Assembly: GCF_003201105.1 (NCBI RefSeq)
Contig: NZ_QICJ01000001.1
Location: forward strand, 434,001 to 498,000
Length of the DNA: 64,000 nucleotides
Origin: Dyella sp. AtDHG13
GTDB taxonomy: Bacteria; Pseudomonadota; Gammaproteobacteria; Xanthomonadales; Rhodanobacteraceae
Direction: 5' to 3'
The position numbers and the translations under genes were made by a program. A model generated the notes under the pieces. That model was not told the origin of the DNA and did not search any database. It saw only the letters and a list, made by a program, of their open reading frames with translations. Positions 1 to 64,000 of the stretch are shown here, piece by piece; position 1 is the stretch's first letter, and every line of letters starts with the position of its first letter.

Positions 1-1
1 G

Positions 2-775
2 CCGGCGGGCACGGGCGCGAGCCAGGTGCTCGGCGGCCTTGCCACGTTCAGGCGCGTGCCCAGCGCGGCTGTGGTGTCGCACTACAACATCATGCCGTCG
101 TTCGACATATACGCCTCCGTGCAGGATCGCGACCTCGGCGCCGTCGCCAGCGACGTGCAGAAGGTGCTCGATCAGTTCGCCGCCACGCGCCCCAAGGGCA
201 CGCTCGTCAGCCTGCACGGCCAGGTCGGCACCATGAACGAGGCCTTCGGCGGCCTGGTCTTCGGTCTGGTCGGCGCCATCGTGCTGATCTATCTGCTCAT
301 CGTGGTGAACTTCCAGTCGTGGCTGGACCCGTTCGTGATCATCACCGCCCTGCCCGCCGCGCTGGCCGGCATCGTGTGGATGCTGTTCCTCTCGCACACC
401 ACGTTGTCCGTGCCGGCGCTCACTGGCGCCATCATGTGCATGGGCGTGGCGACCGCCAACTCCATTCTGGTGGTCAGCTTCTGCCGCGAACGGCTGGCCG
501 AGCACGGCGATGCGGTAAAGGCCGCGCTCGAAGCCGGCTTCACACGCTTCCGCCCGGTCTGCATGACCGCGCTGGCGATGATCATCGGCATGCTGCCGAT
601 GGCGCTGACGCAGGAACAGAACTCGCCGCTGGGCCGCGCCGTCATCGGCGGCCTGCTGTTCGCCACCTTCGCCACCCTGCTCTTCGTGCCGGTGATCTTC
701 AGCATCGTGCATGGCCGCGAGCAGGCGCAGACCCGATTCGATTCCGCTCTGGGAGAACCCGTCCATGTCGCATGA
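2..775 (+). CDS. RND efflux permease, C-terminal part (5' end outside window)
   Basis: This is the last 257 codons of an inner-membrane resistance-nodulation-division pump. The frame is open from base 2, so the gene begins upstream. A short periplasmic stretch is followed by the usual C-terminal transmembrane block: helices around GLVFGLVGAIVLIYLLIVV, an Ala/Gly-rich pair with the motif TGAIMCMGVATANSILVV, and FRPVCMTALAMIIGMLPMAL, a signature of the last helices of HAE1/AcrB-type permeases. The protein would use the proton gradient to pump substrates through a tripartite complex with the next two genes. The stop lies 8 bases inside the adaptor gene, so the two are probably translationally coupled. 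The substrate cannot be told from this fragment. Confidence 0.93.
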   Translation, partial: PAGTGASQVLGGLATFRRVPSAAVVSHYNIMPSFDIYASVQDRDLGAVASDVQKVLDQFAATRPKGTLVSLHGQVGTMNEAFGGLVFGLVGAIVLIYLLIVVNFQSWLDPFVIITALPAALAGIVWMLFLSHTTLSVPALTGAIMCMGVATANSILVVSFCRERLAEHGDAVKAALEAGFTRFRPVCMTALAMIIGMLPMALTQEQNSPLGRAVIGGLLFATFATLLFVPVIFSIVHGREQAQTRFDSALGEPVHVA

Positions 776-1946
776 CGCCACCATCGCAACGCCTGCGCGA
801 ACGCCGAAGCTGGGCCGCGCGGTACGCATCGGTCTGGCCGTTGCCGTCATTGCCACCATCGCCGGCATCTCGGTGCGCGCCTATGACTACCATCGCGTGG
901 TCAAGTGGACCGACGCGCAGATCACGCCCACCGTGCAGCTGGTGACGCCGGAGAACAGCGGCGATCATCAGGCCATGACCCTGCCCGGCCATCTGGACGC
1001 CTGGATCAGCGCGCCCATCCACGCGCGCGTGAGCGGCTACCTGAAGAGCTGGAGCCGCGACATCGGCAGCCAGGTCGCGGCCGGCCAGTCGCTGGCGGAA
1101 ATCGACACGCCGGAACTGGACCAGCAGTTCGAGCAGGCCAAGGCGAACCTGGCGCGTGCGCAGGCCAATGCGCGTCTTGCCGTGCTCACCGACAAACGCT
1201 GGAAGAACCTGCTCGCCTCCAACTCGGTGTCCAAGCAGGAAGCCGATGAAAAAGCCGGCGAAGCCGAAGCCGCGCAAGCCAACGTGCTGGGCGCGCAGGC
1301 CGACGTCGATCGCATCGCCGCACTGGAAGCGTTCAAGCACATCACGGCGCCGTTCGCCGGCACCGTGACCGCGCGCAACACCGACATCGGCGACCTGATC
1401 AGCGCGAACAGCGAAAGCACGCTCCCGCTGTTCACCGTGTCCGACACCACTCGCATGCGCCTGTACGTGCAGGTGCCGCAGAGCTACGCCGAGGCCATCA
1501 AGCCCGACATGAGCGTGCAGCTCGACGTGCCCGATCATCCGGGCGAGCAGTTCACCGGCCATCTGATCGGCAATTCCGGCGCAGTGAACCAGGTATCCGG
1601 CTCACTGCTGGCGCAGTTCGAGGTGGACAACCCCAAGGGCGAGTTGCTGCCTGGCGCCTATGCCGAAGTGCATCTGCCGATGACGGGCAACAGCCACACG
1701 CTGACCGTGCCGGCGACCACGCTGATTTTCCGCGCGCAGGGTCCGCAGGTCGCCGTGGTGGGCGCCGACAACAAGGTGGCGCTGCGCGACGTGCATATCG
1801 CGATGGATCTGGGCGATCGCCTGCGCATCGACAAGGGCCTGCAGGCCGGCGACCGCGTGATCAACCACCCATCCGATTCGCTCGCGCAGGGCGACGTGGT
1901 GCAGATCGCACGCGCAGGCAACGAAGCCGCCGCCAAGCCGGAGTGA
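765..1946 (+). CDS. RND/HlyD-family periplasmic adaptor subunit
   Basis: A membrane-fusion protein of 393 residues that bridges the RND permease and the outer-membrane channel. It has one N-terminal membrane anchor (about residues 18-36), a lipoyl/barrel-sandwich half around AGQSLAEIDTPEL, an alpha-helical hairpin rich in Ala, Gln and Glu (about 105-170), the second lipoyl half around FAGTVTARNTDIGDL, and beta-barrel and membrane-proximal domains to the end. The ATG at 765 is chosen because GGGAG lies nine bases upstream at 751-755; an upstream in-frame start at 711 would lie wholly inside the permease gene. It overlaps the permease by 11 bases and is followed four bases later by the outer-membrane gene, giving a permease-adaptor-channel operon. 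Confidence 0.93.
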   Translation: MSHDATIATPARTPKLGRAVRIGLAVAVIATIAGISVRAYDYHRVVKWTDAQITPTVQLVTPENSGDHQAMTLPGHLDAWISAPIHARVSGYLKSWSRDIGSQVAAGQSLAEIDTPELDQQFEQAKANLARAQANARLAVLTDKRWKNLLASNSVSKQEADEKAGEAEAAQANVLGAQADVDRIAALEAFKHITAPFAGTVTARNTDIGDLISANSESTLPLFTVSDTTRMRLYVQVPQSYAEAIKPDMSVQLDVPDHPGEQFTGHLIGNSGAVNQVSGSLLAQFEVDNPKGELLPGAYAEVHLPMTGNSHTLTVPATTLIFRAQGPQVAVVGADNKVALRDVHIAMDLGDRLRIDKGLQAGDRVINHPSDSLAQGDVVQIARAGNEAAAKPE

Positions 1947-1950
1947 GGCC

Positions 1951-3435
1951 ATGACGTTCAACCTGCCCTTCCTGCGCCGACTGCTGCCGCTGGCGCTGCT
2001 GGCCGTGCTGCCGGCGTGCTCGCTGGCGCCCACGTACAAGAAGCCCGACGTGGGCCCGCTGCCGGACAGTTACGCCGGCCAGACGGCCGATGGCCTGTGG
2101 TCGCCGGCACATCCTGCGGACACTGCCTCGCGCGGCCCCTGGTGGTCGGTGTACGCGAATCCGCAGCTGGACAAGCTGGAAAACCAGCTCGATGCATCCA
2201 ATCCCAGCCTCGCGGTGGCGCTGGCTCGCTACGACGCGGCACGCGCACTGCTGGGCGAAGCGCGGTCGGACCTGTACCCGACGCTGGGCGTCGATGCGGC
2301 CAGTTCGCGCAACCGCCAATCGAACAACCGCCCGTTGCGCGGCACCAACCAGCCGAACGAATACAGTGCCGATACGTTCGGCTTCGGCCTGGGTTACGAG
2401 ATCGACCTGTGGGGCCGCGTGCGCAACGAAGTCGCCGCCGGCAAGGCGAATGCTGCCGCCGCGCAGGCCGATCTCGCGTCGGTGAAGCTGAGCCTGGAAG
2501 CGCAGCTGGCCGATCTCTACATCGCGCTGCGCGGTTATGACGTGCAGGAACGCATCCTCAAGGACACGCTGGACGCGTATCAGCAAGGCCTTGACCTGAC
2601 CGAGCGGCGCTTCCAGGGCGGCGTGGCCTCGGGCCTGGATGTCAGCCGAGCGAAGACGCAGCTTGCCGACGCGCAGGCGCAGGTGTCCGAAGTGGTGGCG
2701 CAGCGTGCGCTGACCGAACATGCCATCGCCACGCTGGTAGGCGAATCCGCTTCGCGCTTCTCCCTGCCACCCGACAACACGCCAATGAACGTGCCGGCGA
2801 TTCCTCTGGGCGTGCCTTCGCAATTGCTGGAACGGCGGCCGGATATCGCATCCGCCGAGCGGCGCGTCTTCGCGGCGAATGTGGAGATCGGCGTGGCGCG
2901 CGCGGCGTTCTTTCCGCGCCTGAGCCTGTCGGCCATGTTCGGATTCCAGGACACCGGCATGGGCAACCTGCTAAGCGCCGGAAATCGTTATTGGGCCTTG
3001 GGGCCGGATCTGGCGATGACCTTGTTCGACGGCGGCCTGCGTCGCGCCAAGGTGCAGGCGGCGCAAGCGAATCTGGATGCATCGGCCGGCCTGTATCGCG
3101 GCATCGTGCTGAACGCCTTCCAGCAGGTGGAAGACAACCTCACCCTGCTGCAACAACTTGGCAAGGAAGCGCATCAACAGGACGACGCGGCCAGCGCGGC
3201 ACGCGACTCGCAGACCATCGCCACCAACCGCTATCGCGAAGGCGCGGTGAACTATCTCGACGTGGTGAGTTCGCAGACGGCGGCCTTGCAGGCCGAGCGC
3301 AGCGCGGAACAGGTGCGCACCAGGCGCTTGCAGGCAAGCGTGGATCTGATACGTGCGTTGGGCGGCGGCTGGGATTCAGCCCAGCTGCCGGCCACCGCGA
3401 GTGCGATGGCCGACAGCGCAACCCAGGCCCGCTGA
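1951..3435 (+). CDS. Efflux outer-membrane lipoprotein, NodT/OprM family
   Basis: The outer-membrane channel of the tripartite pump (494 residues). The N-terminus is a lipoprotein signal: a basic LRRLLP start, a hydrophobic core and the lipobox LPAC with the lipidated Cys near residue 23. The body shows the two repeated OEP domains of the TolC superfamily. These include [24 protein letters not shown], typical of NodT proteins, a central [19 protein letters not shown] segment, and a C-terminal repeat with [18 protein letters not shown]. Start and stop are tightly spaced to the adaptor gene. No gene follows on this strand, so it is the last gene of the efflux operon. Confidence 0.94.
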
Positions 3436-3538
3436 AGCGACGGTACCTACGCCGTCGCGACCGCCCGGGGACCCAAGGAGCCCCTCATGAGGAGAGGGAG
3501 GGGAGGCACGAGAGGCTCCTGTCGATGGCGAACCGGCC

Positions 3539-5050
3539 CTATGCCGCTCGCCGCACGCCTTCCACGCGCTGGTTGAGCTGTTGCCAGTCCACCACCAGCT
3601 CACAGCCGCGTGCCGAGGCGTTCCTGCCCCATTCGCGCAGCAGTTCCAGGCACGCCTGATCGACGTGATGCAGGCGATCCACCTCGAGCTGCACGCGCGT
3701 GTTCGGCGGCACGCGCTCCAGCGTGCGCGCCACGGAGGGCACGCGCAGGAAGGTGGCAGAGCCTTCCAGCCGCAGCGACGCGGTGCCCGGTTCCTCGTGA
3801 TGATCCAGGCCCACCTTCAGGCGCGACGAATGCAGCGCAAGGCGGAACAGCGACAGTGCGAAGCCGATCAGCACGCCGGCCAGCAGGTCGGTCGCCACGA
3901 TGGCCACGGTGGTCGCCACATAGATCCACGCGGTGCCCTTGCCGTACTGCGCCAGCGCCTTCACCTGCTTGAAGTTCACCATCTTGATGCCGGTGAACAC
4001 CAGGATGCCCGCCAGGCACGCCACCGGCGTCATGCGCATCAGCCACGGCAACAACGACGCGAACACCAGCAACCAGCCGCCGTGCATGATGGTCGCCATG
4101 CGCGTGGCCGAACCGGCCTGCACGTTGGCGGCGCTGCGCACGATTACACCAGTCATCGGCAACGCGCCGAACAAGCCGCAGATCGTGTTGCCGATACCTT
4201 GCGCGGTGAGCTCGCGGTCGAAGTTGGTGCGCACGCCGTCGTGCATGCGATCCACCGCGGCGGCAGAGAGCAGCGTCTCGGCGCTGGCGATGAAGGCGAA
4301 CGTCAGCGCCGCGATCATCAGCGAGGGCTCGAGCAAACCCGCCAGACTGCCGAAGCTCGGCAGCGTCACCGCGGACAGCAGATTGGAAGGCACATCCACC
4401 GTCTTCACCGACAGGCCGGCGAACTGCACCACGGCCGTTACCGCGATCACGGCGAGCAACGCACCCGGCACGAAACGCAGCTTTGCCGGACGCAGCTTTT
4501 CCCAGCCGAGCATGATGGCAATGGTGGCCACGCCCACGGCCAACGCCGTCAGGCTGCCCGCCTCGCCCTGCACCGCGTCGATCAAGGCACCGGGCAGCGC
4601 GGCGAAGTTTTCCAGGCCGCGAGCCTTCGGCAGCGCATCCATCAGCACATGCAACTGCGAGGCGACGATCAACACGCCAATGCCCGACAGCATGCCCGCC
4701 ACCACGGCCGGCGAGCACATGCGGAACCACACGCCCACGCGGCACAGGCCGGCGGCGATCTGGATCAGGCCGGCCAACAGCACCACCGGGCCCAGCGCGA
4801 TCACGCCGTGCTCGCGCACCAGCTCGAACACCAGCACCGCCAGGCCCGCCGCGGGGCCGCTCACCTGCAACGGCGAACCCGCGAACATGCCCACCACCAG
4901 GCCGCCCACGATGCCCGTGATCAGGCCTGCCGCCGGCGGCATGCCCGAGGCAATGGCGATGCCCATGCACAAGGGCAAGGCCACCAGGAACACCACGATG
5001 GAACCGAGCAGGTCGCGTCCGAACAAGCCCTGCTTGAAGTATTGGCTCAT
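3539..5050 (-). CDS. SulP-family inorganic anion transporter with STAS domain
   Basis: An inner-membrane SLC26/SulP transporter of 503 residues. It begins directly with the SulP core ([30 protein letters not shown]) and has about 12 hydrophobic segments up to residue 390, including [15 protein letters not shown] and the conserved [23 protein letters not shown]. The C-terminus (about 400-500) is a STAS-like regulatory domain ([21 protein letters not shown]). The gene sits 14 bases behind a beta-carbonic anhydrase. That pairing is known for SulP proteins that move bicarbonate, so bicarbonate or another small anion is the likeliest substrate; sulfate remains possible. A GTG at 5053 with GAGGA eight bases upstream is an alternative start one codon earlier. 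Confidence 0.93.
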
Positions 5051-5064
5051 CACGGCGGCGGTCC

Positions 5065-5748
5065 TCAGGCAGCCGATGCCGACGGCATGGAGAAGCGCGC
5101 ATGCGGCGTGGCCTCAGGCACCTCGCCGCTGCCTGGCTGGATGGGCACGAAGCACCCTTGCTGCGCGTCGAACGCCTTGAGTTCGGCCAGCGCGATGTCG
5201 TACACCCAGCCATGGATGCGCAGTTGCCCGCTCGCCATGGCCGCTGCCACCGCAGGCAGCGTGCGCAGATGTTCAAGCTGGCCCACGACGTTTTCCTCCG
5301 TCAGCCGCCGCAGGCCTTCATGGCCCTGCAAGCTGGGCGCGTTCTGCTGGACGACGTAACGCGCCACGTCTGCGTGCTTCATCCATGCGGCGACCGATGG
5401 CATGTCCTGCACCCGTTCCGGATGCTGCAGCGCCTTCATCGCGCCGCAATCGGAGTGGCCGCAGATCACGATGTGGCGGACCTGGAGCACCTTCACCGCG
5501 TACTCGATGGCGGCCACGACGCCGCTCACGTGCTGCGCGTACGGCGGCACGATGTTGCCGATGTTGCGATACACGAACAGCTCGCCGGGCTGCGCCGAGA
5601 ACATCAGCTCCGGCATCACGCGCGAGTCGGCGCAGGTGATGAACATGGTGCTGGGGCTCTGCCCCGAGGCCAGCTTGCGGAACACCTCGCGCTGGGCCGG
5701 AAAGACATCATTGCGGAACTGTTCGAAACCTTCGATCAAACGCTTCAT
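5065..5748 (-). CDS. Beta-class carbonic anhydrase (cytoplasmic)
   Basis: Interconverts CO2 and bicarbonate. The 227-residue protein has no signal sequence and carries the zinc ligands of the beta class in order: C-A-D-S-R near residue 39 (the Asp/Arg dyad) and H-S-D-C-G near 98. The flanking FVYRNIGNIVPPY and VAAIEYAVKVL are typical of the family. The start at 5748 is preceded by GGAG seven bases upstream; a longer frame to 5862 lacks this and adds a non-conserved extension. It is the first gene of a two-gene operon with the SulP transporter, which suggests a coupled bicarbonate transport and hydration step. Confidence 0.94.
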   Translation of the reverse strand: MKRLIEGFEQFRNDVFPAQREVFRKLASGQSPSTMFITCADSRVMPELMFSAQPGELFVYRNIGNIVPPYAQHVSGVVAAIEYAVKVLQVRHIVICGHSDCGAMKALQHPERVQDMPSVAAWMKHADVARYVVQQNAPSLQGHEGLRRLTEENVVGQLEHLRTLPAVAAAMASGQLRIHGWVYDIALAELKAFDAQQGCFVPIQPGSGEVPEATPHARFSMPSASAA

Positions 5749-5966
5749 GCGAATACTCCAGGCAAAAATAGGGTATGACGCCCGCGGCGCAACACGCGCC
5801 ATGCGAAGGCATCTTGGGGAAAAGGAACGGATGGCCTGCAAGCCACGCACGGACGCACACAACGCGCCGCATGCATGGAATCAGTTCACTGACAGAGCCA
5901 TCGAAAGCGGCAGGCCAACAAGGCGTGCGCGCAGGAGAACGCGTGCCGCGTCAGCGGCAGCGCGGA

Positions 5967-6317
5967 TCAGGCCATCTCTGGCGGGCGCAGTTGCGGCGCG
6001 GGCTCGTGCAGGCTCAGCTCGTAGCTGGCCGACACAGGCGCCTGGGTGGGCATGGGCGCCCACAGATAAGCCACGTCGAACGGATGGAGAATGTCGTCCA
6101 TGCCGCCGTTGCTGCTGTCCTGAAGCGAGGACGTATCAGCGTCGTCGTCCGCCGTATCGGCAAGATCGTCGACCATGACCTGCGTCGCCACCGCCTTGCC
6201 ATCCGACGCCGCAGCAGCCTGCTGCACCGGACGCACCGGCGTGCCGACCAGCAGAAGCAGGCCGAACAGACACGCCAGGAACACGGCGAAGCGGGAGCGG
6301 AGAAGACGCGAAGTCAT
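5967..6317 (-). CDS. Small exported protein of unknown function
   Basis: A 116-residue protein I do not recognise. It starts with a convincing signal peptide or membrane anchor (MTSRLLRSR followed by the hydrophobic FAVFLACLFGLLLLVGTP). A short Ala-rich stretch, a very acidic segment (about residues 50-63, with DDLADTADDDAD) and a proline-rich C-terminus follow. There are no cysteines after the signal region and no recognisable domain. The start at 6317 is chosen at the signal peptide; the frame is open up to 6455 but the extra part is not signal-like. It lies alone between the carbonic anhydrase operon and the porin. It may be periplasmic. Confidence 0.55.
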   Translation of the reverse strand: MTSRLLRSRFAVFLACLFGLLLLVGTPVRPVQQAAAASDGKAVATQVMVDDLADTADDDADTSSLQDSSNGGMDDILHPFDVAYLWAPMPTQAPVSASYELSLHEPAPQLRPPEMA

Positions 6318-6453
6318 GACACCGACGTTATCGGAAGCCCATGACAGTCGCAAGACTTTGCGCAAGATCAATAAGGCATCTTCAGAAATGCGCCAGCGAA
6401 TATTCATGTTCGCGACGTCTGCGCGAATGCGAAAACGCGTGCTCGGAAAAAAC

Positions 6454-6482
6454 AAAACGGCGGGCCAAAGCCCGCCGTTTTT
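6454..6482 (-). terminator. Rho-independent terminator after the porin gene
   Basis: A perfect 8-bp GC stem (CGGCGGGC, 6458-6465, with GCCCGCCG, 6470-6477) with a four-base loop, flanked by A and T runs on both sides. Read on the minus strand it lies 46 bases after the porin stop and ends in a T tract; it could work in both directions. Confidence 0.9.
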
Positions 6483-6527
6483 CCATCCCTGGGTCGAACT
6501 CCCTTCCGATAGTCGTACCGCTGTGGA

Positions 6528-8168
6528 TTAAAACGGGTAGTAGCGGAAAGAGGTGAAGAACATGTTCTCGGTGGCCTTCGGCGAAGCCAGGCCGTTGGCG
6601 ACCGGGCCGCTGACGCCGTTGATGAAGCCCTGGCCCGGGAACGCTTCCTTCTGCGTGTAGGAGTACTGGGCGCCGAACTGCATCTTGCCGAACTTGCCCT
6701 GGTAGAACTTCCACCAGAAGCCGGCGGTGCCCTGCCAGATCTCGCGGGCGTTGCCCACGCAGTTGGAGTTGCCGGCGATGTCGCAGCCGCTGTTGTTGTA
6801 GGCCGGGTTGCCGTAGCCGAGCTGCACCACGCCGCCGTTGTAGGCCTGGAAGTCCTTCTTGCTGGCCTGTTCGCGGCCGCCGAACAGATAGACGTCCACG
6901 TCGGAGTTGGCGTGCCAGGTCAGGCCCGTCAGGATCATGTTTTCCTTGATCGGGGCGATGTTGCCGTTCGGGCTGAAGGTCACGTCGGAGAGCTGGGCGC
7001 TGCCGTAGCGGCCAATGCCCTTGCCGTCCATGCCGGAGATCTGCCAGTCGAGGGTCTTCTCGATGAGCGGCAGCACCGCGGCGGCACCCCAGCCACCACC
7101 CCAGGTGTCGTGGTTCTGGTACGAACCATTGACGGCGTAGCGGTTGTAGAAGGCGCGGGCCAGGCCGAACACTTCGTAGTGACCGTAGCCCGGGTCAGCC
7201 GCGAACTTCACGATGACGTCGGGGATGTGGTTGAGCGACAGCGTGTTGGCCGAGTCGTAACCCGAGCCCGCGGTGATGTTGTAGGCCGTCTGCTGCACCG
7301 GCGCCTTGGACTGGTTCGGGCTGCTGTAGAAGGTGGTCTGCGGGTTCTCCAGCGAGATACCCAGCCAGTACTTCTTGTCCCAATCCTTGACCAGGCGGAT
7401 CTGCGCCTGACGCGCCCAGGTGAAGCCCGGGATGTACTGCGCGTCGATCTGCGGCGGGGTCAGCTCGGTGCGCGGGGTGATGCCCTTGCTGTTGAGCGTG
7501 AGCAGCGACCAGTTCTGGCCGGCCAGCAGGTGCAGGCCCGAGGTATCCCAGTCGGCCGTCATGTAGACGTTGCGCATGCGCGGGTTGAACGAGTTGGACT
7601 CGTTCTGGTTCGCGGTCTGGGCGCCGCCCAGGAAGTCCATTTCGACGTAGCCGGCCAGGTGCGTGGTCGGGTTCACGTCACCCTGCACGAGGGCCGACAG
7701 GCGGCTCTGGCGGGCGCTGAAGCGGAACTCGTTCATGTGCGCGGTCTGCACGTTCTTGTACGGGATCGCGCTGTAGTTGGAGGCGATGTCCGCACCTTCC
7801 TGGGCCGAGCGGTAGATCGATTCGGCCGCGAGGAAGCCGCCCAGGGTGATGTTCACACCCTTGTACGCCAGCTTGTCGCTCGACTTCTTGACCTGCGCGT
7901 CGGTGGCGGCGACCTGCTTCTGCACGTTCTCCACGGCCTGGCCGGTGGACACGTTGATATCGGACTGCGCATCCGTGCGCTGCTCCAGCTCGACCACCTT
8001 GGCCTGCAGGGCCTGCAACTGGGCCTTCAGCGCTTCGATCTCGGCCGCCTGCGACGACTGCGTGGTGGTCTTGGAGGTCGACTTCGCCGGGGCCGGGTCG
8101 GCCATGACGTGGAAGCTGGTAACGCCCAAACCGGCAGCAATCGCCACCGCGAGCAACTTGGAACGCAT
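6528..8168 (-). CDS. Outer-membrane porin with N-terminal coiled coil (DcaP-like)
   Basis: A 546-residue outer-membrane porin. Residues 1-24 form a signal peptide ending VMA-DPAP. A coiled-coil segment follows (about 40-85, heptads around EIEALKAQLQALQAKVVELEQ), then a beta-barrel with alternating aromatic strands and the usual C-terminal aromatic ending (SFRYYPF). Coiled coil plus barrel, and the motif RFSARQSRLSALVQGDV, resemble the trimeric DcaP-type porins, but I cannot fix the family or the substrate by eye. The ATG at 8168 is chosen because GGAGA lies six bases upstream; in-frame starts at 8183 and 8198 lack a ribosome binding site and would break the signal peptide. It is a single-gene unit with its own terminator. 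Confidence 0.88.
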   Translation of the reverse strand: MRSKLLAVAIAAGLGVTSFHVMADPAPAKSTSKTTTQSSQAAEIEALKAQLQALQAKVVELEQRTDAQSDINVSTGQAVENVQKQVAATDAQVKKSSDKLAYKGVNITLGGFLAAESIYRSAQEGADIASNYSAIPYKNVQTAHMNEFRFSARQSRLSALVQGDVNPTTHLAGYVEMDFLGGAQTANQNESNSFNPRMRNVYMTADWDTSGLHLLAGQNWSLLTLNSKGITPRTELTPPQIDAQYIPGFTWARQAQIRLVKDWDKKYWLGISLENPQTTFYSSPNQSKAPVQQTAYNITAGSGYDSANTLSLNHIPDVIVKFAADPGYGHYEVFGLARAFYNRYAVNGSYQNHDTWGGGWGAAAVLPLIEKTLDWQISGMDGKGIGRYGSAQLSDVTFSPNGNIAPIKENMILTGLTWHANSDVDVYLFGGREQASKKDFQAYNGGVVQLGYGNPAYNNSGCDIAGNSNCVGNAREIWQGTAGFWWKFYQGKFGKMQFGAQYSYTQKEAFPGQGFINGVSGPVANGLASPKATENMFFTSFRYYPF

Positions 8169-8392
8169 GGATGTTCTCCGCATGTAGGTAAGAATCACCT
8201 GGACGGCCCCCTTTGATCCCCTTCGATCTCCGGCTGTCCAAGCACGATCGGTGCGCAGAATGGGCCCCGGGTTTTACCGTTAGATGGACGTTATGTGACA
8301 AAACGAAGACATGCGTTCGCGCACGTACGGAATGACTTTCTTACAAGTCCCGGAAAGCGGGCCCACAGGGCCCCGGCTGGTATGCTTGCGGG

Positions 8393-9052
8393 ATGGACAA
8401 GCTCAACAACAGCATGGCCGGCCGCATGGCCGAGCGTTTCCGTGGCTTTCTGCCGGTCATCGTGGACGTTGAAACAGGCGGTTTCGATGCGGAGCGCGAT
8501 GCCCTGCTGGAGATTGCCGCCGTCGTCCTTCGCATGACGCCCGAGGGCTACCTGCAGCCCGTGCCGGCCGTTTCCGCCCACGTGCACCCGTTTCCGGGCG
8601 CGAACATCGACCCGCGCGCCCTGGAAGTCACCGGCATCGACCCGGACAACCCGCTGCGCGGCGCCCTGGACGAACGCCTGGCGCTGGACCACGTGTTCAA
8701 GCCAATCCGCGACGCCATGCGCGACATGGATTGCCAGCGCGCCATCCTGGTTGGCCACAACGCGGCGTTCGACCTGGGTTTTCTCAACGCGGCGGTGCGC
8801 CGCACCGGCCACAAGCGCAACCCGTTCCATCCTTTCAGCTGTTTCGATACGGCCACGCTGAGCGGCCTCGCCTTCGGGCAGACGGTGCTGAGCAAGGCCG
8901 TGCAGGCCGCCGGCATGGCGTTCGACACGCGCGAGGCGCACTCCGCTATCTATGACGCCGAGCGCACGGCGGAGCTGTTCTGCACCATCGTCAACCGCTG
9001 GCGCCGCCTGGAAGAGTTCGAGCGCGACCAGATCGGCGTCGAGTCGATGTGA
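8393..9052 (+). CDS. rnt: Ribonuclease T
   Basis: A DEDD-family 3'-5' exonuclease that trims the 3' ends of tRNA and other stable RNAs, acting as a homodimer in the cytoplasm. The 219-residue product is of normal family length. It has the Exo I motif [14 protein letters not shown] (acidic pair D-x-E near residues 25-27), the Exo II region [13 protein letters not shown] near 122, and the Exo III region [16 protein letters not shown] with H-x-x-x-x-D (DEDDh subtype). The gene stands alone on the plus strand, divergent from the porin. The last codons are duplicated just downstream (see the repeat at 9031-9094). Confidence 0.95.
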
Positions 9053-9094
9053 AGCGACGGGAGATCGACGTTGAGTCGATGTAAAGCGGCGGGA
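9031..9094 (+). repeat. Imperfect 32-bp tandem duplication over the end of rnt
   Basis: Two adjacent 32-base units, 9031-9062 and 9063-9094, match at 28 positions. The first contains the last six codons of rnt and its stop; the second lies outside the gene and is out of frame because 32 is not a multiple of three. Confidence 0.8.
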
Positions 9095-9146
9095 CGGTCC
9101 CGCGTCAGTTTCGGCGTTCGCCTTTAATCCCTTTTTTATCAGGCTC

Positions 9147-9184
9147 ATATGACAGCCGATGGCGCGTTGTCATATCGCTGAAAC
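9147..9184 (+). promoter_or_regulatory. Candidate Pho box / inverted repeat upstream of pstS
   Basis: A perfect 8-bp inverted repeat, ATATGACA (9147-9154) and TGTCATAT (9168-9175), is separated by 13 bases. On the plus strand TTGTCAT-ATCG-CTGAAAC (9167-9184) has the 7-4-7 layout of a PhoB half-site pair (ideal CTGTCAT); on the minus strand a perfect CTGTCAT lies at 9149-9155. It sits about 85 bases before the pstS start. This is the right place for phosphate-starvation control by PhoB, but the second half-sites are poor. Confidence 0.5.
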
Positions 9185-9269
9185 ATTGAACTCATTTCAT
9201 TGCAACACGACGCGCATGAAATAACGGCGGGCGGGAATCCCCCGAGACCCTTACGCTTAAGGAGCTACC

Positions 9270-10304
9270 GTGTTGATCTCAACCAAATCTTTGACCCGCA
9301 TCGGCACGGCTGCCGTGTTCGCGACGGCCTCGCTGTTCGCCATGGCCGCGCAGGCCACGGACATCACCGGCGCCGGCTCGAGCTTCGTGTACCCGGTTCT
9401 CTCCAAGTGGTCTGCCGGCTATGCCGAAAAGACCGGCAACAAGCTCAACTACCAGTCCGTCGGCTCGGGCGCCGGCGTGGCGCAGATCAAGGAAGGCACC
9501 ATCGACTTCGGCGCCACCGACGCACCGGTGAAGGCTGAAGACCTCGCGCAGTTCGGCCTGGGCCAGTTCCCGGTCGTGGTGGGCGGCATCGTGCCGGTGG
9601 TGAACATCCCGGGCGTGGAAGCGGGCCAGGTCAAGCTGGACGGCGCCACCCTCGCCGACATCTTCCTCGGCAAGATCACCATGTGGAACGATCCCAAGAT
9701 CGCTTCGCAGAACGCCGGCGTGAACCTGCCGGCCAGGAAGATCACCGTGGTGCATCGCTCGGACGGCTCGGGCACCTCGTTCAACTTCACCAACTACCTG
9801 TCCAAGGTCAGCCCGGAGTGGGCGTCCAAGGTCAAGTTCGGCACGGCCGTCGAGTGGCCGACCGGCGTGGGCGGCAAGGGCAACGAAGGCGTGTCGCAGT
9901 ACGTCAAGCAGATCACCGGCTCCATCGGCTACGTCGAGTACGCCTTTGCCGTGAAGAACAAGATCAGCTGGGTGGACCTGAAGAACGCCGCCGGCCAGGT
10001 CGTGGCCCCGAGCGCCGAAGCGTTCGCCGCCGCCGCCGCCACCGCCGACTGGGGCAGCGCCAAGGATTTCAACGTGATCATGACCAACGCCTCCGGTGCG
10101 CAGGCCTGGCCGATCACCGCGACCACCTGGGTGGTGATGTACAAGAAGCCGAAGAACGCCGAGCACACCAAGGTGGCCTTCGAGTTCTTCAAGTGGGCGC
10201 TCGAGAACGGCCAGAAGGACGCCGCCTCGCTGGACTACGTCGCCCTGCCGGACACGCTGGTCAAGAAGATCGAGGCCTACTGGGCTTCCGAATACAAGCA
10301 CTGA
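9270..10304 (+). CDS. pstS: Phosphate ABC transporter substrate-binding protein PstS
   Basis: The periplasmic phosphate receptor of the high-affinity Pst system (344 residues). A signal peptide ends FAMAAQA-TD, and the mature protein starts with the PstS hallmark ITGAGSSFVYPVLSKW. Further conserved segments are GSGAGVAQIKEGTIDFGATDAP, VVHRSDGSGTSFNF, which forms part of the phosphate pocket, and the C-terminal FFKWALENGQK. The start is GTG at 9270 with a strong AAGGAG at 9259-9264. It is the first gene of pstS-pstC-pstA-pstB-phoU, and a Pho-box-like dyad lies upstream. Confidence 0.97.
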   Translation: MLISTKSLTRIGTAAVFATASLFAMAAQATDITGAGSSFVYPVLSKWSAGYAEKTGNKLNYQSVGSGAGVAQIKEGTIDFGATDAPVKAEDLAQFGLGQFPVVVGGIVPVVNIPGVEAGQVKLDGATLADIFLGKITMWNDPKIASQNAGVNLPARKITVVHRSDGSGTSFNFTNYLSKVSPEWASKVKFGTAVEWPTGVGGKGNEGVSQYVKQITGSIGYVEYAFAVKNKISWVDLKNAAGQVVAPSAEAFAAAAATADWGSAKDFNVIMTNASGAQAWPITATTWVVMYKKPKNAEHTKVAFEFFKWALENGQKDAASLDYVALPDTLVKKIEAYWASEYKH

Positions 10305-10315
10305 GAGGCACCCGT

Positions 10316-10402
10316 CTCGCCGGTCACGCAACAGCAACCGGCGAGGTTTAACCTCAAGGCTTGACCGCACGACAACGGCCGCCCGACTAACCTCGGGCGG
10401 CC
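10316..10402 (+). terminator. Hairpins between pstS and pstC (partial terminator)
   Basis: Two hairpins follow pstS: CTCGCCGGT/ACCGGCGAG (10316-10324 and 10337-10345), then a perfect 10-bp stem GGCCGCCCGA/TCGGGCGGCC (10377-10386 and 10393-10402) followed by TGTTGTTG. The T run is weak, so this probably lowers, rather than stops, transcription into pstC, or protects the pstS message. Confidence 0.6.
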
Positions 10403-10492
10403 TGTTGTTGAAAGGCGCCCGGAACCGGCGCATCTTCCATGAGCCGCGCGACTTGCAACCGCACGGCCTGAATGCCGAGGAATCCTCCGCAC

Positions 10493-11512
10493 ATGCAAGC
10501 GAATGTAGGCGCCGTCGCCGCCACCGTGCCCCAGCAGGAAGAGCGCGCACGCCGCGACGCGCGGCACGACCGCCTTTTCAGTGGGATCCTGATGGCCTGT
10601 GCCCTGCTGGTGCTGGCCTGCCTGCTCGGCGCCGCAGGCGCCACGCTCTGGGGCGGACGGCACGCGTTCGGCACGTTCGGCTGGCACTTCCTCTTCAGCT
10701 CCGCGTGGGACCCGGGTTCGGACACCTACGGCGCCCTGGTGCCGGTGTACGGCACCCTGATGACCTCGCTGATCGCCCTCGTCATCGCCGTGCCGATCAG
10801 CTTCGGCGTGGCGCTCTATCTTTCCGAAGTGGCACCGCCGTGGCTGCGCACGCCGGTGGCCTCGGCCATCGAACTGCTGGCCGGCATCCCTTCGATCATC
10901 TACGGCATGTGGGGCCTTTTCATCTTTGCGCCCTTCTTCGCCGATCACATCAAGCCGTGGCTGACCAATTACCTGGGCAACAAGCCTGACGACGGCAAGC
11001 TGTCGTGGGTGGCCCAGCACACCTTCCTGGGCAAGCTGTTCGGCAGCGACTATCCGTTCGGCGCCAGCATTCTCACCGCCGGCATCGTGCTGGCCGTGAT
11101 GATCATTCCGTTCATCTCCTCGGTGATGCGCGAAGTGTTCCAGACCGTGCCCTCGCGCCTGAAGGAGTCCGCATACGCGCTGGGCTCCAGCACCTGGGAA
11201 GTGTCGTGGGACATCGTGCTGCCCTACACTCGCTCGGCGGTGATCGGCGGCATCTTCCTCGGCCTTGGCCGTGCGCTGGGCGAAACGATGGCGGTGACCT
11301 TCGTGCTCGGCAACGCCATGCAGCTGTCGCCGTCGATCCTCGATCCGGGCGCGTCCATCGCCTCCACCATCGCCAACCAGTTCAGCGAGGCGGCCGGCCT
11401 GCAGAAGTCCACGCTGATGGCGCTGGCCTTCCTGCTGTTCGTGGTGACCTTCATCGTGCTGCTGATCGCCCGCTGGATGTTGCGCCAGCTCGCCCACAAG
11501 GAGGGCCGCTGA
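10493..11512 (+). CDS. pstC: Phosphate ABC transporter permease PstC
   Basis: One of the two membrane subunits of the Pst importer (339 residues from this start). About six hydrophobic helices are visible, the first at residues 26-50. The permease coupling loop is near EVFQTVPSRLKESAYALGSSTWEVSWDIVLPY, with the EAA-type motif facing PstB, and is followed by [17 protein letters not shown], typical of PstC. The ATG at 10493 is preferred because GAGGA lies upstream; an in-frame ATG at 10472 has no visible ribosome binding site. The stop overlaps the pstA start by one base (TGATG), so the two permeases are coupled. Confidence 0.95.
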   Translation: MQANVGAVAATVPQQEERARRDARHDRLFSGILMACALLVLACLLGAAGATLWGGRHAFGTFGWHFLFSSAWDPGSDTYGALVPVYGTLMTSLIALVIAVPISFGVALYLSEVAPPWLRTPVASAIELLAGIPSIIYGMWGLFIFAPFFADHIKPWLTNYLGNKPDDGKLSWVAQHTFLGKLFGSDYPFGASILTAGIVLAVMIIPFISSVMREVFQTVPSRLKESAYALGSSTWEVSWDIVLPYTRSAVIGGIFLGLGRALGETMAVTFVLGNAMQLSPSILDPGASIASTIANQFSEAAGLQKSTLMALAFLLFVVTFIVLLIARWMLRQLAHKEGR

Positions 11513-12387
11513 TGGCTTCCAGCTCGTTCCTCTATACCAAGCGCCGCATCAAGAACATCGTGGCGCTGACGCTCAGCGTGATCGCCACCCTGATCGGCCT
11601 GATCTTCCTGGCGTGGATCCTGTGGGAAACGCTGCGCCAGGGCGTCGGCACGCTCAAGCCGCAACTGTTCACCAAGATCACGGCCTACGGCGAACAGGGT
11701 GGCCTGGCCAATGCGATGGTAGGCAGCCTGATCGTGAACCTGATCGGCATCCTCATCGCCACGCCCATCGGCGTGCTGGCCGGCACGTGGCTGGCGGAAT
11801 ACGCCAACGGCACCAAGCTGGGCGAGTCGATCCGCTTCCTCAACGATATCCTGCTGTCGGCGCCGTCCATCGTGCTGGGCCTGTTCGTCTACACCATCGT
11901 GGTGCTGCCCACGACGTCGCTCACCAGCGGTTCCACCACGTTCTCCGGCTGGGCCGGCGGCGTGGCGCTGGCCTTGATCGCCCTGCCCGTGATCGTGCGC
12001 ACTTCGGACGAAATGCTGCGCCTGGTGCCCTCCACGCTGCGCGAGGCCTCGCTGTCGCTGGGCATCCCGCAGTGGAAGCTGACCACGCAGATCCTGATCC
12101 GCGCCGCGCGCTCGGGCATCATCACCGGCGTGCTGCTGGCACTGGCGCGCATCAGCGGCGAAACCGCGCCGCTGCTGTTCACGGCGTTCGGCAACAACTA
12201 CATGACCTTCAACCCGTCGGACAAGATGTCCAGCCTGCCGCAGATGATCTACCAGTACGCCAACGATCCAGGCGAAGGGCTGCATGCCATCGCATGGGCC
12301 GGCGCTTTCGTGCTGACCATGTTCGTGCTGTTGCTGAGCCTTGCTTCCCGTCTGGTCCTTTCCCGCTCCAAGGTGTCCCATGACTGA
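11512..12387 (+). CDS. pstA: Phosphate ABC transporter permease PstA
   Basis: The second membrane subunit of the Pst importer (291 residues). It shows an N-terminal helix ([22 protein letters not shown]), the PstA-typical [35 protein letters not shown], the EAA coupling loop at [27 protein letters not shown], and [20 protein letters not shown]. The start is the ATG overlapping the pstC stop; the frame is open further upstream inside pstC, but only this start gives the normal PstA N-terminus. The end overlaps pstB by eight bases. Confidence 0.95.
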
Positions 12388-13195
12388 GTCCGCCGCCGCC
12401 GGCATCCACCCGCAGTCCGCGGCCACGCCTGCCCCCATCGCGCCCACCAAGCTGAAGGTGCGCGACCTGCACTTCTACTACAACGGGTTCCATGCGCTGA
12501 AAGGCATCAATATGGATATCCCGGAGAAGAAGGTGACGGCCATCATCGGCCCGTCCGGCTGCGGCAAGTCCACCCTGCTGCGCATCTTCAACCGCATCTA
12601 CGCCATCTACCCCAAGCTGGAAGCCAAGGGCGAGATCGTGCTCGACGGCGAGAACATCCTCGACTCGAGCTACTCCATGAACCGCCTGCGCAGCAAGGTC
12701 GGCATGGTGTTCCAGAAGCCGGTGCCGTTCCCGATGACCATTTTCGAGAACGTGGCCTACGGCATCCGCCACCACGAGAAGCTCTCGCGCGCCGACATGG
12801 AGATCCGCGTCGAACAGGCGCTGCGCAGCGCCGCGCTGTGGGACGAGGTGAAGGACAAGCTCAAGCAGAGCGCGCTGGGCCTTTCCGGCGGCCAGCAGCA
12901 GCGCCTGTGCATTGCCCGCGGCATCGCGCTCAAGCCCGAAGTGCTGCTGCTCGACGAACCGACCTCGGCGCTGGACCCGATCGCCACCGGGCGCATCGAG
13001 CAGCTGGTGGAAGAACTCAAGAGCGAGTACACCATCGTCATCGTCACCCACAACATGCAGCAGGCGGCCCGTTGCTCGGACCTCACCGCCTTCATGTACC
13101 TGGGCGAGCTGATCGAATTCGACCGCACCGAGCAGATCTTCACCAAGCCCGGCAAGAAGCAGACCGAGGACTACATCACCGGCCGCTTCGGCTAA
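12380..13195 (+). CDS. pstB: Phosphate ABC transporter ATP-binding protein PstB
   Basis: The ATPase of the Pst importer (271 residues). After a 25-residue Ala/Pro-rich leader it has the family start [19 protein letters not shown], Walker [10 protein letters not shown] (about residues 58-66), the Q-loop [18 protein letters not shown], the ABC signature [16 protein letters not shown], Walker [13 protein letters not shown] and the H-loop [13 protein letters not shown]. The start at 12380 overlaps the end of pstA. It powers phosphate import through PstC/PstA and, in known systems, passes the phosphate signal to PhoR with PhoU. Confidence 0.97.
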
Positions 13196-13205
13196 CCATG
13201 CGATT

Positions 13206-13228
13206 CCCTCTCCCCTCTGGGGAGAGGG
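13206..13228. repeat. REP-like hairpin between pstB and phoU
   Basis: A perfect 10-bp stem (CCCTCTCCCC, 13206-13215, with GGGGAGAGGG, 13219-13228) and a 3-base loop, followed by GCTAGGGTGAGGGG. This wording is common as an intergenic repeat in proteobacterial genomes. It lies within an operon, so it more likely affects message stability than termination. Confidence 0.7.
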
Positions 13229-13279
13229 CTAGGGTGAGGGGCCACGCCGCCTCATTCTCCACTGATAGGGAATACCCCA

Positions 13280-14011
13280 ATGAGCGGCAGCAGCAAAGAA
13301 CACATCATCAAGAGCTATGACGACGAGCTGGCCCGCCTCACCGGCGAAATCGTCCGCATGGGCGAGCTCGCGGTGAGCCAGCTGGAAGCGGCCATCGACG
13401 TGATCGATCGCCGCGACGAGCGCGCCGCGCAGCACGTGGTCAGCAACGACGACGCCATCGACCTGCTCGAGCAGGAGATCAGCCACGACGTGGTGCGCCT
13501 GCTCGCGCTGCGCGCGCCGATTGCCGGCGACCTGCGCAACGTGTTCGCCGCGCTGCGCATCGCCGCCGACATCGAACGCATCGGCGACTACGCCGCCAAT
13601 GTGGCCAAGCGCTCCATTCCGCTGTCGATGGTGGCGCCCATCGCACCGACCAACGGCCTGGGCTACCTGGCCGAACTGGCCGCAAAGGAAGTGCGCGACG
13701 TGCTGATGGCCTATCGCGACCGCGATGCCGAGCGCGCCTACCAGGTGTGGAAGGACGATGCGGACCTGGACGAAGCCTACACCGGCTACTTCCGCCAGCT
13801 GCTCACCTACATGATGGAAGACCCGCGCAACATCACGCCCTGCACGCACCTGCTGTTCATGGCGAAGAACATCGAGCGCATCGGCGACCACGCCACCAAC
13901 ATCGCCGAGAGCATCTGGTATCAGGTGAACGGCGAACCGCTCACGGCGCAGCGCGCCAAGCGCGACTTCACCTCCAATCCCGAGCCGACCAAGCTGGGCC
14001 ACAAGGACTGA
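13280..14011 (+). CDS. phoU: Phosphate signalling complex protein PhoU
   Basis: A 243-residue cytoplasmic protein that, in known systems, links the Pst importer to the PhoR sensor and represses the Pho regulon when phosphate is plentiful. It is made of two similar three-helix bundles, each with the PhoU metal-binding signature: RNVFAALRIAADIERIGDYAANVAKR in the first and CTHLLFMAKNIERIGDHATNIAE in the second (E/D-x-x-R-x-x-D). It is the last gene of the pst operon, separated from pstB by a REP-like hairpin. phoB and phoR are not in this window. Confidence 0.97.
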   Translation: MSGSSKEHIIKSYDDELARLTGEIVRMGELAVSQLEAAIDVIDRRDERAAQHVVSNDDAIDLLEQEISHDVVRLLALRAPIAGDLRNVFAALRIAADIERIGDYAANVAKRSIPLSMVAPIAPTNGLGYLAELAAKEVRDVLMAYRDRDAERAYQVWKDDADLDEAYTGYFRQLLTYMMEDPRNITPCTHLLFMAKNIERIGDHATNIAESIWYQVNGEPLTAQRAKRDFTSNPEPTKLGHKD

Positions 14012-14016
14012 ACTCG

Positions 14017-14049
14017 AAAGGCCGCGCTCATCGAGCGGGGCCTTTCCAA
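14017..14049 (+). terminator. Terminator of the pst-phoU operon
   Basis: AAAGGCC (14017-14023) pairs with GGCCTTT (14039-14045), with an inner CGCTC/GAGCG stem, six bases after the phoU stop. Confidence 0.85.
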
Positions 14050-14080
14050 AATCCAGGCCATCGTCAGGGATGAACCGACA

Positions 14081-15232
14081 TCACGGCAGGATCTGCGGCG
14101 GATTGAGTTCCAGGTACGCCTTGCCGGTCACCGGCACGCCGTTAATCGCACCGCTCACCGTGGAATCGCCTTCCCAATAGTAGGTATTGGGAACGCCTGC
14201 CGTGCTCGCCAATCGCTGCACGACGCCACCGGTCAGGCCGGCAAAGGTGGCCATTTCCTGGTCTTGAATCAGTGCCGTCACGGTCACCTGGCCGCCCGGC
14301 AGTTTGAGGATCTGCTGGGTGTGGTAGACGAGCCCGCTCCTGGGGCTGGTCCAGCTCACGCCGGTCGACTGATCGTCGATGTCGCTGGGGCTGATCGCGC
14401 TGTAGCTGCCGTCGGCCGCGATAGCGGTCCCGTAGGTCTGCGTGGTATTGCCGCTGGCGTCCTTGAGTACCGAGACGTCGAATTTGCGGCCATCGGACAA
14501 CTCGATGGCATACCAGTCCCATCCGGTTGGCGTCGTGGCGGAGAAGGCGGCGCCCCATTCGTGATCGAACCAGGCCGTGCCCGTGACGGGTATGACCAGG
14601 CCGTGATCGATTACGGTGCCCGACGCACTCAGGCTGGGAAACGAGTAGTAGTTGAGCGCGCCCGTCGTCGTGGGCGGCATGATGCCGCCATTGCCGTGCC
14701 AGACCACGCCATAGCTGCTCGGCTGCACGTTCAATTGCGCCTGGTAGTGCAGCGTGTACATCCCGGCAGCCATCGAACCGGAGCCATTGCGGGCGTTGGC
14801 GTTCCAGTCGTCTATCTGGATGTTGTAACCGCCACCGGGTGGGAGAATATCCGGCTGGATGGAAACCCGCGCATCGTTCTCGTGCACGCCGCGATTCAGA
14901 TCGGTGATCGCGAAGTTGCCGATATACCCCGAACTCAGCGGATAGGCGCCCAGGCCCAAGCGGAAATCGGTGACCTGAAATCCGTAATTATGCGTAACAC
15001 CGAAAATATCCTTGCCGGTCAGATGCCCCGTGTAATACCACCACTCGATGGTTGCGTTGTGCGGAGATTCGTCGGCTGGGATGGAGAAATACGGCGACGT
15101 CGATTGCGCATACACCGAACCACTGAAACCCAGGCCGAGGCCAAGGCACAAGCTTGCGGCACGATGCAGCCGGCGCCGAATATGGATGGCCGTAACCGGC
15201 CCGAAGCACCTGCATGGCAGTGAGGAAATCAT
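14081..15232 (-). CDS. Secreted lipocalin-like protein of the CrtC/AttH family
   Basis: A 383-residue exported protein. A twin-Arg-rich N-region (RRRLHRAAS) leads a hydrophobic segment ending SVYAQ. The mature part begins with the family signature ADESPHNATIEWWYYTGHLTG and carries the second-domain signature TGTAWFDHEWG...GWDWYAIELSDGR. These two blocks define the CrtC/AttH lipocalin-like family (carotenoid 1,2-hydratase and the attachment protein AttH). No carotenoid genes lie nearby, so a carotenoid role is unlikely and the substrate is unknown; a lipid or polyketide is possible. GGAGGT six bases upstream supports the ATG at 15232. It is transcribed alone, towards the pst operon. Confidence 0.85.
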   Translation of the reverse strand: MISSLPCRCFGPVTAIHIRRRLHRAASLCLGLGLGFSGSVYAQSTSPYFSIPADESPHNATIEWWYYTGHLTGKDIFGVTHNYGFQVTDFRLGLGAYPLSSGYIGNFAITDLNRGVHENDARVSIQPDILPPGGGYNIQIDDWNANARNGSGSMAAGMYTLHYQAQLNVQPSSYGVVWHGNGGIMPPTTTGALNYYSFPSLSASGTVIDHGLVIPVTGTAWFDHEWGAAFSATTPTGWDWYAIELSDGRKFDVSVLKDASGNTTQTYGTAIAADGSYSAISPSDIDDQSTGVSWTSPRSGLVYHTQQILKLPGGQVTVTALIQDQEMATFAGLTGGVVQRLASTAGVPNTYYWEGDSTVSGAINGVPVTGKAYLELNPPQILP

Positions 15233-15640
15233 TAGCGCACCTCCACGGATGGGAAGGAATTCCCCCTTAAAGAACCATTCCGCTGCTGGCTCAGCGCATC
15301 AGGTCGCGGCCCCTTACAGGAAGGCCTGCGAGCACATCCAACATGGCACGAGCGACACTACGCCAGGCGACGGGCGAAGTCGGCAGTCAACGACCCACAT
15401 GATTAGCCCCAACGAGTACGCGTGACGTGCGCACGGCGAACCCGGGCGGCAACTTATGCGCCCGCGCTCGTGAGTCGACTGTGAAAGCGATGCGCCAGCG
15501 TTAAAGGCACCACACCTTGTGCATGCCGCATCGTGCGCGCCACGCGCATCACCGCAAACATCGAGTGCGTCGACAGGCGACAAATGGATCAGAGAAGATC
15601 ACGCAGGAGCGCACATGGCGCTCCTGCGGAAAGCCTTGGG
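15233..15640. other. Intergenic stretch without a supported gene
   Basis: About 400 bases between two minus-strand genes. It holds the promoter region of the CrtC/AttH-like gene and, at 15603-15627, a 9-bp inverted repeat (GCAGGAGCG/CGCTCCTGC) just after sugE that may end its transcript, though it lacks a T run. Short open frames here have no family features or ribosome binding sites. Confidence 0.6.
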
Positions 15641-15964
15641 CTAGTGAGCACCGCCAGTCAACTTCAGTCCCACCATGCCAAGCACCACCAGCCCCACACA
15701 GGCCAGCCGCAATGGCGAGGCCGAATCCCCGAACAACACGATGCCGAGAATCACGGCACCCACCGCGCCGATACCAGTCCAGATCGCATAGGCGGTGCCG
15801 ATGGGCAGCGTCTTCACCGCCATCGCCAGCAGCACGACGCTCGCCGTCATCGCGGTGCCCGTGACCACGCTGGGCCAAAGGCGGGTGAAACCTTCGGTGT
15901 ATTTCAGGCCCACCGCCCACACGATTTCGAGCAGGCCGGCGAGTACGAGATAGATCCAGGGCAT
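15641..15964 (-). CDS. sugE: SMR-family guanidinium exporter SugE/Gdx
   Basis: A 107-residue small multidrug resistance protein with four helices. The first carries the essential Glu: [22 protein letters not shown], with Glu near residue 13. The segment [24 protein letters not shown] matches the SugE/Gdx subgroup rather than EmrE. Gdx proteins are dual-topology dimers that export guanidinium in exchange for protons. That assignment is supported by the guanidine-II riboswitch-like structure directly upstream. The ribosome binding site AGAGGAG lies just after the second riboswitch hairpin. The gene is monocistronic. Confidence 0.92.
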
Positions 15965-15985
15965 GTTGCGCTCCTCTGGAGGAAG

Positions 15986-16035
15986 AGCAGGGTCGTCCCC
16001 GCTGGAAGAAACAGGCTTGCGGGGTCGTCCCCGCA
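15986..16035 (-). promoter_or_regulatory. Guanidine-II (mini-ykkC) riboswitch upstream of sugE
   Basis: On the minus strand two hairpins, each with loop ACGA, stand in tandem. The first is GCGGGG-ACGA-CCCCGC (16018-16035 with flanking T/A pair); a 14-base linker follows, then AGCGGGG-ACGA-CCCTGCT (15986-16003). Two short GC stems with ACGR loops just before the ribosome binding site are the whole consensus of the mini-ykkC motif, which binds guanidinium and exposes the binding site for translation. The gene downstream is a guanidinium exporter, the expected target. A third hairpin, CCGGCTCC/GGAGCCGG (16038-16058), lies upstream and is not part of the motif. Confidence 0.93.
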
Positions 16036-16093
16036 GACCGGCTCCATTGCGGAGCCGGATTTACCATTCTACGGATCCTGCCTGAATACCGCG

Positions 16094-16381
16094 TCAGGAC
16101 GAGATCTTGCTGCCCAGTTCGCGTGCCTCACGGCGCGCGCGAGTCGAGTGCACGATGCCGTACACGCCGATGACGATCCACGCCACCTGCATCAGGAAGG
16201 CGGGCCAGTTCATCGCGGTGCCGAACACCAGCGACAGGATCACGCCCAGCGCACCCAGCACGTTCATCAGCTGGTACACCAGCCCGTTGCCGTGCAGCTT
16301 GTGCGCCTGCAACAGCAGGAACGCCAGCAACACCAGGGCCACGCCGATATAGCCGGCCCAGTCATGCCAGAGGAAGGTCAT
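16094..16381 (-). CDS. Small membrane protein (CBU_0592-like)
   Basis: A 95-residue protein with three hydrophobic helices: YIGVALVLLAFLLLQ, LMNVLGALGVILSLVFG and FLMQVAWIVIGVYGIVHS, then a basic tail. The pattern (aromatic start, HKLHGNGLVYQLMNVLGAL) matches small CBU_0592-type membrane proteins of unknown function. Its start overlaps the stop of rlmB (ATGA), so it is co-translated with rlmB, and it is the last gene of that operon. Confidence 0.75.
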   Translation of the reverse strand: MTFLWHDWAGYIGVALVLLAFLLLQAHKLHGNGLVYQLMNVLGALGVILSLVFGTAMNWPAFLMQVAWIVIGVYGIVHSTRARREARELGSKISS

Positions 16382-17124
16382 CGCTTGTCACTCCTTTGTC
16401 GCAACGCTTCGAACAACACGATGCCCGTGGCCACGGACACGTTGAGGCTTTCCATCGCGCCGGGCATGGGGATCTTCGCCACGAAGTCGCAGGTTTCGCG
16501 CGTAAGGCGACGCATGCCCTCGCCTTCACTGCCCAACACCAGGGCCACAGGACCACGCATGTCGATGCCGTAGACGGAGTCGTCCGTATCGCCGGCCAGG
16601 CCGGTGATCCACACGCCGGCGTCCTTGAGCGTGCGCAGCGCGCGGGCAAGATTGGTCGCGGCGATGAGCGGCACGCGATCCGCCCCGCCGGCCGACGCAC
16701 GCCGCACCACCGGCGTGAGCCCCACGGCGCGGTCCTTGGGCACGATCACCATGGTCGCGCCCGCGGCTGCGGCGCTGCGCAGGCAGGCGCCCAGGTTGTG
16801 CGGATCGGTGACGCCGTCGAGCACCAGCACCAGCGCGCTCTGGCCGGCTGCTTCGAGCAGGCGTTCGATATCGTTCTCCGAACCCATCGGCGGCGCTTCG
16901 TAACGCGCCACCACGCCCTGGTGGCGCGCTTCGCCCGACACGCGATCCAGTTGCTCGCGCGGACGGTGATGCACGGGAATGTTCAACGCCTTGGCACGCG
17001 TGGCCAGCTCCTGCACGCGCGCATTGCGCTGGCCCTGTTCGACCAGCACCTCGCGCACGCGCGCCGCGTCATTGCTCAGCGCGCCTTCGACCGGGTTGAT
17101 CCCGACGATCCAACTGTCACTCAT
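16378..17124 (-). CDS. rlmB: 23S rRNA (guanosine-2'-O)-methyltransferase RlmB
   Basis: A SpoU/TrmH-family (SPOUT) methyltransferase of 248 residues that methylates G2251 in the peptidyl-transferase region of 23S rRNA. The N-terminal substrate-binding domain begins WIVGINPVEGAL. The SPOUT domain has motif 1 DGVTDPHNLGACLRSAAAAGAT with the conserved N and R, motif 2 ALVLGSEGEGMRRL, and motif 3 IPMPGAMESLNVSVATGIVLFE, which ties the trefoil knot and binds SAM. It overlaps the end of rnr (stop at 17121) and the next small gene. The rnr-rlmB pair is conserved in many gammaproteobacteria. Confidence 0.96.
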   Translation of the reverse strand: MSDSWIVGINPVEGALSNDAARVREVLVEQGQRNARVQELATRAKALNIPVHHRPREQLDRVSGEARHQGVVARYEAPPMGSENDIERLLEAAGQSALVLVLDGVTDPHNLGACLRSAAAAGATMVIVPKDRAVGLTPVVRRASAGGADRVPLIAATNLARALRTLKDAGVWITGLAGDTDDSVYGIDMRGPVALVLGSEGEGMRRLTRETCDFVAKIPMPGAMESLNVSVATGIVLFEALRQRSDKR

Positions 17125-19754
17125 CGTTTGCCTTTCTTCTTTCCAGCTTTCGGTGCTTTCGTGGTTGCCTTGGGCGGAGCAGCCTTCGCCTTCCGCCCCT
17201 GGCCGGCCGCCTTGACCTTGGCGAACGCGCCCTTGGCCGCGGCCTTCGCCTTGGCAAAGGGGCCCTTGCCGACGGGCGCCTTGTCACCGCCGCGGGAAGC
17301 GGACTTGCGCTCGATCGGCGGCAACGGCGGCAGGGACGTCGCGGGGGCGGCATTATCGCGCGAGCCAGGGCGCGGCGTCGTCTTGGGCAGCGAGTAGCGC
17401 TCGCCCGCCGCCGCGTAGTCGTAGCGGCGCTCGGTGCGCGGCGGCACGAAGCCGCCCTCCTTGCGCGGGGCAACGAGCCGGAAATCGATCTTGCGGTCCT
17501 CCAGGCTGGCGCGCAGCACCTGGATACGCACGTGGTCGCCCAGGCGGAACTGCATGCCGCTGCGCTCGCCCTTCAGCAGATGGCGCACCGGATCGAAGTG
17601 GTAGTAGTCGTTGGACAGCTGGCTGATGTGCACCAGGCCCGACACCTTGGAATCGTCCAGCTCCACGAACAGGCCGAACGAGGTGACGCCGGTGACGGTG
17701 CCGTCGAACTCGCTGCCGACGTGCTTGGACATCCACGCGCACTTGAAGCGCTCGTCCACGTCGCGCTCGGCTTCCTCCGCGCGGCGCTCGCGCTGCGAGC
17801 AGTGCACGGCCATCGCCGCCATTTCGCTGGCGCTGTAGTTGTACGCGCTGGGTTTGCCGCCCGCGAGCGCATAGCGGATCGCACGATGCACCAGCAGGTC
17901 CGGGTAGCGGCGGATCGGCGAGGTGAAGTGCGCGTACGCCTCCAGCGCCAGGCCGAAGTGGCCGCGATTGTCGGGCTGGTAGGCCGCCATGCTCTGCGCG
18001 CGCAACAGCACCGACTGGATCAGTTCCCGCTCCGGACGATCCTGCACCAGCCGCAGGATGTCGGCGAAGTCGGCCGGCGTCACTTCTTCCACTGGCGGCA
18101 TGCGCAGCTTGAACTCGCGCAGGAACTGCTGCAGGTCTTCGTACTTCTCGGCCGGCGGCGGCTCATGCGCGCGGAACAGCGCGGGGATCTTCTTTTTCTC
18201 GAGGAACAGCGCCGCCTGTACGTTGGCGGCGATCATGCATTCCTCGATCAGCTTGTGCGCATCGTTGCGCTCGGTGGCGCCCATGGCCTCCACTTCGCCG
18301 CGCTGGTCGAGGCGGAACTTCACCTCGGGCGTTTCGAAATCGATGGCGCCGCGGCGCTTGCGCTGTTCCGCCATCAGCTTGTAGAGCCCATGCAGGTGTT
18401 CCACCTGCGGCAGCACGTCGGCCAGTTCGTGCCGCGCGTCGGCATCGTTGAGGCCAATGGCCTGCCACACGCGGTCGTAGGTGAGGCGCGCATGCGAGCG
18501 CATCACGGCGTTGTAGAACTTCGATTTCGTCACCTCGCCCTGCGCATCCACCACCATGTCGCACACCATGCACAGGCGCTCGACCTTGGGGTTCAGGGAG
18601 CAGATGCCGTTGGAGAGCGTCTCCGGCAGCATCGGCACCACGAAGCCGGGGAAGTAGGTGGAGGTGCTGCGTTCGTAGGCTTCCTTGTCCAGCGCGGAGC
18701 CCACCTTGACGTAATGCGACACGTCGACGATGGCGACCACCAGGCGATAACCGCCACCGCGCCTGGGCTCGGCGTACACGGCGTCGTCGAAGTCGCGCGC
18801 ATCCGCGCCGTCGATGGTCACCAGCGGCAGCGAACGCAGGTCCACCCTGCCCTCGCGCTCGGCGGCGGTCACCTGCGGCTCGACCTGCGCGGCCTCGCGC
18901 GTCACCGCATCGGGCCACTCGTGCGGCAGGTCGTGGCTGGCAATGGCCATCTCCACCAGCAGCGAGGGCTGCAGGCGTTCGCCCAGCACGGCGCGAATGG
19001 CGCCCAGCGGGCCGCGGTGCGGCGTCGGCGGGTCGGTGATCTCGGCCACCACGATCTGGCCGGAGCGAGCACCCATGTCCTGGCCCGGCACGATCATCAC
19101 GTCCTGATGGACGCGGCGGTCGTCGGGTGCCACCAGGGTCACGCCGTTCTCGATAACCACGCGGCCCACCAACCGCGGCGAGCGGCGCTGCAATACCTCG
19201 ACGATGGCACCCTGCTTGCGACCGCGGCGGTCGATGCCGACCACGCTGGCCAGCACGCGGTCGCCGTGCAACACGGAACGCATCTGCTGGGGCGAAAGGT
19301 AGAGGTCGTCGCCGCCGCCATCGGGGCGCAGGAAGCCGTAGCCCTCGGCGTTGGCCAGCACCACGCCCTGGATCAGGTCCAGCTTGTTGGCCGGCGCGTA
19401 ACCGCCGCGACGCCCCAGCAGCAGCTGGCCGTCGCGCACCATGGCGCCCAGACGCTTGCGCAGCGCGTTGAGTTCGTATTCATCGTAGAGCGACAAGGCT
19501 TCGGCGATGCGTGCCTCGGTCAGCAGTTCGCCGCGCTGTTCGAGCAATGCGAGGATCGCCTCGCGGCTGGGGATGGGCCGCTCGTAGCGCTGCGCCTCCC
19601 GCTCGGCGTGGGGATCGTCCACCTGCCCCACCTCCACGCGCTGCCGCGACGGGTCAAGCGCCGAACGCTTCGGGCGGGCGCCGCCGGATTTCGGCGGCTT
19701 CGGGCCACGTCGGGCTTCCTGCTTGCTGCTGCGCGGTTCTTTCTTTTTGGTCAC
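17121..19754 (-). CDS. rnr: Ribonuclease R
   Basis: A processive 3'-5' exoribonuclease of the RNB family (877 residues from the GTG at 19754) that degrades structured RNA. In order: a Lys-rich start, a winged helix (REAILALLEQRGELLTEARIAEAL), two cold-shock OB folds, and the RNB catalytic domain with ADARDFDDAVYAE, whose aspartates bind metal. An S1 domain (GTVTGVTSFGLFVELDDSKVSGLVHISQL) and a long Lys/Ala/Pro-rich tail of about 80 residues complete it. The frame is open to 19847, but the longer form would overlap the promoter of the divergent tRNA gene; the GTG gives the usual VTKKK start. It is followed by rlmB in the same transcript. Confidence 0.93.
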   Translation of the reverse strand: MTKKKEPRSSKQEARRGPKPPKSGGARPKRSALDPSRQRVEVGQVDDPHAEREAQRYERPIPSREAILALLEQRGELLTEARIAEALSLYDEYELNALRKRLGAMVRDGQLLLGRRGGYAPANKLDLIQGVVLANAEGYGFLRPDGGGDDLYLSPQQMRSVLHGDRVLASVVGIDRRGRKQGAIVEVLQRRSPRLVGRVVIENGVTLVAPDDRRVHQDVMIVPGQDMGARSGQIVVAEITDPPTPHRGPLGAIRAVLGERLQPSLLVEMAIASHDLPHEWPDAVTREAAQVEPQVTAAEREGRVDLRSLPLVTIDGADARDFDDAVYAEPRRGGGYRLVVAIVDVSHYVKVGSALDKEAYERSTSTYFPGFVVPMLPETLSNGICSLNPKVERLCMVCDMVVDAQGEVTKSKFYNAVMRSHARLTYDRVWQAIGLNDADARHELADVLPQVEHLHGLYKLMAEQRKRRGAIDFETPEVKFRLDQRGEVEAMGATERNDAHKLIEECMIAANVQAALFLEKKKIPALFRAHEPPPAEKYEDLQQFLREFKLRMPPVEEVTPADFADILRLVQDRPERELIQSVLLRAQSMAAYQPDNRGHFGLALEAYAHFTSPIRRYPDLLVHRAIRYALAGGKPSAYNYSASEMAAMAVHCSQRERRAEEAERDVDERFKCAWMSKHVGSEFDGTVTGVTSFGLFVELDDSKVSGLVHISQLSNDYYHFDPVRHLLKGERSGMQFRLGDHVRIQVLRASLEDRKIDFRLVAPRKEGGFVPPRTERRYDYAAAGERYSLPKTTPRPGSRDNAAPATSLPPLPPIERKSASRGGDKAPVGKGPFAKAKAAAKGAFAKVKAAGQGRKAKAAPPKATTKAPKAGKKKGKR

Positions 19755-19831
19755 ATCCTTGCCTTTGCTTGGTTTTATCGGGACTCCGGGCCGCGCGAGG
19801 CGCGCTCCGGAAAAATTTTTGTGAAGAATAG

Positions 19832-19860
19832 TTGACAACCCACCCACACATGCCTAATCT
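19832..19860 (+). promoter_or_regulatory. Sigma-70 promoter of tRNA-Leu
   Basis: TTGACA (19832-19837), a 17-base spacer and TAATCT (19855-19860), about 40 bases before the tRNA. This is the best consensus promoter in the window. Confidence 0.85.
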
Positions 19861-19899
19861 ACGCGGCTCACGCAGACCACTTTGCGAAGCGTGACACCT

Positions 19900-19984
<85 letters not shown>

Positions 19985-19994
19985 ATTATAGAAG

Positions 19995-20020
19995 AAGCCC
20001 GCAGCGATGCGGGCTTTTTC
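19995..20020 (+). terminator. Terminator of tRNA-Leu
   Basis: AGCCCGCA (19996-20003) and TGCGGGCT (20008-20015) form a perfect 8-bp stem with a GCGA tetraloop and a run of five Ts. Confidence 0.93.
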
Positions 20021-20054
20021 GTTTCCGGCATTTACGCATCGAGGTTGCGCATCG

Positions 20055-21611
20055 TCATCCCGCGATGCGCAATGCGTTGAGTCCGCCCACCAGCGAATAA
20101 GCGCCACGCACACCTTCACCGCGCAGCAATCGCGCGGCATGTGCGCTGCGGCGTCCGCTGGCGCAGACCAGCAGATAGCGACCCTCGGCGAACTCGCCTG
20201 CCCGCTCGCCCACCCTCGCCGACGGCACGTGCACTGCCGCTACCGGCATCGGGTCGCTGGCCAGTTCTTCCATCTCGCGCACGTCCACCAACTGAAACCC
20301 GGCGGCCACGGCGTCTTCCAGGCGATCGAACGCGAGATCGACTTCGTCTTCTTCGACGGCTCTCGCCATAGCCCGGCGCGCCACCTCCACGCAACCGCCC
20401 TGTTCGGCGCAACCGTGCGCCGCATCGATGGGCAGGTGCTGGATGCTCAGGTCGATCAGGTTGACCAGCGACAGCGCGCCTGCATTCGGCTGCGGCATAC
20501 CGAGCAGAAACTTCAACGCCTCCGTCGCCTGCATGGCGCCCAGCACGCCGGGCACCGGGCCGAGCACGCCGGCAAGCGTGCAGCTGCCGACGGTTTCCGG
20601 TGCCGGCTCCTGCGGCCACAGGCAGCGCAGGCACGGCGAACCCGGCCTGGCCGCCACAAACTGCAGCTGACCTTCGTACTGGTAGATGCTGGCAAGGATC
20701 AGCGGCGTGCCGGTGAGCACCGCCGCGTCGCTGCTCAGGTAGCGGCTGCGCATGTCGTCCGTGCATTCCACCACCAGGTCGAACTGGCGGAACACGTCGA
20801 GCACGTTGCCCGCGTCCAGCGGCTCCTTCCACAGTTGCACCTGCACCGCGGGATTGAGCGCGGCCACGCGCCGGGACGCCAGCTCCGCCTTGTATTCGCC
20901 CACGTCGCGCGCGTCGTACATGGTCTGCCGATGCAGGTTGCTCGCGTCCAGCCGGTCGCCATCGACGATGCCCAGCGTGCCCACGCCGGCGCCCGCGAGA
21001 TAGCTGATGACAGGACAGCCCAGACCGCCCGCGCCGATCACCAGCACGCGCGACGCAGCGAGTTTCGCCTGCCCCGCCTCACCGACCTCGCGCAGCCTGA
21101 CCTGGCGCGAATAGTCGGGGACGAAGGGCTCCGCATGCGCATGATGATGGTGGTGGTGGTGGTGATGGCCCTCGTGCTCATGCTCGCGATACACGTGCGT
21201 GCAAGCCACCCAGTCGGATTCGCCAGTGACGTAGTGTTCTTTCTTCCAGATCGGCAGCCGGTGCTTGATCTCATCGATGATGTAGCGGCAGGCGCGGAAA
21301 GCCTCGTCGCGATGCGGTGCGGATGCACCAACCCATACCGCCATGTCGCCGATGGCCAGGTCGCCGGTGCGATGCACGCAGCGCGCATCCGTGACGCCAT
21401 AGCGCGCGATAGCCTCGGCCACGATGCGCTCGCCCTCGGCCAGCGCCAGCTCCGCATAGGCTTCGTACGAAAGGCCATCCACTTCGCGCCCTTCGTTGCT
21501 GTTGCGTACCCAGCCTTCGAAGGCGCAAAAGCCGCCGCTGGATGCATGGCGAAGCCGCTCGCGCTGCTCCGCCAGGTCGACCGCCGCGCTGGAAAGTTCG
21601 AAACGGCTCAT
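20055..21611 (-). CDS. MoaE-MoeB-rhodanese triple fusion with polyhistidine linker
   Basis: A 518-residue protein joining three steps of molybdopterin synthesis. Residues 1-142 are MoaE, the large subunit of molybdopterin synthase, with the catalytic lysine pair in IWKKEHY (123-124). Residues 143-162 are a linker with nine consecutive histidines (149-157). Residues 166-415 are a MoeB/ThiF/E1-type adenylyltransferase with the nucleotide loop GAGGLGCP (193-200), CLRC (327-330) and GSCTLAGVLGPVPG. Residues 430-518 are a rhodanese domain with active Cys483 in VCASGRRS. MoeB would activate the MoaD C-terminus, the rhodanese would pass sulfur to it, and MoaE would insert it into precursor Z. The start at 21611 overlaps the moaD stop (ATGA). 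The second MoeB zinc pair is altered to C-x5-C (401/407). Confidence 0.93.
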   Translation of the reverse strand: MSRFELSSAAVDLAEQRERLRHASSGGFCAFEGWVRNSNEGREVDGLSYEAYAELALAEGERIVAEAIARYGVTDARCVHRTGDLAIGDMAVWVGASAPHRDEAFRACRYIIDEIKHRLPIWKKEHYVTGESDWVACTHVYREHEHEGHHHHHHHHHAHAEPFVPDYSRQVRLREVGEAGQAKLAASRVLVIGAGGLGCPVISYLAGAGVGTLGIVDGDRLDASNLHRQTMYDARDVGEYKAELASRRVAALNPAVQVQLWKEPLDAGNVLDVFRQFDLVVECTDDMRSRYLSSDAAVLTGTPLILASIYQYEGQLQFVAARPGSPCLRCLWPQEPAPETVGSCTLAGVLGPVPGVLGAMQATEALKFLLGMPQPNAGALSLVNLIDLSIQHLPIDAAHGCAEQGGCVEVARRAMARAVEEDEVDLAFDRLEDAVAAGFQLVDVREMEELASDPMPVAAVHVPSARVGERAGEFAEGRYLLVCASGRRSAHAARLLRGEGVRGAYSLVGGLNALRIAG

Positions 21612-21850
21612 CCGCCCGCCACCGGTGGAATGAAGACGACCGTATCGCCATCGCGCAACGGCCGATCCCAGGTGCTGAATTCGGTATTCACCGCCACCTT
21701 GAGCACGTCCGCCGCCAGCGAGAAACCGCGCGAGGCGCGCAGCTCGTCGTAGAGATCGCGCAGCGACGCCGCCGACGTGACGACCTGCTCGCCGCTCTTG
21801 CCGGCCTGCTCGCGCAGCTGCGCGTAGTACTGAAGATGGACGACCGTCAT
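21608..21850 (-). CDS. moaD: Molybdopterin synthase sulfur carrier subunit MoaD
   Basis: An 80-residue ubiquitin-like protein. It starts VHLQYYAQLREQAGKS and ends FIPPVAGG, the double-Gly tail that MoeB adenylates and that becomes the thiocarboxylate. It partners the MoaE domain encoded immediately downstream. Both ends overlap neighbours by ATGA: mobA upstream and the MoaE-MoeB fusion downstream, so the three should be translated together. Confidence 0.96.
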   Translation of the reverse strand: MTVVHLQYYAQLREQAGKSGEQVVTSAASLRDLYDELRASRGFSLAADVLKVAVNTEFSTWDRPLRDGDTVVFIPPVAGG

Positions 21851-22446
21851 GCCGGTGACTCCAAACGCTGCTGCATGGCTGCCCGCTCCTCGGGGGTGTT
21901 GACGTTGTCCAGCGCATCGCCGGGCGCGGGCAACAACTTGGTGTTGGACTGGATCAGCGCCTTGCGCGGGCAGTAGCTGCCGTCGCGGTAGCGCTGCAAC
22001 AGCAAGGCGTGGCTGGAGGGCTCCCAGATGGCGCAGAGCGGCTCGGGCAGCCCGTCGAAGTTGCTGTTGAAGGCGGTCGCGTCGGCGGTCGCGTCGCGCG
22101 CATCGATCAGGCGTTGCAGCGTGCCGCTGTCCAGCAACGGCAGATCGCACGCCAGCACCAGCCACGCCGCGTCTGGATGAAGATCCTGCGCGGAGAGTAT
22201 GCCCGCGGCGGGGCCGATGGCGTCGTAGCTGTCCACGATCTGCGGCAGGCCGGCACGCAGTGGATCGTCGCGCTGGCTGTCGCGCACGGACACGAAGGCG
22301 CGTTCGGTCACCGCTTCGAGCAGGCGCCATGCACGCAGCAGCTGCGGTTCGCCGCGATAGGCCAGCGCCGCCTTGTCCTGGCGCATGCGCTGGCTCGCGC
22401 CGCCGCTCAGCAGCAGGCCGTAGAGGGGAGCGCGCTGGCCGCTCAT
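21847..22446 (-). CDS. mobA: Molybdenum cofactor guanylyltransferase MobA
   Basis: A 199-residue nucleotidyltransferase that attaches GMP to Mo-molybdopterin, giving the bis-MGD cofactor needed by NapA. It has the signature LLLSGGASQRMRQDKAAL (GTP-binding Gly-rich loop and Lys), LVLACDLPLLD with the metal-binding Asp, and NVNTPEE at the end, all typical of MobA. It overlaps moaC by four bases and moaD by four. Confidence 0.93.
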   Translation of the reverse strand: MSGQRAPLYGLLLSGGASQRMRQDKAALAYRGEPQLLRAWRLLEAVTERAFVSVRDSQRDDPLRAGLPQIVDSYDAIGPAAGILSAQDLHPDAAWLVLACDLPLLDSGTLQRLIDARDATADATAFNSNFDGLPEPLCAIWEPSSHALLLQRYRDGSYCPRKALIQSNTKLLPAPGDALDNVNTPEERAAMQQRLESPA

Positions 22447-22937
22447 GCGATCTCCTCGCCGCCGATATCGTGTTTGCCGCCCGTCTTGGCGACGAGGCGA
22501 ATCTCACCGATCACGATGTCGTGCGACATCGCCTTGCACATGTCGTAGATGGTCAGCGCGGCAATGCTCGCGCCGGTCAGCGCTTCCATTTCCACGCCCG
22601 TGCGCCCGGCGCAGGCCACGGTGCAATCGATCCAGGCATCCACGCCCTCCATGCGGATGTCGATATCGCACTTGTCGATGCCGAGCGGATGGCACAGCGG
22701 AATCAGCTGCGGCGTGGCCTTGGCGCCCATCACGCCGGCGATCTGCGCCACGGTGAGCACGGCGCCCTTGGGCGTCACGTAGCCGGCCTCGTGCAGGCGC
22801 TGCGCGACATCGGCGGGAAAAGTGACCCGGGCGCGGGCGCGGGCCGTCCGGCGGGTCACCGCCTTGGCGCCGACGTCCACCATGCGTGGCTGCTGCTGTT
22901 CGTCGACGTGGGAAAGCGTGGTGGGCAGTGCGGTCAC
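22443..22937 (-). CDS. moaC: Cyclic pyranopterin monophosphate synthase MoaC
   Basis: A 164-residue enzyme that turns the MoaA product 3',8-cyclo-GTP into cyclic pyranopterin monophosphate (precursor Z). Conserved blocks are PRMVDVGAKAVTRRTA, IPLCHPLGIDKCDIDI with the catalytic Cys-His, and TGVEMEALTGASIAALTIYDMCKA with the active-site Glu/Asp/Lys. The start is GTG at 22937 with GGAG six bases upstream. A gap of 102 bases separates it from moaA; the next three genes overlap tightly. Confidence 0.96.
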   Translation of the reverse strand: MTALPTTLSHVDEQQQPRMVDVGAKAVTRRTARARARVTFPADVAQRLHEAGYVTPKGAVLTVAQIAGVMGAKATPQLIPLCHPLGIDKCDIDIRMEGVDAWIDCTVACAGRTGVEMEALTGASIAALTIYDMCKAMSHDIVIGEIRLVAKTGGKHDIGGEEIA

Positions 22938-23039
22938 GGGGCACTCCGGAAAGGCATGGGGAGGATTATCGGCCGGATGCGGGCGGGCGAAATTAAAAAA
23001 CCGTCTAGAAAACGCGGCATCCCGTTTCCAGAGCCTCCG

Positions 23040-24086
23040 TCAGCCACCGATGTAGTGCATTTCGATCTTGCGGGGCGCCTTGCCGTGGTGCCCGGCCCGC
23101 TCCTCGCTGTAACGATCGCGGCGGCGGAGCCAGGTGTCCCGCAGCAGCTCGGTCAGCTCCGCGTCGGTGGCGCCGCCGCGCAAGGGACCACGCAGGTCGG
23201 TGCCGCGGGTGGCGAACAGGCAGGTGTACAGCATGCCTTCGGAAGACAGCCTCGCCCGCGTGCAGCCGCCGCAGAACGGCTGGCTGATGGACGAGATCAT
23301 GCCGATTTCACCCGCGCCGTCCTCGAAGCGGTAGCGCGTGGCGACCTCGCCGGGGTAGGTCGGCGGCACGGCGCGCAGCGGCCAGCGGCCGCCGATGCGC
23401 TGTATCAGCTCGGCCGAGGGCACCACCGCCTCCGGACTCCAGTCGTTGCGGTTGCCCACGTCCATGTATTCGATGAAGCGCACGACGATGCCGCTGCCAC
23501 GGAAGCGCTCGACCAGGTCCAGCACCGTGTGCTCGTTCACGCCACGCTGCACCACGGTGTTGAGCTTCACGCCGTGTGGGAACCCGGCAGCGCGGGCGGC
23601 CTCGATACCGGCCAGCACGTCGTCCAGTGCGCCGCGTCCGCCGCTCATGCGGTGGAACAGCGCAGGGTCGAGCGTGTCGAGGCTGATGGTGACGCGGTCG
23701 AGGCCGGCATCGCGCAGCTCGTTCGCATGCCGCGACAGCAGCACGCCATTGGAGGTCAGGGCCAGATCGGTGATGCCGTCGATGCGGCGCAAGCGCGCGA
23801 CCAGTTCGACCAGGTTTGGCCGCAACAGCGGTTCGCCGCCGGTAAGGCGCAGCTTGCTCACGCCCTGCGTCGCGGCCAAGCGGCACAGGCGTTCGATCTC
23901 GTCGAAACTCAGGCGTTCGTCGTTGCGAAGGAAGGTGAAGTGCTCGCCGTAGGTCGACTCCGGCATGCAGTACGGACAACGGAAATTGCAGCGGTCCATC
24001 ACCGAAATGCGCAGGTCGTGCAACGGGCGGCCCCATTGATCGACCGGCAGCACGGCCGAGGATTCGCGGGCGTCGAGTGCGTTCAT
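23040..24086 (-). CDS. moaA: GTP 3',8-cyclase MoaA (radical SAM)
   Basis: The first enzyme of molybdopterin synthesis (348 residues). The N-terminal radical-SAM cluster motif C-N-F-R-C-P-Y-C binds the SAM [4Fe-4S] cluster, and KLRLTGGEPLLRPNL is the SAM-contact motif. The C-terminal second cluster is C-G-G-C-T-R-A-R-L-S plus a later Cys in MLYTCLF, the three-Cys GTP-binding cluster of MoaA. The protein ends IGG, the double-Gly tail required by MoaA proteins. The start at 24086 is one base beyond the moeA1 stop; the longer open frame to 24188 lies within moeA1. Confidence 0.97.
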   Translation of the reverse strand: MNALDARESSAVLPVDQWGRPLHDLRISVMDRCNFRCPYCMPESTYGEHFTFLRNDERLSFDEIERLCRLAATQGVSKLRLTGGEPLLRPNLVELVARLRRIDGITDLALTSNGVLLSRHANELRDAGLDRVTISLDTLDPALFHRMSGGRGALDDVLAGIEAARAAGFPHGVKLNTVVQRGVNEHTVLDLVERFRGSGIVVRFIEYMDVGNRNDWSPEAVVPSAELIQRIGGRWPLRAVPPTYPGEVATRYRFEDGAGEIGMISSISQPFCGGCTRARLSSEGMLYTCLFATRGTDLRGPLRGGATDAELTELLRDTWLRRRDRYSEERAGHHGKAPRKIEMHYIGG

Positions 24087-24087
24087 C

Positions 24088-25290
24088 TCACCACCGGTAG
24101 AACGACGCCACCGTACCGGCGGGCGCCTTGCCCTGCCCCGGTGGCAACTGCACGAATCCCTGCGTGCGCGGCAGGGACGAAAAATCACCCGAGGTGCGTG
24201 AAGGTACTGGATAGGCCATCAGCCTCCCCTGCGTGTCGGTTTGTACGCGCGCGGGCACGAAGCTGGCCAGCGTCGGGTTGATGTCCACCGCCTCGTCCAG
24301 GCACACGTATTCGGGTGCCGCGGGCGACGCTCCCAGCGCTGCGCGCAGGGCTGGGCGCGCATAGCGCGTGGCGCACACCAGGGCGGACACGGGGTTGCCG
24401 GGCAAGGCGAACACCGCCTGCCCGCGCGGGCCGATACCGAACCACATCGGCTTGCCCGGCTTCTGCGCAATGCGATGGAACACCTTGCGCACGCCTTCCG
24501 CCGCCAGCGCCGCGGGCACGTAGTCGCGCTGCCCCATCGATACGCCACCGGAAAGCAACAGCACGTCGTGCTGCAGCAGCAGTTCGGCGATGCGCACGCG
24601 CGTGGCGTCTTCATCGTCGACGATATGCTCGGCGACGACGCGGTCGAAGCCGTCGAGCCGCAGCGCCGCACGCACGGCGGTGTCGTTGGAGCGGCGGATC
24701 TGTCCTTCGCCCAGGGGCGCATCGACCTCCACCAGTTCATCGCCGGTGGACACGATGGCGACCGACGGCATCGCCGCCACCTCGACCATCGCCACGCCAT
24801 TGGCCGCCAGCAAGGCCATTTCCGCCGGCCCCAGGTGCATGCCCGGCGAGAGCAACAGGCTGCCTTGCGTACAATCCGAGCCACGCCGGTGGATGAACTG
24901 CCCTGCGGCGGGCTGGTAGCCGTCCGCCAGCGCGTAGCTGTCGCCATCGCGGTGCAATTGCTCCACCGGAATCACGCAGTCGGTGCCGGCCGGCAGCATG
25001 GCGCCGGTCGTCACCTCGAGGCACGCGTCATGCGCGGACAGCGATTGCATCCGCATGCCTGCCATCTGCGCGCCTGCCACGCGCAAGCGGCGCGGCAAGG
25101 TGGCGGACCAGTGCACGGCGATGCCATCCATCATCACGCGGTCGAATGGCGGATGATCGTGTTCGGCGTGCACGGCTTGCCGAAGTATCCGTCCTGCGGC
25201 ATCGCCCAAGCGCACGCGCTCACTGCCAAACGAGGGCATGTGTTCGGCGATCAAGGCTTCCGCCTGGCTGACGCTGATCAGGTCGCTCAT
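24088..25290 (-). CDS. moeA: Molybdopterin molybdenumtransferase MoeA (copy 1)
   Basis: Inserts molybdate into adenylated molybdopterin (400 residues). Domains appear in MoeA order: an N-terminal part with HPPFDRVMMDGIAV, a beta-barrel domain with TTGAMLPAGTDCVIPVE, the MPT-binding domain with VAIVSTGDELVEVDAPLGEGQIRRSNDTAV and LLLSGGVSMGQRDYVPAAL, then GNPVSALV and a C-terminal beta domain. A start at 25299 is also possible; neither has a strong ribosome binding site. It lies between modC and moaA in one run of minus-strand genes. A second MoeA is encoded at 28279-29541. Confidence 0.94.
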   Translation of the reverse strand: MSDLISVSQAEALIAEHMPSFGSERVRLGDAAGRILRQAVHAEHDHPPFDRVMMDGIAVHWSATLPRRLRVAGAQMAGMRMQSLSAHDACLEVTTGAMLPAGTDCVIPVEQLHRDGDSYALADGYQPAAGQFIHRRGSDCTQGSLLLSPGMHLGPAEMALLAANGVAMVEVAAMPSVAIVSTGDELVEVDAPLGEGQIRRSNDTAVRAALRLDGFDRVVAEHIVDDEDATRVRIAELLLQHDVLLLSGGVSMGQRDYVPAALAAEGVRKVFHRIAQKPGKPMWFGIGPRGQAVFALPGNPVSALVCATRYARPALRAALGASPAAPEYVCLDEAVDINPTLASFVPARVQTDTQGRLMAYPVPSRTSGDFSSLPRTQGFVQLPPGQGKAPAGTVASFYRW

Positions 25291-25344
25291 GGTTCCCATT
25301 GTGCGAGGAAGTATGGCCGCGTGGCACTGAGCATAGCGCGCCCG

Positions 25345-26433
25345 TCAAAGTCCCAGCGCAACGGCCTTCACCTGCGCCCAGGCCGTGCTGCCCGGCGCCA
25401 GCGCCAGGGCGTACCAGGATCGGCGCGTGATGCGGGCCAGCAGCGTGTTGCCGCCGGCATCGAGCTGCACGAGCAACTGCGAGGGATGATCCGCGTCGGC
25501 CACGGCGATGATGCGGCACGGCAGCTGGTTGAGCGCGCTGGTGCCTTCCTGCGGAGCCTTGGTCAGCACCACGTCGCGGGCGCCGATGCGGCAACGCAGC
25601 CGCTGGCCCACGCTTTCGTGGCGATACGGCAGCCACAGGCGCCCGCCGGCGAACTCCAGCGCGACCAGTTGGTCCTGCGCGTCGACATCCACCACCTGCC
25701 CGTCGATGACCGCGCCCACGGCTTCGCCCAAGGCCGGCGGCAGGTCCAGCCGGGTCAGGGTGTCCTGCAGGCTGCCCTGCGCCACCACGTGTCCCGCTTC
25801 CATCAGCACCAGATGGTCGGCCAGCCGCGCCACCTCGTCCACGTTGTGGCTCACGTAGATCATCGGCACGCGCAGCGTGGCATGCAGCGATTCCAGGCAA
25901 GCCATGAGGTCACCGCGCGCCGCGCCATCGAGCGCGGACAACGGCTCGTCGAACAGCAGCAGGGCGGGATCGGAAAGCAGCGCCTGCACCATCGCCACGC
26001 GCTGGCGCTCGCCACCGGAGAGGTGATCCACGCGACGCGGCAACAGGGGCCGCAAGCCGAAGCGATCAATCAGGCCTTCGCGATCCAGATGCGCCGGGCG
26101 GCCCGCGCGCCGATAGCCGAAATCCAGGTTGCCGGCGACGCTGCGATGGGTAAACAGGCTGGGCTCCTGGAAGACATAGCCGAGGCGCCGACGATGCGTG
26201 GGCACGAATACGCGATGCAGGCTGTCCTGCCACAGCTGCGATCCAAAACTCATCCGGCCCGACGCGTCGCGTTCCAGTCCCGCGATGGCGCGCAGGCAGC
26301 TGCTCTTGCCCGCGCCGGAAGGCCCGAACAAGGCGGTGATGCCCTGCGGCGGCAAGCGCAGGTCGATATCGAACGCGAGCGCACCGCGGCGCCAGGCGAG
26401 CTTGGCTTCCAGGCCGTGCGGGGAATCAGTCAC
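25345..26433 (-). CDS. modC: Molybdate ABC transporter ATP-binding protein ModC
   Basis: The ATPase of the molybdate importer (362 residues from the GTG at 26433). It has Walker A FGPSGAGKSS, the Q-loop YVFQEPSLFTHRSV, the signature LSGGERQRVAMVQALL and Walker B LLLFDEPLSALD. The last 70 residues are a Mop/TOBE domain (TSALNQLPCRIIAVADADHPSQLLVQLDAGGNTLLARITRRS), which in known ModC proteins senses molybdate and down-regulates transport. The GTG overlaps the last codons of modB; the longer open frame upstream lies inside modB. Confidence 0.94.
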   Translation of the reverse strand: MTDSPHGLEAKLAWRRGALAFDIDLRLPPQGITALFGPSGAGKSSCLRAIAGLERDASGRMSFGSQLWQDSLHRVFVPTHRRRLGYVFQEPSLFTHRSVAGNLDFGYRRAGRPAHLDREGLIDRFGLRPLLPRRVDHLSGGERQRVAMVQALLSDPALLLFDEPLSALDGAARGDLMACLESLHATLRVPMIYVSHNVDEVARLADHLVLMEAGHVVAQGSLQDTLTRLDLPPALGEAVGAVIDGQVVDVDAQDQLVALEFAGGRLWLPYRHESVGQRLRCRIGARDVVLTKAPQEGTSALNQLPCRIIAVADADHPSQLLVQLDAGGNTLLARITRRSWYALALAPGSTAWAQVKAVALGL

Positions 26434-27109
26434 GCGTCTGCCTGCGGGTGCGCAAGAGCGACATGGCGAGCAAGGCCGCGAACGACACCGCGAGCAGGCA
26501 CAGCGACAGCACGTTGGCCTGGTGGTACTCGCCCGCCTGCACATGATCGTAGATGCGCATGGACAGCACGCGCGTCTGGCCCGGAATGTTGCCGCCGATC
26601 ATCAGCACCACGCCGAACTCGCCCACCGTGTGGGCAAAACTAAGCACCGCTGCGGTCACCACGCCCGGCAAGGCCAGGGGCAAGGCGATGCTGAAGAAGC
26701 GGTCCAGCGGCCCCGCACGCAGGCAGGCGGCCACTTCCAGCGGGCGGTTGCCCACCGCTTCGAAGGCGTTCTGCAGCGGCTGCACCACGAACGGCAGCGA
26801 ATACAGCATCGAGGCCACCACCAGTCCCTTGAAGGTGAACGGCAACGCCGCCAGCCCGAGCGCGGCCATGGCCCGCCCCACCACGCCGTTCGGCCCCAGC
26901 AGCATCAGCAGATAGAAACCCAGCACGGTCGGCGGCAACACCAGGGGCAGGGCCACCACGGCGGCGATGGGGCGCCGCCAGCGCGAGCGCGTATGCGCCA
27001 GCCACCACGCCAGCGGCAGGCCGAACAGCAGCAACAGCACCGTGACCGTCGTCGCCAGCCGCAGCGTCAGCCCCAACGCCTCGATGTCCGCATCCGTCAG
27101 CCAGGCCAT
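26426..27109 (-). CDS. modB: Molybdate ABC transporter permease ModB
   Basis: The membrane subunit of the molybdate importer (227 residues). Five hydrophobic helices are visible, starting ALGLTLRLATTVTVLLLLFGLPLAWWLA. The ModB-specific PLVLPPTVLGFYLLMLLGP and the coupling loop RPLEVAACLRAGPLDRFFSIALPLALPGVV are clear, as is FGVVLMIGGNIPGQTRVLSMRIYD. It lies ten bases after modA and overlaps modC. Confidence 0.95.
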   Translation of the reverse strand: MAWLTDADIEALGLTLRLATTVTVLLLLFGLPLAWWLAHTRSRWRRPIAAVVALPLVLPPTVLGFYLLMLLGPNGVVGRAMAALGLAALPFTFKGLVVASMLYSLPFVVQPLQNAFEAVGNRPLEVAACLRAGPLDRFFSIALPLALPGVVTAAVLSFAHTVGEFGVVLMIGGNIPGQTRVLSMRIYDHVQAGEYHQANVLSLCLLAVSFAALLAMSLLRTRRQTRD

Positions 27110-27118
27110 GAGGGGCGC

Positions 27119-27895
27119 TCAGTGCGCGCCGTCCTCCGGCAGGTTGAAGCCGTAGCGCGCAAGCAGGGCCTTGGCCGGCGCCGACTGCACGTAGCGTGCG
27201 AAGTCCTGCGCAAGCGGGTTGTCCGCGCCGCGCCGGGTCAGTACGAAACTCTGCTTCAGCGGCTCGTACAGCGATGCCGGCACGGGCTCGGACGTGCCCT
27301 TGACGGGCGAGTTGATCACCAGCGATTCCGCCACCAGCCCCACCTGCGCGTTGCCGCTCTGCGCGAACTGCGCGGTCTGGCCGATGTTGTCGCCAAACAC
27401 CAGCCGCGACTGCAGCTTGTCCCATACGCCCGCCGCACGCAGCGCCTGTTCGGCGCGCTTGCCGTACGGCGCATGCTGCGGATTGGCGATGGCGATGCGT
27501 CCGAAGCGAGGCTGCGCCAGGTCGGCGACCTGCACGCCGCGCATGTCGATGCTCGCGCTCCACATCACCAGGTGGCCAAATGCATAAGGCACCGGCGTAC
27601 CGCCTGCCTTGCCGTGCTCCACCAGTTGCTGCGGGTAGCCGCTGTCCGCCGAGAAGAAGATCTCGAAGGGCGCGCCCTGCTCGATCTGCGTCAGCAGGTT
27701 GCCCGAGGAGCCATACACCACGTCGATGCGGCTGCCGGGATGATCGTGGCGATACGCCGCCGCCACCTCGTCCAGCGCCTGATGCAGGTCGGCCGCGGCG
27801 GCCACCGTGATGTGGTTGTCGGCGGGCGCGGCCATCGACGCGGATGCGAACACCGCCCCGAGGGCCAACAGGGCTTGCAACAGCCGACGCTTCAT
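27119..27895 (-). CDS. modA: Molybdate ABC transporter substrate-binding protein ModA
   Basis: The periplasmic molybdate receptor (258 residues). A signal peptide (KRRLLQALLALGAVFASASMA) is followed by ITVAAAADLHQALDEVAAAYRHDHPGSRIDVVYGSSGNLLTQIEQGAPFEIFFSAD, the typical ModA N-lobe with the oxyanion-binding Ser residues. NPQHAPYGKRAEQALR and a C-lobe follow. The start at 27895 has AGGAG seven bases upstream. It is the first of modABC. Confidence 0.95.
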   Translation of the reverse strand: MKRRLLQALLALGAVFASASMAAPADNHITVAAAADLHQALDEVAAAYRHDHPGSRIDVVYGSSGNLLTQIEQGAPFEIFFSADSGYPQQLVEHGKAGGTPVPYAFGHLVMWSASIDMRGVQVADLAQPRFGRIAIANPQHAPYGKRAEQALRAAGVWDKLQSRLVFGDNIGQTAQFAQSGNAQVGLVAESLVINSPVKGTSEPVPASLYEPLKQSFVLTRRGADNPLAQDFARYVQSAPAKALLARYGFNLPEDGAH

Positions 27896-27940
27896 CGTGT
27901 CACTCCTGGTGCGGTGGTTGAGGATAGTCCAGCCCATCGT

Positions 27941-28282
27941 CTACTTGGCGCGACGATGGCGCACGCTGTCGCGCACGTCCACGTCGAACAGCAGTTCCAG
28001 TGGCTCGCCCTCGCCGCTTTCCAGCACAAACGTCAGCCCGTCGCGGGACGGCAAGGTGGCCGCGTAGGCGCGCAGGGAGTCTTCGGGCAGGTCGATCGTC
28101 CAGGCGACCGCCGGCCCACTGAAGCGTGCCGCCGCGCCGGCCACCGCGCGCAGCGTGCACGACAGCGACATGTCGTGTGTAAAACGCGTATGCGAAACCA
28201 CGGGCTGGCCCACCAGCAGGCTGGCCAGCTCCACCTCGCCGATGCGCACGCGCAGGCTCTGCCCTTCGATCTGCAGTTTCAT
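27941..28282 (-). CDS. Unknown 113-residue protein in the molybdenum operon
   Basis: I do not recognise this with certainty. It is a soluble, probably all-beta protein with no signal peptide and a single Cys. The N-terminus MKLQIEGQSLRVRIGEVELASLL and the later strand pattern (AVAWTIDLPEDSLRAY, GLTFVLESGEGEPLELLFDVDV) resemble the small DUF7009-type proteins, but this is from memory. Its start overlaps the stop of the second moeA (ATGA) and modA begins 45 bases after it, so it should be made together with cofactor insertion and molybdate uptake. A role in handling molybdate or MoeA is an inference from position only. Confidence 0.75.
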   Translation of the reverse strand: MKLQIEGQSLRVRIGEVELASLLVGQPVVSHTRFTHDMSLSCTLRAVAGAAARFSGPAVAWTIDLPEDSLRAYAATLPSRDGLTFVLESGEGEPLELLFDVDVRDSVRHRRAK

Positions 28283-29541
28283 GATGCGACTCCTTGAGGG
28301 TCTGATCCGCCGAGCAGCGGCTCGTCGGGATGCAGGCTCGCCACGATGACTTGCGCGCCTGGCGCGACGGGGCCGGCGTCTTCCGGCAGCACGATCCAGG
28401 CCCCGGCCTGCGCGAACGGCTGGATGCGGAACGGCTGCTGCTGCGCGAGCACCTGCGCATGAAGCCGGCCGGTTTCATCCTGCGTCACGCGACCCCGCAG
28501 GAAATGGCGCAAGCCGGGCTTGGGCTGCTGCGGCGTATCGAGCACGGCCTGCCACGCGGGTTCGGCCGCCTGCCCACGCATGGCGCGCAGCAGCGGCGCG
28601 ATGAAAAAGCGCAACCCCACCGCCACGGCCATGGGCGTACCGGGCAGGCCGAACACCATCGCATCGCCCAGCATCGCCGCCAGTTGCGGCTTGCCGGGGC
28701 GAATGCCGACCTTGTGGAACAGCAGGCGCGCGTCGAGTTCCGCCAGGGCGTCGGGCACGAAGTCGTAGCGTCCCATCGACACGGCGCCGGTGCTGACGAT
28801 CAGATCGACACCCGCGCGTTGCGCACGCCGCATGGCGTCGGTGAAGCTCTGTCCGGTGTCGTCCACCGTTTCGCAAGACAGCACGTGCGCGCCCATCGCG
28901 GCGAGCGCCGCCGCGAGATACGGACCGTTGGAGGCGTAGATCTCGCCATCGCGCAGCGGCTGCGACGGATCCGCCTGCAATTCCTTGCCGGTGCAGATGA
29001 TCGCCACCCGTGGCGCGCGCACCACCTCCACCGCGGCGATACCAAGCGCCGCGAACAACATCACGTGACTGGCCGCCACGCGGGTGCCGGCGGAGGCGAT
29101 CACAGTGCCTTTCGCAACGTCGCTGCCGGCGTAACGGACGTTGGCCGTCGGCATCACCGCATCGAGCAGGCGGATGCGCGCGGGCGAACCGTCAGGCCGG
29201 CGTTCCAGCAGTTCCGTATGCTCGACCGGCACCACGGTATCGAGCCCATCGGGTAGACGCGCGCCGGTCATGATTTCCCAGGCCATGCCGGCGGATGCGC
29301 GCCGCGCATCGCCCGCGGCCTGCGAACCCTGCACCGCATGCTCCGAACCTGCCGCAAGCGCTTGCGGGGCGTGCAGGGCATAACCGTCCATCGCCGAATG
29401 ATCGAACGAGGGCAAGTCCATCGGGCTCACCACATCGCGCGCCAGCACCTTGCCCACGGCCTCGCCCACCGGGTACGACAGCGCCTCTAGCCGCCTGGCG
29501 TGCTGCAAGATCCGCTGAAGGGCGTCGTGGTAAGCAATCAT
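28279..29541 (-). CDS. moeA: Molybdopterin molybdenumtransferase MoeA (copy 2)
   Basis: A second MoeA paralogue of 420 residues and the first gene of the minus-strand molybdenum run. It has PMDLPSFDHSAMDGYALHA, TGARLPDGLDTVVPVEHTEL, APRVAIICTGKEL with the MPT-binding domain, VDLIVSTGAVSMGRYDFVPDAL, and a complete C-terminal domain. Sequence divergence from copy 1 is high, so it is not a recent duplication. Where paired MoeA proteins occur, one may serve a different cofactor form (bis-MGD or a tungsten/other pterin); nothing here decides. The start at 29541 leaves a 175-base gap to the divergent fdhD. Confidence 0.93.
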   Translation of the reverse strand: MIAYHDALQRILQHARRLEALSYPVGEAVGKVLARDVVSPMDLPSFDHSAMDGYALHAPQALAAGSEHAVQGSQAAGDARRASAGMAWEIMTGARLPDGLDTVVPVEHTELLERRPDGSPARIRLLDAVMPTANVRYAGSDVAKGTVIASAGTRVAASHVMLFAALGIAAVEVVRAPRVAIICTGKELQADPSQPLRDGEIYASNGPYLAAALAAMGAHVLSCETVDDTGQSFTDAMRRAQRAGVDLIVSTGAVSMGRYDFVPDALAELDARLLFHKVGIRPGKPQLAAMLGDAMVFGLPGTPMAVAVGLRFFIAPLLRAMRGQAAEPAWQAVLDTPQQPKPGLRHFLRGRVTQDETGRLHAQVLAQQQPFRIQPFAQAGAWIVLPEDAGPVAPGAQVIVASLHPDEPLLGGSDPQGVAS

Positions 29542-29716
29542 CCGAAGTCGTGGCCTGTGTCGTCGCGCGGGAAGCTGCCTCCCCGCCATGCTCTGCGCGG
29601 GGGCTGCCGTATGCAAGCGGCCAAGCTACCTTGATACGATGCGCGGTGTCGACCGAGGCCGTCCGCGCCCGGTCGACACGCGACCGTTTGCCGCCGCAAC
29701 CGCAGGAGAACCGCCC
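29542..29716. promoter_or_regulatory. Divergent promoter region between moeA2 and fdhD
   Basis: The 175 bases that separate two divergent molybdenum-related genes must contain the start signals for both. I see no clear -35/-10 pair and no obvious ModE-type palindrome. Confidence 0.5.
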
Positions 29717-30538
29717 GTGTCCGACCGCGCAGAGACATCGCCGGGTGTTGCCGTCCGCACGGTCGACCGCTGGCGAAACGGCGCGTCGTCGCACGAGGAA
29801 GACCTCATCGCCGAGGAAATCCCCGTCGCCATGGTCTACAACGGCGCCAGCTTCGCCGTGATGATGGCCTCGCCGCACGACCTGGACGATTTCGCCCTGG
29901 GTTTCTCGCTGACCGAGCGCCTGGTCAACGACGCATCGCAACTGCTGCAGCTGGAAACGCATGCCCTGCTCGAAGGCATCGAGCTGGCCATGCGCGTCAC
30001 CGACAACGCTCCGGGCGCGCATCTGGACAAGGCGCGGGAACGCCTGCTGCCGGGCCGCAGCGGCTGCGGCATCTGCGGCACGCGGGACCTGGAAAACGCG
30101 GTGCGCCACGACGGCGCGGCGGGCGCTGGCCCCAGTCTGACCCGCGAAGCACTGGAACGCGCGCTGCAGGAACTCAAGGCGCGCCAGCCGATGAACCTCG
30201 CCACCGGCGCGGTGCACGCGGCGGCCTGGGCCGATGCCTCGGGCCATATTCTTCATGTGCGCGAGGACGTCGGCCGCCACAACGCGCTGGACAAGCTGAT
30301 CGGAGCCATCCATCGCGCTGGCGTTGATGTGGATGCGGGATTCGCCCTGGTCACCAGCCGCGCCAGCTACGAAATGGTGACCAAGGCGGCGAGCGTCGGC
30401 ATCGCCGTGCTGGCCGCGATCTCCGCGCCGACGGCACTTGCTGTCGAACTTGCGCGCAGTGCGGGCATTACGTTGATCGGCTTTGCGCGTCCGGGGAGTC
30501 ACAATGTGTATACGCATCCGGAGAGGCTGGGGCCCTAG
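29717..30538 (+). CDS. fdhD: Formate dehydrogenase accessory sulfurtransferase FdhD
   Basis: Transfers sulfur from IscS to the molybdenum cofactor of formate dehydrogenase before cofactor insertion (273 residues). The catalytic C-x-x-C loop is in RSGCGICGTRDLE. Family blocks include EEIPVAMVYNGASFAVMMASPHDLDDFALGFSLTE, VREDVGRHNALDKLIG (cofactor binding) and VTSRASYEMVTKAASVGI. The start is GTG at 29717 with AGGAGA eight bases upstream; the open frame reaches back to 29588 but lacks this. No formate dehydrogenase gene is in the window. Confidence 0.95.
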   Translation: MSDRAETSPGVAVRTVDRWRNGASSHEEDLIAEEIPVAMVYNGASFAVMMASPHDLDDFALGFSLTERLVNDASQLLQLETHALLEGIELAMRVTDNAPGAHLDKARERLLPGRSGCGICGTRDLENAVRHDGAAGAGPSLTREALERALQELKARQPMNLATGAVHAAAWADASGHILHVREDVGRHNALDKLIGAIHRAGVDVDAGFALVTSRASYEMVTKAASVGIAVLAAISAPTALAVELARSAGITLIGFARPGSHNVYTHPERLGP

Positions 30539-30583
30539 CCTTTTTCGACATCACCGTTTCGACATCACCGCGAGGTTCACTCC

Positions 30584-30746
30584 CCTCACCGTCATTCCGG
30601 CGCAGGCCGGAAGGGCTTTTCAACAGCCGAAGGGCTGGTCATCCAGTGGCCTCGGTGCACGGTTTTCGCGAAAGAGCCAAAAGTTCTGGCTGCACGCGAC
30701 AACCAACCATCGTCGCTACTGGATTCCGGCCTGCGCCGGAATGACG
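30584..30746. repeat. Dispersed REP/MITE-like element, copy 1
   Basis: Both ends carry TTCCGGC hairpin arms. The left starts CCTCACCGTCATTCCGGCGC at 30584; the right, its reverse complement, ends at 30746. The centre contains ATCCAGTGGCCT, TTTTCGCGAA and TCGCTACTGGATTCCGG, all found in the same order on the opposite strand of copy 2 (36198-36337). Copy 1 has about 30 extra bases after the left arm. No open frame is present. Confidence 0.85.
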
Positions 30747-30794
30747 AGCAAGGTAATGGGTGCTCACACGAGATTTTGAACAAGCGCCTTGCAA

Positions 30795-31331
30795 TCAAGG
30801 CCGATCGGTCGTCCCACCATCCACCACCTCGATGATGGTGACACTGCGCACCCAGCGCGCAGGTCGCTTGTCGCCGGGAACGAGCAGGCGCAGCGGCCCG
30901 TCCTTGTCCAGCGGCTTGCCGTCGCGCGTATCCACCAGCAGCACCTGCGTGTGCCCCAGCGTCGGATCGAGATCGGCCAGCCCGAACACCACCTGGTACT
31001 TGTCCGCGGCCGTGACTCGGACGAAGGATGCCAGCGCCTTGCCACGCAGCGGCTTGTCCAAGGGCACGCCGGCCTTGGCCAGCACGTCTTCCAGCTTTAC
31101 GCCGCGCCACTGGGCGGCTGGCTCGTCGTGTGCCGAAGCGGTGACCTCTTCATGCGGCATGCCAGCCAACGCAGCGGCGTCGAGCGTCAGCGCGGGCTTG
31201 CCCTGCACCCTCACGCTTACGCCCGCGGGAGCGGGCGACACGGGCGCATCGGCAGCGTTCGCCAAGAAGGCGAGACACGTGGCAAGCATCAAGCACCCGA
31301 AGAAGTACTTAGTCGACAGCGTTGTTGCCAT
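30795..31331 (-). CDS. Secreted SUOX-fold (molybdopterin-binding-like) protein lacking the Mo-ligand Cys
   Basis: A 178-residue exported protein: signal peptide YFFGCLMLATCLAFLANA, then a short oxidoreductase molybdopterin-binding (sulfite-oxidase-type) fold. Recognisable parts are VSVRVQGKPALTLDAAALAGMP, QWRGVKLEDVLAKAGV, ASFVRVTAADKYQVVFGLADLDP, and LVPGDKRPARWVRSVTIIEV. The mature part contains no cysteine at all, so the residue that binds molybdenum in true sulfite oxidases is missing, and the protein may bind something else or be structural. It is divergent from the nap operon and next to fdhD. Confidence 0.8.
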   Translation of the reverse strand: MATTLSTKYFFGCLMLATCLAFLANAADAPVSPAPAGVSVRVQGKPALTLDAAALAGMPHEEVTASAHDEPAAQWRGVKLEDVLAKAGVPLDKPLRGKALASFVRVTAADKYQVVFGLADLDPTLGHTQVLLVDTRDGKPLDKDGPLRLLVPGDKRPARWVRSVTIIEVVDGGTTDRP

Positions 31332-31455
31332 GCACAGCTCCTTTTGTCATGGAAATTCACATCGCCTCTACTGCCAAGCCGGCCGGCGATACGTAGACTT
31401 TGCCCGTTCGCATCCAAGCATGCTTTGCCAGCCGTCACCAAGATCGATGGCTGGA

Positions 31456-31469
31456 CTGACTCAGGTCAG
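31456..31469. promoter_or_regulatory. Candidate operator upstream of napE
   Basis: A perfect dyad CTGAC-TCAG-GTCAG lies 72 bases before the napE start. The 5-4-5 layout is that of CRP/FNR-family sites, but the half-site differs from TTGAT, so the regulator is unknown. Confidence 0.35.
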
Positions 31470-31540
31470 CACCCCAGGGGTTACATCGCTCTAGCTTAAG
31501 CGCAGATAGGGGTGAGCCGTCCTGCCGAGAGGAGGTGCGC

Positions 31541-31699
31541 GTGGAACCGACGACCAACCCAAGCTCGCGCCAGCAGGAACGCACCGCGTTTCTGCTGCTG
31601 CTCGTGCTGTTTCCCGTGCTGTCGGTGATGTTCATCGCCGCCTTCGGCTTTGCCGTGTGGTTCTGGCAGATGTTCGTGAGCGGGCCGCCCCATGTCTGA
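31541..31699 (+). CDS. napE: Periplasmic nitrate reductase membrane subunit NapE
   Basis: A 52-residue single-helix membrane protein starting with GTG at 31541, with a strong GAGAGGAGGT at 31527-31536. A short polar N-terminus with RQQERTAF is followed by the helix FLLLLVLFPVLSVMFIAAFGFAVWFWQM, which fits NapE. Its function is not known in detail. It is the first gene of napEDABC; the stop lies eight bases inside napD. Confidence 0.88.
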   Translation: MEPTTNPSSRQQERTAFLLLLVLFPVLSVMFIAAFGFAVWFWQMFVSGPPHV

Positions 31700-32024
31700 C
31701 GCCATCGCCTCCCCGCAAGGGAATGCCATGAAGGACGAGCACCACATTTCCAGCCTCGTCGTGCTGCATCGCCCGGATGCCATCGCCGCGCTCGGCGCCT
31801 TCGTGGAGCAGCACGCCGCGCTGGACATCGCCGTTCAAGGCGATTGCCGCTGCGTGGTGGTGTGCGAGACCGACAGCCAGCGCGCCGTGATGGACCACAT
31901 CGACGCGCTGGAAGCCCTGCCCGGCGTCATCAACGTATCGCTGATCTACCACCACGTGGAACCCTGCGCCGTGATGGACGACGTGGTGCACACCGCGGCA
32001 ACGCCCCAAGGAGTCGACGCATGA
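31692..32024 (+). CDS. napD: NapA signal-peptide chaperone NapD
   Basis: A 110-residue cytoplasmic chaperone that binds the Tat signal of NapA until the cofactor is in place. The ferredoxin-like fold shows as [71 protein letters not shown]. The start overlaps napE and the stop overlaps the napA ATG. Confidence 0.95.
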
Positions 32025-34522
32025 CGCTGAACCTGACGCGACGGGAATTCATCCGCAACACCGCCGTGGCGGTGGCCGCGAACGTGGCCGGGCTGGCCGT
32101 GCCCGCCAGCGCCACCAACGTGCTGCTGGAAGGCGACCTGACCCAGCTCAAGTGGAGCAAGGCGCCCTGCCGTTTCTGCGGCACCGGCTGCGGCGTCAAT
32201 GTGGCGGTGAAGGATGGCCGCGTGGTGGCCACGCACGGCGACCAGCTGGCGGAGGTCAACCGCGGCATCAACTGCGTGAAGGGTTATTTCCTCTCCAAGA
32301 TCATGTACGGCGCGGACCGGCTCACCGCGCCCCTGCTGCGCAAGAAGGATGGCGTCTACGCCAAGGACGGCACGTTCACCGAAGTGTCGTGGGACGAAGC
32401 CTTCGACGTGATGGCGCAGCAGTTCAAGCGCGTGCTCAAGGAGAAAGGCCCCGAGTACGTCGGCATGTTCGGTTCCGGCCAGTGGACGGTGTGGGAAGGC
32501 TATGCCGCCAACAAGCTGTTCAAGGCCGGCTTCCGCAGCAACAACCTGGACCCCAACGCACGCCATTGCATGGCCTCGGCCGTGATGGGCTTCATGCGTA
32601 CCTTCGGCATGGACGAGCCGATGGGGTGCTACGACGACATCGAAGCCGCCGACGCCTTCGTGCTGTGGGGCTCGAACATGGCGGAGATGCACCCGATCCT
32701 GTGGACACGCGTGACCGACCGGCGGCTGTCCAACCCCAACGTCAAGGTGGCGGTGCTGTCGACCTTCGAGCACCGCAGCTTCGAGCTGGCCGATATCCCT
32801 ATCGTCTTCACGCCGCAGACGGACCTGGTGATCCTCAACTACATCGCCAACCACATTATTCAGAGCGGCCGCGTCAACCAGGATTTCGTCGACAAGCACA
32901 CCACGTTCAAGCGCGGCGTCACCGATATCGGCTACGGCCTGCGTCCGGACAATCCGCTGGAGGTGAATGCGAAAAACGCCAAGGATCCGAACGCCGGCGA
33001 AGCCATCGACTTCGAGCAGTTCGCCGCCTTCGTCAAGCCCTACACGCTGGAAAAAGCCGTCGAAATGACGGGCGTGGAAAAGGGCTGGCTGGAAAAACTG
33101 GCCGAGTTGTACGCCGACCCGAAGACCAAGGTCGTGTCGTTCTGGACCATGGGCTTCAACCAGCACACGCGCGGCGTGTGGGCCAACAACATGGTCTACA
33201 ACCTGCACCTGCTCACCGGCAAGATTTCCACGCCGGGCAACAGCCCGTTCTCGCTCACCGGCCAGCCATCCGCCTGCGGCACCGCGCGCGAAGTGGGCAC
33301 CTTCAGCCATCGCCTGCCGGCCGACATGGTGGTGACCAACCCCGAGCACCGCAAGCACGCGGAGGAGATCTGGAAGATCCCGCACGGCATCATCCAGCCC
33401 AAGCCCGGCTACCACGCCGTGCAGCAGAACCGCATGCTGCGCGACGGCAAGCTCAGCGCGTACTGGGTGCAGGTGAACAACAACGTGCAGGCCGGCGCCA
33501 ACCTGATGCAGGAGACCTACCTCGGCTATCGCGACCCGCGCAACTTCATCGTCGTGTCCGATGCCTACCCTACGGTCACCGCGCAGTCGGCCGATCTCAT
33601 TCTTCCCGCCGCCATGTGGGTGGAGAAGGAAGGCGCCTACGGCAATGCCGAGCGCCGCACGCAGTTCTGGCATCAGCTGGTGAAGGCGCCGGGCCAGGCG
33701 CGCTCGGACCTGTGGCAGCTGATGGAATTCTCCAAGCGCTTCACCACCGACGAGGTGTGGCCCGCCGACATCCTCGCGGCGAACCCGCAGTTCAAGGGCA
33801 AAACGCTGTTCGAGGTGCTGTACCGCAACGGCAACGTGGACAAGTTCCCCAGCTCGGACATCGAAGCCGGCTACGACAACGACGAAGCGGCCGCCTTCGG
33901 CTTCTACGTGCAGAAAGGGCTGTTCGAGGAATACGCCACGTTTGGCCGCGGCCATGGCCACGACCTTGCACCGTTCGACGATTACCACAAGGCGCGCGGC
34001 CTGCGCTGGCCCGTGGTCGACGGCAAGGAAACGCGCTGGCGCTATCGCGAAGGTTCCGACCCGTACGTGAAGGCGGGGACGCAGTTCCAGTTCTACGGCA
34101 ACCCTGACGGCCGCGCGGTGATCTGGGCCCTGCCCTATGAACCGCCCGCCGAGATGCCCGACAAGGAATACGACCTATGGCTGTCCACCGGCCGCGTGCT
34201 GGAACACTGGCATTCCGGTTCGATGACCATGCGCGTGCCCGAGCTGTACCGCGCCGTCCCTGAGGCGGTGGTGTTCATGAACCCCGACGACGCCCGCGCG
34301 CGCGGACTCAAGCGCGGCGACGAAGTGAAGGTGATCTCCCGCCGCGGCGAAATGCGCTCGCGGGTGGAGACGCGCGGACGCAACCGCCCGCCGCCGGGCC
34401 TGGTGTTCGTGCCGTGGTTCGACGCCGGCCAGCTGATCAACAAGGTGACGCTGGACGCGACCGATCCCATCTCCAAGCAGACCGACTACAAGAAGTGCGC
34501 GGTCAAGGTCGTGGCCGTCTAG
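32021..34522 (+). CDS. napA: Periplasmic nitrate reductase catalytic subunit NapA
   Basis: Reduces nitrate to nitrite in the periplasm (833 residues). A twin-arginine signal ([26 protein letters not shown]) precedes the [4Fe-4S] motif [10 protein letters not shown] with a fourth Cys in GINCVKGYF. The molybdenum ligand is Cys183 in [13 protein letters not shown]. Typical NapA stretches follow: [52 protein letters not shown], and the bis-MGD-binding C-terminal domain ([51 protein letters not shown]). The ATG overlaps the napD stop. MobA, MoaA-E and MoeA in the same window supply its cofactor. Confidence 0.98.
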
Positions 34523-34533
34523 GAGAACCATCC

Positions 34534-35097
34534 ATGCGCGACAAGTCTCTGATGCTCATCGCGGTGCTGGTGGTGCTCGTGGCCGCCGCCGTGGGCTTTG
34601 CCGTCGGCAGGAAATCCACGCCCGAGCCGCACGTGGCCGCCGCTAGTACGACGACAACGCCCGCCGCCGCGAGCACGGCCGAACCCGTGGCGGCCGGCGA
34701 CCAGATCGACGCCATCCGCCGGGGCGCGCCGGTCAATCAGGAAATCGCACCGCCCTTGATGGCGCGCGTGGAAAACGCGGACGTCAAGCGCAACCGCGCC
34801 TACCCGATGCAGCCGCCGACCATTCCGCACGCGATCGACAACTACCAGATCGACAAGAACTCCAACCGCTGCCTGCTGTGCCACGCGCGCGCCAACGCCG
34901 ACAAGTTCCAGGCGCCGCCGGTCAGCGTGACGCACTACATGGATCGCAACGACCAGTTCCTCGCCACCATTTCGCCGCGCCGCTACTTCTGCAACCAGTG
35001 CCACGTGGTGCAGACCGACGCCAAGCCGCTGGTCGCCAATACCTTCAAGGACATCGACACCATCCTGTCCGAAGAACAAGACAAGAAGGCGAACTGA
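34534..35097 (+). CDS. napB: Diheme cytochrome c subunit NapB
   Basis: Passes electrons to NapA in the periplasm (187 residues). It has an N-terminal anchor or signal ([20 protein letters not shown]), a Thr/Ala-rich spacer, the NapB motif [16 protein letters not shown], two heme sites C-L-L-C-H and C-N-Q-C-H, and conserved distal residues in SPRRYF. The ribosome binding site AGGAGA follows the napA stop directly. Confidence 0.97.
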
Positions 35098-35099
35098 CC

Positions 35100-35699
35100 A
35101 TGTGGCCACGACTCAAGCGTTGGCTGCTCGCGCTGTGGCGGACCGTTCGCCGCCCAAGCATCCACTACAGTCTGGGCTTTCTCACGCTCGGCGGCTTCAT
35201 CGCGGGCGTGCTGTTCTGGGGCGCGTTCAACACGGGCCTGGAGATGACCAACACCGAAGCGTTCTGCACGGGTTGCCATGAAATGCGCGACAACGTGTTC
35301 CAGGAACTGAAGACGACCATCCACTACACCAACCGCTCCGGCGTGCGCGCCACCTGTCCCGACTGCCATGTGCCGCACAAGTGGACGGACAAGATCGCCC
35401 GCAAGATGCAGGCGTCCAAGGAAGTCTGGGGCAAGCTGTTCGGCACGGTGGACACGCGCGAGAAATTCCTCGACCACCGCCTTGAACTGGCCGAGCACGA
35501 ATGGGCGCGACTCAAAGCCAACGATTCGCTGGAATGCCGCAACTGCCACAACTACGCGTCGATGGACCTGACGCGGCAATCGACGCGCGCCGCCGAGATC
35601 CACAAGCGCTGGCTGGGCACGGGCGAGAAGACCTGCATCGACTGCCACAAGGGCATCGCGCATCACCTGCCGGACATGACGGGAATTCCGCAGGGGTAA
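35100..35699 (+). CDS. napC: Membrane-anchored tetraheme cytochrome NapC
   Basis: A NapC/NirT quinol dehydrogenase of 199 residues that takes electrons from the quinol pool and gives them to NapB. One N-terminal helix ([29 protein letters not shown]) is followed by four c-heme motifs: C-T-G-C-H, C-P-D-C-H, C-R-N-C-H and C-I-D-C-H. It is the last gene of the operon, two bases after napB. No napF, napG or napH is present, so NapC is the only visible electron entry. Confidence 0.97.
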
Positions 35700-35715
35700 G
35701 CGCGGTCCGCGCCAC

Positions 35716-36135
35716 TCAGGCGTGCGGCGGCCCCTTCAACTCGACCATGTTGCCCTGCGGGTCGTACAGGTAGATGGACGGGCCCTCGCCCTTGGCGCCG
35801 TAGCGCGAGCCCACTTCGCCCACGCGCACGCCGTGCGCCTTCAGGTGCGCCACGATGGCGGCTTCGTCGTAGCCCTCCACCTGCAGGCAGAGGTGGTCCA
35901 TGTTGTGCCCCTCCGCGCCTGGGCCGGCGCCACCCACGCGGCCGAGCTTGCCGTCCAGCGCGACCAGATCGATCAGGGAATCCCCGGCACGCAGCTGCAC
36001 CAGCCCGATCTCGTCCTGCCGGCGCTCCTCCCGGCAGCCGAGTACCTCGCAGTAGAAGCGCTGCATGGCGGCCACGTCGGCCACGCGCAGCACCACGTGG
36101 TCGATCCGGGTGAGCTGGAACGGGGGTTTGGGCAT
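35716..36135 (-). CDS. VOC-family protein (glyoxalase/dioxygenase fold)
   Basis: A 139-residue vicinal-oxygen-chelate protein. Two beta-alpha-beta modules are visible: RIDHVVLRVADVAAMQRFYCEVLGC with a metal-binding His, and NMDHLCLQVEGYDEAAIVAHLKAHGV, ending SIYLYDPQGNMVELKGPP with a Glu ligand. The pattern matches virulence-protein/glyoxalase-like VOC members whose substrate is not known. The start at 36135 has GGAG six bases upstream; an ATG at 36162 does not. It is convergent with napC, only 16 bases apart. Confidence 0.88.
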   Translation of the reverse strand: MPKPPFQLTRIDHVVLRVADVAAMQRFYCEVLGCREERRQDEIGLVQLRAGDSLIDLVALDGKLGRVGGAGPGAEGHNMDHLCLQVEGYDEAAIVAHLKAHGVRVGEVGSRYGAKGEGPSIYLYDPQGNMVELKGPPHA

Positions 36136-36197
36136 GGGAAGCTCCGTGAACAGATTGGCCATGTTAGAGCGTCGGACTGGCCTCAGCGCCTAATTCG

Positions 36198-36337
36198 CCT
36201 CACCGTCCTTCCGGCGCAGGCCGGAATCCAGTAGCGAATGCGTAAGATGGGCGCGATATCTCCCGCTCTTGGGCCCGTTCGCGAAAATCCAACGTGGAGG
36301 CCACTGGATTCCGGCCTGCGCCGGAATGACGGTGAGG
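36198..36337. repeat. Dispersed REP/MITE-like element, copy 2, with 35-bp terminal inverted repeats
   Basis: The left arm (36198-36232) and the reverse complement of the right arm (36303-36337) agree at 34 of 35 bases; each arm itself folds as TTCCGGC/GCCGGAA. Between them are 70 bases without an open frame. It matches copy 1 (30584-30746) on the opposite strand. Confidence 0.88.
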
Positions 36338-36428
36338 GAGAATGGCGTGCGGGAAGATCATGAACGGTCTCTCAGCTCCCGCTGAGACCCAATCCGCACC
36401 CAGGGAAGCAATCCCGGCCAAGGCCCCC

Positions 36429-36434
36429 TATAAT
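36429..36434 (+). promoter_or_regulatory. Consensus -10 element of gcvP
   Basis: TATAAT lies about nine bases before the first base of the glycine riboswitch, the right distance for a start near 36441. No good -35 box is seen. Confidence 0.6.
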
Positions 36435-36442
36435 CGCCGTTT

Positions 36443-36627
36443 AGCGTGTGGTGGGAGAAGCGGCGGGAGCCGCTGCCGAAGGCGCAACGCCCGTAATCGC
36501 TCAGGCCCCATACCATCACCCGCACCAACACTCTGGAGAGACCGGTTCAATCCGGCGCCGAAGGGGCACGAAGCCTGGGTTTCACCGCCCTGCCTTCCAA
36601 ACTCTCAGGCAAAAGGACAGAGGGGCG
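36443..36627 (+). promoter_or_regulatory. Tandem glycine riboswitch upstream of gcvP
   Basis: Two glycine aptamers in series. Aptamer 1 (about 36443-36525) has GTGGGAGAA, a hairpin, GCCGAAGGCGCAA, then CTCAGGC and closing CCATCAC. Aptamer 2 (about 36530-36627) has CTCTGGAGAGACC, GCCGAAGGGGCACGA, CTCAGGCAAAAGGACAGAGG. These are the hallmark strings of the gcvT-type riboswitch, which senses glycine and turns on its cleavage. The start codon of gcvP lies 42 bases after it. Confidence 0.96.
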
Positions 36628-36669
36628 CTTCGCGTGCGGCTTGCACGTTTCCTACGGACGCCCCTGCCA

Positions 36670-39561
<2,892 letters not shown>

Positions 39562-39586
39562 CGACGTTCCGCCTCGATGCGACACC

Positions 39587-39613
39587 AAGGGCCCCGCAGG
39601 GGCCCTTTCCTTT
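39587..39613 (+). terminator. Terminator of gcvP
   Basis: AAGGGCCCC (39587-39595) and GGGGCCCTT (39599-39607) form a 9-bp stem with a 3-base loop, followed by TCCTTT, 25 bases after the stop. Confidence 0.85.
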
Positions 39614-39676
39614 CACGTCCGAGTGCACGGGCCGCTTGAGTTAACTGGCGGCAAATGCCAACGGATCAGGCTGTCG

Positions 39677-40456
39677 CTAACGCCTACGGCGAGCCGCCAT
39701 GATCAGGCTTGCTCCCGTGGGTAAGGTAGTGCCATGCGCAAGGCGATGACGCTCGCGTACGAGCAATCGCTCCATGGCGCGCACTATGAGGCCACCTTCG
39801 GTACCGTGAGCCACTTCGGCGGTCGTCGAGCGATGCAGCCCAAGCCTGTACGGCAACACGCGCACCACCGCAATCGGCAGGAGCAGAGGCGAGAAGAAAT
39901 AGGAGGAAAACTCGATATCGAAGAACGGTGCCACCAATTTCTGGATCGATGCCTTGGTGTAACGCCGGAAGTGCCCTGCCAGTACGTCTGCATCCGACCA
40001 CATCCAAGTGTAGGCCGGTACGGTAAGAAAGAGCATGCCGCCCGGTTTCAGGATCTCCGCCAGTTCGCGGATGAAGCCGTGGTCGTCCTCCACGTGTTCG
40101 ATCACATCGAAGACCCCTACCGCAGCCGCCGAACCTTTGGCTACGCCCGCGTCCGACAGTGTCGAGCAGATCACGCGTGGTATGTGCCGCTTAAGGCGAG
40201 CGTTCGTCGCCCCTCGCTGGCCTGGCTCGACCAGCACCACGTCATGTCCCTCGTCCAGGAGCCGCCTGGCGACGTAGCCGTTGCCGCCGCCGACGTCATA
40301 AAAGACTCCATCGACGGGATAACGCCGCACCATCGACGCGATGCATTCGTTGCGATGACGAAACCAGAAGGACGTGTCCTCGACCCCGAAACAGGTGTCG
40401 TGGTCCTCGTCCGCATAAGAAACGTTATCAGGCGAGTGCGTCGGGTGCGTAGTCAA
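39677..40456 (-). CDS. Class I SAM-dependent methyltransferase
   Basis: A 259-residue Rossmann-fold methyltransferase with motif I VFYDVGGGNGYVARRLLDEGHDVVLVEP, motif II VGVFDVIEHVEDDHGFIRELAEILKPGGMLFLTVPAY, and HFRRYTKASIQKLV. It resembles the sugar or lipid methyltransferases common in surface-glycan clusters. It is the last gene of the minus-strand glycan run and lies 103 bases after the aminotransferase. The C-terminal part has hydrophobic stretches (FFSPLLLPIAVVRVLPY). The target cannot be told. Confidence 0.85.
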   Translation of the reverse strand: MTTHPTHSPDNVSYADEDHDTCFGVEDTSFWFRHRNECIASMVRRYPVDGVFYDVGGGNGYVARRLLDEGHDVVLVEPGQRGATNARLKRHIPRVICSTLSDAGVAKGSAAAVGVFDVIEHVEDDHGFIRELAEILKPGGMLFLTVPAYTWMWSDADVLAGHFRRYTKASIQKLVAPFFDIEFSSYFFSPLLLPIAVVRVLPYRLGLHRSTTAEVAHGTEGGLIVRAMERLLVRERHRLAHGTTLPTGASLIMAARRRR

Positions 40457-40559
40457 CGGAAACAGGTCCTCGTGCCAGCCCGATCCAAAAAAAGAGGCGG
40501 TCGGCCTAGCTTACCGCCGCCGTCCGCTGGATAGCGAACGTGCGTTGCTCCCCGCGGCA

Positions 40560-41714
40560 TTAATTGCCCACAAACCCTACGAACTGGGCAATCCGCTCAA
40601 CCACATAGGCCTGCTGATCCGCACTGAGGCCGATCCAGAGTGGAAGGCGGATGATCCGCTCCGACAGCTCATCCGTAACCGCCAAGCTTCCCGACGTTCG
40701 ACCAAAACGCAGGCCACCAGGCGAGGAATGCAGCGGAACATAATGGAATACCGCACCAATGCCCTGGTTCTTCAATGTAGCGAGCAAGGCTTGCCGGTCG
40801 AACTCGGGTGCAAGCAACACATAAAACATGTGGGCGTTGTGCTCGCAGCCGTCCGGGATGATCGGCCGCCGCAGGAAGCCTGCCCGCTCCAGCGGTTCGA
40901 GCATGTCGTAATAGCGTTGCCAGATGTCCAGCCTCTGCTGCGTGATGCCCTGCGATTCCTCCAACTGGGCCCACAGGAATGCCGCCACCAGCTCGCCCGG
41001 CAAAAAGGACGAACCGGCCTCCTGCCAGGTGTACTTGTCGACCTCACCGCGGAAGAAACGACTGCGATCGGTACCCTTTTCGCGGATGACCTCTGCCATG
41101 GACGCCATGGCCGGATCGTTCACCAGTAACGCACCGCCCTCGCCGGAAATGACGTTCTTGGTTTCATGAAAGCTGTAATTGCCCAGGTCGCCGATCGAAC
41201 CCAAGGCGCGGCCATGGTAGGAGGCCATGACGCCTTGCGCCGCGTCCTCCACGACCTTGATGCCGTGACGGCGGGCCAAGGGCATGATGATGTCCATCTC
41301 GCAGCCGACTCCCGCGTAGTGCACGGGCACGATCGCCTTCGTTCTGGGTGTGATGGCCTCTTCTACAAGGCGCTCATCGAGGTTGAGCGTATCCTCCCTG
41401 ATATCGACGAATACCGGCTTTGCGCCGCGCAATACGAAGGCATTGGCGGTCGACACGAACGTATATGACGGCATGATCACTTCATCGCCAACGCCAACGT
41501 CCAGCAGCATAGCCGACATTTCCAGGGCCGCGGTGCACGAATGGCTCAACAGCGCTTTGGACGTGCCGGTGTTGCGCTCCAGCCATGCGTGGCAACGCTT
41601 GGTAAAGGGCCCGTCACCCGCCAGCGCACCCTTGAAGTGCGCCTGCGAGATGTAATAGAGCTCCTTGCCCGTCATATGAGGCCGGTTGAAAGGAATGTAA
41701 TCGCGTTCACTCAT
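40560..41714 (-). CDS. wecE: dTDP-4-amino-4,6-dideoxygalactose transaminase (WecE/RffA type)
   Basis: A 384-residue PLP sugar aminotransferase that makes dTDP-4-amino-4,6-dideoxy-D-galactose from dTDP-4-keto-6-deoxyglucose. It follows E. coli RffA closely: IPFNRPHMTGKELYYI, GDGPFTKRCHAWLE, LLSHSCTAALEMSAMLLDVGVGDEVIMPSYTFVSTANAFVLRG, VPVHYAGVGCEMD, and the PLP lysine in YSFHETKNVISGEGG. VDKYTWQEAGSSF is also kept. Its start overlaps the end of the large membrane-protein gene by eight bases. The acyltransferase two genes upstream may act on its product. Confidence 0.92.
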   Translation of the reverse strand: MSERDYIPFNRPHMTGKELYYISQAHFKGALAGDGPFTKRCHAWLERNTGTSKALLSHSCTAALEMSAMLLDVGVGDEVIMPSYTFVSTANAFVLRGAKPVFVDIREDTLNLDERLVEEAITPRTKAIVPVHYAGVGCEMDIIMPLARRHGIKVVEDAAQGVMASYHGRALGSIGDLGNYSFHETKNVISGEGGALLVNDPAMASMAEVIREKGTDRSRFFRGEVDKYTWQEAGSSFLPGELVAAFLWAQLEESQGITQQRLDIWQRYYDMLEPLERAGFLRRPIIPDGCEHNAHMFYVLLAPEFDRQALLATLKNQGIGAVFHYVPLHSSPGGLRFGRTSGSLAVTDELSERIIRLPLWIGLSADQQAYVVERIAQFVGFVGN

Positions 41715-43956
41715 GGGTATGACCGGATTTGGATTGCCAAGCTAGGAGTGCCTTCGTGGCTAAAAGCAGTAGGAAGAATATCCAGACGTAGTTGACCAGA
41801 TACGCGTAACGAGCCGCAGGGCGAAACGTCAGCACTATCTTTTCCGCATGATCCGGAACCATTACTCCCTGGAAGAAACCATTGACCGATAGTGCCGCCG
41901 CGGGCCGCCAAAGACCATCCACCAGGGCTAGCGCCTGCCAATCGGGATGATATTGCTGACTGATGATCAGCAGCGACGGCGATGCAGCGGAAACCGCCAC
42001 CTCGATGGCATCGCCCTGATCTCTTACCACCCTTGATGGTAGGGACGGCAACGCCCTCGGATCGCCCACATCGGCATTCGACGTCTCTCGCGGCAGGGTC
42101 CGGTCGGCGAGCTGAAGCGACTGGCCCATATGCCGGGCCACATCGCACAGCCATATTCCATCGACCTGCGTCGAACAGGTCAGCGAGGGATCGGTCAGCC
42201 TGACCGAAGACAACACCAGCGCAACGTCGCTCATCCAAAATGCAGCCCCCGCGTAGTCGGGCGCGATCTGGCTGTTCCACCGCCCGAAGGTTACGGCCTC
42301 TCCCCCCAGGAGACGGAGAAATTGCTGGTAACGACGGGATGAAAGGCTATCGTAGCTATGCACCGAAGGCAGGCCGACGAGGGCGTTGAAGTTGGGCGGC
42401 AATGCAGCGATGCCGGGCGCTGCAATGGCAAAGCGCGCGTGGTCGTGCAGCCGCATAGCCACGGCTTCGACAAGGGGCGACTGCGTATGCATCTGGCTGG
42501 GGCGCTGCTTCAATAATGTAGGCGCCACCGCAAAGGCGAGCCAGCAGCCACAGGCAAGCATCAGCGCCGTAGCAAGGCGTATCCTCAAGCACACACCCAT
42601 TACGAACAGCACGATAGTCACATCGACCACGAGCTGTGAACGGAGTATAGGCCATCCCTGCTGTACGCCGTAGGCGACGCTGCCGCCAATTAGCGCAAGC
42701 AAGAGCACGCCCGTGATCAGAGCAATACGCCACGAGCGGACCTGCTTATGCTCAAGTGCATCTATGGCATAAGCCTGGAGCATGACGCAGGGCATCAACA
42801 ACATCGCCATCGGGTTGGTGCGTGACAACCCAAGCCCCAGATGGTCTACGCCGAACAGGTAGAGCGGCCGGACGGTCGCCACCAGGATGATCAGCACTAC
42901 GGCGATCCACCACATGCGGCCGCCGCGAACCTTCGCGACGACGCCGGCGACAATCAAAGAGGTGGTCAGAAGACACAAACTGAGCCCGTTATAGACCACC
43001 GGATAATCTGGACGCGTGACGACACCGAACAGATTCGGCGTCGTCAGCAGCACGATCTCCCGACCAATATCGCCGAGCGACGACAAGTGCGGCAAGGCGG
43101 CCAGGAAGAAATCATTATCCGGCCGTAGCCGGGCCGATTGCAGCGTCGCATTGAAAAGATCGATCAGGATGGGTGCCGCCAACACGACAGCCGCCAGTCC
43201 GGCCAGCCCTGCCTGAAAGGCAAAGCGCAAGGCAACCCGCCGCCCTTCCCGATCGGACCGGAGCAGCAGAACGATCACGTAGCCACCCACGATGTAGGCC
43301 TGGTACACCGTCAGTTGCGGGTACGAGGTCATTAACAGGCTATAAGTGCAGAAGCACAAGCAAACCCAGCTGAAGAGATCGGCGCGGTCTGCCAACCGGC
43401 GCAACGACCAAGCACAACCCGCGCCCCAGCACCACGCGGCCAGGAACATCGGAAAAGCCAGCCAGTACGTCAACAGGGGCGAAGCTGCGTAGGTGATGGC
43501 CGATGTTAGCCCCGCGAGAGAAGTCAGGCCCAGTTGCCGACAGAACAGCAATATGAACCCTCCCGACAGGAAGGCCAGCAACAGGCTCCATGCAGTGATG
43601 AACCGCTCCGGCGACTGCGTCAGGGCTTGTAACAGCTGCGCAGGAAGGTAGACCGGACTGAAACCGGAAACATGGTATAGCGGCCTTCCCAGCTGGTTCT
43701 GTGAAGTCCAGAGCGCAACTCTGCCGGAACGCCTCCCATGGAGGAAGGCGTCGATCTCAGGAAGAAACGCGTTAGGGTAGTCGCTGAACTTCGCGTTCTC
43801 GAAACGTGGTTCCGTTTCGGCAGTGTCCTGAATGCCGAATTGCGTACCCAAGCGCGTGGGCGCCACCACTTCCCCACGCAGATAAGGCAGGAACAACAGA
43901 AGCATTATCAATGTGTAGCCCGCGAAGGACCCCGCATATGAGCGCATCCAGGCCAT
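41707..43956 (-). CDS. Large membrane protein, YfhO/GT-C-like
   Basis: A 749-residue protein with about 12-13 membrane helices followed by a soluble C-terminal part. Helix 1 is SFAGYTLIMLLLFLPYL; the first loop carries PNAFLPEIDAFLHGRRSGRVALWTSQNQLGRPLYH, as in YfhO-type proteins, which are linked to glycosylation of lipoteichoic acid in Gram-positive bacteria. The C-terminus has the YfhO-like QQYHPDWQALALVDGLWRPAAAL and GVMVPDHAEKIVLTFRP. I infer a GT-C-type transferase using a polyprenyl-linked sugar. The true start at 43956 overlaps the gtrA stop; the frame is open further up inside gtrA. Confidence 0.8.
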   Translation of the reverse strand: MAWMRSYAGSFAGYTLIMLLLFLPYLRGEVVAPTRLGTQFGIQDTAETEPRFENAKFSDYPNAFLPEIDAFLHGRRSGRVALWTSQNQLGRPLYHVSGFSPVYLPAQLLQALTQSPERFITAWSLLLAFLSGGFILLFCRQLGLTSLAGLTSAITYAASPLLTYWLAFPMFLAAWCWGAGCAWSLRRLADRADLFSWVCLCFCTYSLLMTSYPQLTVYQAYIVGGYVIVLLLRSDREGRRVALRFAFQAGLAGLAAVVLAAPILIDLFNATLQSARLRPDNDFFLAALPHLSSLGDIGREIVLLTTPNLFGVVTRPDYPVVYNGLSLCLLTTSLIVAGVVAKVRGGRMWWIAVVLIILVATVRPLYLFGVDHLGLGLSRTNPMAMLLMPCVMLQAYAIDALEHKQVRSWRIALITGVLLLALIGGSVAYGVQQGWPILRSQLVVDVTIVLFVMGVCLRIRLATALMLACGCWLAFAVAPTLLKQRPSQMHTQSPLVEAVAMRLHDHARFAIAAPGIAALPPNFNALVGLPSVHSYDSLSSRRYQQFLRLLGGEAVTFGRWNSQIAPDYAGAAFWMSDVALVLSSVRLTDPSLTCSTQVDGIWLCDVARHMGQSLQLADRTLPRETSNADVGDPRALPSLPSRVVRDQGDAIEVAVSAASPSLLIISQQYHPDWQALALVDGLWRPAAALSVNGFFQGVMVPDHAEKIVLTFRPAARYAYLVNYVWIFFLLLLATKALLAWQSKSGHTHE

Positions 43957-44348
43957 CACTGGTGCTTCCTGGGGAAGACAAAGAATTTCATCGCGAGGAA
44001 AAGGAGGGGAGCAACCACAATGATGGCCAACGCCTGAATCCATGCATGGGGATATCCCAGGTAATCCACGAAGATAAGAAGCAGACCGACATTGATGGCG
44101 TACCCTAGGCCCTGCGCCATCATGTAGCGTGCGCCGGAACTGACCATATTGCCCTGGTGCGAGAACGTCAGCTTTCGGTTGGCCAGGAATCCGAGCGAGG
44201 CGCACGACACGTACACGATGGTCATGGCGCCTTCCGGCCAGAACCCGAGTGAAGTCAGGGCCAGGTAGCACAGAAACGCCAATGCGTTGGTCGCCACGCC
44301 TATGACCGCATAACGGACAAGCTGGATCTGCCAATGGAGGCCTGTCAC
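43956..44348 (-). CDS. GtrA-family membrane protein
   Basis: A 130-residue protein with four helices in the GtrA pattern: LVRYAVIGVATNALAFLCYLALTSL, MTIVYVSCASLGFLANRKLTFSHQG, YMMAQGLGYAINVGLLLIFVDYLG and ALAIIVVAPLLFLAMKFFVFP. GtrA proteins are thought to flip undecaprenyl-phosphate-linked sugars to the periplasm. The neighbouring GT2 protein (44981-45961) has the GtrB type expected to make that lipid-linked sugar, and the downstream large membrane protein could be the transferase. Confidence 0.9.
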   Translation of the reverse strand: MTGLHWQIQLVRYAVIGVATNALAFLCYLALTSLGFWPEGAMTIVYVSCASLGFLANRKLTFSHQGNMVSSGARYMMAQGLGYAINVGLLLIFVDYLGYPHAWIQALAIIVVAPLLFLAMKFFVFPRKHQ

Positions 44349-44408
44349 ACCGGAATGTTTCCGCCGCGCGGACGGCAGCCCGGCGTCACACCTGAAACCC
44401 GGCGAACG

Positions 44409-44984
44409 TCACGCATGCAACGCCCCATTTTCGCTGGCAAGGTAACGTGCTTCGAGCTCAAGCAAGTCTTTCTTCCGGTCCTTGACCTTACGGGCGGGTA
44501 CGCCGAAATAGATCGACCACGGATCGGTACTCTTGGTGACCATCGTCATCGCCCCCACTGCCGTGCCTTCTGCGAGCATGACCCCGGGGAGGATGATTGA
44601 AGACGTGCCGACAATGCTGTGCCTGCCGATCACGATCCTGGCCTTGGTCTCGCTCTTGAACTCGTCGGGCACCGTTGGATTGGTCATGGTTCGCCCAGAG
44701 TAGTCATCGCTCTGAGTGAATACATGGCAGCCGTATGCCAGCCCGGAAAAATCATCCATCATGACACCTTCTTCGCCACCGGCAAGATTCACGAACACAG
44801 CGAGGTGCACGTTGCGACCGATAGAGAGCTTTCCGGACAGCACGCAAAAATCGTCGATCCGGACGTTGTCGCCCAATGCAATCTGGTCCGCATTGTAGAT
44901 GTTGGCCTTGTCGCTGATCAGGACGTTGGTACCGAGAGCTTTGAAGCCCATGGCCTCAAGCACCGGACGGGAGAGATAGCTCAT
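44409..44984 (-). CDS. Left-handed beta-helix acyltransferase (sugar N/O-acyltransferase)
   Basis: A 191-residue hexapeptide-repeat protein. Repeats such as NADQIALGDNVRIDDFCVLSG, SIGRNVHLAVFVNLAGG, RIVIGRHSIVGTSSIILPGVMLAEGTAVGAMTMVTKS and IYFGVPARKVKDRKK show the family. The arrangement, with YSGRTMTNPTVPDEF in the loop, resembles acyltransferases acting on dTDP-4-amino-4,6-dideoxy sugars (VioB-like). The cluster also encodes WecE, so acetylation of the WecE product is the simplest idea. It overlaps the end of the GT2 gene by four bases. Confidence 0.85.
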   Translation of the reverse strand: MSYLSRPVLEAMGFKALGTNVLISDKANIYNADQIALGDNVRIDDFCVLSGKLSIGRNVHLAVFVNLAGGEEGVMMDDFSGLAYGCHVFTQSDDYSGRTMTNPTVPDEFKSETKARIVIGRHSIVGTSSIILPGVMLAEGTAVGAMTMVTKSTDPWSIYFGVPARKVKDRKKDLLELEARYLASENGALHA

Positions 44985-45961
44985 GTTGGCATCGGCCTGT
45001 GTGTATTGTTCAAATCATCCCGGCGCAGTTGTGCCTGCACCCCCGGGGTGGTCCGGTACACGATGTAAAGAGGACGTCGCTTCGACTCGTCGAATGTTTT
45101 GCCCAGGTATACGCCCAAGACACCCAGCAAGCTGATGATGATGCCGCTGAGGAAATACATGGAGACGATCAGGCTGCTCCAACCGGTGATAGGTACACCG
45201 TAGACAAGCGCACGATAAGCGATGCAACCACCGTAGGCGAACGCTGCCAACGAAAGCAGAAAGCCTGCTTTGACCGCCAGGCGCAACGGCTTGTCCGAAT
45301 GCGCGATGATGATTTCTGTGGCCAGCTTCCAGAGCTTGGCAAACGAATAGGACGTTTCACCGGCGAAACGATCGCCGTGAACGACGTCAATGCTCGTCGT
45401 CGGAAAGCCCACCCACGACACAAGGCCGCCGAAGAATCGCAGCCGCTCCCGCATCTGCCCAAGGCTTTCGACCACGCGGCGCGAGACGATCCGGAAGTTC
45501 CCGACCTCACCGTCGTACTTGATGTCAGCCAGATAACCGAACAAGCGATAGAACGCAGCGGAGGTCCAGCTCTTGAGGCGTGAATCCGTCCGCTGGCCTC
45601 GCCTGGCCAGCACCACCTCATAGCCTTCCTTTGCCTTGGCGTAAAGCCGAGGAATCTCCGCTGGATCATCCTGCAGGTCGCAATCCATCACCACGACCCA
45701 ATCGCCATCACAGTGGTCCAGCCCAGCCGTAATGCCGTAGTGCTGGCCGAAATTACGACTGAACTGCAGGCCACGAACGCGCGGATCCGCCTCGGCCAGT
45801 TTCGTGATGATCTCCCACGAACCATCGCCGCCACAGTCTTCAACCAGGACAATCTCGTAATCGTCTGTAATCGATCGGAGCGCGACATTGAGCCGGCGGT
45901 AGAGCTCATCCAAGCATTCCTGCGCTTTGTATACCGGTATGACAACCGAAATGAGAGCCAT
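44981..45961 (-). CDS. GT2 glycosyltransferase, GtrB/ArnC-like
   Basis: A 326-residue polyprenyl-phosphate glycosyltransferase. The GT-A domain has ISVVIPVYKAQECLDELYRRL, IVLVEDCGGDGSWEII, GLQFSRNFGQHYGITAGLDHCDGDWVVVMDCDLQDDPAEIPRL (the D-x-D-like metal site DCDLQDD), and EVGNFRIVSRRVV. Two C-terminal helices (VKAGFLLSLAAFAYGGCIAYRAL and SLIVSMYFLSGIIISLLGVLGVYLG) anchor it, as in GtrB, DPM1 and ArnC. It would load a sugar onto undecaprenyl phosphate for GtrA. Confidence 0.92.
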   Translation of the reverse strand: MALISVVIPVYKAQECLDELYRRLNVALRSITDDYEIVLVEDCGGDGSWEIITKLAEADPRVRGLQFSRNFGQHYGITAGLDHCDGDWVVVMDCDLQDDPAEIPRLYAKAKEGYEVVLARRGQRTDSRLKSWTSAAFYRLFGYLADIKYDGEVGNFRIVSRRVVESLGQMRERLRFFGGLVSWVGFPTTSIDVVHGDRFAGETSYSFAKLWKLATEIIIAHSDKPLRLAVKAGFLLSLAAFAYGGCIAYRALVYGVPITGWSSLIVSMYFLSGIIISLLGVLGVYLGKTFDESKRRPLYIVYRTTPGVQAQLRRDDLNNTHRPMPT

Positions 45962-45987
45962 GGTGGAGTCCGGTCACGTCGACCAAA

Positions 45988-47559
45988 TCAGTGAATGCCC
46001 GGCGCGATCGACGGATCAACAACGGGAACGAAAAGGTAGGAGGATCCGGCCATCTCGGGCGATCGCTCAAACTTCCTTGAAAAATAAGCGAACTCGACAA
46101 CATGAGTTCGCGAGAATCTCAAATCATCACGACCATCAAGGGGATCGTCCGCGACAAGGATGAAGGATGGAGGGGCCGCCCTCAACCGTAGGATTTCCTG
46201 TTCCTGGAACGCCTCTGACCTCGCGAACAGAGGATATAACTCCCACGTGGGCGAGCGGCGCCCCATCAACGCGTAAGCCCCCGGAAAAAAGGGCACGGCA
46301 ATAAATGTTCCGCTATCGCCGGCATGCGCTGCTACCAGGGTCCTGAACAAGGAGACCTGGGCTGCGGTCGCTGCATCGACCTTGAGCGTATCGCCATAGG
46401 ACTCGATCGTGACGGGCTGTGCTGCCGGCCGGTATTGCCATCCCGGGTGAAGTGATAGCGTGGCCATGATGCCCGTCGCTAGCATAACCGCTGTCACTCC
46501 CCATTTCAGCGTGAACGGCAAACGCAAAGCAAGGAGGCATACGCCAAGCAGCAGCGGAAAGAGACCCTGGGCAAGATGGCTGGCATCGGCCCGAGAAAAA
46601 GCAAAGTGCGCGTAGGGCAGACTGAGCATGGCGCAGGCGACGAACGCCGGTGGCACGGTGCGCCCCGCGAACCTCTGGCGAAAGCACCAGACGATAGAAA
46701 GCACACAGAACGCAGGCAATGCCAGGAAATAGAAGCCGACGAGAATCTGGGACACTACCTCCTGTCCTGGCGCCCCTCCCCAGGACAGCCTCCAGGGCCA
46801 GGGCACGGGCAACGAGATATTGGTACTTCCCTGGGCTAACAGCAGGAGTACCGAATCCGTGACTGCGCCAGCAAAACCGGGAAGGCAAAGCATCATCACG
46901 AACAATGGAAGCAAGCCTACGGCGAAGCCGATGCACCAGTAGCACAGGCCGCGGACGAAACTCATCACAGCCCCGCGACGGATGGACAGCCAGGCCATAG
47001 CGCCCACGCTCGCCACGCCTCCGTACAGACCGTGATTGCGTCCAAAACAGGCTACGAGGCCTACGATGGTGCCAACAGCGACATAGCGGGCGCGCACAGG
47101 GTGCTCAATCAACCATGACAAGGCTGCGAACAGGAACAGGCAAAGGGAGATGTCGAACAATTTGTGCCGGGGCACCATCCAGGCCAACAGCGTCAACGCC
47201 CAGGCCAGCACAAGCAAAAAGTGGCCGCGACGATCGTCAGGCAGCGTTTTGGCGACAACGCGAAGGGCGGCCCATAGGCCCAGAAACTCGAACCCCGCCA
47301 ACGCCATGCGCACGCCGATAATGCCTTCGTTCCCCCTCAGTGCCATCCATGCTGCAGACCAATAGTAGCGACCGGGGTCATACGCCATGAAATCGCGCAG
47401 CGGAACCTCGCCATGCAGCACGCGCTGGACGCCATACCAAAGATAGCCCTCGTCGGACAGGCTCAAACCGAGCTTGCACTCCCATGCGAACATGAGGAGG
47501 ACAAGTAAAAACGACGCGGCGAAGACATACGCGCTCCGCACCTTTATCAACTCAGTCAT
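45988..47559 (-). CDS. Polytopic membrane protein, GT39-like
   Basis: A 523-residue protein with about 11 hydrophobic helices. The first loop has LSLSDEGYLWYGVQRVLHGEVPLRDFMAYDPGRYYW, with acidic residues after helix 1 as in GT-C (PMT/ArnT-like) transferases. A periplasmic C-terminal domain of about 130 residues follows. I see no exact family, so the GT-C assignment is by topology only. It is the first gene of the seven-gene glycan run and starts 26 bases upstream of the GT2 gene. Codon use here is less GC-rich than in the flanks. Confidence 0.75.
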   Translation of the reverse strand: MTELIKVRSAYVFAASFLLVLLMFAWECKLGLSLSDEGYLWYGVQRVLHGEVPLRDFMAYDPGRYYWSAAWMALRGNEGIIGVRMALAGFEFLGLWAALRVVAKTLPDDRRGHFLLVLAWALTLLAWMVPRHKLFDISLCLFLFAALSWLIEHPVRARYVAVGTIVGLVACFGRNHGLYGGVASVGAMAWLSIRRGAVMSFVRGLCYWCIGFAVGLLPLFVMMLCLPGFAGAVTDSVLLLLAQGSTNISLPVPWPWRLSWGGAPGQEVVSQILVGFYFLALPAFCVLSIVWCFRQRFAGRTVPPAFVACAMLSLPYAHFAFSRADASHLAQGLFPLLLGVCLLALRLPFTLKWGVTAVMLATGIMATLSLHPGWQYRPAAQPVTIESYGDTLKVDAATAAQVSLFRTLVAAHAGDSGTFIAVPFFPGAYALMGRRSPTWELYPLFARSEAFQEQEILRLRAAPPSFILVADDPLDGRDDLRFSRTHVVEFAYFSRKFERSPEMAGSSYLFVPVVDPSIAPGIH

Positions 47560-47987
47560 TGATTGGGGGTGGAAGCATTACTTGGAAATGCCCTCTGCGC
47601 GGGCATCATCGACAACATATACATAAGATTCGGCCCTCCCATTTCCGCGACGAGCAAGGCCATTGCGCACCCACAGCGACACAAGCCGACGATAGCCAAT
47701 ACGGGCCACCAACCGCTCTCCCTAGCCGATAACGATACCGCCTTGACCGAGGCACCGCAATGTAGCCGCTATCACGCTCAAGCTCCTGATTCCACGAGCA
47801 GTGCGCCTTGGTATCAGTGCTTCGTCCAAGGGCCATCGAGTTGCGTTCCGAGTTATACGGAACTGGCGGCCGGAAATGGACCGACAGCCCGGATAAGCGT
47901 CGCGAAACTCCCGGAAGACTCTCCGAAACCAACTCGCGAGCAACGCCTTTGCCGAGGACCTTCCACATGCATGCGAAGCCATTCTTC

Positions 47988-47999
47988 GACAACGTTGTC
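47988..47999. promoter_or_regulatory. LacI-type operator, distal copy (GACAACGTTGTC)
   Basis: A perfect 12-bp palindrome with a central CG, flanked by A on the right, 379 bases before the chitinase start. The core matches the NagR-box pattern reported in Xanthomonas (TGACARCGYTGTCA), used for N-acetylglucosamine and chitin genes. The identical proximal copy is 230 bases downstream. Confidence 0.7.
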
Positions 48000-48217
48000 A
48001 GAAAAGCACGATATCGTTCTGAAGTCACCCAGGCGACTGAATCGGTCTAGTCGCGTCGCACCATTCCGCGCATCCATCCGTGACAGGCATTTCCGTCGAA
48101 ATATCGCTGCATCGCCGCAAAAACGGCTGATTTGTGCGCATATGGCCATTCGTCCATATGCATGTCTCCCATCTTCGATTTTCACAACGAGCGTCACAGT
48201 TCGCGACCGCGTTTGCA

Positions 48218-48229
48218 GACAACGTTGTC
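48218..48229. promoter_or_regulatory. LacI-type operator, proximal copy (GACAACGTTGTC)
   Basis: The same palindrome as at 47988, 149 bases before the chitinase start, followed by ATGACA, which forms an overlapping TGTCATGACA dyad. The gene it precedes degrades chitin, the source of the inducer expected for NagR. Confidence 0.72.
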
Positions 48230-48377
48230 ATGACAGGACACCAAGGGGACATCGCCTCGGCACGGCAGGCCAGGCGAAACGGGATGTCCGGATCAGGGGA
48301 AACAGCGCCAGGGACAGCAGTCCATCCACGCGGAAAACCTCCGCCTCAGTGACGCAACACAACCAGGAGACGCTTCC

Positions 48378-49958
48378 ATGCGATTGAAGAAGTCGGTTGT
48401 TTGGCTACGCACGGCACTCAATGCGATCGGCCCCACGGCAGGTGGCGCGATGGCGATGAGCCTGATGACGTTCGCTCCCGTGCAGACGGCGCATGCGCAA
48501 AGCACGCCCGCCTGCGCCGCGGCATGGAACGCGAGCACCGCCTACAGTGGCGGCGCCGTCGTCAGCGAGAACGGCACCAACTACGTCGCCAATTGGTGGA
48601 CGCAGGGCAATGACCCGGCGACCAACAGCGGTCCCACCGGCTCGGGGCAGCCGTGGACCTCGCAAGGCGCGTGCGGCGGCAGCGGCTCGGGTGGTGGAAG
48701 CGGATCGGGCGGTGGCGGCGGCTCCTCGGGGACCTGCGCCGCGGCGTGGGTGTCCACCACGGCTTACAACGGCGGCGCCGTCGTCAGCGAGAACAGCGTC
48801 AACTACGTCGCCAACTGGTGGACGCAGGGCAACGACCCGGCCACCAGCAGCGGCCCCACCGGCTCGGGGCAGCCGTGGACGTCGCAAGGCTCCTGTACGG
48901 GCGGCGGCGGCACGGGTGGCGGTGGTACTGGCGGAGGCGGGACCGGTGGTGGCGGCACGGGCGGTGGTGGCACCGGTGGCGGCGGTACGACCAATCCGCC
49001 GGGTACAGGTGCAAACCTGCTCTACAGTCCGTACAAGGACGTGACGGTGAACCTCAACTGGAACACTAATGTCATGCAGACGGCAACGGCCACCGGCTCG
49101 GCGATTCCCGTCGTCGGCACCGGCAGCCTCAAGTCGAACTACGTGCCCAACCTGAGCGCCATCACCCTGGCCTTCGCCACCGGCCAGTGCGGCAGCGAGA
49201 ACTGGGGCGGCGTGCCGGGCGCGAGCTTCGCCAGCGCGAACATCTCGGCACTGGCCAACGCCGGCCTGCCCTACGTGGTGGGCACGGGCGGCGCCGCGGG
49301 CACCTTCACCTGTGCAAGCACGTCGGCATTCGCGAGCTTCCTGTCGCGCTACATGTCCCCGCAGATGGTGGGCGTGGACTTCGACATCGAAGGCGGCCAG
49401 TCGCAGGCGGACATCAACAATCTGGTGGCCGCGGCCGTGTATGGCCAGAGCCTGTACCCCAACCTGCGCTTCTCGTTCACGCTGGCCACGCTGGCCTCGT
49501 CCGACGGCAGCTACGGCGGCCTCAACAGCCTTGGCGACATGACGGTCAAGGCGATCAAGGCCTCCTCGCTCACCAACTACACCATCAACCTGATGGTGAT
49601 GGACTACGGCAGCCCCAGCGCGACCGTGTGCGTGGTGTCCAACGGCAAGTGCGACATGGGCCAGTCGGCCATCCAGGCCGTGACCAACTTGCAGCACACT
49701 TATGGCATCCCGGCCAGCAAGATCGAGCTGACCCCGATGATCGGCGTGAACGATGCCTCCGACGAGAACTTCAGCATCGCCAACACCGACACCATCACCA
49801 GCTACGCCGTGTCCAACGGGCTCGCCGGCCTGCACTTCTGGTCGCTCGATCGCGACAACCCGTGCAGCCAGACCACGGCTTCGTCCACCTGCAACTCGGT
49901 GCCCTCCACCACGCCGCTGCAGTACACGAAGCGTTTCCTGAGCGACCTGGGACGGTAA
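48378..49958 (+). CDS. Secreted GH18 chitinase with two chitin-binding modules
   Basis: A 526-residue exported endo-acting chitinase. A long signal peptide ends VQTAHA-QS. Two CBM5/12 modules follow (about residues 45-97 and 118-172), each with CAAAW, VSENGTNYVANWWTQGNDP or a close variant, and GQPWTSQG. Gly/Ser-rich linkers and a six-fold GGGGT linker (175-204) lead to the GH18 barrel. The catalytic motif is VGVDFDIEG with Glu338 as the acid/base; SFTLATLASSDGSYGGL and LMVMDYGS are further barrel strands. AGGAG lies eight bases before the ATG. It is probably induced through the upstream operators and has its own terminator. Confidence 0.94.
   Translation: MRLKKSVVWLRTALNAIGPTAGGAMAMSLMTFAPVQTAHAQSTPACAAAWNASTAYSGGAVVSENGTNYVANWWTQGNDPATNSGPTGSGQPWTSQGACGGSGSGGGSGSGGGGGSSGTCAAAWVSTTAYNGGAVVSENSVNYVANWWTQGNDPATSSGPTGSGQPWTSQGSCTGGGGTGGGGTGGGGTGGGGTGGGGTGGGGTTNPPGTGANLLYSPYKDVTVNLNWNTNVMQTATATGSAIPVVGTGSLKSNYVPNLSAITLAFATGQCGSENWGGVPGASFASANISALANAGLPYVVGTGGAAGTFTCASTSAFASFLSRYMSPQMVGVDFDIEGGQSQADINNLVAAAVYGQSLYPNLRFSFTLATLASSDGSYGGLNSLGDMTVKAIKASSLTNYTINLMVMDYGSPSATVCVVSNGKCDMGQSAIQAVTNLQHTYGIPASKIELTPMIGVNDASDENFSIANTDTITSYAVSNGLAGLHFWSLDRDNPCSQTTASSTCNSVPSTTPLQYTKRFLSDLGR
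48900..48989 (+). repeat. Six 15-bp units encoding the GGGGT linker
   Basis: Six in-frame units of 15 bases encode GGGGT repeats between the second chitin-binding module and the catalytic domain. Third-codon bases vary, so the copies are not recent. Confidence 0.9.
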
Positions 49959-49984
49959 GCGACACCGCACTTGGGGGAATCCAG

Positions 49985-50017
49985 CGGGCGCCGCGTTGTG
50001 CGGCGCCCGTTTCTTTT
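49985..50017 (+). terminator. Terminator of the chitinase gene
   Basis: CGGGCGCCGC (49985-49994) pairs with GCGGCGCCCG (50000-50009) across a five-base loop, followed by TTTCTTTT. Confidence 0.93.
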
Positions 50018-50147
50018 CGAGCACCAACAAGCCAAACGTAAAGTTCTTTCAACACATCCGGCGGCAGACTGTTGCAAACTAGCGCCCGGAGCCCTGGCAA
50101 CCAAGGACCCGGCTCCGCCCCTGTGCCACTGCCCGTGATGTATCGCC

Positions 50148-50630
50148 ATGCAAGGACCCGCCCCGTTTTCCGTTCCGCCACCGATCCCGAGCCGGCAGAC
50201 CCCGCCTGCTCCACCTGCGCCGACGCCCAGGCCACGCCGCGCCATCCCGCTCTGGGCGGGCATCCTGATCGGCGCCGTGCTGGCCGTGGTGCTGCTGTTC
50301 GGTGGGCTTGCCTGGTGGGGAGTGAAACTCTTCATCGGCCAGGCCACCACCGCGATGAACGAACACCCCGTGATCCAGCGCTGCATAGGCAAGATCGAGG
50401 ATGTCTCGTTCGACATGGTCGCCACCGGCAACGACACGCGCGAGGACGGCTTCGCCTTCCGCGTGCGCGGCACGCGCGGCTCGGGCCTCGTGGATGCGGT
50501 GTTCACCTCGACGGATGCCGACCACGAAACGATCGATGCCGGCGAATTGCACATGGACAACGGCAAGACCGTGTCGTTGGGCGGTGATGATGACGATGAG
50601 GACGACGGCCAGGATCCTGGCTGCTCCTGA
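50148..50630 (+). CDS. Single-helix membrane protein, Coa1-like domain
   Basis: A 160-residue protein with a proline-rich cytoplasmic N-terminus, one helix (LWAGILIGAVLAVVLLFGGLAWWGVKLFI) and a C-terminal domain. The C-terminal pattern (HPVIQRCIGKIEDVSFDM, FRVRGTRGSGLVDAVFTSTDADHETIDAGELHMDNGKTVSL) resembles the Coa1/Tim21 fold found in cytochrome oxidase assembly factors and in many uncharacterised bacterial proteins. An acidic tail (GDDDDEDDGQDP) ends it. It stands alone after the chitinase terminator. The assignment is by pattern only. Confidence 0.65.
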   Translation: MQGPAPFSVPPPIPSRQTPPAPPAPTPRPRRAIPLWAGILIGAVLAVVLLFGGLAWWGVKLFIGQATTAMNEHPVIQRCIGKIEDVSFDMVATGNDTREDGFAFRVRGTRGSGLVDAVFTSTDADHETIDAGELHMDNGKTVSLGGDDDDEDDGQDPGCS

Positions 50631-50738
50631 TCGTTCCGGGCCTGTCCGCCGCGTCATCGACGTTTCGTAAAGAGGGCCTCGCGCAGTGAAGCCCTTTGCT
50701 CTTGGAGCCTGATCAAAATCTCCTGAGCAACGCCCGTT

Positions 50739-50780
50739 CCCTCACCGTCATCCCCGCGAAGGCGGGGATGACGGTGAGGG
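50739..50780. repeat. Perfect 19-bp palindromic REP-like hairpin
   Basis: A 19-bp stem (50739-50757 and 50762-50780) with a GAAG loop lies between convergent genes. Its outer arms CCCTCACCGTCAT are the same as the ends of the elements at 30584 and 36198, but the inner arms differ (CCCCGC rather than TCCGGC). Confidence 0.88.
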
Positions 50781-50846
50781 GAAAGGTGCACTCATGCGAG
50801 ATGTTGAGCGCCCCTTACAGACGACTCGCCGCGCGACGAAGACGCA

Positions 50847-53501
<2,655 letters not shown>

Positions 53502-53710
53502 GTCGGATCCCTGCAGTACGGGTTAAGCCCCATCCCCCCGGGGCACAAGGGCAAAGCTCAGCATGATGCGACAGGCGCCCCATATCGGGCAGCGCCGTAA
53601 GTCACGACCTCAGGCCAATATGACTGACAGGCGAGCCCTCCCGGTGAGAGACACGCGAAGCTGAGGGGCGCCACGGCCGGCAAGGCCGCCAACACACGCC
53701 GCCAAAACCG

Positions 53711-55060
53711 TCACTTTCGCCTGTCCGGCTCGCTCGCCAAGCGCTTGGCAGCCTGCGCGATGCCGGCGCTTATCGCGTCCCATACCACCGCTGGAAACGT
53801 CGCCGGCATTCGAGACGCGGCCTCGTCCAATGCTGCAGGCGTGCGCTGGGTCACCTCCTCGATCAGGCCGGGCGCCTCGGGCAATCCCAGTTTGTCCGCC
53901 ATGGCGACCCAGTGCCACCGGTGAATGCCATAGAGATCGTAGTGACGGTTTCCTCCTGTAACCGACATGGCCATGCGGGCCTTATGGGGATCGAGCCTGT
54001 TCGCGCCCCGCCCCATGATGGGATAGGCGGAAAGGATGTCGTACAGCGGCGTCATGCGATACGTGCCGCCGGGGAGCAGGCGAAGGCTGAAGTTCTTGGC
54101 GTGGCCGTCAGTGGCTGCCATCAGCCAGAACAGCAACTGCGCCTTGAAAAAGGTGGCGCGATCTTCCGTGGCGCTCTGCGAACCGCGCAGAATCTCCATG
54201 ATCTGGCGCATGCCGGGACCGCCATCGCTTTCGTACTTGAGCGATGGCGGCAGACCCAGAGCCTGGCAAAAATCTTCCTGGGGAATGCGCTGCCACCAGC
54301 GGCGGTCCCTGGATAGCGAACGATCGAAGCGCTCGACGACAAGTGCCTTCTGGTCTTCGAAGTGTCCGATCTCGGCGTTGGCGACAGGGAGACCAAAGGC
54401 ACGCACGATCTCCATGCACAGCCATTCGATCTCCACCGAATGGCGCATGTCAGCCTGCATGTTGCCCACCAAGCCGAGTGGCAGCTTGAAGATGTGCGTG
54501 CTGGGTGTGGCCCCTTCGGGAATGCACCAGCGTCCACGATGCTTGAGCAGTGCGGTTTTTTCCTGCGCCCCTGCAATGGAAAGGCGGAAAGCCTCCCTTT
54601 CGTCATCCGCCAACGGGCCGCTGCTGGTGGTGTCGCGCAGCAACTGGGCAACGCCTGCTTCGCTCAGCGGATGCGCCTCGATGCGATGCGGATCGCCAGG
54701 CTCCTCACCCGCAGGCGTCAGTTGAAGGGCACCGGCGCAATCGCGGCCAATGGCGGCCAGCAGGTTGAAGGCCGATGTGGACGCGGCACGGTAGCGATCG
54801 CGGAGACGACGAAGAATGCGGTCGTTGTCAGGGATAAGGTTTTCGAAATAGGCCGCCACGGCGGGCGAGGACAAGGGAATGCTTTTGCCGTCCTCATAGC
54901 CAGGCGCAAACGGCAGCGAAAGCGACAGTGGCCGCCCTTCCGGTGCCTTTATCCAGCCTTCGTCATAGCGCAGGCGGTCATTCCCTTGCCGCCCGCGCTC
55001 CCACCGGCCCACGTAGAGGCCATTCATCCACAGGTCGAGAGCATTGATGCGTCGAGCCAC
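53711..55060 (-). CDS. hipA: HipA-family serine/threonine kinase toxin
   Basis: The toxin of a type II pair (449 residues, as in E. coli). HipA phosphorylates glutamyl-tRNA synthetase and induces dormancy. The N-terminal couple-hipA domain begins LWMNGLYVGRWER. The kinase domain has the regulatory-Ser loop LSIAGAQEKTALL, the catalytic motif TDGHAKNFSL (D-x-x-x-x-N) and the metal-binding TPLYDILSAYP. These are intact, so the toxin should be active. It follows hipB by three bases. The pair sits between the M1 peptidase and the purA cluster. Confidence 0.95.
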   Translation of the reverse strand: MARRINALDLWMNGLYVGRWERGRQGNDRLRYDEGWIKAPEGRPLSLSLPFAPGYEDGKSIPLSSPAVAAYFENLIPDNDRILRRLRDRYRAASTSAFNLLAAIGRDCAGALQLTPAGEEPGDPHRIEAHPLSEAGVAQLLRDTTSSGPLADDEREAFRLSIAGAQEKTALLKHRGRWCIPEGATPSTHIFKLPLGLVGNMQADMRHSVEIEWLCMEIVRAFGLPVANAEIGHFEDQKALVVERFDRSLSRDRRWWQRIPQEDFCQALGLPPSLKYESDGGPGMRQIMEILRGSQSATEDRATFFKAQLLFWLMAATDGHAKNFSLRLLPGGTYRMTPLYDILSAYPIMGRGANRLDPHKARMAMSVTGGNRHYDLYGIHRWHWVAMADKLGLPEAPGLIEEVTQRTPAALDEAASRMPATFPAVVWDAISAGIAQAAKRLASEPDRRK

Positions 55061-55063
55061 GCG

Positions 55064-55321
55064 TTACCACTCCACCGTGGTTTTGGTTGCTTTCGGTGAC
55101 GCCTTGCCCGCACGCGGCTGAAGGGCGATGTCCAGCCCAAGCAGCAGGCACAGCCTGTGGATACGATCAAAGGATGCACGGCCGGCATGGTTTTCCAGCT
55201 TGGACATGGCCTGCACCGAGATGCCCAGTTGCCCAGCCACATCAGCCTGGGTGAGTCCCTGGCGGATTCGCGCAGCGCGCAGAACGGTTCCGAGTTGGTC
55301 AGGGAGGCGAATGATTTCCAT
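55064..55321 (-). CDS. hipB: HipB-family antitoxin, XRE-type repressor
   Basis: An 85-residue antitoxin that binds HipA and represses the operon. It is a helix-turn-helix protein: LGTVLRAARIRQGLTQADVAGQLGISVQAMSKLENHAGRASFDRIHRLCLLLGLDI. A Lys-rich flexible tail ends in Trp, as in E. coli HipB, where the disordered tail controls turnover. Three operator sites lie immediately upstream, the nearest overlapping its ribosome binding region. Confidence 0.94.
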   Translation of the reverse strand: MEIIRLPDQLGTVLRAARIRQGLTQADVAGQLGISVQAMSKLENHAGRASFDRIHRLCLLLGLDIALQPRAGKASPKATKTTVEW

Positions 55322-55324
55322 GAT

Positions 55325-55394
55325 TCAACCTATAGGTTGAAAACGATAAAATCAACCTACAGGTTTAATAGGTTGAAATCAACCCCTAGGTTGA
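55325..55394. promoter_or_regulatory. Three-site operator array of hipBA
   Basis: Three 16-bp dyads start at 55325, 55352 and 55379, exactly 27 bases apart: TCAACCTATAGGTTGA (perfect), TCAACCTACAGGTTTA and TCAACCCCTAGGTTGA. The consensus TCAACC-N4-GGTTGA is a typical XRE-repressor site. The first begins three bases before the hipB ATG and covers its ribosome binding region; a further GGTTGA half-site lies at 55371-55376. Confidence 0.88.
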
Positions 55395-55411
55395 TTTTCT
55401 GCCTGACCCAC

Positions 55412-55441
55412 AAAAAACCCCGGACATCGCCGGGGTTCTTT
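55412..55441 (-). terminator. Terminator of purA
   Basis: AACCCCGG and CCGGGGTT (55416-55423 and 55430-55437) with a six-base loop; on the minus strand a run of six Ts follows. It lies 20 bases past the purA stop. Confidence 0.93.
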
Positions 55442-55461
55442 GCTTATCGATCGAACCTCGA

Positions 55462-56931
<1,470 letters not shown>

Positions 56932-56936
56932 TTAAC

Positions 56937-57122
56937 TCAATGCACCAGCTGCAACGCCACCAGGCCGATGATGATGGCCGCCGCGCCGAACAGGCGCAGC
57001 GCGCGCGGGCTGAGCTTCACCGCCTCGCGCATGGTGGCCTGCCAGCCACGCGGCGCGGCGAACAGCACCAGCCCTTCGATCACCAGCACCAGGCACAACG
57101 CGCCCAGCAATTCACGCGACAT
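56937..57122 (-). CDS. DUF2065-family small membrane protein
   Basis: A 61-residue protein with two helices: LGALCLVLVIEGLVLFAAP and FGAAAIIIGLVALQLV. It matches the YjeT/DUF2065 family, whose gene normally lies between hflC and purA, as here. The function is unknown; it may accompany the HflKC complex. It starts 13 bases after hflC. Confidence 0.93.
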   Translation of the reverse strand: MSRELLGALCLVLVIEGLVLFAAPRGWQATMREAVKLSPRALRLFGAAAIIIGLVALQLVH

Positions 57123-57135
57123 CGTCCGTCACCAC

Positions 57136-58005
57136 TCAGTGCCGGGACGACGCGCCGTCGTTGAAATATTTCAGGAACTCCGAATCCGGCTTGAGCACCA
57201 GCACGCCCTTGCCGTCCTTGAAGGACGTACGGTACGCGGCCAGGCTTCGATAAAACGCGAAGAATTCCGGGTCCTGCCCATAGGCCTGCGCATAGATCGC
57301 CGCGGCCTGCGCATCGCCCTCGCCCTTCACCTTGGCTGCCTCGCGCTCGGCCTCGGCCTTGATCACCTGGGCCTGGCGATCGGCGTCGGCCTTGATGGTC
57401 TCGGCGGCCTGCTGGCCGGTGTAGCGCAGTTCGTTGGCGAGCTGGGCGCGTTCGGCGCGCATGCGCTTGTAGACCGACTCGCTCACTTCGTCGGGCAGGT
57501 CGATGCGCTTGATGCGCACGTCGATCACGGCAATGCCCAGGTTCTTGCGGGCGGCGGCGTCGGTCTGCTTGCGCACGCGCTCGGTGACGTCTTTGCGGCC
57601 GGCGGAAACCAGTTCCTGCAGGGTGCGGCCGTTGAACTCGAAGCGCAGCGCATCCTTCACGATGGGCGTGAGCCGGTTGGCCGCCTGCAGCTCGTCGCCG
57701 GCGGTGGCGCGGTAATAGGCAGCGTTGTCGGCGATGCGCCACTTCACGTAGAAGTCGACGTTGACGCTCTTCTTTTCCGAGGTGAAGTAACGCTCGGGCT
57801 GCGCTTCCAGGGTGAGGATGCGGTTGTCGAACGTCATCACCTGCTGGACGAACGGAAGCTTGGCGTGCAGGCCCGGCTGGTCGCCGGTGCGCACGATGCG
57901 GCCAAACTGCAGCACCAGCGCGGTCTGCCCTTCGTGCACCACGAACAGGCTGTTGAAGCCGAGCAGGACGATCAGCACGGTGATGATGGCGGAGCCGAAC
58001 TTCAT
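57136..58005 (-). CDS. hflC: FtsH protease modulator HflC
   Basis: A 289-residue SPFH/band-7 protein with an N-terminal helix (SAIITVLIVLLGFNSLFVVHEGQTALVLQFG), a band-7 domain with YVKWRIADNAAYYRAT, and a long Ala/Glu coiled-coil part with YTGQQAAETIKADADRQAQVIKAEAEREAAKVKGEGDAQAAAIY. HflC and HflK form a cage around FtsH and limit its action on membrane proteins. The start overlaps the hflK stop (ATGA). Confidence 0.96.
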   Translation of the reverse strand: MKFGSAIITVLIVLLGFNSLFVVHEGQTALVLQFGRIVRTGDQPGLHAKLPFVQQVMTFDNRILTLEAQPERYFTSEKKSVNVDFYVKWRIADNAAYYRATAGDELQAANRLTPIVKDALRFEFNGRTLQELVSAGRKDVTERVRKQTDAAARKNLGIAVIDVRIKRIDLPDEVSESVYKRMRAERAQLANELRYTGQQAAETIKADADRQAQVIKAEAEREAAKVKGEGDAQAAAIYAQAYGQDPEFFAFYRSLAAYRTSFKDGKGVLVLKPDSEFLKYFNDGASSRH

Positions 58006-59201
58006 GGCTGCTTCTCCTTGCCGCCGCCGAGGCTGCTGTCGCTACCCGCCGATTGCATCACCGAGCCCACGCCCTGCACTTCCTTGCCGGTCGCGCGGTC
58101 CAGCGGGAGATAGATCATGTTGCGGCCGCCGGAACCATCCAGCACCTTGGGATTGTTGGACATCACGTCCTCGACGGTTTCCAGCCACAGGCGACGGCGC
58201 GTGACATCCGGCGCGGCCTTGTATTCCTTGAGGATGAGATTGAAGCGCGAGGCGTCACCGGTCGCGGTGGCCACGCGGGCGGCGGCGTAGCCCTGCGCTT
58301 CGGCGGCAATGCGCGAGGCGTCGCCGCGCGCCACCGGCACCACTTGGCTGGCGTAGGCGCGGGCGTTGTTCTCGGTGCCCTGCTTGTCTTCGCGCGCGGC
58401 GTTGACGTCGTCGAAGGCGTCCTTCACTTCCTGCGGCGGCGCGACATTCTGGAAGCTCACGTCGGTGACCACGAGGCCCGCGTCGTATTCGTCCAGCGTG
58501 GCCTGCAGGATCTCGCGGGTCTGCTGCTGCAGCGTGTCGCGGGTCTGCGCCTTGACGGAAGCCGGAATGGCGGCGGGCGCGACGGTGGCCACGGCCGGCG
58601 CGGAGGAAGCGCTGGCCACGCTGCTCGCCGATGCCGGTGCCGGCACGGCGGCCACGGCCTCGGTGCCCTGGCTGGTGAGGATGTTGTCCATCACGTTGGC
58701 GCCCACCACCGTGCGCACGGCGGCTTCGGCGGCCTGGCGCAGGGTGTCTTCCGGCGGGCCGCTCAGCGAGAACAGGAACTTGCGCGCGTCCGACACCTGG
58801 TACTGCACGTTGAAGTCGACCGAGATGATGTTCTCGTCGCTGGTCAGCATGCGTACCTTGTCCGACACCGAGCGGATTTCGGTGGTGCCGACCTTGGTGA
58901 CGGTTTCGATGGGGCTGGGCGCCTTCAAGTGGAAGCCCGGCTGCAAGGTGCGGGCGTACTTGCCGAAACGCAGCACAACGCCGGCCTGGCGGGCGTCCAC
59001 TATGGTGAAGCTGCTCATGCCGACCCACACGATCACGAAGGCCAGCAGGATGGTGAAGATGCCGCCGGCGCCGCCGCCGAGCTTGCCGAAGCGGTTGCGC
59101 AGCTGCTTGAGCATGTCTTCCAGCCCCGGCTTGTTGCCAGGCTGGCGGTTCCTGTTCCACGGATCACGTTGCCCGTTGTTGCCGGGTTCGTTCCAGGCCA
59201 T
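58002..59201 (-). CDS. hflK: FtsH protease modulator HflK
   Basis: The partner of HflC (399 residues). A Gly/Asn/Pro-rich cytoplasmic start (AWNEPGNNGQRDPWNRNRQPGN) is typical of HflK. One helix (GIFTILLAFVIVWVGMSSFTIVDARQAGVVLRFGKY) and a band-7 domain follow, then a coiled coil. It carries an unusual Ala/Val/Ser-rich insert of about 35 residues (around 190-230, AAVPAPASASSVASASSAPA) between the SPFH and coiled-coil parts. The ATG at 59201 has AAGGAG just upstream. Confidence 0.95.
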   Translation of the reverse strand: MAWNEPGNNGQRDPWNRNRQPGNKPGLEDMLKQLRNRFGKLGGGAGGIFTILLAFVIVWVGMSSFTIVDARQAGVVLRFGKYARTLQPGFHLKAPSPIETVTKVGTTEIRSVSDKVRMLTSDENIISVDFNVQYQVSDARKFLFSLSGPPEDTLRQAAEAAVRTVVGANVMDNILTSQGTEAVAAVPAPASASSVASASSAPAVATVAPAAIPASVKAQTRDTLQQQTREILQATLDEYDAGLVVTDVSFQNVAPPQEVKDAFDDVNAAREDKQGTENNARAYASQVVPVARGDASRIAAEAQGYAAARVATATGDASRFNLILKEYKAAPDVTRRRLWLETVEDVMSNNPKVLDGSGGRNMIYLPLDRATGKEVQGVGSVMQSAGSDSSLGGGKEKQP

Positions 59202-59427
59202 GGTCAGTCTCCTTGAGGCCGCTGGGAGGCCGGCTGCATTGGCCGGAAAACACATTGAACGGGTTGGGACATGGTCTCGGGTGCTTGTCGTGGCAAGTGT
59301 GCCGTCCAGGCCCTGATGGCCGCACAAACGCCGTCCATTCTACCAGACCCGGGAGACGATTCCTCACTCGCCCGGCGCCTTGCCGCACCGCGGCGGCCCG
59401 CCGCGGCTCGCGGGAACGGGGCCACCG

Positions 59428-60744
59428 TTAGAGAGCTTCGGGCTCTTCCATCGTGCCAAGCAGGTCTTTCAGCAGGGCCGCTTCGGCCGCGCCACCGCCG
59501 CTCAGCGGCGCGATGACGCTGCGCGGGGCGTCGATGGTCAGGCGCCAGCCGTCCTCGTCCACCGTTTCGCCAACGATGGCGCCCGCCGCCTTGAGGCGAG
59601 CATGCAGGCGGCCTGCGGAATGCGGCAGGCGCAGTTCGGACTGCACGCGGTCGCCACCGAGCAATTCGCCCAGCGCCTGCCGCAGCAGATCCAGACCCTG
59701 CCCGGTCGCGGCCGATAGCCACACTGTGGTGGGACGGCCCTCGCCGTCGCGATCGATGCGCGGCTCGGCGCCGGCCAGGTCGATCTTGTTCATCACCCGC
59801 AGCTGCGGCAGGTCGCCCGCGTCGATTTCCTCGAGCACGCTGTCGACCACGTGCGCGAGGCGCTCGCGCTCCTCGTCCGCGGCGTCGCTCACGTGCAGCA
59901 GCAGGTCGGCGTCGCGCGCCTCGGCCAGGGTGCCGCGGAAGGCGGCCACCAGGTCATGCGGCAATTCGCGGATGAAACCTACCGTGTCCGCCAGCACCGC
60001 GGGGCCGCACGACAGGCCGTCCAGCTTGCGCACGGTGGGGTCCAGCGTGGCGAACAGCAGATTGGCGGCGAACACCTCGCCCTCGGTCAGCACGTTGAAC
60101 AGGGTCGACTTGCCGGCGTTGGTGTAGCCCACCAAGGCGACCCTGGGCACGGTGTTGCGCAGGCGCGCGCGGCGCTGCTGTCCGCGCTGGGTCTGCACTT
60201 TCTCCAGGCGCTTGGTGAGCATCTTCACGCGCTCGGCCAGCAGTCGGCGGTCGGTTTCCAGCTGGGTTTCGCCGGGGCCGCGGTTGCCGATGGCGCCGCC
60301 GCGCTGGGCATCAAGGTGGGTCCAGCCGCGCACCAGGCGCGTGGCGAGGTGCTTGAGCTGGGCCAGTTCCACCTCGAGCTTGCCTTCGTGCGAGCGGGCG
60401 CGCTGGGCGAAGATGTCCAGGATCAGCCCCGCGCGATCCACCACGCGGATGCCCAGATGCTTTTCGAGGTTGCGCTCCTGCACGGGCGACAGCAGATGGT
60501 CGATCAGCACGAGGTCCGCGCCCATGGCGCGCGCGGCTTCGGCCACTTCGTCGGCCTTGCCGGTACCGATGTAGTAACGGGGATTGGGCACGTCCACGCG
60601 CGCCGTGACGCTGCCGAGGATCTCGGCACCGGCGGAACGGACCAGCTCGGCGAATTCTTCGGCGCGGCGCTCCGCATCGCCCATGCCACGGGCATGCGGC
60701 AAGACCAGGAGGGCGCGTTCGCCTTTCTTTTGACGATCAAACAC
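59428..60744 (-). CDS. hflX: Ribosome-splitting GTPase HflX
   Basis: A 438-residue GTPase that splits stalled ribosomes. The N-terminal domain has NPRYYIGTGKADEVAEA and a helical GGAIGNRGPGETQLETDRRLL. The G domain has G1 GYTNAGKST, G3 DTVGFIRELPHDLVAAF and G4 NKIDL. It follows hfq on the same strand, with a strong hairpin in the gap, and precedes hflK by about 230 bases. Confidence 0.96.
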   Translation of the reverse strand: MFDRQKKGERALLVLPHARGMGDAERRAEEFAELVRSAGAEILGSVTARVDVPNPRYYIGTGKADEVAEAARAMGADLVLIDHLLSPVQERNLEKHLGIRVVDRAGLILDIFAQRARSHEGKLEVELAQLKHLATRLVRGWTHLDAQRGGAIGNRGPGETQLETDRRLLAERVKMLTKRLEKVQTQRGQQRRARLRNTVPRVALVGYTNAGKSTLFNVLTEGEVFAANLLFATLDPTVRKLDGLSCGPAVLADTVGFIRELPHDLVAAFRGTLAEARDADLLLHVSDAADEERERLAHVVDSVLEEIDAGDLPQLRVMNKIDLAGAEPRIDRDGEGRPTTVWLSAATGQGLDLLRQALGELLGGDRVQSELRLPHSAGRLHARLKAAGAIVGETVDEDGWRLTIDAPRSVIAPLSGGGAAEAALLKDLLGTMEEPEAL

Positions 60745-60773
60745 GAGGGCGGAAAGACCTTTATGGAATCGTC

Positions 60774-60804
60774 GCGCCGTGGGCCCCGGCGGGGCCCACG
60801 GCGC
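60774..60804. other. Perfect 14-bp hairpin between hfq and hflX
   Basis: GCGCCGTGGGCCCC (60774-60787) pairs with GGGGCCCACGGCGC (60791-60804) across a three-base loop. There is no T run, so it looks like an RNA stability or pausing element rather than a classical terminator. Confidence 0.75.
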
Positions 60805-60896
60805 GAATCGGAGTGGAAAGTGTATGTGGTTACGCCGCCGCGCGATTGCGGCCCGGGGCGCCTTCCCTACTCAGATGGGTCGACCGCCTCGATGAA

Positions 60897-61163
60897 TCAA
60901 GCTTCCGCTTCGGCCGCGCCCGCGCCTTCGCCGTGCCCGTCGTGGCCATTGCCGACGCGGACGTTGCGGCTGGGTACCACGGTGGAGATGGCATGCTTGT
61001 AGACCATCTGGCTCACCTGGTTGCGCAGCAGCACGACAAACTGATCGAACGACTCGATCGTGCCTTGCAGCTTGATGCCGTTGACCAGGTAGATGGCGAC
61101 CGGAACGCGCTCGCGGCGCAGTGCATTGAGAAATGGATCTTGCAACGATTGCCCTTTGGACAT
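60897..61163 (-). CDS. hfq: RNA chaperone Hfq
   Basis: An 88-residue Sm-like hexamer protein that pairs small RNAs with messages. It has the standard start [46 protein letters not shown] and the Sm2 motif [10 protein letters not shown]. The short C-terminal tail is His/Gly/Ala/Glu-rich. GGGGAGAA lies just before the ATG. It lies between miaA and hflX, as in other gammaproteobacteria. Confidence 0.98.
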
Positions 61164-61323
61164 TTCTTGTTCTCCCCTCGCAACGGACGGACCGGGATAA
61201 AAGACGCATGCAGCGCCCCGGTCCAAGGCCGAGGAATATTAACCACTTTTAAATCGTTGATGAAAGAGCAAATGCACGCTTTCATCATGTGTGAAAAAGA
61301 CGTTCACAAATTGCTGCGTAGCA

Positions 61324-62274
61324 CTATGCACGATCGCCCACGAACAATGCCATCGCATCGGTGGCGATACGCAGAATATCCGGCTTTTCCGGGTCGATCA
61401 CCCGTGCGTCGAGCTCGCTGCGCAGCCAGGTGATCTGCCGTTTCGCCAGCTGCCGCGTGGCGAAGATGCCGCGATCGCGACATTCCGCGGCGCTGGTTTG
61501 GCCGTCCAGATGCTCCCAGGCCTGGCGATACCCCACCGCCCGGATGGCGGGAAGATCGGCATGCAGGTCGCCGCGCGAGCGCAACGCGCGGACCTCGTCC
61601 AGGAAGCCGTGCTCGAGCATCGCATCGAAGCGCTGGGCGATCCGCGCATGCAGCGGCGCGCGATCGGCCGGCACGAGCGCCAGCTTGAGCACGCGCCAGG
61701 GAAAACGCTCGCCACTGCCACCGCGTTGCAGCTCGGACAATGGGCGTCCGGAGAGTTCGATCACTTCCAGCGCGCGCTGGATGCGCTGCGCGTCATTGGG
61801 GCCGATGCGCACGGCCGCCGTGGGATCGAGCCGTTGCAGGCGCGCGTGCAACGCGGGCCAGCCCTCCGCCGAGGCCTCCGCGGCAAGACGCTCCCGGATG
61901 GCAGGGTTGGCCTCCGGCAACGGGGACAAGCCCTGCTGGAGCGCGCGGAAATACAGCCCGGTGCCGCCCACCAGCAAGGGCAGCTTGCCCTGCGCGGTGA
62001 TGTCCTGCATCGCGGTGACTGCATCGCCGCGGAAATCCGCGGCCGAATAGGGCTCGGCCGGATCGCGGATATCGATCAGCCGGTGCGGATAACGCGCCAG
62101 CGTCGCCGCGTCGGGCTTGGCGGAGCCGATATCGAGGCCGCGATAGACCAGCGCCGAATCCACGCTCACCAGCTCCACCGGAAAGCGGTCGCTCAACGCG
62201 CAGGCCAGCGCTGTCTTGCCCGACGCGGTCGGGCCCATCAGGAACACGGCGAGCGGGCGCTGATCGATCGGCAT
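61324..62274 (-). CDS. miaA: tRNA dimethylallyltransferase MiaA
   Basis: Adds a dimethylallyl group to A37 of tRNAs that read codons starting with U (316 residues). It has the P-loop [11 protein letters not shown], the substrate-binding [42 protein letters not shown], and [26 protein letters not shown] and the C-terminal [15 protein letters not shown] are also kept. It is the first gene of the miaA-hfq-hflX-hflK-hflC-purA cluster. mutL is not adjacent. Confidence 0.97.
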
Positions 62275-62322
62275 CCGCCCATTGTAGCGGTGAACCCGCC
62301 GCCGCCCGCAGCAACGCGCCCG

Positions 62323-63078
62323 TCAGGTGTAGAACTCCACCTTGCCGCCGACGAGGTGGTACATCGAGCCGACGATCTTGATCTTGCCGTCTTTCTCCAG
62401 CCCGGCGAGCACATCGCTGCGGCGGCGAATCTCGTCGACGGTGCGGCGGACATTGGTCGCCGCCACTGCGTCCACGAAGGCGTCGTTCTTGCTCGAACGC
62501 TCGCCGTTGAACGTAGTGGCGTCCACCGCAGGCCAGATCTTCTCGAGCAAGCCGGTGAGGTTGCCCAGCTTGGCGCCATCGATCGCGCCCTTGATGGCGC
62601 CGCACGCGGTGTGGCCCATCACCAGCACCAGCTTGGAGCCGGCGATGGCGCAGGCGAATTCCAGGCTGCCCAGCAAGTCGTCATTGGCGATGTTGCCGGC
62701 GACGCGCCCGGTGAAGGTTTCGCCGATGCCCGTGTCGAGGATGATCTCGGTGGGCGCGCGCGAGTCGATGCAGCCCAGGATGACCGCCGCGGGATACTGC
62801 CCGCCCGCGCTGGCCTTCTTTTGCGCCAGGTAGTCGTGGCCCTGCATCTTGCCTGCGCGGAAACGCTCGTTGCCTTCGCGGAGCATGGCGATGACCTGAT
62901 CCGGCGTCATCGCGTCGCGCTGCTCACGGGTCAACGCGGCTGCCTGGGCGAGTCCAGGCAGCAGCCACGACGCGCCGCCCACGGCCGCAAAGGCGGCCAT
63001 ACCCAAAGAGGAGGTCAACAGTGCGCGGCGCGAGGCGTCCGCTGCACCCGCGCAACAGCCTTCGTGCTGAGGATTCAT
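62323..63078 (-). CDS. Exported beta-class carbonic anhydrase (Tat signal)
   Basis: A 251-residue beta carbonic anhydrase with an N-terminal twin-arginine signal (SRRALLTSSLGMAAFAAVGGASWLLPGLAQA) cleaved near residue 45. The mature part has zinc and catalytic motifs C-I-D-S-R and H-T-A-C-G, with VILGCIDSRAPTEIILDTGIGETFTGRVAGNI before and after. It should act in the periplasm, in contrast to the cytoplasmic enzyme at 5065-5748. The start at 63078 is chosen to give a normal signal; the frame is open to 63108. Confidence 0.92.
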   Translation of the reverse strand: MNPQHEGCCAGAADASRRALLTSSLGMAAFAAVGGASWLLPGLAQAAALTREQRDAMTPDQVIAMLREGNERFRAGKMQGHDYLAQKKASAGGQYPAAVILGCIDSRAPTEIILDTGIGETFTGRVAGNIANDDLLGSLEFACAIAGSKLVLVMGHTACGAIKGAIDGAKLGNLTGLLEKIWPAVDATTFNGERSSKNDAFVDAVAATNVRRTVDEIRRRSDVLAGLEKDGKIKIVGSMYHLVGGKVEFYT

Positions 63079-63169
63079 GACGCCCCCGAAGCGAGATGAG
63101 TCCCTCAACTTCGCGCCAGGGGCGATGAAACCGGCGTGAACCCTGCGCGCCGGTAGATACCTTCGCGGG

Positions 63170-64000
63170 TCAGTGCGCGGGCACGCCCATTTCCTTCAGC
63201 AACTGCGGCGCGGGATAGACCTTGTCCATCAGCCAGCGCATATAGCGCAGGTCGACGTGGATGGCACGCTTGTAGCGCGGATCGAACATCCAGCTCGCAC
63301 TCACCGCTTCCCAATTGCTGTCGAAGTTGAGGCCGACCAGTTCACCCTTCGCATTGAGCACGGGCGAGCCGGAGTTGCCGCCGGTGGTGTCCAGGTTGCT
63401 CAGGAAGTCGACCGGCATGGCGCCCGACTTCGCATCGGCGTAGCCCTCGTAATCACCCTTCGCGATGGCGTCGAGCAAGGGCTTGGGCGCATCGAACGGC
63501 ACCGCGCCGGTGTTCTTCTCCACGATGCCGGCCGTGGTGGTCAACGGTTCGTACGACACGGCGTCGCGCGCTTTCAAGGGCGTGACCTTGCCGTAGCTCA
63601 CGCGCAGCGTGGAGTTGGCATCGGGATACACCGCCCTGCCCTGTTTTTCGCGGAAAGCGATGAGTGCATCCATATAGGCGGGGCGCAGGCGCAGCAGATC
63701 GCCCTCGCGTGCCTTGCGTTCGTCTTCCACGCGCAACAGGGCGGGCTGCAACTGCGCCGCGAGCGACAGCAGTGCGTCGTCGGACGTGCGCACGGCCTCC
63801 GGCTCGGCTTTCAGCCAGGCCAGGCGCTGCGCTTCGTCGCCAAGATGCGTGGCGCCGTAGAGCTGATCCAGCTTCTGCGACAATGCCTGGGGCGTGCGGC
63901 CGAACGCGGCGTCGAATTCCGGCAGGCGCTGCGCATCGGGCAGCTGCTGGTAGCGGGTGAGCAAGGCGGTGAGCAAGCGCTTCTCGATCTTCGGATCGTA
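63170..64000 (-). CDS. S46-family dipeptidyl peptidase, C-terminal part (5' end outside window)
   Basis: The last 276 codons of a DPP7/DPP11-type serine peptidase; the frame is open through base 64000. The catalytic Ser lies in DTTGGNSGSPVLNAKGELVGLNFDSNWEAVSASW, a hallmark of family S46. YDANSTLRVSYG-like sequence (PDANSTLRVSYGKVTPLKARDAV) precedes it, and the end DLRYMRWLMDKVYPAPQLLKEM is typical. These enzymes release dipeptides in the periplasm and are frequent in Bacteroidetes and Xanthomonadales. Confidence 0.95.
   Translation of the reverse strand, partial: YDPKIEKRLLTALLTRYQQLPDAQRLPEFDAAFGRTPQALSQKLDQLYGATHLGDEAQRLAWLKAEPEAVRTSDDALLSLAAQLQPALLRVEDERKAREGDLLRLRPAYMDALIAFREKQGRAVYPDANSTLRVSYGKVTPLKARDAVSYEPLTTTAGIVEKNTGAVPFDAPKPLLDAIAKGDYEGYADAKSGAMPVDFLSNLDTTGGNSGSPVLNAKGELVGLNFDSNWEAVSASWMFDPRYKRAIHVDLRYMRWLMDKVYPAPQLLKEMGVPAH

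Follow-up and report, generated by a model that had tools for sequence, protein, structure and literature searches.

As long as the E1-like activator and MPT synthase are separate proteins, it is difficult to examine how MoaD passes from the one to the other and whether the two form a working complex. The window analysed in this work, by which we mean the whole stretch of 64,000 nucleotides from Dyella sp. AtDHG13, raises this question directly, as it contains a gene in which MoaE, MoeB and rhodanese domains appear to be joined through a histidine-rich segment. Such a fusion ties one donor to one acceptor in every chain, in sequenced Dyella strains, and packs the sulfur part of cofactor synthesis compactly into a single gene. 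Is the joined protein real, where else does it occur, and what might the chain and its histidines do?

The chain, its active sites and its gene neighbourhood

Positions 20055 to 21611 of the reverse strand form one stop-free open reading frame of 518 amino acids plus the stop codon, in which Pfam places in order a MoaE domain, a 27-residue His-rich linker, a ThiF/MoeB domain and a C-terminal rhodanese. The MoaE part (residues 1-137; 21201..21611) matches the MoaE family (PF02391) over residues 8-118 with an E-value of 5.5e-35 and 120.4 bits against a cut-off of 23.4. The linker covers residues 138-164 (21120..21200), and the E1-like MoeB domain of the ThiF family covers residues 167-398 (20418..21113; E 2.1e-72, 243.6 bits, above the cut-off) and matches the solved Uba4 structure at 4.7e-48. 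The rhodanese (residues 431-514; 20070..20321) scores 23.9 bits, above its cut-off of 22.2 (E 5.9e-5), this part alone matches solved rhodanese domains (best E 1.6e-7), and its active-site loop reads C483-ASGRRS; four distant fusions were also scanned, and two of them have a rhodanese that lies just under the same cut-off (20.2 and 19.2). The original prediction of three domains in a single chain was therefore exact in coordinates, strand and length, with all Pfam cut-offs passed. The NCBIfam equivalog cut-offs are missed by the fusion for MoaE (PRK10678, 79 bits versus 175) and for MoeB (TIGR02355, 160.5 versus 376.55; PRK08762, 302.9 versus 449), as is that of MoeZ (232.9 versus 647), and the equivalog cut-off for MoaD is likewise missed. 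A structure model built from three sequences had a mean pLDDT of 44, too poor for domain contacts, with ten-residue means above 70 only at residues 61-70 and 431-510.

For the numbering of residues we used the MoaE and MoeB sequences of E. coli MG1655, in which the letters were verified. Residues R36, H100, R101, K116 and K123 of the window protein align with R39, H103, R104, K119 and K126 of E. coli MoaE, which we take to be catalytic, and R169, R228, K241 and D285 align with R14, R73, K86 and D130 of E. coli MoeB, which together with C172, C175 and C187 we presume to be catalytic or metal-binding; the MoeB domain of the window further carries C327/C330 and C344. All of these E. coli MoaE and MoeB positions are invariant in the 82 fused proteins collected in this work (30 of a first set and 52 of a second family), and the rhodanese cysteine is kept in 81, the exception being L164 of the second family, a fused protein cut by the end of its contig before the rhodanese. 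The catalytic residues predicted for each domain are thus present and conserved. Internal stops flagged in the G1293 and G1315 matches proved to be natural frame ends after the rhodanese cysteine. All 82 proteins keep the first CxxC of the MoeB zinc site, while the second takes the form C-x5-C throughout the 30 of the first set and is irregular in the second family, where the search pattern missed some rows. In the available part of PMC3227635, MoeB and MoeBR are recognised by a pair of CxxC motifs towards the end of the MoeB domain; the second is absent as such from the window fusion, which by this published criterion is not a plain MoeBR.

Upstream of the fusion and on the same strand lie genes for MoaD (21608..21850), a MobA-like NTP transferase (21847..22446), MoaC (22443..22937), the radical SAM protein MoaA (23040..24188), MoeA (24088..25299), a ModC-like ABC ATPase with a TOBE domain (25345..26541), a ModB-like ABC permease (26426..27106) and a ModA-like solute-binding protein (27119..27934), these last three being named by domain and place, and a second MoeA (28279..29613). 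The gene for NapA, the periplasmic nitrate reductase and a consumer of the cofactor, lies beyond this moa/moe/mod cluster on the opposite strand (31844..34522). The two MoeA paralogues flank the mod-like transporter genes, and positions 30795-31331 hold a short protein of 177 residues with an Oxidored_molyb domain (E 2.2e-10) for which there was no NCBIfam match at 1e-20.

MoaD is a protein of 80 amino acids of the ThiS family (Pfam, E 6.8e-17) ending in PPVAGG and thus in the C-terminal GG, and its stop codon overlaps the ATG of the fusion by 4 bases; that a free MoaD would be supplied by an overlapping gene just upstream had been predicted correctly. MoaD lies upstream of the fusion in 29 of the 30 loci of the first set, with the 4-base overlap in 28 of these, and somewhere in the fetched stretch for all 52 fused loci of the second family; no recognisable MoaD was found within the 9.5 kb fetched around the fusion of G244. 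A survey of prokaryotic ubiquitin-like systems states, in the sections available, that moaD rarely adjoins moeB (PMC1779556), which makes the neighbourhood of moaD and the fusion notable.

A search for a second MoaE in the genome of the window found none. The fusion being the only MoaE in a genome with napA, it would have to be the MPT synthase if NapA is matured. There is a second MoeB-type protein, of the PRK08762 type (388 amino acids, L109:1638-2804 on G000:C2), which by eye has a rhodanese-like loop, CGSGQRS, near its N-terminus and adjoins an EngA-like GTPase reading frame. This protein could also activate MoaD or back up its activation. Its presence could be taken to mean that PRK08762 activates MoaD and that the MoeB-rhodanese half of the fusion mainly serves another ubiquitin-like carrier, in tRNA thiolation or in thiamine or cysteine synthesis, and the accessible parts of two reports do describe MOCS3 and MoeZR as each serving two kinds of carrier (PMC5372717, PMC3227635). 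However, the gene directly follows moaD, with the 4-base overlap in 28 of 30 cases, and is fused to MoaE, and we hold this division of labour to be very unlikely.

Distribution and origin of the fusion

Of 197 genomes sampled from the window's family, 146 contain MoaE and 27, from six of 26 genera, carry the fusion as a single stop-free frame; within the window's genus it was found in 16 of 18 sampled genomes. At E-values of 1e-75 or better a sample of 299 genomes of the order added one fusion, in G244 of another family. At 1e-60 or better, both halves were spanned only in the window's genome (G000) and G435 among 369 genomes of the class, and only in G000 and G1106 among 398 genomes of the phylum, limits that more diverged fusions could escape, as they could that of the order sample. 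A search for MoaE in 94 genomes of the class, 66 of which had one, gave frames longer than 500 amino acids only in G000 and G435, and in the order of G1106 one genome out of 130 matched. Within the family of G435 (the second family) 59 of 100 members matched at 1e-75 or better, and 53 of these 59 loci, G435 included, carry the fusion; the 58 loci besides G435 comprise 52 that are fused, five in which MoaE and MoeB-rhodanese have a frame each and one with the MoeB half only, near a contig end. The fusion has thus been seen in 82 examined genomes of four families, at identities as low as 47%, with single cases in the two families beyond the main ones. Two gammaproteobacterial families carry it commonly, and it is less isolated than the original prediction suggested. 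Among plasmids 527 records matched and none covered 80% of the query in one place; a Paenibacillus plasmid, the one with both MoaE and MoeB among the 15 matches listed of these 527, was considered and set aside since it has a MoaD-MoaE frame overlapping a MoeB frame and not one chain. A sulfur-carrier fusion of a different combination was noted in G1048, of the same class, where a frame stretch of 620 residues (L103:757-2616) joins Prok-JAB, an unassigned middle part, ThiF and rhodanese.

An architecture as unusual as this one would, taken alone, speak for a sequencing or assembly artefact that joined two genes. Against this, the same open fusion recurs in the 27 family genomes and the 53 loci of the second family, and in the former no frameshift separates MoaE from MoeB, an error the original prediction had allowed for; a frameshift or assembly fault is ruled out in practice, and we give it a negligible chance. 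Being shared by dozens of related genomes, the fusion is a real and heritable protein, apparently undescribed and assembled from well-known parts. It is not indispensable, as in G176 (an 86% complete assembly) MoaE is directly followed by another gene without an adjoining MoeB-rhodanese, and in G021 the MoaE and MoeB-rhodanese halves lie apart. MoaE proteins with His-rich tails and without MoeB-rhodanese directly after them were observed at L046 (G176) and L056 (G052), the frames that follow being moeA, and cytochrome b-like and molybdenum oxidoreductase-like frames (names given by eye).

Several relatives stand one step from the fused state. In L135, L136 and L138 of the second family MoaE and MoeB-rhodanese lie in one frame with a single stop codon between them and an in-frame ATG one or two codons after the stop, and the fused L126 of the same family keeps an ATG ATG just before its MoeB part that resembles a relic start. 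In another family of the order, L040/L110 shows the unfused arrangement moaE-TGA-GTG-moeB-rhodanese. Loss of one stop codon would therefore suffice to produce the fusion. Trees were computed for the 30 fused proteins of the first set, the 52 of the second family being in neither. In the MoeB tree these 30 and the unfused MoeB of G021 form one clade (SH-aLRT 99), whereas four changes are needed on the MoaE tree; a constraint that keeps all 30 fused MoaE together gave a p-AU of 0.046, and one on 29, without L105, gave 0.145. The unfused MoaE of G176 sits inside the fused group of the MoaE tree with support of 97/95, so splits or losses occur, and G021 falls among the fused proteins in the MoaE tree but is placed apart from the main group by the MoeB tree. 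The trees are compatible with either a single origin followed by later splits or several origins.

In a rival reading the fusion would be neutral: a stop codon was lost between translationally coupled neighbours, the domains behave as if they were separate, MoaD comes from and returns to the bulk pool, and nothing is gained kinetically. The three second-family loci one stop from fusion, the relic-like ATG ATG of L126, the unfused order of L040/L110 and the G176 MoaE within the fused group all agree with such a history. It is a serious rival, to which we assign somewhat less than an even chance, given that the fusion is found in 16 of 18 genomes of the genus and in 82 genomes of four families with its active sites kept, although persistence alone is no proof of benefit. 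The natural split versions in another family, one stop codon away, can serve as controls.

The histidine-rich linker

Thirteen of the 27 linker residues of the window protein are His, and nine are consecutive at residues 149-157 (21141..21167), encoded by a mixture of CAC and CAT codons. Elsewhere in the chain 2% of the residues are histidine, and at this frequency the chance of at least 13 in 27 is about 1e-15. There is no start codon between the run and the end of the linker, and hence no internal start is seen there for a separate MoeB. The original prediction had presented the nine-His run as the joint between MoaE and MoeB. The run indeed lies in a His-rich linker, but it is unique to the window, the longest run in the other 81 fused proteins being one to six, and it was rejected as a conserved site, since His-richness alone is conserved; similar His-rich segments also occur as free C-terminal tails of some unfused MoaE. 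Linkers with at least five His are found in 71 of the 82 fused proteins (29/30 of the first set and 42/52 of the second family), compared with none of 28 tails of unfused MoaE from other families of the class, these being the best-scoring loci and not a random draw. His is the commonest linker residue, at 23.6% pooled over all linkers. The remaining 11 of 82 linkers have fewer than five His, and L160-L163, all of one genus, are fused through just 11-12 residues with 1-2 His. Linker length ranges from 11 to 69 residues and the linker sequence is hypervariable beyond close relatives. His-richness is beyond chance, and is kept in most relatives.

It is not confined to fused proteins. Within the window's family, 20 of 24 unfused MoaE (best-scoring loci) have no His-rich tail, and those that have one are L046, L056, L059 and the divergent L053. 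Tails with 5-10 His were also found on the unfused MoaE of L135, L136, L138, L172 and L173, the last of the window's family, and one with 4 His on L169; the second family has five unfused MoaE, all with His-rich tails except L169. The MoaE of L173 (G034) and L053 (G170) are divergent, at 43-44% identity, and such tails may therefore have arisen more than once. A tail produced by the fusion alone was considered and rejected on account of these unfused examples, which indicate that the segment is not just a joint; together with the short linkers of 1-2 His they make His-richness neither a by-product of the fusion nor essential. His-richness follows MoaE lineages rather than fusion alone.

In three genomes of one genus the linker has received an in-frame insert of about 30 residues (AVVPAKAGTQC...SLDPSVRWGDEQ), at L033:6478-6570 of Dyella ginsengisoli LA-4 and also in G045 and G029. 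Its DNA is a dispersed palindromic repeat (G058, G045, G029), similar copies of which lie elsewhere in all five genomes searched. Tolerance of such a repeat in frame suggests a tether more than a rigid site.

Whether the linker is more than a tether is a question that bears on metals in the molybdenum cofactor pathway and can be tested. It may be an element selected for binding a metal (Zn, Ni, Cu or Co), by which MPT synthase would be regulated or protected or the zinc site of MoeB supplied. The contrast between 71 of 82 linkers and none of the 28 tails from other families of the class would fit this, as would the retention of His in a segment whose sequence is otherwise hypervariable and its recurrence on the unfused MoaE listed above, and a C-x2-C opens the linker in 51 of 52 second-family proteins. 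Several points weigh on the other side: the C-x2-C occurs in only one of 30 linkers of the first set and is absent from that of the window, 11 of 82 linkers (L160-L163 among them, with 1-2 His) fall below five His, 20 of 24 unfused MoaE of the window's family lack a His-rich tail, and runs of CAY codons can grow by replication slippage. On balance we regard a selected metal-binding role as possible and rather unlikely. More doubtful still is an extended version of it, according to which the segment would be a metal site of the MoaE lineage, free and fused, that buffers or supplies thiophilic Cu, Zn or Ni beside the exposed thiocarboxylate, the persulfide and the nascent dithiolene, so that the chain would act as a metal-guarded single-chain molybdopterin factory passing MoaD between active sites without its leaving.

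Proposed working of the chain and comparison with known systems

The reading that we prefer, and think probable on the strength of the domain architecture, the conserved residues, the gene order and the lack of any other MoaE in the genome, is that one chain performs all MoaD-dependent steps of molybdopterin synthesis. We infer each catalytic step, the hand-over within the chain and the flexibility of the linker as follows. The MoeB domain would bind free MoaD and ATP and form MoaD-AMP at the C-terminal glycine, while Cys483 of the rhodanese would be charged with persulfide sulfur by a donor acting upstream and pass this sulfur to MoaD-AMP to give MoaD-COSH, with Cys344 probably resolving the acyl-disulfide as in MOCS3/MoeZR. 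MoaD-COSH would then dock on the MoaE domain, where cPMP would be converted to molybdopterin, and spent MoaD would go back to the MoeB domain. The linker would be a flexible, hydrophilic tether keeping donor and acceptor sites close, for which its range of 11-69 residues and its tolerance of an in-frame repeat are fitting, and its His-rich make-up may bind metal. There are precedents for parts of this scheme in what is available of the published reports: MoeBR and MoeZR thiocarboxylate MoaD (PMC3227635), MOCS3 has a sulfur relay involving C412 and C239 (PMC5372717), and the human MPT synthase has been reported in a 274 kDa complex containing MOCS3 (PMC9228816), so that association of MPT synthase with its activator would not be without example.

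No paper recognisable as describing a MoaE-MoeB-rhodanese protein was found in full-text searches of the open PMC literature, and the architecture may be listed elsewhere without comment; the original prediction, which knew of none, agrees with this. The closest likeness is to MoeBR and MoeZR of Mycobacterium and MOCS3/Uba4 of eukaryotes, in which a ThiF-type adenylating domain is likewise followed by a rhodanese in one chain, a likeness which rests on the domains, the Uba4 match and the E. coli MoeB positions. The available descriptions of MoeBR, MoeZR and MOCS3 mention neither a MoaE domain nor a His-rich linker (PMC3227635, PMC5372717), and the window fusion has a C-x5-C where the MoeB zinc site has its second CxxC. 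The PRK08762 protein of the same genome likewise combines MoeB with a rhodanese-like part; this part is however N-terminal, there is no MoaE, the second CxxC is canonical (CPGC), and the MoeB tree places the protein outside the clade of the fused proteins. Neighbouring Moco genes have likewise been joined in some archaeal lineages, with different partners; the accessible sections of PMC11237513 list MoaD-MoeB, MoaD-MoeBR and MoaC-MoaE fusions, and no MoaE-MoeB-rhodanese protein is named among them. Finally, MoaX and other MoaD-MoaE fusions likewise involve MPT synthase, but in these, as described in the parts available of PMC4326299 and PMC3227635, it is MoaD that is fused and cleavage is required, whereas in the window MoaD and MoaE do not share a chain and MoaD stays free, encoded by its own reading frame.
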